From Candidatus Zixiibacteriota bacterium (GTDB lineage Bacteria > Zixibacteria > MSB-5A5 > JAABVY01), in NCBI GenBank assembly GCA_014728145.1, contig WJMC01000206.1, positions 1 to 33,016 on the forward strand: DNA of 33,016 bases, written 5' to 3'. This document shows, piece by piece, positions 1 to 33,016 of this stretch. The notes under the pieces were generated by a model, which was given only the letters and a program-made list of their open reading frames with translations, did no database searches and was not told the DNA's origin. The position numbers were made by a program, and so were the translations under genes. Position 1 is the stretch's first letter. The number at the start of each line of letters is the position of its first letter.

Positions 1-1779
1 AGAGCCGGGATATTTCTCGAGCACTCTCTCCCACATCTCTATCGCCTGCTCATAATCGCCTTCGCCAAAACTCTTGAGACCGTCGAGATAATACTGCCAG
101 TATTCTTCATCCTGACGGATTTCTTCAATGGCGACCGGTGGAACCGCTTTCTCCTCGCTCATCCTGCGCAGGTAATCGGCGGCGGTTTTATTGTCCGGAT
201 GATCTTCCAGAATATCCTCGAATTCCTGTTTAGCTTGCGTCGAATCGCCCTCCTCCAAAAGTTCTACCGCCTGGTCGATTTTCTGCGCCAAAAGCATCCG
301 CTGTTTCGCCTGGCCGATTTTGCGCCGTACGGCCGGGCTGTCAGGCCTGATTTCAAGCGCTTCGGTATATGATACAATCGCGTCGGCATAATCTTCCGCA
401 TTCAATCGACGATCGCCGCGATTGACCAGGCTCCGGAAGCGTTGTTCGAAATGAGTCTCGATATCTTCCAGACGTTGTTGCGCGTGGTTGCTGGTTGAAT
501 CGAGTTCGAGAAGCTTATTGTATTCCAGGCGGGCATTATCATACTCGCCCGTGGCAAACAGTGAATCCGCGCTCCGGCGATGTTTTTCGAGGAGCTGATC
601 GTATGCCTTCTCGCCTGCCCTGGTGTCGATTTCGGCCTGCTCCAGTTCCCTGACGATCTCACCAATTTCATTGAGCCGGACAATCGCATGCTGATTGTCC
701 TCCTCATAGGCCAGCACCTGGTTATAGTATGCCGCGGCTGAATCCCAGTTTTCTGATTTGAAAAAGCTGTCGGCGCGTTCGGTAAGGTTTTCGATTCTTT
801 GCCTGCGGGACTCTTCAGCGCGACGCTGTTCCGCCTCTCTCTGTTTACGGATCCTGTCCTGCTTTTGCTGATCGATCGTAGGTCCGAAAAAGAAGGTCAG
901 GCCGAACCTGTGCGTCCCGTCCAGTTCAGCGTGGGCCTTGTAAGCATAGTCGAATTCAATCATACGATAACGCAGACCGGCACCAAAAGTCATCTCGCTT
1001 CGGTCGTAACCTCCCCGCAAAAAAAATAAATCGGAAATCCCCAGTTCGGTACCGGCATGAATCTTGGTCTTGACTTTTTCAGTCTTGTCGATATCTCCCG
1101 CAAGAATCAGGCTGATCGTTCGAGACGGCTTCAGTTTTATTGCCGCCCCGGCTTTGATATTGTACGGCAGAGATTCTCCTCCGCCACCCATGCTGAACTC
1201 GCCGGAAAGCAGATCCTGCGCGTTCACCCCCAAAAAGAGAAAGTCTCCGAAGCGCGTCATCAATCCGACATCGAACGATCCCGAGGATGCGTTATAATCT
1301 GCCAGCGATTGATCCAGGTACTTGAAATTCATCCCCAGCGACAAGCTACTGAAAAGCCTGAGACCATAGGAAAACCAGTACTGCCCGGTCCTGTAATCCT
1401 CGCTTGAGAGCACTCCCAGGCGATCGCGAAAAACCACGTTGTCGGTTTTTAGAAGCATCCCGGAAACTGCAAACGTACCCAGGTTGAGTGTCGGCCATGA
1501 GGCTGATGCAAACATGAAATCAGTGCCTTCGAACAGGGAAGCCTGAAACAATGTCAGTTCACGATACTGCAGAAAACCAAGTCCGGCAGGATTGTAGTAA
1601 ACCGCGGAGCCATCGGACCCAAAACCGGCATAAGTTCCCCCCATACCGAGCGGTCGTCCGCCTCCTCCAAGTATGAAAAGCGATTCACGACCGGAAGTAT
1701 AATCCTGCGCATCCAAACATGAAATCGCAATACAAACCAGGAACAACACCAGACAGACTTTTTTTAAAATACCAGACAT
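1..1779 (-). CDS. PorV/PorQ-like outer-membrane barrel fused to TPR repeats (C-terminus beyond the window)
   Basis: The frame is open from an ATG at 1779 to the left edge, giving 593 residues with no stop, so the C-terminus is missing. Residues 1-24 are a signal peptide ending LDA-Q. Residues 25-300 are rich in alternating aromatic and small residues and begin with the family signature GRPLGMGGTYAGFGSDGSAV followed by YYNPAGL, typical of UPF0164/PorV-type barrels. A charged helical linker (about 303-330, RIRKQREAEQRR) leads into at least four TPR-like units (about 330-593). Its ATG directly follows the TAG of the upstream surface protein with no spacer, so the two are surely co-transcribed and probably translationally coupled. 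In type IX secretion PorV shuttles tailed substrates; that role here is inference. The TPR fusion is unusual for PorV and suggests a periplasmic docking part. Confidence 0.8.
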   Translation of the reverse strand, partial: MSGILKKVCLVLFLVCIAISCLDAQDYTSGRESLFILGGGGRPLGMGGTYAGFGSDGSAVYYNPAGLGFLQYRELTLFQASLFEGTDFMFASASWPTLNLGTFAVSGMLLKTDNVVFRDRLGVLSSEDYRTGQYWFSYGLRLFSSLSLGMNFKYLDQSLADYNASSGSFDVGLMTRFGDFLFLGVNAQDLLSGEFSMGGGGESLPYNIKAGAAIKLKPSRTISLILAGDIDKTEKVKTKIHAGTELGISDLFFLRGGYDRSEMTFGAGLRYRMIEFDYAYKAHAELDGTHRFGLTFFFGPTIDQQKQDRIRKQREAEQRRAEESRRQRIENLTERADSFFKSENWDSAAAYYNQVLAYEEDNQHAIVRLNEIGEIVRELEQAEIDTRAGEKAYDQLLEKHRRSADSLFATGEYDNARLEYNKLLELDSTSNHAQQRLEDIETHFEQRFRSLVNRGDRRLNAEDYADAIVSYTEALEIRPDSPAVRRKIGQAKQRMLLAQKIDQAVELLEEGDSTQAKQEFEDILEDHPDNKTAADYLRRMSEEKAVPPVAIEEIRQDEEYWQYYLDGLKSFGEGDYEQAIEMWERVLEKYPGS

Positions 1780-4700
1780 CTATTTTACCACCGCGATTTT
1801 TGTACGGGCCTCGCCACCTGAATATTTCAGAACCGCAATATAGACACCTTCCAGAACCCTGACTCCGTCACCGTTGACACCTTCCCAGTAAAACTGATTG
1901 ATCCTTCCCCCCAGTGCTCCCGATGATCCGGCCGGTATAGCCAGAGAGTAAACAGATTCACCGGTTAGCGTATAAATATCGAACTTAACATCACTTTCGA
2001 TTGGGAGGAAATATACAATCGAAGTCGTTTCGGTTTCCGGGTCAAACGGATTGGGAAAGTTGTAAAATGAATTCTCGAAATCATCCGGCACAGCCCCGTA
2101 GCTCTTCTCGACAGCGAGCGGCTGGCCGTCGTAACCGGTCAGACGAAGCCTGTTGCCGACATTGCCGAATGTATAATCATAAGTTTTTATGAGCGAAGTG
2201 TCGGTTGAAATCGCGAAGTTCTCCAATGTGGCCTGATTGGAAACCACCAGCCTGAGGTCGAGCAACGCTTCGTCTTCCTCGGAAAAGATAACATCTGTAC
2301 CAAAATTGAAGCTCATCCGGTTGCCCTCGAAAACAGCCTCATAGCTTTCACCATCGAAATCGATTATACCGGACAAGAATTGCCCCTCGATATCAATCGC
2401 CCCAGTACGATCGGCAAATTCAAACGTCATATCAGTCAGAACCGCCCGCGCATTGTCGCGTCCCTCACGAGTGGTCAGACGGACTTCCATCACCTCCAGG
2501 GTCTGTCCCGGATAGACCAAATCGTAAGCTCCAAATGAATGCCTGAAAACCGCGGTTGGCAGTTCTTCTCTAACTTCAACCGCCAATGTATCCGCCTGCT
2601 TCGTCACAAGTGCGGTCTGCTCTGTATTAAGATCATCCGGTGTGGAAACTATATCCACAATCAATTCGGAAACCTGGGCGTTGTCGGGACATACGACATC
2701 CCATCTGAGAGGGGTTCCCACCTCGAATACCACCGTCAGGTCATCATCGGAAGTAAAACCGGAAGGCAGATACAGTTCCGCCATCCCCAGGTCAGCCTCC
2801 GCCTGTCCAAGGTTATTAAATTCAGCCGTAAGCACAAACTCCTGGCGCGTTCCCATAACACCATCGAGCGCGTCGGCCGGTGAACTGATCCGGAGATCGG
2901 GATCGATCAGGGCCGGGCTCTGAACCGTGATCACCAGGCTGTTATTTTCGGATGATATAACTGAGGCCGGTTCACCGGTCGTCTGGCCGGTAGCTCTCAC
3001 TATCTCGGCTCGCAGAATCTCGACCGCAACAGGCTGTTCGGCGCCATCCAGCCAGATCCGGACCGAGTCGATTGCATTTACATCCAGGCTTTCCAGAAGG
3101 ACCGAATCAGTTGTTACCTGGCTCTGCCCGGCACTCAGCCTGACCCATACATCGGTCAGGACTTCCGAACCCAGATTCGCCAACAGCACGTAAACACTGA
3201 AAGTCTGCCCGGTGTTGACGTAAGGAGCATTGCGGGCGTCATTGCGCATACCGGCGATCTGAACAGCTCCTCCTTCGAGGATATCCACGAGGTTATCGCC
3301 CAGTTCGAGCTGGAAGTTTTCGATCCTGTGGTTGGCAATCCCCTCGAGCACCAGGCTCAGTGAATTGTCTCCACTCGGAAAATCGGTGGGTACACGATCG
3401 GGCTCGAATACCAGCAGGTTCTGTCCCGTGTTCAGGGTGTCGTCTTCGACTGCCGGCACGAATCGGACTTTGCGTCCCGCGGAACTGAGCTCGAGATAGC
3501 TGTCATCCCTGCTCAGAATCAAAGATGCCTGGCCGTTGTTTTGAAGGGTCAACTCGAACTCAGCAGGTGCTCCCCTGAATATTTCAATCGGAGCCAGGCT
3601 GCCGGCTAGATACTCAAACTCTGGCGGGGTTTGGACAGTGACTGAATCGGTTAACGCCAGCGTCTCGCTGTATGCGGAACTTCCCTGCAAGCCTGATAGT
3701 GTTAGATATAACTGATATTTTCCCGACTCGAAACCGGTCGGCACCGAAAGCGCTTCAAAAAACAGGTTGACCGCTTCTCCCGATGTCGGCAGGAAGGTGG
3801 GAACATCCAGTTGCGCGTTGACAGTATGTGTACCGTCGGAAAGTGAGAGGAAACTCTCGGTATTGAGACTGATGACATTTTCACCCAGGTTTTTGAGCTG
3901 TAAGTTGAAATCATAATCTCTTCCACGGGTTAGGCGCTGTAAATTCAATGAACCTTCAACATAGGTTGCCTCCTGCTGACTGAGCACCCTCAGTGAATCG
4001 AGAAACCCGGATTCCCCGGAAACCGCCTGCTGGTCGTAAAATCCCGTGTAGGAAGCTTTGAACAAGGTCATCTGGTTTGCCCATGTGAACGGCAGTGTGC
4101 TGTATAGATCATAAGAACGCGAACTGTTGCCACCGATTGTATCAGGCAGTTCAGGACGAATGCTGTCGATAATCAAACTGCCCTGCGTGGTCTCTAATGT
4201 CAATCCATCCAGCGCCATATTGAGACTGCCGTAGTTCGCGAGAGTGACCGTAGCTACAAACTGATCTCCACGGTAAAGCGCTTCCGAGGAGAGGCTGATC
4301 CGTTCGATCGCAGTCGAGGTAAATTCGATTGTTTCGCTGGTTCCTTCCACTCCGGATTTACTGACTGCTTTGAATTTGAGGAAACGATCCGGTCCCGAAT
4401 AGGCTATATCGAAACGTGTCAAATCACAGATACCGTTTTCGAAGGCATCCTCGGCATAGATGCTGTCGTTGACGATAGATCCATTACCCAGAGCGCTGAT
4501 TACTACCGTATCGAGCGAAGCATCGAAATCAAGAGCGACATTGCCATACTGATCGAGCGCTGTCAATTGAGCGGTCCCTCCGAATGGCGACCCTACCACC
4601 TGGGGGGTGGCAAGCTCAAAGTCGAAAGATTCCGCTGGACTTCCGGCGACTTTTATCGGACCGATCGTACGGCTGATCGTGTCGTACTGCAGGTTAAAAC

Positions 4701-6090
4701 TAACCTGTTCACTGGCGACCAGTTTCTGCACTGCCGTGCCGTTTCCATTCGCGATTGTGATCGGGTTGATCGACGGAGCTGAACCATCGGGTGCGGTGCC
4801 GTCACCGGCCAGGCTGACCTGCATTACACCCTCGAGCAGGTTGCCGGAGGCATCGCGCAAATTCGAAACCGAGATATTGAACTGCTGACCGGCCCGTACC
4901 GAATCGGGCCAGATTGTATTGAAGTCCGCAGCCAGATCGGGCAAAACTTCGATATAAGCGGTATCCCGGCCATCATCGCTGGAAACCACATACAGTTTCT
5001 GAACTCCAGCGGTATTGAACACAAATTGCTCACCCGGAAATCTCCTCTGGCCCTGGTCATCTACCAGGAACTGGTACCTGAAAGTCGGATTATAATACAG
5101 TTCCGCCAAAGGATCGGAGCTTTCAAACCAGGCCTGCCCGAAATACTTTTCAATCGTGTTGTCATAACGATCAAATATCCGGATCAACACCGAATCGGAC
5201 AACTGCTTGCCGGCTACAACCTGCTCCTGCTCCACGGTCATATGAATCCGGTCGAAATCTCCAGCGAACACAAACACACCGACGCTGTCGAGGATCATAT
5301 CGAGCTGGTAGCGAATCCATGTGAGACCTCGAAAGCGTCCCAGGAAAAGACCATCTTCGGTAAGAACACCACCCTTGTATTCCCCCATGCTCCACTCGAC
5401 ATCACAATCGAGTGAGTTCTCCAGGCTATCGAAACATACAGCGCTGAACTGAATCATCTCGCCAGCCTGGATCTGCTGGTTGGTGCCGGGTGAAATAGCG
5501 AAACTGTCAAGCGGACCCGGTTCGAGAGTGAACTCCTGAGAGACTGTCGGTCCGGTAATCAGTCGACCGGTCGAATCCAAAACCGCCAGAGCGATCTGGT
5601 AATCCCCCGCGACCGAGGAATTGATCAGATCGGGGAAAATCAGCCTGATCTGCGACCCGAGATAGGGAGTCGTCCCGAGAGTGTCCAGAAACAACTGATA
5701 AGTCTGTCCGTTGATCGAGGCTGAATCGATCGCAAAATCAATATTGCCCTCATCGTTGTCGCCATAAGTCGCGCTGAACAGTCCCCCGGTCTGGAAACCC
5801 TCCGGGAAGGTAACCAGAAATGATCCCCCGGGCACAACCACACTATCGAGCTGGTTGAAGCTGATGGTATGAATATCGGCTACACCGACCTCGGATAATG
5901 TCAGGCTGTCCTTTAAGTTTTCTATATAATCGCTTGTATTTCTTGGCATTAACCTGCCTGTCACGAGATCATCATAAGCTTTCAAGGATAATGCCTGATC
6001 TTGATAGATGATCTCGGATCGGAGCGTCCCCGAAAACAGGATCGAGAACAAGGCCAGAAAAGCCGCAACAGCCGATGTAACACTTTTCAT
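1780..6090 (-). CDS. Very large secreted Ig/CARDB-like protein with C-terminal FlgD-like sorting tail
   Basis: About 1436 residues. I start at the ATG at 6090; an in-frame TTG at 6099 adds only three residues. A signal peptide (MKSVTSAVAAFLALFSILFS) is followed by a long all-beta region with no catalytic motif. Its middle and C-terminal halves contain repeated CARDB-like segments of the type 'lNNGqasL...' and 'vlLANLGsEvl...', spaced roughly 110-130 residues apart, mixed with Ig-like segments. The last 90 residues carry FPNPFDPETE, then YTLTGE and GVYIAVLKYSGG, which fit FlgD-Ig/secretion-tail domains. It probably acts outside the cell as an adhesin or structural surface protein; no ligand can be inferred. 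The next gene encodes a PorV-like barrel, which fits a substrate/transporter-partner arrangement. The start has only a weak GGA Shine-Dalgarno. Confidence 0.8.
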   Translation of the reverse strand: MKSVTSAVAAFLALFSILFSGTLRSEIIYQDQALSLKAYDDLVTGRLMPRNTSDYIENLKDSLTLSEVGVADIHTISFNQLDSVVVPGGSFLVTFPEGFQTGGLFSATYGDNDEGNIDFAIDSASINGQTYQLFLDTLGTTPYLGSQIRLIFPDLINSSVAGDYQIALAVLDSTGRLITGPTVSQEFTLEPGPLDSFAISPGTNQQIQAGEMIQFSAVCFDSLENSLDCDVEWSMGEYKGGVLTEDGLFLGRFRGLTWIRYQLDMILDSVGVFVFAGDFDRIHMTVEQEQVVAGKQLSDSVLIRIFDRYDNTIEKYFGQAWFESSDPLAELYYNPTFRYQFLVDDQGQRRFPGEQFVFNTAGVQKLYVVSSDDGRDTAYIEVLPDLAADFNTIWPDSVRAGQQFNISVSNLRDASGNLLEGVMQVSLAGDGTAPDGSAPSINPITIANGNGTAVQKLVASEQVSFNLQYDTISRTIGPIKVAGSPAESFDFELATPQVVGSPFGGTAQLTALDQYGNVALDFDASLDTVVISALGNGSIVNDSIYAEDAFENGICDLTRFDIAYSGPDRFLKFKAVSKSGVEGTSETIEFTSTAIERISLSSEALYRGDQFVATVTLANYGSLNMALDGLTLETTQGSLIIDSIRPELPDTIGGNSSRSYDLYSTLPFTWANQMTLFKASYTGFYDQQAVSGESGFLDSLRVLSQQEATYVEGSLNLQRLTRGRDYDFNLQLKNLGENVISLNTESFLSLSDGTHTVNAQLDVPTFLPTSGEAVNLFFEALSVPTGFESGKYQLYLTLSGLQGSSAYSETLALTDSVTVQTPPEFEYLAGSLAPIEIFRGAPAEFELTLQNNGQASLILSRDDSYLELSSAGRKVRFVPAVEDDTLNTGQNLLVFEPDRVPTDFPSGDNSLSLVLEGIANHRIENFQLELGDNLVDILEGGAVQIAGMRNDARNAPYVNTGQTFSVYVLLANLGSEVLTDVWVRLSAGQSQVTTDSVLLESLDVNAIDSVRIWLDGAEQPVAVEILRAEIVRATGQTTGEPASVISSENNSLVITVQSPALIDPDLRISSPADALDGVMGTRQEFVLTAEFNNLGQAEADLGMAELYLPSGFTSDDDLTVVFEVGTPLRWDVVCPDNAQVSELIVDIVSTPDDLNTEQTALVTKQADTLAVEVREELPTAVFRHSFGAYDLVYPGQTLEVMEVRLTTREGRDNARAVLTDMTFEFADRTGAIDIEGQFLSGIIDFDGESYEAVFEGNRMSFNFGTDVIFSEEDEALLDLRLVVSNQATLENFAISTDTSLIKTYDYTFGNVGNRLRLTGYDGQPLAVEKSYGAVPDDFENSFYNFPNPFDPETETTSIVYFLPIESDVKFDIYTLTGESVYSLAIPAGSSGALGGRINQFYWEGVNGDGVRVLEGVYIAVLKYSGGEARTKIAVVK

Positions 6091-6159
6091 TAGTTCCAAT
6101 ACACCAATATGTTACGCCTACCAGGAAATTTACACATTAAGGCAGGCAGAAGTCGATAA

Positions 6160-6188
6160 ATTATATTAACAAGTTATCCTCTTGTCAA
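6160..6188 (-). promoter_or_regulatory. Consensus sigma-70-type promoter for the surface-protein operon
   Basis: Reading the minus strand, TTGACA (6188-6183) and TATAAT (6165-6160) are separated by exactly 17 nt, a perfect match to the vegetative consensus. The predicted start near 6153 gives a leader of about 60 nt before the ATG at 6090. Strength and use are inferred. Confidence 0.75.
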
Positions 6189-6300
6189 ACAAATAATTAT
6201 AATGTTTGCCACGAAGCTGAAGTAATTCCGGAACAAGAAGATGATAATTGTTAAAAAATATACGCAGTTGAGTCGTATGTAGTCAAGTTATTTGTGAAGT

Positions 6301-8379
6301 TTAAGAAGAGCTCTGTTCTGCGGGAAGCGTATCCGCCGAAACATATTTATGCGAGGGATTGACCTGCAAGGCCTTGATCATTTCAGCCACCTGGTTTTCC
6401 TCGAGAGGTTTGCCGAGGTAGGCATGAACGCAGTCGATACGGTCAATATGGTAATCGGGGCGATCCATAGCAGGACCCATAAGGCAGATTCTGAGCCCGG
6501 GATTTTCCGAGTAAAGCCGTTCGCAGAAATCGAGTGGAAGTCCCTCGACACTGTCCTGATCGACTATCACCAGGTCCGGGGCGAAGGAGTTGAGCTTTGC
6601 CGTAACTTGTTGCGCCTCTTTAAATCCTTTCACATTAAACCCGAGCTTTCGGCAGATATCCGCCAGCAGGTTGCGGTGGATGCAATTGGAATCGAGTATC
6701 ATCACATTTTCGATTTTGATCACAGCGCTTTGCTCCTGTTCGATTTTCATCTTCTCCAAGGGAAGCGAAATTGTCAGGATAAGTCCGCCCGATTTTGAAT
6801 TTTTGAAATCGAGACGCCCGTTGTGATGGTTTATTATTTCGCGAGCGACATACAGCCCCAGGCCGGAACCGAATTCTTTAGTGGTACGAAACGGCACGAA
6901 GAAAGACTCTGAATCAATTTTTGATATTCCGTCACCACTGTCTTCAATTTTGATTTCCACCAGATCGTAGCTGTTTTTGGCGCTGATCTTAACCGCTCCG
7001 CCATCCTCGGTCTGTGCCTCAACCGCGTTCATGATAAGGTTAATAAAAGCCTCCCGCAACATACCTTTAGAGCCGGAAAATGTAATCGACTCATCTACCT
7101 CGTATGCAAATTCGACATGACCGCGACCGATCGCTTCCCAGCGCGGCAGGCAGAGGTTGAAGATACTTTCCAGAAAATCTTTAAGACGGATATGCTCTAT
7201 TTCCGTGTCCTCCCGCATACGTGAAAATGACTGTAACATGGCGATCTGTTCGGACGACGATGTGGTCGCTCTGAGGATCAGTTCGATACTCTTTTTGAGC
7301 TTGGGATCATCGGAGACTTTATCGAGTGTATGCATCAGTATCTGTGAGCGTCCCATAATCAAAGCCAGATGATTATTGATGGCGTGCATGATACCGCGGG
7401 CTATTTCCACGAAATTGCGGCTCTTTTCCAGTCGCCATACATTTTTACGGAAAAAACTGAAGCTGTGGCTCAAGGCGCGAAGTTCCTGGAAGCTTCGAAT
7501 CGAAACCAGCGCTCGTCCCACCAGGGCGCAGATCTGCTTCAGCTTCTGTAAATCATTTTCCGTATAAACATTATCAGCAAGCGAACCGATATTCAGGCTG
7601 GCCAGCGGTTGCCCCATCTCTATAATCGGACAGGTCACGAATGTCTTGTAACCTTTGCGGGCCAGTTGCTGGGTGATGATACCGTGACCGAGATTGCCTT
7701 TACTGAGGCTGTAAATTTGAGCCTCCGGCTCTATATGATTTCTGGCGATACTGCTCTGGTCGGTTCTGATTATTTGCTTTTTGAAATCAAAATTGTCACT
7801 TTCGCGCTCGTATTCAGCCTCGAGGCAAAAAGATTCAATCTCCGGCCTGAAGGAGACCAGCGATACGCGGTCATACGGGACAACATTTTTGAGTTCCTTC
7901 ACCAACCCTTTAAATATTTCCCGCAGGTCGACAGTGCCGCAAATCAGGCGGTTAAGATTATCAATAGTAGTCAGCAGATTTAGCCGATCATTTTTATGAC
8001 CTGCCAGGATATTTGTCAATTCACGGATTTGAAGATTGAGCCCGTTTAAAAGCTGGTTATCGGACTTCGATCCGGTTCGTTCGAACTCCAGGCAGAGATC
8101 TTGTCCGTAAATCTCGAAAACCAGCAGGTCATCTCTTTTACTGTCAGCGCTCAAGCGCTTATGATAATCCGTCCCGTTCAACAGCACGATTTCGAGATCC
8201 AGGCCAGAGGCTTCCAGTTCCCTGCATAAAGCCGGCCGTTCCTCAGAATCCACGCAGAGTATGCGGGGGTACTGGCCGGAAATTCGTTTCATTTCGGCAA
8301 ATATCGCGGGGATTTGCTTCCTGCACTTAGTTTTTTCAGAGACTTTTTGCTGTTCGGTATTCGGCTTAATATTAGACAT
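6301..8379 (-). CDS. Soluble GAF-domain hybrid sensor histidine kinase with C-terminal receiver
   Basis: 692 residues with no membrane segment. An N-terminal stretch (38-100) looks like the start of a receiver fold (RILCVDSEERPALCRELE) but lacks its later motifs. A GAF domain spans about 135-295. The HisKA box GIMHAINNHLALIMG places the phospho-acceptor at H332. The HATPase shows N-box NLIMNAVEA (N451), G1 DSGDGI (480-485) and G2 GSGLGL (504-509), so kinase activity is expected. A C-terminal receiver (about 556-672) keeps the phospho-acceptor D607 and K657 but has only one acidic residue (D563) where two are usual. The ATG lies 13 nt after the stop of the membrane GAF gene and has no clear Shine-Dalgarno, suggesting translational coupling. 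It likely autophosphorylates at H332 and passes phosphate to its own receiver or to a partner not seen here. Confidence 0.85.
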   Translation of the reverse strand: MSNIKPNTEQQKVSEKTKCRKQIPAIFAEMKRISGQYPRILCVDSEERPALCRELEASGLDLEIVLLNGTDYHKRLSADSKRDDLLVFEIYGQDLCLEFERTGSKSDNQLLNGLNLQIRELTNILAGHKNDRLNLLTTIDNLNRLICGTVDLREIFKGLVKELKNVVPYDRVSLVSFRPEIESFCLEAEYERESDNFDFKKQIIRTDQSSIARNHIEPEAQIYSLSKGNLGHGIITQQLARKGYKTFVTCPIIEMGQPLASLNIGSLADNVYTENDLQKLKQICALVGRALVSIRSFQELRALSHSFSFFRKNVWRLEKSRNFVEIARGIMHAINNHLALIMGRSQILMHTLDKVSDDPKLKKSIELILRATTSSSEQIAMLQSFSRMREDTEIEHIRLKDFLESIFNLCLPRWEAIGRGHVEFAYEVDESITFSGSKGMLREAFINLIMNAVEAQTEDGGAVKISAKNSYDLVEIKIEDSGDGISKIDSESFFVPFRTTKEFGSGLGLYVAREIINHHNGRLDFKNSKSGGLILTISLPLEKMKIEQEQSAVIKIENVMILDSNCIHRNLLADICRKLGFNVKGFKEAQQVTAKLNSFAPDLVIVDQDSVEGLPLDFCERLYSENPGLRICLMGPAMDRPDYHIDRIDCVHAYLGKPLEENQVAEMIKALQVNPSHKYVSADTLPAEQSSS

Positions 8380-8392
8380 ATTGAATACAGCT

Positions 8393-10417
8393 TTATTTAG
8401 TACTCAAATTCGCTCTGATATCTTCATATTTTTTCAGGTTTTTGACCACGTCCCCGGCGCTCTTGAGAATAATCTGGTTATAACGCTCGAGAGCCGGATC
8501 GCTGTCCGATATTTTCTGTGAGATCAATTCTGCCGCGCCTAAAATAGCTGAAGCCGGAGAAGCCAGCTTTCCGGGCAGTTCAAAATAGGTCTGGTACAGT
8601 TCTGAATAATTTTCCAGTTTTGCGAGCTGGGATTTTACTTCGCTGAAACTTCTCTCACGGTTTCTGAGGTCGAATGCGAGAGCTGTTATCGCGGAAATAA
8701 TTTGTGAATAAAGCAGTTCCTGACCTCCCAGGGAACGGCGTTCCCAGTTTCGCATTTCCCCCACAGAGATAATTCCAGTGACACGGTTGTTGAGCCTCAT
8801 GGGAGCCAGAATCGCCGATTTCAGAGACGGCAGTCCGAGCGCTTCCAGTTCCGGTTTCTCCATCTTGAAGTCGGGATTGGACTGATTTATTATCAGCGCT
8901 TTGCCCAGTTCAATAGCTGATTTGTGACGGGGCAGACGATCCAGGATTACCCCCTCAGGGCTTCTTTCAAGTGCTTCATCGACACCCCGCAGGTCATGCA
9001 ATGCCATCGGGTTGAGACTGTTTCGATCCCGGTCGTAGCGCCAGATTCGGCATAATGTCGCCGGGAGAGTCTCGGAGACGATCCGGGCGGTCTGCTTGAA
9101 GAAGTCCCTGCTGATTTCTCGTTCGCCAAGCCCAAAAGTCAGATTGAAATTCGAAACAATCTGTTTTTTGAGTGTAGTCATCATAGTCGAAACGGTATGG
9201 AAATCGATCAGCCGGCAAAAAGCGATATTCATGAGATCGACTTCCTCTTTTCTCACTCGATCAAATGCTTTTGGTTTAACGGCGGCCAAAGTCAAAACGC
9301 CCTTCAACTCGCCCAGCATATTGATCAGCGGATATGAGAGCCGGGATGAAAAACCGCTTTTGTAGAGATGATAATCGTCGCGGTAGAAATCAGATTGCAG
9401 GCTTCCCGTAACCATCATTTCACGCTTACGAGCGGTATCCAGTACCGAGGTTCGTGCCAGCGGGTAGCAAATGCCGTTTTCAACGAGTTTACCGCCGACC
9501 TCGATATAACTGTATCGGTACATGTTCTGAATCGCATTGTCGACAACTGCTACCGATATATAATCGCACTGGATCATATCCTGCAGGTGAGGGAAAACCA
9601 GTTTGAGGTAACTGACGATGTCCTCCGACTTATCCGCCAGGTTGAACATCGAATTCTTGAATTCAGCCATCCGCAACTTGACCCGCTCGGCATTGCGCTG
9701 ACGCAGGCGCTTGAGACGGTTATTCGTAATTTCCTGAACCTGACGCAGGTTGATTTCCTCGGGAAATCCACCCCGCTCAGTTCGAAACATACAACTCAGG
9801 GCATATCGATTGGATTCAGCATCTGTGAAATTCAGACGTATTCTTTCGAAGCCGGTATGCGGATCGGCTTTTTCTGCCTTTTTCTCCGTTTCCTTCTCTT
9901 TATGTCCGGCTTCATTTTTGGGCAGTCTGCTGTCCAGCATGAGTATCTTGCCATTTTCCATAAATTTTTCAAGCGTGAAGAAATCCGGCAAAAAAGATTC
10001 GATGATATTGCGTGAAACATCCTGAACGAACTGATCAGGGTTTTCGCCGTCTTCCAGCGCTGACAATTTCGCGACAAGCGCGGGAAAAACCCTCTTCAAC
10101 CTGAACCGGGGAGAGTTTCTGCGCCACAGCGAAAACCAGCCGATTATTCCCACAGTACAGAAAAATATACCGGCCATCAGGGAAATACCACCGGCAATCT
10201 CAAAAATCAGCATCAGCGATGCGCTCTGCAAGTCTTCTATCGGAGCATAATGCTGGAAAAAGTTGGCCAGGGCCCACAGGCTGATCGCCATCAAACCGAA
10301 ACCGAGCTTCTGGAACAGACGTTCCTTGATATGGAAGAACCTGCCCCGCATACGCACCAACAACCACAAAACCAACATGAACGCGCTAGCGGTCGAAGCC
10401 CAGATTATGTCCTGCAT
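8393..10417 (-). CDS. Membrane GAF-domain sensor with His-less HisKA-like C-terminus and no ATPase domain
   Basis: 674 residues; ATG at 10417 preceded by GAGGAGT. Three hydrophobic segments (about 7-22, 37-54, 66-97) are followed by a cytoplasmic part with two GAF-like domains (about 255-410 and 435-585). The last 80 residues align without gaps to a HisKA dimerisation hairpin: LPGKLASPASAILGAAELI sits on the usual xSHELRTPLTxILGYAELL pattern, with Gly616 at the phospho-acceptor His. The codon is GGA, so this is not a reading error. No HATPase follows; the stop comes six residues after the second helix. It is first in a tight operon with a soluble GAF kinase, so I infer that it lends membrane sensing and dimerises with, or docks onto, that kinase. 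The TM and GAF calls are pattern-based. Confidence 0.75.
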   Translation of the reverse strand: MQDIIWASTASAFMLVLWLLVRMRGRFFHIKERLFQKLGFGLMAISLWALANFFQHYAPIEDLQSASLMLIFEIAGGISLMAGIFFCTVGIIGWFSLWRRNSPRFRLKRVFPALVAKLSALEDGENPDQFVQDVSRNIIESFLPDFFTLEKFMENGKILMLDSRLPKNEAGHKEKETEKKAEKADPHTGFERIRLNFTDAESNRYALSCMFRTERGGFPEEINLRQVQEITNNRLKRLRQRNAERVKLRMAEFKNSMFNLADKSEDIVSYLKLVFPHLQDMIQCDYISVAVVDNAIQNMYRYSYIEVGGKLVENGICYPLARTSVLDTARKREMMVTGSLQSDFYRDDYHLYKSGFSSRLSYPLINMLGELKGVLTLAAVKPKAFDRVRKEEVDLMNIAFCRLIDFHTVSTMMTTLKKQIVSNFNLTFGLGEREISRDFFKQTARIVSETLPATLCRIWRYDRDRNSLNPMALHDLRGVDEALERSPEGVILDRLPRHKSAIELGKALIINQSNPDFKMEKPELEALGLPSLKSAILAPMRLNNRVTGIISVGEMRNWERRSLGGQELLYSQIISAITALAFDLRNRERSFSEVKSQLAKLENYSELYQTYFELPGKLASPASAILGAAELISQKISDSDPALERYNQIILKSAGDVVKNLKKYEDIRANLSTK

Positions 10418-10541
10418 ATATTACTCCTCAGACAACGAGTTGACTCTATGTATACGATATCGGCTGAAGCGGAGTTATTTTAAGCGGGAAGAACTTATAT
10501 CTAAGAGTTAATATTAATTTTTGCGCAGGAATTGAACAGCT

Positions 10542-11186
10542 TCAATGCAGTTTTTTGAGGTTTTTGAAATGCAGTTTGGCGACATGCCCCAAAGCTTCAC
10601 GACCATGGGCCTGAACGAATTGCAGAACTGCCTGGTCAACAATCGGCGCGGCGCCCTTGGGAAGCTTAAGTCCAAACTGCAGGGAAAGTTTATCGAGATA
10701 ACTTAGAAAAGCGGCCCGGGCCAGAACCGAAGCGGCGGCCACAGCCAAGTGGCGTTCACCGCGATGTGTCTGGAGCAGGTTGACAGCCTGGCCTTTTTTC
10801 ATGAGAGAATTTTGAATCAGGGAAGCATCACCAAATTGATCAGAGACCACTGTGGCACAATCGTCTCGATCCAAAACATTTTCCACCGCACGCGCGTGCC
10901 CCCACGCCAAAAGCTTGTTCAGGTTGCGAATCCGGGCATACAGCTCATTGTATTTTAAAGGGCTGATCAGTACAATCGAATTGGGAGCAGTCCCCTTGAT
11001 ATCTTCAGCCAGAGAAAGGGCGCGCCTGTCGGTTATCCGTTTGGATTCCAGTATATTCAGGCTGTCGAGGGCAGACTTATTGGATCTATCCAAAAGTACG
11101 GCCGCGATCACGAGGGGCCCAAACAGGTCGCCTTTACCGGACTCATCGGTGCCGATATATTCATCCGGTACGACGATCTCGCTCAC
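10542..11186 (-). CDS. rnhC: Ribonuclease HIII, short form
   Basis: 214 residues. It cleaves the RNA strand of RNA-DNA hybrids, acting in replication and R-loop removal. GTDESGKGDLFGPLV (residues 12-26) is the RNase HIII form of the active-site motif, giving D14 and E15. A further conserved Asp is D116 (VVSDQFGD), and HLAVAAASVLARAAFLSYLD is the downstream family block. Typical RNase HIII is near 300 residues with an N-terminal TBP-like substrate-binding domain. That domain is absent here, so this is a catalytic-core-only version. The start is GTG (11186-11184), overlapping the efp stop as GTGA, which implies translational coupling to efp. Confidence 0.88.
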   Translation of the reverse strand: MSEIVVPDEYIGTDESGKGDLFGPLVIAAVLLDRSNKSALDSLNILESKRITDRRALSLAEDIKGTAPNSIVLISPLKYNELYARIRNLNKLLAWGHARAVENVLDRDDCATVVSDQFGDASLIQNSLMKKGQAVNLLQTHRGERHLAVAAASVLARAAFLSYLDKLSLQFGLKLPKGAAPIVDQAVLQFVQAHGREALGHVAKLHFKNLKKLH

Positions 11187-11746
11187 ATCGATACCCGCTC
11201 GATATACTTGGCCTCTCGCGTGTCGACTTTGATGACGTCACCTTCCTTGATGAAAATCGGAACCTTGACTTCCAACCCGGTTTCGAGAGTTGCTCCCTTC
11301 ATGACATTGGAAACACGGTCACCCTTGACCGCCGGCTCACACTCGACCACCTTGAACTCCATCGAAGGAGGAAGCTCCATCGAGATCGGACTGCCCTCGA
11401 AAAACAGGATATCATATTCGTTGTTTTCCACCAGGTACCCCTTGTAGTCTTCCATCTGGTCCTTGTGCAGAGCCACCTGGTCGTAGGTCTCGGTATCCAT
11501 GAAATGATAGCTTTCGCCATCGGTATACATGTATTGCATCTTGCGGTCATCGAAATCGGGAATCTCGAACTGCGTCCCCGAGGAAAAGACTTTCTCGAGC
11601 ACCTGGCCGGTGATGATGTGTTTTAACTTGGTAGTGACATTGGCCCTTCTCTGGGCGGTACGGGCATTTTGAAACTCAAGTATGACATACGGTTCGCCGT
11701 CTATAGCCAATTTCATTCCGCGCCTGAAATCTGATGTCGAAATCAT
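11183..11746 (-). CDS. efp: Translation elongation factor P with atypical Gln-tipped loop
   Basis: 187 residues in the usual three-beta-barrel layout. EF-P binds between the ribosomal P and E sites and relieves stalling at polyproline. DFRRGMKLAIDGEPY (6-20), SYHFMDTETY and the C-terminal EGDVIKVDTREAKYIERV identify the family. The start is the ATG at 11746, with AGGAGG 5 nt upstream; an upstream in-frame start at 11794 would add 16 residues of poor sequence. Oddly, the loop that normally reads PGKG, whose Lys (K34 in E. coli) is lysylated, reads ARTAQRRAN, so an ungapped alignment puts Gln32 at the tip. No epmA, epmB or earP modification gene is in the window. It shares an operon with rnhC under a clear promoter. 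Confidence 0.93.
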   Translation of the reverse strand: MISTSDFRRGMKLAIDGEPYVILEFQNARTAQRRANVTTKLKHIITGQVLEKVFSSGTQFEIPDFDDRKMQYMYTDGESYHFMDTETYDQVALHKDQMEDYKGYLVENNEYDILFFEGSPISMELPPSMEFKVVECEPAVKGDRVSNVMKGATLETGLEVKVPIFIKEGDVIKVDTREAKYIERVSM

Positions 11747-11751
11747 ATAAT

Positions 11752-11757
11752 CCTCCT
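11752..11757 (-). promoter_or_regulatory. Shine-Dalgarno AGGAGG that fixes the efp start
   Basis: A perfect AGGAGG, 5 nt before the ATG at 11746, lies inside the longer open frame that begins at 11794. This argues strongly that efp starts at 11746. Confidence 0.85.
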
Positions 11758-11783
11758 GAAAACATATCTCAAAACAACCGTAT

Positions 11784-11812
11784 ATAATAGCCATCCCGGG
11801 TTAGTTTGGCAA
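11784..11812 (-). promoter_or_regulatory. Sigma-70-type promoter for efp-rnhC
   Basis: On the minus strand, TTGCCA (11812-11807) and TATTAT (11789-11784) are 17 nt apart, each one mismatch from consensus. The predicted start near 11777 gives a leader of about 30 nt. It also explains why the upstream in-frame ATG at 11794 cannot be used from this transcript. Confidence 0.6.
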
Positions 11813-12018
11813 GTGCAAATCCTTCCGCCAGCTTACTGTATTTTAGATATGACTGCTTGCTGATAGCTTATGCTATGCAAGAAACCTGCTCTTGACATGG
11901 GTACAAACTGTGCTCTCAAGTGTATACTCTCATGGAGCCCGCGGGCCGGATTTTTGTTGCATTTTGGTGAAAGTTAAGTATATTCACCCTAATAAATTAG
12001 CAAGAAAGCAAGGGCCTT

Positions 12019-12438
12019 ATGGAGAGAAAAATAAGAATTTTGTTAGCGAAACCGGGGCTGGATGGTCACGATCGCGGAATCAAGGTGATCGCTTCCGCCC
12101 TGCGTGATGCCGGAATGGAAGTTATCTATACCGGCCTGAGGCAGACCCCTTCCATGATCGTGGAGGCGGCTCTGCAGGAAGATGTAGATTTTATCGGAGT
12201 TTCGATTCTGTCGGGAGCCCACATGACCCTTTTCCCCGCCATCAAAAAAATGCTCAGGGAAAAAGGTGCGGAAGATATAGTCTTGTTCGGCGGAGGAATT
12301 ATACCAGAGGATGATATCCGTGAACTCGAAGCCAGGGGAATCGACAAGCTTTTTGGTCCGGGTACACCGACTGAGGATATCATCGATTATATCAAGCAGG
12401 AAATTGCCAATAAAAAACCGGATGAAAAACTGTTTTAA
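12019..12438 (+). CDS. Cobalamin-binding subunit of methylmalonyl-CoA (acyl-CoA) mutase
   Basis: 139 residues, the usual size of a free-standing B12-binding mutase domain. It carries the base-off cobalamin signature LDGHDRG (D15-x-H17-x-x-G20), with H17 the lower cobalt ligand, then the later family motifs VSILSGAH and [10 protein letters not shown]. It must pair with a separate catalytic large subunit, not present in this window, to interconvert methylmalonyl-CoA and succinyl-CoA or a related acyl-CoA pair. Substrate specificity lies in that large subunit, so methylmalonyl is the best guess only. AAGGG precedes the ATG. Its TAA shares one base with an in-frame ATG of the next gene, and an acyl-CoA dehydrogenase follows, fitting branched-chain or odd-chain acyl-CoA use. 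Confidence 0.9.
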
Positions 12439-12458
12439 TGATAAACCGGAGTTGTTTT

Positions 12459-13199
12459 ATGATGGGTAATAAAATCAAATTACTGACATTGACAGCCTTT
12501 GTCATGGCCGGTCTGCTCATCTTGAACGGCAGGCTGATGGCTGATGAAGAAACCAATGACAACAAGATCGAAATATTTTATCAGGATGTCGATACCGCCT
12601 ATAAGATCATAAAAATGCAAACACTGAGAAATTCCGCAGTTGGCGAGGAAGCGGAAATCGACAACGAAAACGATATCCGGTCAATTGTCGAGGGCCTGGA
12701 TGGCGATGCCGCTATTTTCGTTGACCACTACGAGACAGCGGCGGGTGAACTGTACACCGACGCCATAGTAGTAGAGTATCTCAACGCCGAAGAGATCAAA
12801 AAACGAAGCGAAGAAGCCAAGAAACCGCCGGAGTTCAAAAAAGAGCATCCGCTCGACCCGGAACCGGTGCTGATCGAGTATGGCGATGTTGACTTTCCCT
12901 ATAAAGTGCTCGGTGTAATCAATTACCGCGCACAAGCCCATGATGACCTCGAATCCTCACAGGACATGGATTACAAACTCAAGGAAGTTGCCGGCGGTGA
13001 GGACGCCAACGCGGTGCTGTATGTTCAGTACATGCGTTCCGGTTCGCAGGTTTCGAGCGCTTCCGGGATTATGGTTGAAGCGATGGAGACCTGGGAAGAA
13101 GTAGAAGAAGAGAAGAAAAAAGAGAAGGCCCGGCGCGAACGGCTACTTCAGATGATCAAGAAAAAACAACAGGAAAAAAAGCAGAGTCAAAACGAGTAA
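12459..13199 (+). CDS. Secreted protein with two tandem copies of an alpha/beta domain, unknown function
   Basis: 246 residues from the ATG at 12459 (GGAG 9 nt upstream); a start at 12438 overlapping the previous stop is possible. A signal peptide (KLLTLTAFVMAGLLILNG) is followed by two similar segments. The first holds VDTAYKIIKM then DGDAAIFVDHY; the second holds VDFPYKVLGV then DANAVLYVQYM, each ending in a short strand (AIVVEYL / GIMVEAM). The pattern 'PYKvlG...lk..A...gAnAV..v.y' resembles small envelope proteins of the YbjQ-like kind, but I do not recognise a family. The C-terminal 40 residues are a highly charged helix (EEEKKKEKARRERLLQ). Its place between two acyl-CoA genes may be shared transcription only. 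Confidence 0.75.
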   Translation: MMGNKIKLLTLTAFVMAGLLILNGRLMADEETNDNKIEIFYQDVDTAYKIIKMQTLRNSAVGEEAEIDNENDIRSIVEGLDGDAAIFVDHYETAAGELYTDAIVVEYLNAEEIKKRSEEAKKPPEFKKEHPLDPEPVLIEYGDVDFPYKVLGVINYRAQAHDDLESSQDMDYKLKEVAGGEDANAVLYVQYMRSGSQVSSASGIMVEAMETWEEVEEEKKKEKARRERLLQMIKKKQQEKKQSQNE

Positions 13200-13254
13200 C
13201 CAACCCTGCCGGACATAAATGCGTTTTTCCATACTGATATCAAGGAGGAAATAG

Positions 13255-14406
13255 ATGACTTACAACGTCGACCCGGAATTGCAACAGCCGATACGTGACA
13301 TGATGCGTGAATTCTGCCCGAAGGAGATCGAACCCCTGGGGTTGAAGCATGACCGCGAACCTGACGCGTTCGCTCATGATATATTCCAAAAACTGGCAGA
13401 AAAAGGGCTTGTCGGATACGTTATGCCGAAGGAATATGGGGGCGGTGGTCATAAGAAGATAGAATACGCCACTATGATCGAGGAACTGGCCTACCATGAC
13501 GCTCCATCATCGCTTCTGTCTGCAGTTTCACAGCTGGCGGTCGATCCGATCATGAACTTCGGAACCGATGAACAGAAGCAGAAATGGATCCCCAAGGCGG
13601 CCACCGGCGAGTTGATTCCGGCATTCGCGCTGACCGAGCGCGATGCGGGTTCGGATGCGGCCAACCAGAGTCTGACATTCGAGGAAAAAGATGATCATTA
13701 TATCGTCAACGGCGAAAAGATATTCATCATGCATGGCGACGTCTGCCACTACGCGGTAACATTCGGCAAACTCAAAGCTGACGAAGGCGATCGTCCCAAG
13801 GTATCTGCCCTGATCGTACCGGCTGATTCCGAGGGCTTCAAAGCTTTTACCCTCATGAACAAGATGGGTATGCGTTACGCGACCACGGGCCGGATTGAAT
13901 ACCATGACGTGAAAGTCCCCAAGGAGAATTTTTTGGGCCAGCCCGGCAAGGGATTCAAAATGGCGATGAAAACACTCGACGGCGCCCGGATCGGGATTGC
14001 CGCCCAGTCTACCGGTATCGCCCAGCGCGCACTCGATGAGGCTATCAAGTACTCCAAGGAACGTATCGCTTTTGGTGCGCCGATCGCCAAACTGCAGGCG
14101 ATCCAGTGGATGATCGCGGATATGGCGACCAAGGTCGAAGCCGCGCGCCTGTTAACTTATAAAGCCGCACAGATTCAGGACAAGGGCGAGTCAATCAACC
14201 TGTCCGCCTCGCAGGCTAAACTGTTTGCCTCCGAAGCCGCCAATTTCTGTGTAGACCGCTGTATGCAGATCCATTCCGGCTACGGCTATATCGGCGAGTT
14301 CTCTGTCATAGAGAAGCTCTATCGTGATCAGCGTGTGGCTGAAATCTACGAGGGCACCTCTGAAGTCCAGAGACTGGTTATCGCCAACAATATGCTCAGA
14401 AAATAG
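13255..14406 (+). CDS. Acyl-CoA dehydrogenase
   Basis: 383 residues, the standard length. It performs FAD-dependent alpha,beta-dehydrogenation of an acyl-CoA thioester, normally passing electrons to electron-transfer flavoprotein. Seen: the FAD-binding segment AFALTERDAGSDAANQS, the middle-domain block YIVNGEKIFI, and the C-terminal RDQRVAEIYEGTSEVQ with the catalytic-base position E366 in YEGT, as in the short/medium-chain branch. AAGGAGG lies 7 nt before the ATG. It is the last gene of the 12019-14406 operon and is followed by a strong terminator. The substrate cannot be told from sequence alone; context with a B12 mutase subunit favours short branched-chain or butyryl-type substrates. Confidence 0.93.
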   Translation: MTYNVDPELQQPIRDMMREFCPKEIEPLGLKHDREPDAFAHDIFQKLAEKGLVGYVMPKEYGGGGHKKIEYATMIEELAYHDAPSSLLSAVSQLAVDPIMNFGTDEQKQKWIPKAATGELIPAFALTERDAGSDAANQSLTFEEKDDHYIVNGEKIFIMHGDVCHYAVTFGKLKADEGDRPKVSALIVPADSEGFKAFTLMNKMGMRYATTGRIEYHDVKVPKENFLGQPGKGFKMAMKTLDGARIGIAAQSTGIAQRALDEAIKYSKERIAFGAPIAKLQAIQWMIADMATKVEAARLLTYKAAQIQDKGESINLSASQAKLFASEAANFCVDRCMQIHSGYGYIGEFSVIEKLYRDQRVAEIYEGTSEVQRLVIANNMLRK

Positions 14407-14428
14407 ATCTTTTTTATATCTCTCTTCG

Positions 14429-14460
14429 AAAACGGCTCCCTCGCGGGGGCCGTTTTTTCT
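14429..14460 (+). terminator. Intrinsic terminator after the acyl-CoA operon
   Basis: AACGGCTCCC-TCGC-GGGGGCCGTT forms a 10-bp GC-rich stem with one T-G wobble and a four-base loop, extended by flanking A/T pairs and followed by six Ts. It begins about 22 nt after the acyl-CoA dehydrogenase stop. Confidence 0.9.
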
Positions 14461-14616
14461 TGCCAGGCTGTTGCAGGAATAACAAGTTATATACGTAAAT
14501 CGATTGCAGATTTAATAATGTTATTAATTGTGCCCTGCGCTATCGTTTCTTATCTTGCTTTTTGTATGGATGACTATGGGATAAGCGATCGAGCGCTTTT
14601 ACAGGGAGGTATAATT

Positions 14617-14931
14617 ATGAAGATACTGGCAATCGACAAAATCCTGCCCGATGCCACCAGCGAGGAAATCTTAAACAATCTGCCGGAAGAAGCCCGTGCC
14701 GTCTGGGGATTGTATCAAAAAGGATTTGTGCGGGAGATGTATTTCCGTACCGAGGGCACCCCCGGAGCGGTATTAATCCTGGAGTGCGAGGATATCGAAC
14801 ACGCTCGTATGGTGGTCAGTACATTACCCCTGGTCAAAAAGAATTTAATTGACTTTGACCTCTATGCGCTCGGCTTCTACGCTCCCCTGGCGACATTGTT
14901 TGCCGAAGACAAAAAGGAAACCGAAGAGTAA
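14617..14931 (+). CDS. Muconolactone-isomerase / YciI-like small dimeric alpha-beta barrel protein
   Basis: 104 residues from the ATG at 14617; AGGGAGGT lies 6 nt upstream, which rules out the longer in-frame start at 14518. The pattern EEARAVWGLYQKGFVREMY, then GAVLILECEDIEHARMVVSTL and LPLVKKNLIDFDLYALGFY, matches the ferredoxin-like fold shared by muconolactone delta-isomerase and YciI-type proteins. Members of this group are often annotated with no proven reaction, and there is no aromatic-degradation gene nearby. I therefore call the fold only. It is a single-gene unit, closed by a hairpin and convergent with a small membrane protein gene. Confidence 0.7.
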   Translation: MKILAIDKILPDATSEEILNNLPEEARAVWGLYQKGFVREMYFRTEGTPGAVLILECEDIEHARMVVSTLPLVKKNLIDFDLYALGFYAPLATLFAEDKKETEE

Positions 14932-14955
14932 AAGCAGGCTCTTCAGAACCTGCTT
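14932..14955 (+). terminator. Possible hairpin terminator after the MIase-like gene
   Basis: AAGCAGG and CCTGCTT form a perfect 7-bp stem starting immediately after the TAA, with an extra TCT/AGA pairing inside. The following tract (ATTATT) is poor in Ts, so termination may be weak. Confidence 0.45.
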
Positions 14956-14979
14956 ATTATTCATATTGGCCTTTATCCG

Positions 14980-15153
14980 TCAAGCTTTCGGAGGTCGTCT
15001 TACTAATCCCAATATTAAAGATACTACGAAGAATATCAAGAAGATAAAGAACAGAATCTTGGCGATTCCTGCCGCGGCTACAGCTATGCCGGTAAATCCG
15101 AACACTGCCGCGATCAGGGCGATGATAAAAAATATTAATGCCCATGAAAGCAT
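14980..15153 (-). CDS. Small membrane protein of the DUF1328 / YtjA type
   Basis: 57 residues, ATG at 15153 to TGA at 14980, with AAGGGA upstream. Almost the whole protein is two hydrophobic helices: [20 protein letters not shown] then [19 protein letters not shown], joined by the glycine/alanine turn [10 protein letters not shown], and ending RRPPKA. The [20 protein letters not shown] opening and the [13 protein letters not shown] middle are the hallmarks of the YtjA family of short inner-membrane proteins, whose role is not established. The only other long frame here (14957-15145, minus) is basic and non-family and is its shadow. Confidence 0.85.
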
Positions 15154-15395
15154 TTTGTAATCCCTTCCGTTTTGTTATCGTAAGCTCATGTACTACAACA
15201 ATTGAAAACCTGAATTGTTCAGCAATTTTATTTATAATATCTGATAGAGTATTCCACTAATACTGATTGATCTCGCTTCTACCAGTCGTGTTTTATCTCC
15301 TGCGTCTGGTTGCGACTTCCGTAAAAATAATGTGTAGTCAGCATGAAAGTTATCGAAATCATAAAATTGAAGCCATGCTCATGTTCCAGATGTAT

Positions 15396-15430
15396 GAGAT
15401 TGCTTCGTCGCTATGCTACCCGCAATGAGA
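15396..15430. repeat. Partial copy of a dispersed intergenic repeat
   Basis: GAGATTGCTTCGTCGCTATG followed by CTACCCGCAATGAGA resembles the dispersed GAGATTGCTTCGTCGCTTCG...CGCAATGAC repeat that is common between genes in many uncultured-bacterium genomes. Only one fragment is visible. Confidence 0.45.
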
Positions 15431-15444
15431 CATACACATGAATT

Positions 15445-15626
15445 GTCATTTTGACCGAGGACACCGATCTTGATCGGTGGACGAGTGGAGAAATCTCAAG
15501 CATCGGATTTTTTCCATGGCAGGTCACAAGTTCCCGACTAAAGTCGAGAATTCAAGACATTCCATAACGATGCTAGGGATCCTCAAGTCTTCATCATGCC
15601 AGAGCGTGATTCCTCCTCAGGATGAC
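15445..15626. repeat. REP/MITE-like palindromic intergenic element with imperfect terminal inverted repeats
   Basis: The left end GTCATTTTGACCGAG and the reverse complement of the right end, GTCATCCTGAGGAG, match imperfectly as inverted termini of a 182-bp unit. Inside are a perfect 8-bp palindrome CACCGATC-TT-GATCGGTG (15462-15479) and a small CGACT-AA-AGTCG (15535-15546). There is no open frame, so any movement would need a transposase elsewhere. This is the usual look of non-coding repeat elements between genes. Confidence 0.55.
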
Positions 15627-15647
15627 TGAGTCCAACTCTTTCCCGCT

Positions 15648-17198
15648 TTACAACGGGATATTGCCGTGCTTTTTGGGAGGATTGGAGTCGCGCTTAGTGG
15701 AGAGCATCGAGAAAGCACGAATCAGCCGCGGACGTGTAGTCCTGGGCTCGATTACATCATCGAGGTAACCACGTTCCGCCGCGATATATGGATTGGCAAA
15801 TTTCTCACGGAATTCCTCGACCTTTTTATCGGTAGCAGCTTCGGCATCATCAGCTTCGGCGATCTCGCGTTTGAAGATGATCTCGACCGCGCCCTTGGGA
15901 CCCATCACAGCGATCTCGGTCGAGGGCCAGCCGTAATTCATATCACCGCGCACATGCTTGGAGTTCATGACGTCGTAAGCCCCGCCGTACGCCTTGCGGG
16001 TGATGACCGTGATCTTGGGCACCGTTGCCTCGCAGTAAGCAAAAAGCAGTTTAGCGCCATGACGAATGATTCCGCCGAACTCCTGGTCGGTACCTGGCAG
16101 GAAACCGGGCACATCCTCAAAAGTCAAAATCGGGATGTTGAAAGCATCGCAGAAACGAATAAACCGGGCCGCCTTATCAGAAGAGTTGATGTCCAGCACA
16201 CCCGCCAAAAATAGCGGTTGATTGGCGATAATACCGACTGATTTGCCTCCCAGCCGGCAGAATCCGACTACGATGTTCTGGGCGTAATCGGGCATGATCT
16301 CGAAGAAGTCGCCGTGATCGACTATACGGGTGATGACATCTTTTATATCATACGGTTTATTGGGATTTTCGGGTACAATCTCATTCAATTCCTCATCCAT
16401 ACGATCTTCCGGATCGGTACATTCAACCACCGGGGGATCGTCAAGGTTGTTCTGCGGGATAAATGAATACAGTTTACGGGTCAAAAGCAGTGTTTCGGCC
16501 TCGTTGTTGCCTACCAGGTGAGCCACGCCCGACTTGGATGCGTGCACCATTGCGCCTCCCAGTTCCTCGCTGGTGATTTCCTCATGGGTTACAGTTTTGA
16601 CCACGTTGGGACCGGTTACGAACATATATGAAGTCCCTTTGACCATCAGGGTGAAATCGGTGATAGCGGGTGAATAGACCGCGCCCCCGGCACATGGCCC
16701 TAGGATGACGGAGATCTGCGGGACAACTCCGGATGCCAGGGTATTGCGCAAGAAGATGTCGGCATACCCGCCCAGCGAAACCACACCCTCCTGGATTCGG
16801 GCCCCGCCGGAATCATTGAGGCCGATCACCGGTGCGCCGACTTTCATGGCCATATCCATGATCTTGCAGATTTTTTCTGCGTGAGCTTCCGATAACGACC
16901 CTCCGAAGATGGTGAAATCCTGGGAAAACACGAACACCTTGCGACCATCGATGGTACCGCATCCGGTAACAACACCATCGGTGTAGTACTTTTGCTTGTC
17001 GAGCCCGAAGTCCGACGAGCGATGGCGCACGAACATATCGAATTCCTCGAACGAGCCTTTGTCCAGAAGCAGATCGATTCTCTCGCGTGCGGTCAGCTTA
17101 CCTTTCTCATGCTGTTTCTCGATACGTTTTTCTCCGCCACCCAGGCGAGCCTTCTGTTGCAGTTTCTTGAGTTGTTCGAGCTTGTCTTCGGAAGCCAT
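15648..17198 (-). CDS. pccB: Propionyl-CoA / acyl-CoA carboxylase beta (carboxyltransferase) subunit
   Basis: 516 residues from the ATG at 17198 (GAGG 9 nt upstream; an ATG at 17207 is possible). It transfers carboxyl from biotin carrier protein to an acyl-CoA, most likely propionyl-CoA to give methylmalonyl-CoA. The crotonase-fold carboxyltransferase blocks are clear: [70 protein letters not shown] (oxyanion-hole Gly-Gly), [20 protein letters not shown], and [15 protein letters not shown]. The biotin carboxylase/carrier subunit is not in the window. It is the last gene behind hisS and a metallo-hydrolase, 32 nt after the latter. Together with the mutase subunit at 12019 it outlines the propionyl-CoA to succinyl-CoA route. 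Confidence 0.93.
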
Positions 17199-17230
17199 AG
17201 TCACCATCCTCTATCTAAACCAGATTTTTT

Positions 17231-18067
17231 TCACACAACTTTTTGAGCGACGAATTTGTTGCCGTCATCGACGATCTTAGCGATCTTGATATCTATTTCG
17301 TGGTCGAAACCGAGAAACCATCCGTTTTTGGCCAGATCGGGCACCAGCTTTTTTTTGATCTTGATCGTCTCCAGCGGAAACAGGTCAGCCGAGGCGACAT
17401 AGGCCGGACGCAGGTGGACAGAAAACGGCATGATGTCCGCGAACAGGAACAGCTTCTCCCCTTCCGATTCAATGATCACGCCCTGGTGGCCGAATGAATG
17501 CGCTCCTGTCAATACCAGCTTGATGCCCGGCAACAGATCGTAGTTGCCGTCGATTATACGCAACTGCCTGGCAGAATTCAACGGTCGTATTTTGTCCATG
17601 TCATAAGCCGCAAGAGAGCGGTCATCGGGATTTCGAGCCGCCTCGTACTCCGATTTCTGAACGATATATTCGGCATTCGGAAAACGCGGTACGACATTAC
17701 CGGAACCATCGTCTTTGACAGCGCCGCCGACATGGTCGAGATGCAGATGAGTCTGGATCACGTAATCGATATCATCCTCGGACAATCCCAGATCGCTCAG
17801 CCCGGCAGTCATCCTCGAGGGCTCATAGCAACCGTACATCTTTCTCTGTCGATCTGTCAAAAGATCTCCCAGACCGGTATCGACTACAATATTTTTATCA
17901 CCTGTGCGGATCACGAAGATATTCAGATCCATCTCGACCAGGTTATCACGTTCGGACTTGACTGTCTTCTGCCAGATTTTTTTCGGCACCACACCGAACA
18001 TCATCCCGCCGTCGACATAAGAAGCGTTCTCAACGAAAACATCGATTTGAAAATTTCCTAATTTCAT
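17231..18067 (-). CDS. Metallo-beta-lactamase-fold hydrolase, lactonase-like
   Basis: 278 residues from the ATG at 18067, 10 nt after the hisS stop; a start at 18112 would overlap hisS. It carries the two-metal signature THLHLDHVGG (H107-x-H109-x-D111-H112), then GAHSFGHQGV, FADIMPF and GFDHEID, supplying the third His, the bridging Asp and the last His. The spacing and the 'NIVVDTGLGDLLTDRQR' segment resemble the AHL-lactonase-like branch rather than glyoxalase II. The true substrate is unknown. There is no signal peptide, so it is cytoplasmic. It sits between hisS and pccB in one direction, likely one operon. Confidence 0.85.
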   Translation of the reverse strand: MKLGNFQIDVFVENASYVDGGMMFGVVPKKIWQKTVKSERDNLVEMDLNIFVIRTGDKNIVVDTGLGDLLTDRQRKMYGCYEPSRMTAGLSDLGLSEDDIDYVIQTHLHLDHVGGAVKDDGSGNVVPRFPNAEYIVQKSEYEAARNPDDRSLAAYDMDKIRPLNSARQLRIIDGNYDLLPGIKLVLTGAHSFGHQGVIIESEGEKLFLFADIMPFSVHLRPAYVASADLFPLETIKIKKKLVPDLAKNGWFLGFDHEIDIKIAKIVDDGNKFVAQKVV

Positions 18068-18077
18068 GGCAAGTAGT

Positions 18078-19520
18078 CTATTTAGATTTGAGCATTTTTT
18101 CGATCGTAGCAATCATCTGCACCCGCGGTACAGTGACCTGAATACCCTCGGCCTTGAGCCATTCTTCCCGATTTTCGACGTCCTCGGATTTCTGTCGGCC
18201 GAGCTTCAGGTTTTTTATCGTCACTTCCTGTTTTTCAAATTCATCCGAACCACAGATCACAGCCACCGGTATATCCAAACGGTCGGCATACTGAAGTTGC
18301 TTGGGAATCCTGCGGTTATTGCCCAAAAAGACTTCGACATCGTAACCTCTCCCGCGCAACTCCGAGGCGATGGCAAAATAATCTGCTATCCGTTCCTTAT
18401 CCATAGTTGCAACCAGCACATCAGTGGAAGTCTTTTGGGTATGCAGCAAATCCATTTCTTTCAATGCTGCCAGCAATCGATCCACTCCCATAGCAGCGCC
18501 AGTGCCGGGTACCGGCTGTCCGGAAAATCTTCCCACCAGTTCATCATAGCGACCACCGGAAAACATCGAACCGTACTCGGGCAATTCCGTCAGTTCCAGT
18601 TCATACACCGGGCCGGTGTAGTAGCCAAGACCCCGTACAATGGTCAGATCGAATACGGCATGCGCGGGACTGATGCCCATCGCGTCATGATACTGCCGAA
18701 TCTGCCTGATCTCGTCCAGTCCCTGTTTACACTGTTCGAACCTTGAAAGCAGTTCGCTGGCGGATTCCCAGGTCTTTTCGAAATCACCACGGTCAATATC
18801 AAGGAATCGTTCGATCTTTACGATCTGCTCCGGACTCAGTTCGACACCTTTAATTTTGTCGCCGGACTTATCGACTCGACCAGCACCCAGTTCCTGGATT
18901 ACAGCCTCACGGCCCTGTTTATCGAGTTTGTCGAGCACCCGGAAAACATCGTGAGATTTATCCTGCACTCCGGCATACTCAGCCAGCCCATTCAGTATTC
19001 GGCGATTGGAATAACGTAGCTGGAATTCATTGATATCGAGGGTTTTGAAGGTCTCGATCATAACCTGCATGATTTCGGCATCGGCCGCCATCAGGTTGGT
19101 ACCGACGATATCGATATCGAACTGGGTAAACTCACGGTAGCGCCCCGGGCCGGGTTTATCCGTGCGCCAGACCTGACCGACCTGGTAACGTCGAAACGGC
19201 CTCACAAGATCGGGAGTGCCGGCCACATAACGGGCCAATGGCGCGGTATTGTCGAAGCGCAGACCCATCGGGGTTTCTTCCGGGCCGACGAAGTTGAATA
19301 TCTGCGAGGTGCCTTCCTCGCCGTAATCGGCTCCCAGAAGGGTTTCGATATGTTCCAGCGCCGGGGTCTGGAGTGGCTGGTAACCGAATCGTTCGAAGAC
19401 CTCCTGAACTCTGCCGACCAATTCGCGCCGAGCGAACTCATCTTCGGCCGGGTAGTCCCGAAAACCCTTGAGAAGCTGGGGCTTAACTCGTTTGCTTGTT
19501 TTCTTCTTGCTTTTGGTCAT
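18078..19520 (-). CDS. hisS: Histidyl-tRNA synthetase resembling the alphaproteobacterial variant
   Basis: 480 residues, class II synthetase charging tRNA-His. Motif 2 is VWRTDKPGPGRYREFTQF (117-134) with R119; the histidine loop RGLGYYTG is at 296-303; motif 3 GAAMGVDRLL is at 341-350; an anticodon-binding domain follows (DVLVATMD onward). The usual bacterial motif-2 loop, as I recall it, is FRHERPQKGRYRQFHQ. The KPGPGR form, the DKLDKQGREAV / DKSGDKIKG insertion and QPVPGTGAAMGVDRLL are what I associate with the divergent alphaproteobacterial HisRS that recognises tRNA-His without G-1. The gene begins 15 nt after the tRNA-His 3' CCA and has no recognisable Shine-Dalgarno, suggesting a short or leader-poor message. 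Confidence 0.93.
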   Translation of the reverse strand: MTKSKKKTSKRVKPQLLKGFRDYPAEDEFARRELVGRVQEVFERFGYQPLQTPALEHIETLLGADYGEEGTSQIFNFVGPEETPMGLRFDNTAPLARYVAGTPDLVRPFRRYQVGQVWRTDKPGPGRYREFTQFDIDIVGTNLMAADAEIMQVMIETFKTLDINEFQLRYSNRRILNGLAEYAGVQDKSHDVFRVLDKLDKQGREAVIQELGAGRVDKSGDKIKGVELSPEQIVKIERFLDIDRGDFEKTWESASELLSRFEQCKQGLDEIRQIRQYHDAMGISPAHAVFDLTIVRGLGYYTGPVYELELTELPEYGSMFSGGRYDELVGRFSGQPVPGTGAAMGVDRLLAALKEMDLLHTQKTSTDVLVATMDKERIADYFAIASELRGRGYDVEVFLGNNRRIPKQLQYADRLDIPVAVICGSDEFEKQEVTIKNLKLGRQKSEDVENREEWLKAEGIQVTVPRVQMIATIEKMLKSK

Positions 19521-19535
19521 AATCGGATAAAAAAA

Positions 19536-19612
19536 TGGTACTGGAGGGCAGGATCGAACTGCCGACCTCCTGATCCACAGTCAGGCGCTCTAGCCATCTG
19601 AGCTACTCCAGC
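19536..19612 (-). tRNA. tRNA-His (GTG), CCA-encoded, without canonical G-1:C73
   Basis: A 77-nt cloverleaf on the minus strand: acceptor GCTGGAG / CTCCAGT, TA, D-arm GCTC-AGATGGCTA-GAGC, anticodon arm CCTGA-CTGTGGA-TCAGG (anticodon GTG at 34-36), variable AGGTC, T-arm GGCAG-TTCGATC-CTGCC, discriminator A73 and encoded CCA. Position 1-72 is a G-U pair, the base before position 1 is T, and position 73 is A; the near-universal histidine element G-1:C73 is missing. It lies 15 nt upstream of hisS and is probably co-transcribed. Seven Ts (19529-19535) follow the CCA directly. Confidence 0.95.
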
Positions 19613-19622
19613 ACAAAGACGT

Positions 19623-19650
19623 ATTATATTTTAATATGTATTCAAGTCAA
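19623..19650 (-). promoter_or_regulatory. Sigma-70-type promoter for tRNA-His-hisS
   Basis: On the minus strand, TTGACT (19650-19645) and TATAAT (19628-19623) are 16 nt apart. The -10 box ends only 10 nt before tRNA position 1, so the primary transcript should have a 5' leader of only a few bases. Confidence 0.7.
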
Positions 19651-19860
19651 GTGCAATTTATAAATAGTATGGGCGAAGAAATGTGGGCGAAGCTGAAGAT
19701 TTTTTGGTGAGTGATATTATTTACAGGTCAGGTTGCTTGCAACTAACGAATCATTATTATTAGTCATACTCATACATGACAGCTAAGAGAAACCATCCCA
19801 ATCAGGTGAATACAATCTTTTGAATCAATTTATGTAACATACTTTCCATATTATCCAACA

Positions 19861-20682
19861 TCAATCGCTTTTAACCGCTTCGACTCCGAGGATGTCTTCT
19901 CGACGTGAACACTGGAAGCCGGCCTCGGATAAGCGCTTGATCACACCTTCGACGAACTTGCGGGGACGGCCTTTGGAATAAGGATCGCCGGTATAATGAA
20001 ACAGCCTTCCCCCCGGCCGGATAACTTCGGCCAGCCTGTTGTAGTATTCACCCGAATATAATTCACCGGCCAGCGAAAAGCGGGGCGGATCATGCAAAAC
20101 AGAATCGTAGTAATCATCATCAGCGGTTTGCAGAAACTCCTGCGAGGTCATCTGGTGAGATACTATGCGATCATCCAGAAACTCAGCCGACCACGGGTTA
20201 AGACTGCGCAACAACCTTACGCTCGGGTTGGGTTCGCAGGAATCGACTTTGACCGCGCCCAGCCTCAGGGCCCAGATCGATGTGTACCCCAGACCACCAC
20301 AGGTATCCAGCACGATATCACCATTTCTGACAGCTGACTCAGCTTTCTGGCGGGAATCCTCGAAGGGTTTTACCAGGCTGGTGCGATGCATCTGGATTCC
20401 GTCGATTTCGAGCGTGGGAGCCTCACCCGTCGCAACCAGTTGATAGTAACCATCCTCGTAGACCGACAACTGCCTCAGCCTGCCGTCCTCGAACAGGAAT
20501 ATCGCCCGTTCTTTTTTAAGCGCTTTTTTTACCTGGCGGATATCCAGATTTAAAGCTGTCAAATCCAGTTCAACCTGTCGCAGGCCGAGATCGGTCGAAA
20601 CCTGAATTGTGCTCCTACCCTGTTCGCGGGCTTCTTTCAGTTTTAGCAGATTTGTATGATCGAACAGTAAATTTTCCAGCAT
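19861..20682 (-). CDS. SAM-dependent methyltransferase of the archaeal COG2521 type
   Basis: 273 residues from the ATG at 20682; a longer frame back to 20907 overlaps the divergent gene and has no family sequence. Motif I is VLDTCGGLGYTSIWAL (124-139), the acidic strand-2 end is CEPNP (149-153), then SLNPWS (160-165) and HDPPRFSLAGELYS (197-210), followed by RPGGRLFHYTGDP. The combination DTCGGLGYT + LNPWS + HDPPRFSLAGELYS is the signature I know from COG2521, a predicted methyltransferase seen mainly in archaea; its substrate is unknown. The DPPR motif is compatible with N-methylation of a nucleic acid base. An N-terminal region (1-95) may be a substrate-binding domain. It is divergent from an ApgM gene, also archaeal-type. 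Confidence 0.8.
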   Translation of the reverse strand: MLENLLFDHTNLLKLKEAREQGRSTIQVSTDLGLRQVELDLTALNLDIRQVKKALKKERAIFLFEDGRLRQLSVYEDGYYQLVATGEAPTLEIDGIQMHRTSLVKPFEDSRQKAESAVRNGDIVLDTCGGLGYTSIWALRLGAVKVDSCEPNPSVRLLRSLNPWSAEFLDDRIVSHQMTSQEFLQTADDDYYDSVLHDPPRFSLAGELYSGEYYNRLAEVIRPGGRLFHYTGDPYSKGRPRKFVEGVIKRLSEAGFQCSRREDILGVEAVKSD

Positions 20683-20712
20683 CGGAACTATACCAACAGT
20701 TAAGTCTTTTAA

Positions 20713-20741
20713 TTGACAGAGCCGACTAACGATTATAGTAT
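20713..20741 (+). promoter_or_regulatory. Probable promoter for apgM
   Basis: TTGACA (20713-20718) is followed after 17 nt by TAGTAT (20736-20741), or after 15 nt by TATAGT. The ATG is at 20777, with AAGGAG 8-10 nt before it. Confidence 0.5.
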
Positions 20742-20776
20742 ATCCAAAATGGATTAAATGAAAAGGAGTTTTCAGG

Positions 20777-21985
20777 ATGAAAGCTGATCTAATCAGGCAA
20801 CAGGTCAAAAAAACCGACAGTAAAATAGTATTTCTGATAATGGACGGCCTGGGTGATATCCCGGCCCAGGGCAAGGACACTCCCCTGGCGGAAGCCGAGA
20901 CTCCCAATATGGATAAACTTGCAGAGCGGGGATGCCTTGGGCTGTGCGATCCGATCGCGCCCGGGCTGACTCCCGGAAGCGGGCCGGCTCACCTGTCCTT
21001 GTTTGGCTACGATCCGGTTAAAAACAATGTCGGCCGGGGACTGCTTTCGGCGTTCGGGCTTGATTTCGACCTGGATCCGATGGATCTGGCGATGCGGGGT
21101 AATTTCTGTACGATCGACGAAGACGGCAATGTGACTGATCGGCGCGCGGGCAGGATTCCCGACGAAACCAACCGTGAAGCCTGCCAGAAGATTCTCGACA
21201 ATATCAAGCTTCCCGATGGTGTGGAGCTGTTTTTGCGCACCGAAAGCCAACATCGCGTGCTGGTGGTGATGCGCGCTCATGGGCTCTCCGACCAGGTCGA
21301 GGAGACCGATCCGCAGGCTACCGGGGTACCGCCCAACGAACCCAGGGCGCACAACGCCGATGCTGAAAAAACCGAGCGGTTGTTGAGCGATATGCTCCAG
21401 CAGATCAAAGAAATACTCAAGGACAATCACCCGGCTAACATGGTGTTATTGCGGGGGTACTCCAAACCGCTGTCACTGCCGACTTTCAACGAGCGCTACA
21501 AACTCGATGCGGTCGCAATCGCCGAATACCCGATGTACCGCGGATTGGCCAGGTTGGTGGGTATGAATGTTCTGCCTCCTTACAAAGACTTTAATGATTG
21601 CCTCAGCTGGCTTAAAAAGGCCTGGGATGACAACGATTTCTTTTTCGTCCATGTCAAAAAAACCGATTCCTACGGTGAAGATGGCAATTTCGAAAACAAG
21701 AAAAAGATTATCGAGGAAGTCGACAAGACGATCGTACCTGGTGTGACCGCGCTCAATCCCGATGTGCTCGTGATCTCATGTGACCATTCCACGCCCTGGA
21801 GCATGGCGTCACATTCATGGCATCCCGTTCCGGTCCTGATGGTCGCTGAAAGCATCCGCACCGACCGGTGCACAAAATTCACCGAATTGGATTGCCAGTC
21901 GGGTAGCATGGGACGGAATTTGTCGACAAGTTTGATGCCACTGGCTTTAGCCCATGCCGGCAAGCTGGAGAAATTCGGCGCTTAG
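20777..21985 (+). CDS. apgM: 2,3-bisphosphoglycerate-independent phosphoglycerate mutase, archaeal type
   Basis: 402 residues, the usual ApgM length (bacterial GpmI is about 510). It interconverts 3- and 2-phosphoglycerate in glycolysis/gluconeogenesis using two metal ions of the alkaline-phosphatase superfamily. Seen: FLIMDGLGD (metal Asp D23), TPNMDKLAERG, then PGLTPGSGPAHLSLFGYDP holding the phospho-serine S68, FVHVKKTDSYGEDG, and VISCDHSTPWSMASHSWHPVP with the C-terminal metal Asp/His set. AAGGAG precedes the start. The stop (TAG) overlaps the stop of the convergent RsmD-like gene by 4 nt (TTAG). ApgM occurs in archaea and scattered bacteria, so presence here is not surprising but is consistent with old transfer. 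Confidence 0.92.
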   Translation: MKADLIRQQVKKTDSKIVFLIMDGLGDIPAQGKDTPLAEAETPNMDKLAERGCLGLCDPIAPGLTPGSGPAHLSLFGYDPVKNNVGRGLLSAFGLDFDLDPMDLAMRGNFCTIDEDGNVTDRRAGRIPDETNREACQKILDNIKLPDGVELFLRTESQHRVLVVMRAHGLSDQVEETDPQATGVPPNEPRAHNADAEKTERLLSDMLQQIKEILKDNHPANMVLLRGYSKPLSLPTFNERYKLDAVAIAEYPMYRGLARLVGMNVLPPYKDFNDCLSWLKKAWDDNDFFFVHVKKTDSYGEDGNFENKKKIIEEVDKTIVPGVTALNPDVLVISCDHSTPWSMASHSWHPVPVLMVAESIRTDRCTKFTELDCQSGSMGRNLSTSLMPLALAHAGKLEKFGA

Positions 21986-22548
21986 TCTTTTTTAACGAAG
22001 AAATCCATCACCGAGACCCCGTGGGTTTTGGTCTTGAACAATTCGAATCCCACGGGTTCCCGGTCGACTTTGTCTTTTTTGTGGTAATGGGCTATCAGGA
22101 TCGAGTCTTGATCGGCGACTTTATGTTCATGAATCGCCTTCATAGCCCGATTGACATAATCGCCATAAAACGGTGGCGGTATAAAGATCAGGTCGAATCT
22201 GCGCTTTTGTCTGCCCAGCAGTTCAAGAGATTTCAAAAAATCCATACACAGCACCTGCACCCTGTCGCCGATCTGCAAATCGCGCGCATTCTGCTCGATC
22301 GATCGTGCCATCTTTGACTCGATATCCACAGCCACAGCATGGCCTGCCCCGCGGGAGATCATCTCGAACACAAATGCCCCGGTTCCGGCAAACAAATCCA
22401 GCACCCTGGCATCCTGAACATACGGCATCAGCGTGTCAGCTATAACTCGCCGTACCAGGACCAGCGCGGGACGGGTTTGTGTGCTTTTGGGAATCTTTAT
22501 AATCCGGCCTTTTAATTCGCCGGCAAGCAACCTGACCTTGTTTTCCAT
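21982..22548 (-). CDS. rsmD: RsmD-like 16S rRNA (guanine-N2) methyltransferase with altered motif IV
   Basis: 188 residues, standard RsmD size. The opening VRLLAGELKGRIIKIP...TRP, motif I VLDLFAGTGAFVFEMISRGA and motif VDIESKMARSIEQNA fit RsmD, which methylates G966 of 16S rRNA. Two key places differ. The catalytic D/N-PP-Y motif reads FDLIFIPPPFYG (P124-P125-P126-F127), so the Asp that normally binds the target amine is Pro. The usual TRPTxDRVREALF block reads TRPALVLVRRVIADTL, losing the DRV. The rest of the frame is intact and fully open, so it is not a pseudogene by sequence. It may be a diverged RsmD with changed target, a non-catalytic relative, or a family variant. It ends convergent with apgM, overlapping it by 4 nt. 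Confidence 0.7.
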   Translation of the reverse strand: MENKVRLLAGELKGRIIKIPKSTQTRPALVLVRRVIADTLMPYVQDARVLDLFAGTGAFVFEMISRGAGHAVAVDIESKMARSIEQNARDLQIGDRVQVLCMDFLKSLELLGRQKRRFDLIFIPPPFYGDYVNRAMKAIHEHKVADQDSILIAHYHKKDKVDREPVGFELFKTKTHGVSVMDFFVKKD

Positions 22549-22594
22549 ACCGCCAGTTTATCATATTATTGCAGTCGAGTCAATCCGATTATAC

Positions 22595-22846
22595 TCACAA
22601 ATCTTTCAGCTTGCGAATTTTACGCATCCGCCTGAACATCTGAATATATTCCCGCATCATCTCCTCTTCAGCTTGAGACAGCCCCTCCATGATCGGGATT
22701 CCGGTTTTTATCAACATCCGTACGATATCCGCAAGAGTGCGGTCGTACCTTTCGGTGAGCTGGTCCAGGCGGGATTTCATCTCGTAGGATAAAAAGACGT
22801 TGATACAATGTTCTCCGCGTACTTTCCTGACCGGCTTGTAGGTCAT
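22595..22846 (-). CDS. Ribbon-helix-helix (CopG-like) small DNA-binding protein
   Basis: 83 residues, ATG at 22846 with AAAGGAG 6 nt upstream. A short strand CINVFLSYEM is followed by two helices, KSRLDQLTERYD and LADIVRMLIKTGI, which is the ribbon-helix-helix layout of dimeric DNA binders. The C-terminal third (AEEEMMREYIQMFRRMRKIR) is a charged helix and could be an oligomerisation or partner-binding tail. Its ATG shares one base with the TAA of the sigma-4-like gene (TAATG), so the two are made together and probably work together. The fold call rests on pattern only. Confidence 0.65.
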   Translation of the reverse strand: MTYKPVRKVRGEHCINVFLSYEMKSRLDQLTERYDRTLADIVRMLIKTGIPIMEGLSQAEEEMMREYIQMFRRMRKIRKLKDL

Positions 22847-23343
22847 TATTTCTCCTTTCGATGATATTTCAGGTGGCCGAGAATAACCTGCGGTGTTTTG
22901 ATCACGATACCATAGTCATGCTTCAGAATTCTAATGAATCTGCTCAGAGTTTCTTCAGGGCGCCGGGTCACAAGCAGATCATCAATTTCTTTTAAGCATG
23001 GATGACTGCAGATAGGACAGAGATTCTCCTCGGGTTCACTTACGATCTTAAACTCCATTTCAACAAATTTTCGCAGGCGATTTTTAAGCTTGCGCATGAC
23101 CTGCTTATAAAAACTCTCAAGTTTGCAGGTTGGCCGTCCCTTGCCCCGGGCGATTTCCGACATGGTTTTCCCTTCGTACCAGTACTTCTCGATCAGGTCG
23201 CGTTCATCAGCATCAAGTTTTTCAATTTCCTCTCGCACCCTGGCAATAATCCGCAATTGCCGGGCAGACCGCTCCTTATGATCCCAGGCATTACCACAGG
23301 CATTCTCAAGATCCCATTTAAGATTTTTGAATTTATCCGACAT
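22846..23343 (-). CDS. Sigma-region-4-like HTH protein with C-terminal Cys/His motif, unknown role
   Basis: 165 residues; AAAGGAGG 5 nt before the ATG. Residues about 33-95 (REEIEKLDADERDLIEKYWY then EGKTMSEIARGKGRP and KQVMRKLKNRL) follow the sigma-70 region 4 pattern of a -35-recognising helix-turn-helix. No region 2 is present, so it is not a complete ECF sigma factor. The C-terminal half has C109-P-I-C112-S-H114-P-C116-LKEIDDLL, a possible metal-binding knuckle, and ends LGHLKYH (H157, H161). The 'CxICxHxxxxEID...l...H' layout recalls small HTH domains found in phage and plasmid proteins. Overlapping the ribbon-helix-helix gene by one base, it forms a two-gene regulatory cassette of unknown target. 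Confidence 0.6.
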   Translation of the reverse strand: MSDKFKNLKWDLENACGNAWDHKERSARQLRIIARVREEIEKLDADERDLIEKYWYEGKTMSEIARGKGRPTCKLESFYKQVMRKLKNRLRKFVEMEFKIVSEPEENLCPICSHPCLKEIDDLLVTRRPEETLSRFIRILKHDYGIVIKTPQVILGHLKYHRKEK

Positions 23344-23363
23344 TATGCCTCCTTTCAGGAAAC

Positions 23364-23392
23364 ATTATGCCGGGATAGTGTCATGGAGACAA
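23364..23392 (-). promoter_or_regulatory. Possible promoter of the sigma-4-like / RHH operon
   Basis: On the minus strand, TTGTCT (23392-23387) and CATAAT (23369-23364) are 17 nt apart. The predicted start near 23357 lies directly before the Shine-Dalgarno, giving a leader of about 14 nt. Confidence 0.4.
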
Positions 23393-23464
23393 TTCCATCA
23401 GAATGACATCAGGCAAGCTTCTGTTCTATTCAGTTTAATATGAAAATGACTTGATAATCGGTGA

Positions 23465-24265
23465 CTAAAAAGCGAGTACCTCGACACCACTGATTTCGCT
23501 GGCACGATCCGCGATGCTTTCGAGTGTCTGGCGATTCAGCTTGAGTACGCTTTTAATTGCTGAGGGACGATCGAGTGAGTATATATGAACTTCACGTGGA
23601 TCGATCTGTTTGATCAGGCCGGCCCAGCTTTCAATTTCGTCATCTGTGGCATTAAACCTGTCACCTCCCATCAGGAGGGCCTGGATAATCAAATTGGGAT
23701 GCTCGAAATCTATCAAGCTCTGGACAACACCATCAAACTCAATACCCGGCGCGGGACGATTGATACGGTCAAAAACTTCTTTAGAGCCGGCATCGAGTTT
23801 CATGATCGGCGTATCCAGTTTCGCGACGGCATCACGAATCTTTCGGTCGGTCATACGAGTCGAATTGGAGAGAAGCGCGGTTTTAGCCGGTGGATAGTAC
23901 CGATCGCGCAAACGGATAACCATGTCGACCAGTTCCGGGAATTCCGGGTGAAGCGTCGCTTCACCGTTGCCCGAAAACGTGATGTACCTGATGCCTCGCG
24001 GTGCCTGTTTCAGGTAGGTTGCCAGCTCGGCTTCGACCTGGTCAAAAGAAGGCAGGGCAGGTATCCCGGATGCCTCGGCTACATGATAGCTCTTTTGGGT
24101 CAATCCGTACTGGCAGTAGATGCAACTGAAGGAACATAACTTGCCGTCAGCAGGAAGGACATTGATCCCCAATGAACTTTTAAGCCTGCGGGATTTGACC
24201 GGACCGTAGAGACATTCCTGCTTCAGGTCGAGTACATCCCTGTTGATTTTATCGCTTTCACTCAT
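23465..24265 (-). CDS. Radical SAM protein of the TYW1-like (COG0731) family
   Basis: 266 residues. The opening YGPVKSRRLKSSLGINVLP followed by C44-SFS-C48-IY-C51-QYG is the [4Fe-4S] cluster motif CxxxCxxC in the context typical of COG0731 radical SAM proteins. TFSGNGEATLHPEFPEL is the SAM-binding glycine-rich strand, and MKLDAGSKEVFDRINRP the following core. Archaeal and eukaryotic relatives (TYW1) build the wybutosine base of tRNA-Phe; bacterial members lack a settled reaction, so I name only the family. There is no second cluster or flavodoxin domain. It is divergent from a CPBP protease gene 81 nt away. Confidence 0.85.
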   Translation of the reverse strand: MSESDKINRDVLDLKQECLYGPVKSRRLKSSLGINVLPADGKLCSFSCIYCQYGLTQKSYHVAEASGIPALPSFDQVEAELATYLKQAPRGIRYITFSGNGEATLHPEFPELVDMVIRLRDRYYPPAKTALLSNSTRMTDRKIRDAVAKLDTPIMKLDAGSKEVFDRINRPAPGIEFDGVVQSLIDFEHPNLIIQALLMGGDRFNATDDEIESWAGLIKQIDPREVHIYSLDRPSAIKSVLKLNRQTLESIADRASEISGVEVLAF

Positions 24266-24346
24266 AGTGGTATAATTTGGCGGTTAAATCGTCAATAGCA
24301 AGAATTATATTGTAGCCTGCCCGTTTCTTTACTAACTTCTGCTCCC

Positions 24347-25075
24347 ATGGAACCGATCGCAGATCATAAACAGGTATTAAAACGATTCCCTGATTCGGAA
24401 TTCGAGATGAACCTGTATTCCTGGCTTATGACTTTTTTCTTATGCGTAGTCTGGCCATTGGGAATCATTTTGAAGTTTACCCTCAGCGACCGAACCGGTA
24501 ATATCGAAGACTTCAGCCCGCTGATAAGTTTCTATCTGCCCACGATCATCACCCAGTTAATAATTCTGTTTCTAATATATCTGGTAATCAAAAAGGAAGA
24601 AGTCGGTTTCAAGTCTGTCGGACTGGGAAAATTCAAGCTGGTATATATTGCAGATGCAATCTTGTTTCAAGTGACAGCCTGGTACATTCTCGGTCTTGTC
24701 AGCTCATTACTGGTAAAACTCGAATTCATTGAATTTTATGATACTGCCCCGCTTCTCCCCCAAAGCGCTTTCGAGTTTGGGATATTCCTTGTTCTTTGCG
24801 TTGTTGCGGCTGTGGCAGAGGAAACTGCTTTCAGGGGCTACTTGATTTCGAGGCTGACACGAATCTCCCGCTCGAGACTGCTGGCTGTGTTTCTTGCAAC
24901 CCTGGCCTTTTCTGCGGGGCATATTTACCAGGGCACGGGTGGTTTCATATTGATTTTTCTCTATGGACTGATGTTCGCCGTCTTGTATTTCATAACCCGC
25001 TCGCTCTGGCCCTGCGTGATAGCTCATTTTATCCATAACGCCGCAAAACCCGTACTGAGTCACTTTTTTCAGTAG
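24347..25075 (+). CDS. CPBP-family intramembrane metalloprotease (CAAX protease-like)
   Basis: 242 residues with about seven hydrophobic segments (for example 26-44, 61-81, 99-123, 143-157, 178-191, 199-217). The three family motifs are present: AEETAFRGYLISRL with E158, E159 and R163; SAGHIYQG with H192; and IAHFIHNAA with H227 and N231. These form the glutamate/histidine active site inside the membrane. Bacterial members process prenylated or other membrane peptides, often for bacteriocin self-immunity or surface protein handling, but the target here is unknown. The chosen ATG lacks a clear Shine-Dalgarno; M21 (24407) is an alternative just before the first membrane segment. It ends in a bidirectional terminator. 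Confidence 0.85.
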   Translation: MEPIADHKQVLKRFPDSEFEMNLYSWLMTFFLCVVWPLGIILKFTLSDRTGNIEDFSPLISFYLPTIITQLIILFLIYLVIKKEEVGFKSVGLGKFKLVYIADAILFQVTAWYILGLVSSLLVKLEFIEFYDTAPLLPQSAFEFGIFLVLCVVAAVAEETAFRGYLISRLTRISRSRLLAVFLATLAFSAGHIYQGTGGFILIFLYGLMFAVLYFITRSLWPCVIAHFIHNAAKPVLSHFFQ

Positions 25076-25082
25076 TGAAAAT

Positions 25083-25114
25083 AAAACCTCCATCAAATTC
25101 GATGGAGGTTTTTT
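25083..25114. terminator. Bidirectional intrinsic terminator between convergent genes
   Basis: AAAACCTCCATC and GATGGAGGTTTT form a perfect 12-bp stem around the six-base loop AAATTC, with A and T runs on either side. It serves the CPBP gene on the plus strand and the surface-protein gene on the minus strand. Confidence 0.9.
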
Positions 25115-25130
25115 CAAAGGAGTTCAAGGA

Positions 25131-27890
25131 TTATTTCAATAGAGTCATCTTTTTGGTCAGTGATATATTGCCGGCTGAGAGCCGATAGAAGTATACACCG
25201 GATGATAGGCCGGAAGCATCGAATTCAAGGCTGTGTGATCCAGCCGGCAGATTATTGAAAGTATGCCTGTTTACCGTTTGACCGAGCATATTGATAACAT
25301 CCAGTTCAACATTAGAATACTCCCGTTCAAGGCTGAAGCTGATTGTTGTGGCCGGGTTGAACGGATTGGGATAATTCTGTGCCAGGCTGATATCTGTAGG
25401 CAGGGGCAGATCGGAATCATCATCGGCAGAAGTCGGATTATAAACTGTTGAATTAACGAAGACATCGTAGCCTCGTCCCAAATTGCGGTTATCGCACCAG
25501 ACCGTGACAGCGTTTTTACCATCGACTGCTACCGCTGGATACTCATCGCGCGCATCACCTGAATAACGCGAAACCGGCAGGTTGCCCTGTATAATCCCGG
25601 CCTCATCGACAAAAGCCTGGTAGGCGCGTTTAATATATCCACGTTGATCTGTCCAGGTTACCGCGTAGTTGCCGTCAGCATCCATTCCAGCTCGAATTCG
25701 GTCGAATCCGAGATTCGGTTGCGAAGATATGATTTTCACACTTTCTATTACATTGCCATCCAGATCCAGCATCATGCTATGGATTTCAGTATCGATTTCG
25801 GTCTCATTGATCCAGGCTATCACGAAGTGCTCGAGTGCCGGATGCGCCGCCAAATCGAAATCCTTGTGCTGGTTGAGAGAGGAATCAACAGGAATGATAT
25901 AGTTTTCACCTGACAAACCGCCATCGATGTTAACTACCTGTAAAAAGACAAAAGTCTTGTCGTCTATCAGGCTGTTGAATGCCACTACGAACTGATCGTT
26001 ACCTGCCGAAACCACGCGCGGGTTATAGCATGGGTATTCATGCTGATTAATCTTGAAATTCGAGCCGATCGGAAAGCCGGGAGTGCTAAAAGTCTGGCAG
26101 TAGATATCGTCGTTACCATCGCGCTGATCACGCCAAACCACGATCATTTCTCCATCGCCTGTTATATCGCAGTCAGGTTCTGCATGAAGTGTAGCGGTTC
26201 CATCGAGGTCATCATTGACTATGATATTATCGCCGATCCTGCTCCCGCTAGAAGTGAATCGCTGGGCAAAAATACTAATTCCGCTGATATCTTCGGCCTG
26301 TCTGCCATCAGCCCAGCAGACCGCACTGCGTCCGTTTTCAGCGCTCCCTATCGCGGGACTGTTCTGGATCGCGATAGTGCCGTCATCATTGACCAGAATC
26401 GCGTCACCGAGTTTACTTCCAAACTCATTCATACGCTGAAAGTAGATATCACCGTCATCTGAACGGCTGTCTTTCCAGACCGCGGCGAAATCACCGGAGG
26501 CCAGGCTGGCGATATCCGACTCGCTCATCTGCGCCCCCGTGGAGGTCGAGGACAACTTGAAATTCGGACCAGTTGATTCAGAATTGCTGTCAAGCTTTTG
26601 AGCATAGATTTGAAGCGACATGTCACGGCTGTCATTGAAAACCACCAGCGCTGATCCATCAGCATGGTATACCGGCAGGGGATTGAAACGTTCACCTGTC
26701 GCGAAAGCATCGGAAATAACATAATCATCGCTGTCGAGTTCAGCTTTGGAATTCAGCTTGCGGGCAGTAATTTCTGCCCGATCACCCAACTCTGCCCAAA
26801 CTGCCAGGATTTTTTCCTGGCTATCCGAGACCATGCTGACATTGAAGGCATAGTTGTCAGTACCTTCACTTAAAGCAAAGTTATCATCTACCCTGTTGCC
26901 ATCGGCATCGAATAACTGCACATAGATATCCTGGTCAGTACCACGATCATCGGAAAAAGCTACCAGGTAACCGGCCTGTGAAGTATAGATCATTTCAGGG
27001 TCGAATTGATTGGCTGAAATCCCCCCCATATCGGCCACATTGATCGAGCTACCTGCAGTCGTTCCGTCAGAATTGAATAACCGCAGGACGACATCAGCGC
27101 CTGTGGATGAGATTTCTTCCCAGATAATCGCGAAACCACCGACGTCGTCGCAGGCAACCGCAGGCAACCAATAGTCAATACCTGAAGTTGTTGGTGATAT
27201 CTTGAAATTGCCGCCATTTCTGGCACCGGTCGAATCGAAGATTTGAGCGTAGATCGCTGATCCCAGACGGGTATCCTCCCAGACCACAACCAGGCGGTCT
27301 TCAGAAGTATAGGCCAGATCCGGATATGATACTATGTTGGCGGAGCTGTTGTCATTGACTTTCAGGGAATAGTTTATCTTCGTGAAACTGCTGTCATAAT
27401 ATTGCAGGTACAGATCTCCGGACTCATCGACCCAGACAAGGGCGATTATCCCATCAGACGATTTTGTGGCCTGAGCCATAAATTGATCAACAAATGCCGG
27501 ATTCTCGATCAACTGTTGATTCGAACCGGGAGTATTTCCATCCGCATCGACCTTCTGTCCGAATACGTCATAAGTGCCATTGCGATTGTCTTCCCAGCCG
27601 ACCATAACATGGTCATTTTCAATATTTACTAAAAACGGTCTGCGGTGGTTGAAACGGTTCTCGCCGGCAATCGGATTGACCTGGATATCGTCGAAGAGCA
27701 TTGACATATCAGTAGAGTAAGTCCTGGTAAACAGGTTCGGGCCGGGATTATAAAAGGTACCATCGGCGACCGCGCTACGGTGATTGCGGATATGCTCCGC
27801 CAGCCCGTTTTTTGAAGCGGAAACACCGTCCGGGGTGAAAGCCAAAACAAGTATGATAATGAGAATTGCCAATAATATGATCTTTTTCAT
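25131..27890 (-). CDS. Large secreted beta-propeller-like protein with type IX-style C-terminal sorting tail
   Basis: 919 residues from the ATG at 27890 (GAGGTG 3-4 nt upstream); an in-frame start at 27926 adds only a poor leader. The signal peptide is KKIILLAILIIILVLAFTP. The body is built from about 12-14 degenerate repeats of 45-60 residues, with a recurring core such as VVWEDTRLGSAIYAQIFDS, AVWKDSRSDDGDIYFQRMN or VVWRDQRDGNDDIYCQTFS, each followed by 'G.nf.is'; Asp-rich loops suggest calcium. This W-x-D-x-R...D-I-Y-x-Q pattern fits propeller blades. The tail starts at NYPNPFNPATTISF and has NMLGQTVN, SGLSSGVYFYRL and KKMTLLK, the standard secretion-tail layout. It is a surface or released protein with no enzyme motif. 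Confidence 0.85.
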   Translation of the reverse strand: MKKIILLAILIIILVLAFTPDGVSASKNGLAEHIRNHRSAVADGTFYNPGPNLFTRTYSTDMSMLFDDIQVNPIAGENRFNHRRPFLVNIENDHVMVGWEDNRNGTYDVFGQKVDADGNTPGSNQQLIENPAFVDQFMAQATKSSDGIIALVWVDESGDLYLQYYDSSFTKINYSLKVNDNSSANIVSYPDLAYTSEDRLVVVWEDTRLGSAIYAQIFDSTGARNGGNFKISPTTSGIDYWLPAVACDDVGGFAIIWEEISSTGADVVLRLFNSDGTTAGSSINVADMGGISANQFDPEMIYTSQAGYLVAFSDDRGTDQDIYVQLFDADGNRVDDNFALSEGTDNYAFNVSMVSDSQEKILAVWAELGDRAEITARKLNSKAELDSDDYVISDAFATGERFNPLPVYHADGSALVVFNDSRDMSLQIYAQKLDSNSESTGPNFKLSSTSTGAQMSESDIASLASGDFAAVWKDSRSDDGDIYFQRMNEFGSKLGDAILVNDDGTIAIQNSPAIGSAENGRSAVCWADGRQAEDISGISIFAQRFTSSGSRIGDNIIVNDDLDGTATLHAEPDCDITGDGEMIVVWRDQRDGNDDIYCQTFSTPGFPIGSNFKINQHEYPCYNPRVVSAGNDQFVVAFNSLIDDKTFVFLQVVNIDGGLSGENYIIPVDSSLNQHKDFDLAAHPALEHFVIAWINETEIDTEIHSMMLDLDGNVIESVKIISSQPNLGFDRIRAGMDADGNYAVTWTDQRGYIKRAYQAFVDEAGIIQGNLPVSRYSGDARDEYPAVAVDGKNAVTVWCDNRNLGRGYDVFVNSTVYNPTSADDDSDLPLPTDISLAQNYPNPFNPATTISFSLEREYSNVELDVINMLGQTVNRHTFNNLPAGSHSLEFDASGLSSGVYFYRLSAGNISLTKKMTLLK

Positions 27891-27957
27891 AAACACCTCA
27901 TCTTCTGTCCAGCCAGTATAAGGCAAACAGCGTGCCCCGTATTGAGGCTGTTCAATT

Positions 27958-27988
27958 CTTATACATTTGTTCCCGATCCCGATGTCAA
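27958..27988 (-). promoter_or_regulatory. Possible promoter of the propeller-like surface protein
   Basis: On the minus strand, TTGACA (27988-27983) and TATAAG (27963-27958) are 19 nt apart, longer than optimal. The -35 box sits inside an inverted repeat, TTCCCGA...TCGGGAA, that could be an operator. Confidence 0.4.
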
Positions 27989-28206
27989 TTTCGGGAAGGC
28001 CTTTCTAAACAACAATCCTGCAAATGGATAGAAACCAGATTGCTGGAACGTATTTTTCAGTATTTTCGTGTGGGGAATTCGCGTATGCAATTTTGAATAA
28101 GCTTACATAATTTTGCAGAGTTTGGACTGCAACAGTTTTCACATCTCCACTGCAGACGATACGATTTTAGTTAACTGTTTTTTAACAGTAGCTGATACGA
28201 TTGTTT

Positions 28207-28234
28207 TAAGATCGAGGCTTTTCGATTCCGATAA
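28207..28234 (+). promoter_or_regulatory. Possible sigma-28-like promoter of the rod-like mini gene
   Basis: TAAGATCG (28207-28214), a 12-nt gap and TCCGATAA (28227-28234) resemble the flagellar sigma-28 consensus TAAAGTTT-N11-GCCGATAA. The -10 half is seven of eight; the -35 half is weak. The start would lie just before the GGAG Shine-Dalgarno. Confidence 0.35.
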
Positions 28235-28258
28235 TATATATGAAAGGAGTGAAGCGGT

Positions 28259-28462
28259 ATGTATACAGCTTCGGTGCAGGGTATCCAGCAAAATTTGGCA
28301 ATGTTCAACCGCTATGCCCGCGATCTTCAGGATATCGAGAAAGCGGATGTGGTGGAGGATATGGTGGGTATGATGATTTCTGAGAAAGGCGTCTACGCCA
28401 ACGTTAACGCCATCCGGACAGCCTACCAGATGGACAAGCAGATTATCGACATGATTGCCTGA
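28259..28462 (+). CDS. 67-residue protein resembling the C-terminal helix of flagellar rod/hook proteins
   Basis: The ATG is preceded by AAAGGAG. The N-terminal half, TASVQGIQQNLAMFNRYARD, resembles the first helix of FlgE/FlgG-type axial proteins (usually '...GLqaqq..ldv.a.NiAN'). The C-terminal half, DVVEDMVGMMISEKGVYANV followed by NAIRTAYQMDKQIIDMIA, matches the axial C-terminal helix 'vdl.eEMv.MI.aqraYeANvkvi.tadeM...ll.ia'. The whole middle of a rod protein is missing, yet the frame is complete, so it is not a fragment cut by the window. Small stand-alone proteins with this helix exist in flagellated bacteria and lack a clear role. No other flagellar gene is in the window. A terminator follows. 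Confidence 0.65.
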   Translation: MYTASVQGIQQNLAMFNRYARDLQDIEKADVVEDMVGMMISEKGVYANVNAIRTAYQMDKQIIDMIA

Positions 28463-28493
28463 CAGGGGCTCTTTCCCGTCGACCGTCAGATAA

Positions 28494-28529
28494 TCCCGTA
28501 CCGCCTATTTCGGTGGCGCGGGTTTTTTT
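28494..28529 (+). terminator. Intrinsic terminator after the rod-like mini gene
   Basis: CCCGTACCGCC and GGTGGCGCGGG pair as an 11-bp stem with one mismatch and two wobbles, followed by seven Ts (28523-28529). It overlaps the stop codon of the convergent EamA gene at 28505. Confidence 0.75.
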
Positions 28530-29434
28530 ATTTTTCGACTTCGCCCCAGAACCATAATCAGGCATCCCACGGTCAAAAACAGTCCCCCCATTATTTCCCG
28601 GAAGGTCGGCATCTGTCCCAGGATAGTGGCCGCTATCAGGACGACATAGATCGGCTGAGTCTGGCTAATTATTGCGACTTTGGATAGTTCGAGATGCTGG
28701 AGCGCTGTCATGTAGATCATTCTGGAAAAAATAGGCCCGAAAATCCCCAACGCGATCACTCCGGGCCAGACTGTTTTCAGCCCTGAAAAATCGGGATTGA
28801 GCGAACTCAGGATTATCCAGTAGACAACCGACATCATCAGGTTGCGCAGATATGTAATTATAATCGGCCGGCCGTAGCGAACTGCCATCTTGGAAAAGAA
28901 CTCGGTCAAACCGAAGAAAAATGACCCGACCAGAACCAGCCAGAAACCGGTGCTGTACTCGACTCGCAGATAGGCTCTCATTATAACTATCCCCGCTATC
29001 GAAAGAATCCCGCCGAAAGTTTCCAGCCGATTGAAACGTTCGCCCAAAAATATTACCCCGCATAAAATCGCAATCAAAACTTCAGAGCGGTTCAAAAACG
29101 CCGCCAGCGAGGGATCCATGCGCTGTACTCCTGCCCAGAAAAACCATATCGCCAGAAGTGAGCTGGCGGTAAACGCCAGAAGCCAGATATACCCCGCTTT
29201 CGTAAAGATCAGGATATTGCTTTTGACTCGTCTGAAGGGCAGGTAGACGATGCTCATTATCAATGTGGCGATAGAAAAGATAAACGCGTTCATCATTAGC
29301 GGTGATATATAATCCAGGTTCCATTTGCCGGTAACTGTCGCGCAGGCGGCGAAAAATGCGGATGTAAACGAAAACAGGTAGCCCAGTTTTTGCGAGTTTT
29401 CATTCTCTTCTGTGTTGTAATCAGATTTCCACAC
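28505..29434 (-). CDS. EamA / DMT-superfamily membrane transporter
   Basis: 309 residues starting at GTG (29434) with AGGGA upstream; the next Met is at residue 47, inside the second membrane segment, so GTG is the sensible start. About ten hydrophobic segments form two EamA repeats (roughly 18-153 and 163-298). WFFWAGVQRMDPSLAAFLNR followed by SEVLIAILCGVIFLGE and AIISQTQPIYVVLIAATILG are the paired 'a....tqPvfvaila..flgE' blocks at the end of each repeat. DMT proteins export metabolites such as amino acids or nucleosides; the substrate is unknown. It lies 81 nt downstream of a membrane histidine kinase, in the same direction, and may be co-regulated by it. Confidence 0.88.
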   Translation of the reverse strand: MWKSDYNTEENENSQKLGYLFSFTSAFFAACATVTGKWNLDYISPLMMNAFIFSIATLIMSIVYLPFRRVKSNILIFTKAGYIWLLAFTASSLLAIWFFWAGVQRMDPSLAAFLNRSEVLIAILCGVIFLGERFNRLETFGGILSIAGIVIMRAYLRVEYSTGFWLVLVGSFFFGLTEFFSKMAVRYGRPIIITYLRNLMMSVVYWIILSSLNPDFSGLKTVWPGVIALGIFGPIFSRMIYMTALQHLELSKVAIISQTQPIYVVLIAATILGQMPTFREIMGGLFLTVGCLIMVLGRSRKIKKPAPPK

Positions 29435-29515
29435 GGCTCAATCCCTAAAAATATAAACCGCAAGATATGGATTAAGTCCGGGTAATCCAAATGGATTATA
29501 AGATTATGGCAGGAG

Positions 29516-31408
29516 TTAAGCTCTCAGCGGTTCACGGGCAGGAAATCCGGTCTCGGATTTAATGGCACGGGCCAGTTCTTCCAGCATGTAAGGCTTACGA
29601 AGGTACGATCCGGCTCCCAGTTTCTGCATCTCGAGTACCCTGTCGGTAGGCGAATATCCGCTTACGATGACTACTTTCTGCCCCGGTTTGAATTTTATGA
29701 TTTCCCTGTATGTATCCAAACCATCAAAGCCCTTCTCCATAATCATGTCCATTAACAGCAGGTCGTAGTCTTCTTTTTTCAGGATGTCAACAGCCTTACT
29801 GCCGTTTTCAGCGGTCGTGACAGTATACCCGAGCAATTCGAGCATCTCCGAAGCCATTTCTCTCTGTGCTGGATCATCATCGATTACCAGAATCCTACCG
29901 CTACCGTACAATGCAGACGATACAGTTGTTGTATCAGTGTCTTCATCACTCGTTGCAGGAAAGTAAAGTATGAATTCTGTCCCCTGACCAGGGTGCGAAT
30001 CTACGTCGTAATATCCCTTGTGGTCTTTCACGATACCATAGACAACAGAAAGCCCGAGGCCGGTACCGCTGGTTCCCATCTTTTTCTTGGAGTAATATGG
30101 TTCGAAGATTTTGTCGATTTCATCTTCCGGTATCCCCACACCGCCGTCTTTACAGGAGAAAATCACGTACTGGCCTGCTTCAATTCGGTTATATCCTCCG
30201 TGAAGAGCCGCTAAATTTTCGACTGTGGTTTTTATTTCAATATCACCGGTGTCCTGGATCGCATCGAACGCATTAATGATGATATTCATCACGACTTTGT
30301 AAAGATGCGACTTTGACCCATGTATGAGCGGGAGGTCCTGTTCGAGATCGACGATCACCTTTATTTCAGGCCGATTGACCTGCAGTTTCTGGAATGCTAT
30401 TGATTCCAGGTATTCCCTGATCACGTCGTTGAGGTTTAAGGCTTTCATCTCATAACGACCGCGCCTTCCTAAAGTCAACAGGTCCTGGATGATATCAACC
30501 GCTTCCCCGGCTGATTTGGCAATTCGAGCGATCTTGTTCTTGAGCGGATTTTTATCATCCATGCCAGCCAGTATCATATCGGAATAACCGACCAACGGAC
30601 CGAGGATATTGTTGAGGTCATGAGCCACTCCCCCAGCCAGCATACCCAGTGATTCCATTCGACGAGCACGTTCCAACTTGGTTTGAAGTGAGTATTTCTG
30701 TTCTTCGGCGTTTTTGAGTTCCACGATCATATTTTTGAGACGGATATTGCTTTCGACTAATTTGCTTTCCTTCTGGCGAAGTTCCCGGGCGGCCTGCCGT
30801 TCTTCATCGAGGCTCTGTTTGAGCCGATTTACCAGCATCGTACCGGGAATAACAGTGAGAGTGTTAAGCAGGATGAAGTTTGATGCTATCACTATCCATT
30901 TTTCGAGAGTGTAAGTCTCTGAAACATCCCATGCCAGATAACCTGCTTCCAGAAGGTATCCGATCAGTGCCATGGTGCAGACGTTTAATGCCAGTGCTAT
31001 ATAAGCGAAACGTGCCCCCAGGATAATCCCGACCAGAACCGCAAAAGCGAACAGCCACATCGGCCCCGCCGCAAACGCTCCAGGTGACAATATCAGGGTC
31101 ATTCCCATCAGATAGAACAGCGTCACGGCCAGGACCGCCCTGAGATTATATGAAGTACGGTTAAAAAAAGTAACGAACAGGGCCATGCCGTAGGCAATTG
31201 TATCCACTATCACGATCTGGTATAGATTGCTTTTTAGTGCAAGTATAACACTGGGGATATATGTGAAGATACCCAGAAGTGAAGCGGCCAGAAAGATCGT
31301 GCGAAGTATTCGTTCCCGCCAGTAGAGAAGTTTATTGTCCTCTACCGATTTCGGCGGATGAGTCAGATTGTATAAATACTTCTTCACCGGCTCCATTGCT
31401 GAGCTCAT
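29516..31408 (-). CDS. Membrane hybrid histidine kinase with receiver domain
   Basis: 630 residues. Six hydrophobic segments (about 36-57, 65-83, 92-110, 116-133, 135-155, 172-192) with almost no periplasmic loops are followed by a coiled-coil linker (196-250). The HisKA box GGVAHDLNNILGPLVGYSD has H263; the HATPase shows N-box NIIINAFDA (N379), G1 DGGVGI, and G2 GTGLGL (448-453). The receiver (about 505-617) has the acidic triplet VIDDDP, phospho-acceptor D554 (LLMDM), SGYS and K605 (LRKPY), all intact. It should autophosphorylate and phosphotransfer internally; the absence of a DNA-binding output implies another partner. The ATG at 31408 has GGAG too close; M5 (31396) is an alternative start. 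The signal may be lipid- or membrane-linked since loops are short. Confidence 0.9.
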   Translation of the reverse strand: MSSAMEPVKKYLYNLTHPPKSVEDNKLLYWRERILRTIFLAASLLGIFTYIPSVILALKSNLYQIVIVDTIAYGMALFVTFFNRTSYNLRAVLAVTLFYLMGMTLILSPGAFAAGPMWLFAFAVLVGIILGARFAYIALALNVCTMALIGYLLEAGYLAWDVSETYTLEKWIVIASNFILLNTLTVIPGTMLVNRLKQSLDEERQAARELRQKESKLVESNIRLKNMIVELKNAEEQKYSLQTKLERARRMESLGMLAGGVAHDLNNILGPLVGYSDMILAGMDDKNPLKNKIARIAKSAGEAVDIIQDLLTLGRRGRYEMKALNLNDVIREYLESIAFQKLQVNRPEIKVIVDLEQDLPLIHGSKSHLYKVVMNIIINAFDAIQDTGDIEIKTTVENLAALHGGYNRIEAGQYVIFSCKDGGVGIPEDEIDKIFEPYYSKKKMGTSGTGLGLSVVYGIVKDHKGYYDVDSHPGQGTEFILYFPATSDEDTDTTTVSSALYGSGRILVIDDDPAQREMASEMLELLGYTVTTAENGSKAVDILKKEDYDLLLMDMIMEKGFDGLDTYREIIKFKPGQKVVIVSGYSPTDRVLEMQKLGAGSYLRKPYMLEELARAIKSETGFPAREPLRA

Positions 31409-31624
31409 CTCTCCAGCGCCCCCGATTTCTACTTGATAACAGCAATTACGACAATCATGGTGCTAATCACATATTCGGCTGAATTGTAGCAGGGATTGAG
31501 CTAAAACATGATAATCTAAGTCTTTATGCAGCCAGACTGTACAGCCATTAATACTGTGCTAATAAATACAGGGGTCGAGTTCAGTTTTGAAACCGCCAGA
31601 TACTGTTTACTTATTCTGATGATA

Positions 31625-33016
31625 TCAGCCCGAGGCAATTATGCTTCGGAAGAATGCCGGCCAGAATGGATCCTGATGGGGCATTTCAATCGGTATTTCG
31701 AGACCACCGCTTCTTTTTAAAATACGCCTCGACTTGTCCTCGACTACCTTACCGATAACCGAGGCCTGAATGTTTTCTTTCGTTAGAGCTGTGATTACAT
31801 TTTCAGAACTACCCGGATCGGCAGTCAAAAGCAGAGAACCTTCGGCAATTGCCTTCAAGGGATCGATGTCAAGCAGTTCACAGACGATCCGGATTTCTTC
31901 GGGATAGATGAACTTGTTTTCATCGATCTCCATCCCCACCTCGCTGGCACTGGCGATTTCAAACAGGCCTCCGATCACACCACCCTCGGTGGCGTCATGC
32001 ATGGCGGTCACCTTCCCGGACTTCATCGCAATTTCGCAGTCCCTCACCACGCTCATCTCGGTTTTATAAGCTTTGGATTTTTCGACCAGTTCGGCGGGAT
32101 GATTTTTGAGCAGTTCCTGCTCGTACAGGTTGGCCAGAATACCGGCAGTCTCAACTGCGGGTCCCTTGGTAAGAAGAACATCATCGCCCGGCCGGGCACC
32201 AGAGGGAGTGATATACTCGTTTTTATCCGCAATGCTGAACACCGTCACACCACCGATAAGCGGGCTGGCAAGTCCCGGATAGTATCCGGTGTGACCTCCC
32301 ACGATCGCAATCTCGAGTTCGAGCGCGGCCTGGTGGATCGAATCGACGATACGCTTAAATTCGGCTCTGTCGGTCTCGGGCGGCATAAGCAGGCTGTATG
32401 TCATAAACTCCGGCTTTACTCCCATCACGGCGACATCGGATGCGCCGATATGAACCGTATACCAGCCAAACATCTCAGGTGGCTGGCCGGGAATCTGAAA
32501 GATCGGGTCCTCGGCAATCACCATAACCTGCTCATGACCGATATCGATCACCGCTGAATCCACACCGGTCCGGGGCGGGACCAAAACACGGCTGTCACTT
32601 TTTCCCAATCTTGCAGATATAAACTGTTCGAAATCAGACAGATCGATTTTGCCGATTTTAGGGACAGGAACTGTCTCGGCTGTCCACAGCCTGGCCAGCT
32701 CACACACTTCCTCAGCCAATTCCACCGGGTGCTGACCGACCATGACAGTCAGCGGTTCCTTGCCGGGAGCCTTGGATTCATAGAACATTTTCGGCACTTT
32801 GCCACCGGCGGATCGGACAGCCTCTGCGATCTTCCACGGCATCGAAGCTTTGTCGATACCGATCACTTCCGACGGTTCCTTTTTTCGATCGATCGCGCTG
32901 AATAAATATCCCTTTTTCTTACAATGATCTTCCAGCCATTTTGAGAACTCAGGATTATGACGGAAATTTATCGCCGAGCGGATTGATTTGTCGTATTTCT
33001 GAAACTCGATCAGCAG
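31625..33016 (-). CDS. ThiN-like domain fused to an AIR-synthase/HypE-ThiL-like domain (N-terminus beyond the window)
   Basis: The frame is open through the right edge, so 463 C-terminal residues are visible; the GTG at 32866 is internal. Visible residues 5-110 fit ThiN, the archaeal-type thiamine-phosphate synthase domain: DKSIRSAINFRHNPE, SAIDRKKEPSEV, MPWKIAEAVRSAGGKVPKMF, then APGKEPLTVMVGQHP. Residues about 140-440 are a PurM/HypE/ThiL-fold ATP-binding domain: PPRTGVDSAVIDIG, HIGASDVAVMGVKPEFMTYS, IVGGHTGYYPG, GDDVLLTKGPAVET and MHDATEGGVIGGLFEIA. Together they suggest thiamine phosphate formation and/or phosphorylation, but HypE-like homologues of other function exist. Whether a ThiD or HTH domain precedes ThiN cannot be seen. 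Confidence 0.75.
   Translation of the reverse strand: MLIEFQKYDKSIRSAINFRHNPEFSKWLEDHCKKKGYLFSAIDRKKEPSEVIGIDKASMPWKIAEAVRSAGGKVPKMFYESKAPGKEPLTVMVGQHPVELAEEVCELARLWTAETVPVPKIGKIDLSDFEQFISARLGKSDSRVLVPPRTGVDSAVIDIGHEQVMVIAEDPIFQIPGQPPEMFGWYTVHIGASDVAVMGVKPEFMTYSLLMPPETDRAEFKRIVDSIHQAALELEIAIVGGHTGYYPGLASPLIGGVTVFSIADKNEYITPSGARPGDDVLLTKGPAVETAGILANLYEQELLKNHPAELVEKSKAYKTEMSVVRDCEIAMKSGKVTAMHDATEGGVIGGLFEIASASEVGMEIDENKFIYPEEIRIVCELLDIDPLKAIAEGSLLLTADPGSSENVITALTKENIQASVIGKVVEDKSRRILKRSGGLEIPIEMPHQDPFWPAFFRSIIASG

Follow-up and report, generated by a model that had tools for sequence, protein, structure and literature searches.

A phylum-wide family of membrane pseudo-histidine kinases in Zixibacteria with a conserved DHp-like hairpin and no ATPase domain

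Results and discussion

The gene at positions 8393..10417 (minus strand) of the window, by which we mean the whole 33,016-nucleotide stretch of Candidatus Zixiibacteriota DNA analysed here, encodes a membrane pseudo-histidine kinase of 674 aa with three transmembrane helices, three GAF folds and a DHp-like hairpin, and without an HATPase domain. On balance, this protein is probably a non-catalytic input subunit of a two-component module, and probably a homodimeric one. Across its homologues catalysis is lost, the hairpin is conserved and REC-bearing partners are recurrently adjacent. We favor the input-subunit reading because the phospho-acceptor position drifts while the hairpin core and the receiver-docking positions are conserved and two-component system (TCS) genes are adjacent in 59 genomes, and because partner kinases are already known to be controlled without catalysis by DivL (PMC4211667), RocA (PMC7028121) and RcsD (PMC13317618). 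Counting against it are the loci without a TCS neighbor, about a third of the total, and the families f6, f18 and f15 (the window belongs to f1), which have no recognizable partner kinase. In the arrangement that we infer for the contact, the direction of control, the signal and the output, the dimer would be held by the four-helix DHp bundle of the pseudokinase, the membrane and GAF parts would sense the signal, and the pseudokinase would control by contact the REC or the hybrid kinase/receiver of a neighboring gene or, in some families, of a gene in trans. For the contact we favor a pseudo-DHp homodimer whose REC-docking face, apparently still present, would bind the partner's REC.

Domain organization of the pseudokinase

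All features of the pseudokinase and of its partner kinase lie on the minus strand. Hydropathy and the AlphaFold2 (AF2) model placed the transmembrane helices within aa 2-101 (10115..10414), with helices at 2-22, 32-56 and 66-101. The first GAF-like fold (about aa 127-212; 9782..10039) was recognized from AF2 secondary structure and from the similarity of the family profile at about 100-275 to GAF structures in the PDB. The second (about aa 267-379; 9281..9619) was supported by PF13185 and AF2, and the third (about aa 437-554; 8756..9109) by PF01590 and conservation. A PDB fold search matched GAF and phytochrome-type structures, driven mostly by the sensor part of the protein, and gave no information on the hairpin. 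GAF3 is the most conserved part, with E523 and P539 invariant, R457 and H498 near-invariant, and PWH, NQxD and GExRxW motifs found across the pseudokinase family; these residues and motifs likely form a ligand site.

The C-terminal part consists of a signalling helix continuous with DHp alpha-1 (aa 565-635; 8513..8725), assigned from AF2 and the conservation table, and of DHp alpha-2 (aa 641-673; 8399..8497), assigned from AF2 and a conserved [RK]YLxxI..SAxRI pattern. In the AF2 model, built with 84 orthologues (pLDDT 89), the two helices adopt the shape of a DHp hairpin. Pfam detected GAF domains in the window protein and returned neither an HATPase nor a HisKA match, and PF00512 matched 26 of 32 orthologues (best 2.9e-10). 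The tail of the window protein scored 39.5 bits (E 3.8e-11) against a hairpin model from whose training set the window's family was left out, while the best of 2000 shuffles of the tail reached 10.9 bits with the same model. Gly616 (codon 8570..8572) occupies the phospho-acceptor position, opposite His332, the acceptor of the downstream kinase, in the alignment; the protein has K at acceptor+1 and S at acceptor+4. The chain ends with the helix 641-673, and a further C-terminal domain such as Hpt was absent by Pfam and AF2. The alignment, the leave-family-out score, AF2 and Pfam thus bore out the initial annotation, which had described a HisKA-like C-terminus with Gly at the phospho-acceptor and no HATPase, and the predicted hairpin on which that description depended is present in the AF2 model. 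The pseudokinase cannot autophosphorylate.

Conservation of the hairpin and drift of the acceptor

A family profile search at E<=1e-40, for which the class and the phylum searches comprised the same 132 genomes, found matches in 114 of the 132 phylum genomes and in 73 of the 78 good ones. The closest records to the window, in one scan for close relatives, belonged exclusively to Candidatus Zixiibacteriota. The named relatives are metagenome-assembled, and many of their contigs are short. We retrieved 100 loci, and 85 homologues had a usable hairpin. G040, initially listed as a homologue, was dropped as an ordinary full-length kinase.

An HATPase domain was found in none of the 100 homologues, and the acceptor column held His in only 3 of the 85 hairpin-bearing ones, compared with 99% of the adjacent kinases. 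Eighteen residue types occurred in this column, which carried 0.65 bits in the pseudokinase family versus 5.65 bits in the adjacent kinases (family-weighted). The column is nearly random, and the shared feature is "not His" rather than Gly. The initial annotation had raised joint conservation of the gene pair and the Gly across genomes; the association does recur phylum-wide, but the Gly drifts (S, R, N, G, T, L, Y and others). A conserved Gly as a functional residue was ruled out by the 18 acceptor residue types and by Ser in sister genomes. Residue +1 is mostly Arg or Gln, with an acid in about 19% of the family, and residue +4 is N or T in about 47% (clade-weighted), Ser in 30% and Gly in 16%.

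By comparison, the core positions (+2, +6, +9, +13, +16) and the REC-docking positions (+7, +8, +11, +12, +15) of the pseudokinase family carry about 1.7-3.2 bits. We take +8 and +15 to be receiver-recognition positions, and assign the hydrophobic core, on the basis of DHp structures. Positions +7, +11 and +12 correspond to T250, L254 and A255 of EnvZ, which take part in receiver recognition (PMC2991266). The docking positions match the general HisKA pattern except for Ser/Ala at +12. Their conservation may reflect helix packing, and the REC-docking face of the pseudo-DHp is apparently kept. Judged from these alignments, the pseudokinase family is one in which catalysis is gone and the hairpin fold is kept.

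The same data bear on whether an ordinary histidine kinase has recently decayed in the window's genome. The local sequence, viewed by itself, is compatible with such decay, as both the acceptor and the ATPase are absent. However, all 100 homologues are without the ATPase and nearly all are without the His, and nearly every locus that no contig end truncates keeps an open reading frame of about 620-830 aa. Homologues with His and HATPase in close relatives, which the initial annotation had named as a sign of decay, did not appear among the 100. The phylum-wide pattern rules out recent decay, to which we give virtually no credence, and the distribution of the sequences indicates that the family is ancient.

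Eight homologues in f8 have lost the hairpin and retained the sensor part, so the hairpin is not always needed. This loss fits an explanation in which the hairpin merely clamps the dimer at the end of the GAF coiled coil, signalling falls to the GAF domains or the membrane part, and the TCS neighbors are incidental; so do the location of the most conserved residues in GAF3 and the many loci without TCS neighbors. Against the clamp, alpha-1 is conserved to about the same degree at its surface as in its core, and TCS neighbors recur in many families with differing flanking genes. We consider the clamp explanation very improbable.

The partner kinase of the window

The initial annotation had placed a soluble, active GAF kinase directly downstream of the pseudokinase. 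The open reading frame coordinates confirmed a gap of 13 nt on the same strand. The product (6301..8379) is a hybrid kinase of 692 aa with an N-terminal domain, GAF, HisKA, HATPase and a degenerate receiver, and hydropathy revealed no transmembrane stretch in it; its solubility therefore stands, and the receiver-like C-terminus is an addition to what had been described. The HisKA hairpin region (aa 318-386; 7222..7428) was assigned from alignment, a PF00512 match below the cut-off and AF2 helices 274-355 and 359-386. The N, G1 and G2 motifs of the HATPase domain (6754..7062; PF02518, 4.3e-19) are intact in the alignment. The C-terminal receiver (6376..6705; PF00072 match 0.6 bits below the cut-off) has D-S in place of the usual D-D and keeps the acceptor Asp607 and Lys657. 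Receivers of f1 kinases are degenerate, whereas those of most other families keep D-D, the acceptor Asp, T/S and Lys.

That the kinase is active is doubtful. The acceptor His332 (7384..7386) is invariant in the alignment; the next residue is Ala333 (7381..7383), at a position that is Asp or Glu in 48 of 49 adjacent kinases outside the window's family and Arg in the remaining one (G043). Partner kinases outside f1 usually have an intact H-box (H-D/E..N), whereas f1 kinases retain the His and the +4 Asn with Ala in place of the acid. In alanine scanning of HisKA, the acid after the His was needed for kinase and not for phosphatase activity, and T/N at His+4 showed the reverse (PMC3510030). Because this kinase-critical acid is Ala in 4 of 4 f1 genomes, the window included, the description of the partner as an active kinase is questionable in the window's family. 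The residue pattern suggests impaired kinase activity in the window's partner, which may serve mainly as a phosphatase; its ATPase motifs are intact.

Gene neighborhood and mode of contact

Among the 98 loci whose hairpin region is uncut, a HisKA-HATPase kinase lies downstream in 47 and only a lone receiver in 12; the rest, some of them at contig ends, have neither. The adjacent kinases were detected with profiles built from the Zixibacteria phylum. They are mostly soluble, and all have a C-terminal REC except three cut by contig ends. Tight operons occur in many families, with gaps of -4 to +66 nt. A partner-group kinase is encoded elsewhere in the genome in f4, f9 and f13 (best E<1e-150 in each). 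In f6, f18, f15 and several other families no orthologue of the partner kinase could be recognized among matches that were generic only; the hairpin is nevertheless well conserved in f6, f18 and f15. Conversely, the hairpin is lost and the adjacent kinase kept in six genomes (G027, G043, G047, G059, G062 and G063). These two observations ruled out that the hairpin is kept only where a partner kinase adjoins. Three of the six kinases have active-site changes, namely His to Asp in G062 and G063 (L102, L103) and acid to Arg in G043 (L127). The coincidence with hairpin loss hints at coupling, through about two events only, G062 and G063 being congeners.

The initial annotation had proposed HisKA-type hetero-dimerization for the pair, which would amount to a mixed four-helix bundle in which the pseudo-DHp and the DHp of the adjacent kinase would pair and the soluble kinase would gain a membrane input. 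The tight operons, the mostly soluble neighboring kinases and the homology of the DHp hairpins in the two proteins (hhalign probability 96%) agree with a mixed bundle, and so do the active-site changes in three of the six hairpin-less genomes with an adjacent kinase. However, the hairpin is kept where no partner kinase was found and gone where a kinase is adjacent. In addition, the hairpins belong to different subclasses (helix-2 RYLxxI..SAxRI versus the HDFNN type), and in the comparable case of RcsC and RcsD each protein appears to be homodimeric (PMC13317618). Since the presence or absence of the hairpin does not track the partner kinase, a DHp-DHp heterodimer does not hold as a general explanation, and we regard it as rather unlikely. 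Docking of REC by a pseudokinase homodimer explains at least as much as HisKA-type hetero-dimerization.

Lone receivers with intact motifs lie 3' of the pseudokinase gene in f13, f18, f15 and G074. Shared SGWGA and KPFHL motifs, in a comparison based on motifs and no tree, suggest that these receivers may be kin to the receivers of the kinases. The DHp of EnvZ alone is a phosphatase of OmpR, and the pseudo-DHp could by the same token be a stand-alone phosphatase of an adjacent or trans receiver, for which these lone receivers would be candidate substrates. HisKA phosphatase activity needs T/N at +4 and not the +1 acid (PMC3510030), and the N/T share at +4 of the family is in line with this. 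Yet the +4 motif is not conserved, Ser and Gly being common alternatives, and the window protein itself has Ser. A phosphatase role is improbable in our estimation.

In f2 the pseudokinase, a receiver-like protein and a hybrid kinase are encoded in one row. This layout resembles DivL, DivK and CckA; the f2 receiver-like protein is degenerate, however. The other flanking genes differ among families and include ribD in f13 and in several f8, f18 and f19 genomes, porphobilinogen deaminase in f5, polyprenyl synthetase in f4 and an IF-2B-like gene in f6. The pseudokinase often lies directly upstream of ribD in the riboflavin operon (L046:3096-4163; loci in f8, f18 and f19). Separately, a second protein of about 700 aa is encoded between the pseudokinase and the kinase in f8 (L064:9760-11898; counterparts in G088, G086, G027 and G047). 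It has a HisKA match and no detectable HATPase, and the L064 copy keeps the H-box His (FHDI), making it a reverse half-kinase.

Comparison with known systems

By analogy, the pseudokinase would work most like DivL, RcsD, RocA or RetS; it belongs to none of them because it has no CA domain, no Hpt and no fixed acceptor substitute. Caulobacter DivL has a non-His acceptor throughout its family, functions without kinase activity and with a dispensable CA domain, and goes with the hybrid kinase CckA and the single-domain receiver DivK (PMC4211667). However, DivL keeps CA, has Tyr in nearly all homologues and senses through PAS domains, whereas members of the Zixibacteria family have no CA, use GAF domains as sensors and carry a freely drifting residue at the acceptor position. 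RocA of Streptococcus, which acts on CovS, is likewise a membrane pseudokinase that binds and modulates a kinase, and overexpressed RocA can work without its CA domain (PMC7028121); it differs in its degenerate CA, dispensable His and six transmembrane helices, and no GAF domains are described for it. RetS is a sensor kinase without kinase activity that controls the hybrid kinase GacS (PMC5992135), but its catalytic core is preserved and has transmitter phosphatase activity. In the Rcs phosphorelay, RcsD also carries ABL and Hpt domains and transfers phosphate, while the Zixibacteria family is without such a domain.

In split kinases of the CheA3/CheA4 type, too, one chain has a HisKA and no HATPase, and 3.66% of the HisKA proteins in SMART are without an HATPase (PMC3591291). 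In the split kinases the ATPase-less piece supplies the phosphorylatable His, which the Zixibacteria protein does not. The window pair has a different layout, with the His missing in the ATPase-less protein and both His and ATPase in the partner.

Taken together, and more tentatively than the input-subunit reading itself, the near-universal DHp-only pseudo-receptor of Zixibacteria might be a minimal DivL-like REC-docking adaptor that feeds membrane signals to soluble hybrid kinases or single receivers, with the f1 partner, which has lost the kinase-critical acid, being perhaps mainly a phosphatase. A literature search found no paper on the Zixibacteria pseudokinase family; the pseudo-histidine kinases that it turned up are isolated cases, most of them with the ATPase domain still in place. 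A family kept nearly phylum-wide with a drifting acceptor and no ATPase shows that selection can act on a DHp hairpin for a role besides phosphotransfer. Its natural variants, with the kinase adjacent, a receiver only, the kinase in trans, no partner, or the hairpin lost, constitute a comparative series.

Other genes of the window

A second hybrid kinase, with MASE11, HisKA, HATPase and receiver domains, is encoded at 29516-31408. The gene at 25131-27926 encodes a large protein with a Por secretion-system C-terminal sorting domain (T9SS type). Downstream of the partner kinase, positions 1780-6099 encode a 1439-aa protein with weak DUF4832, CARDB and FlgD-Ig matches, which is possibly a surface protein.
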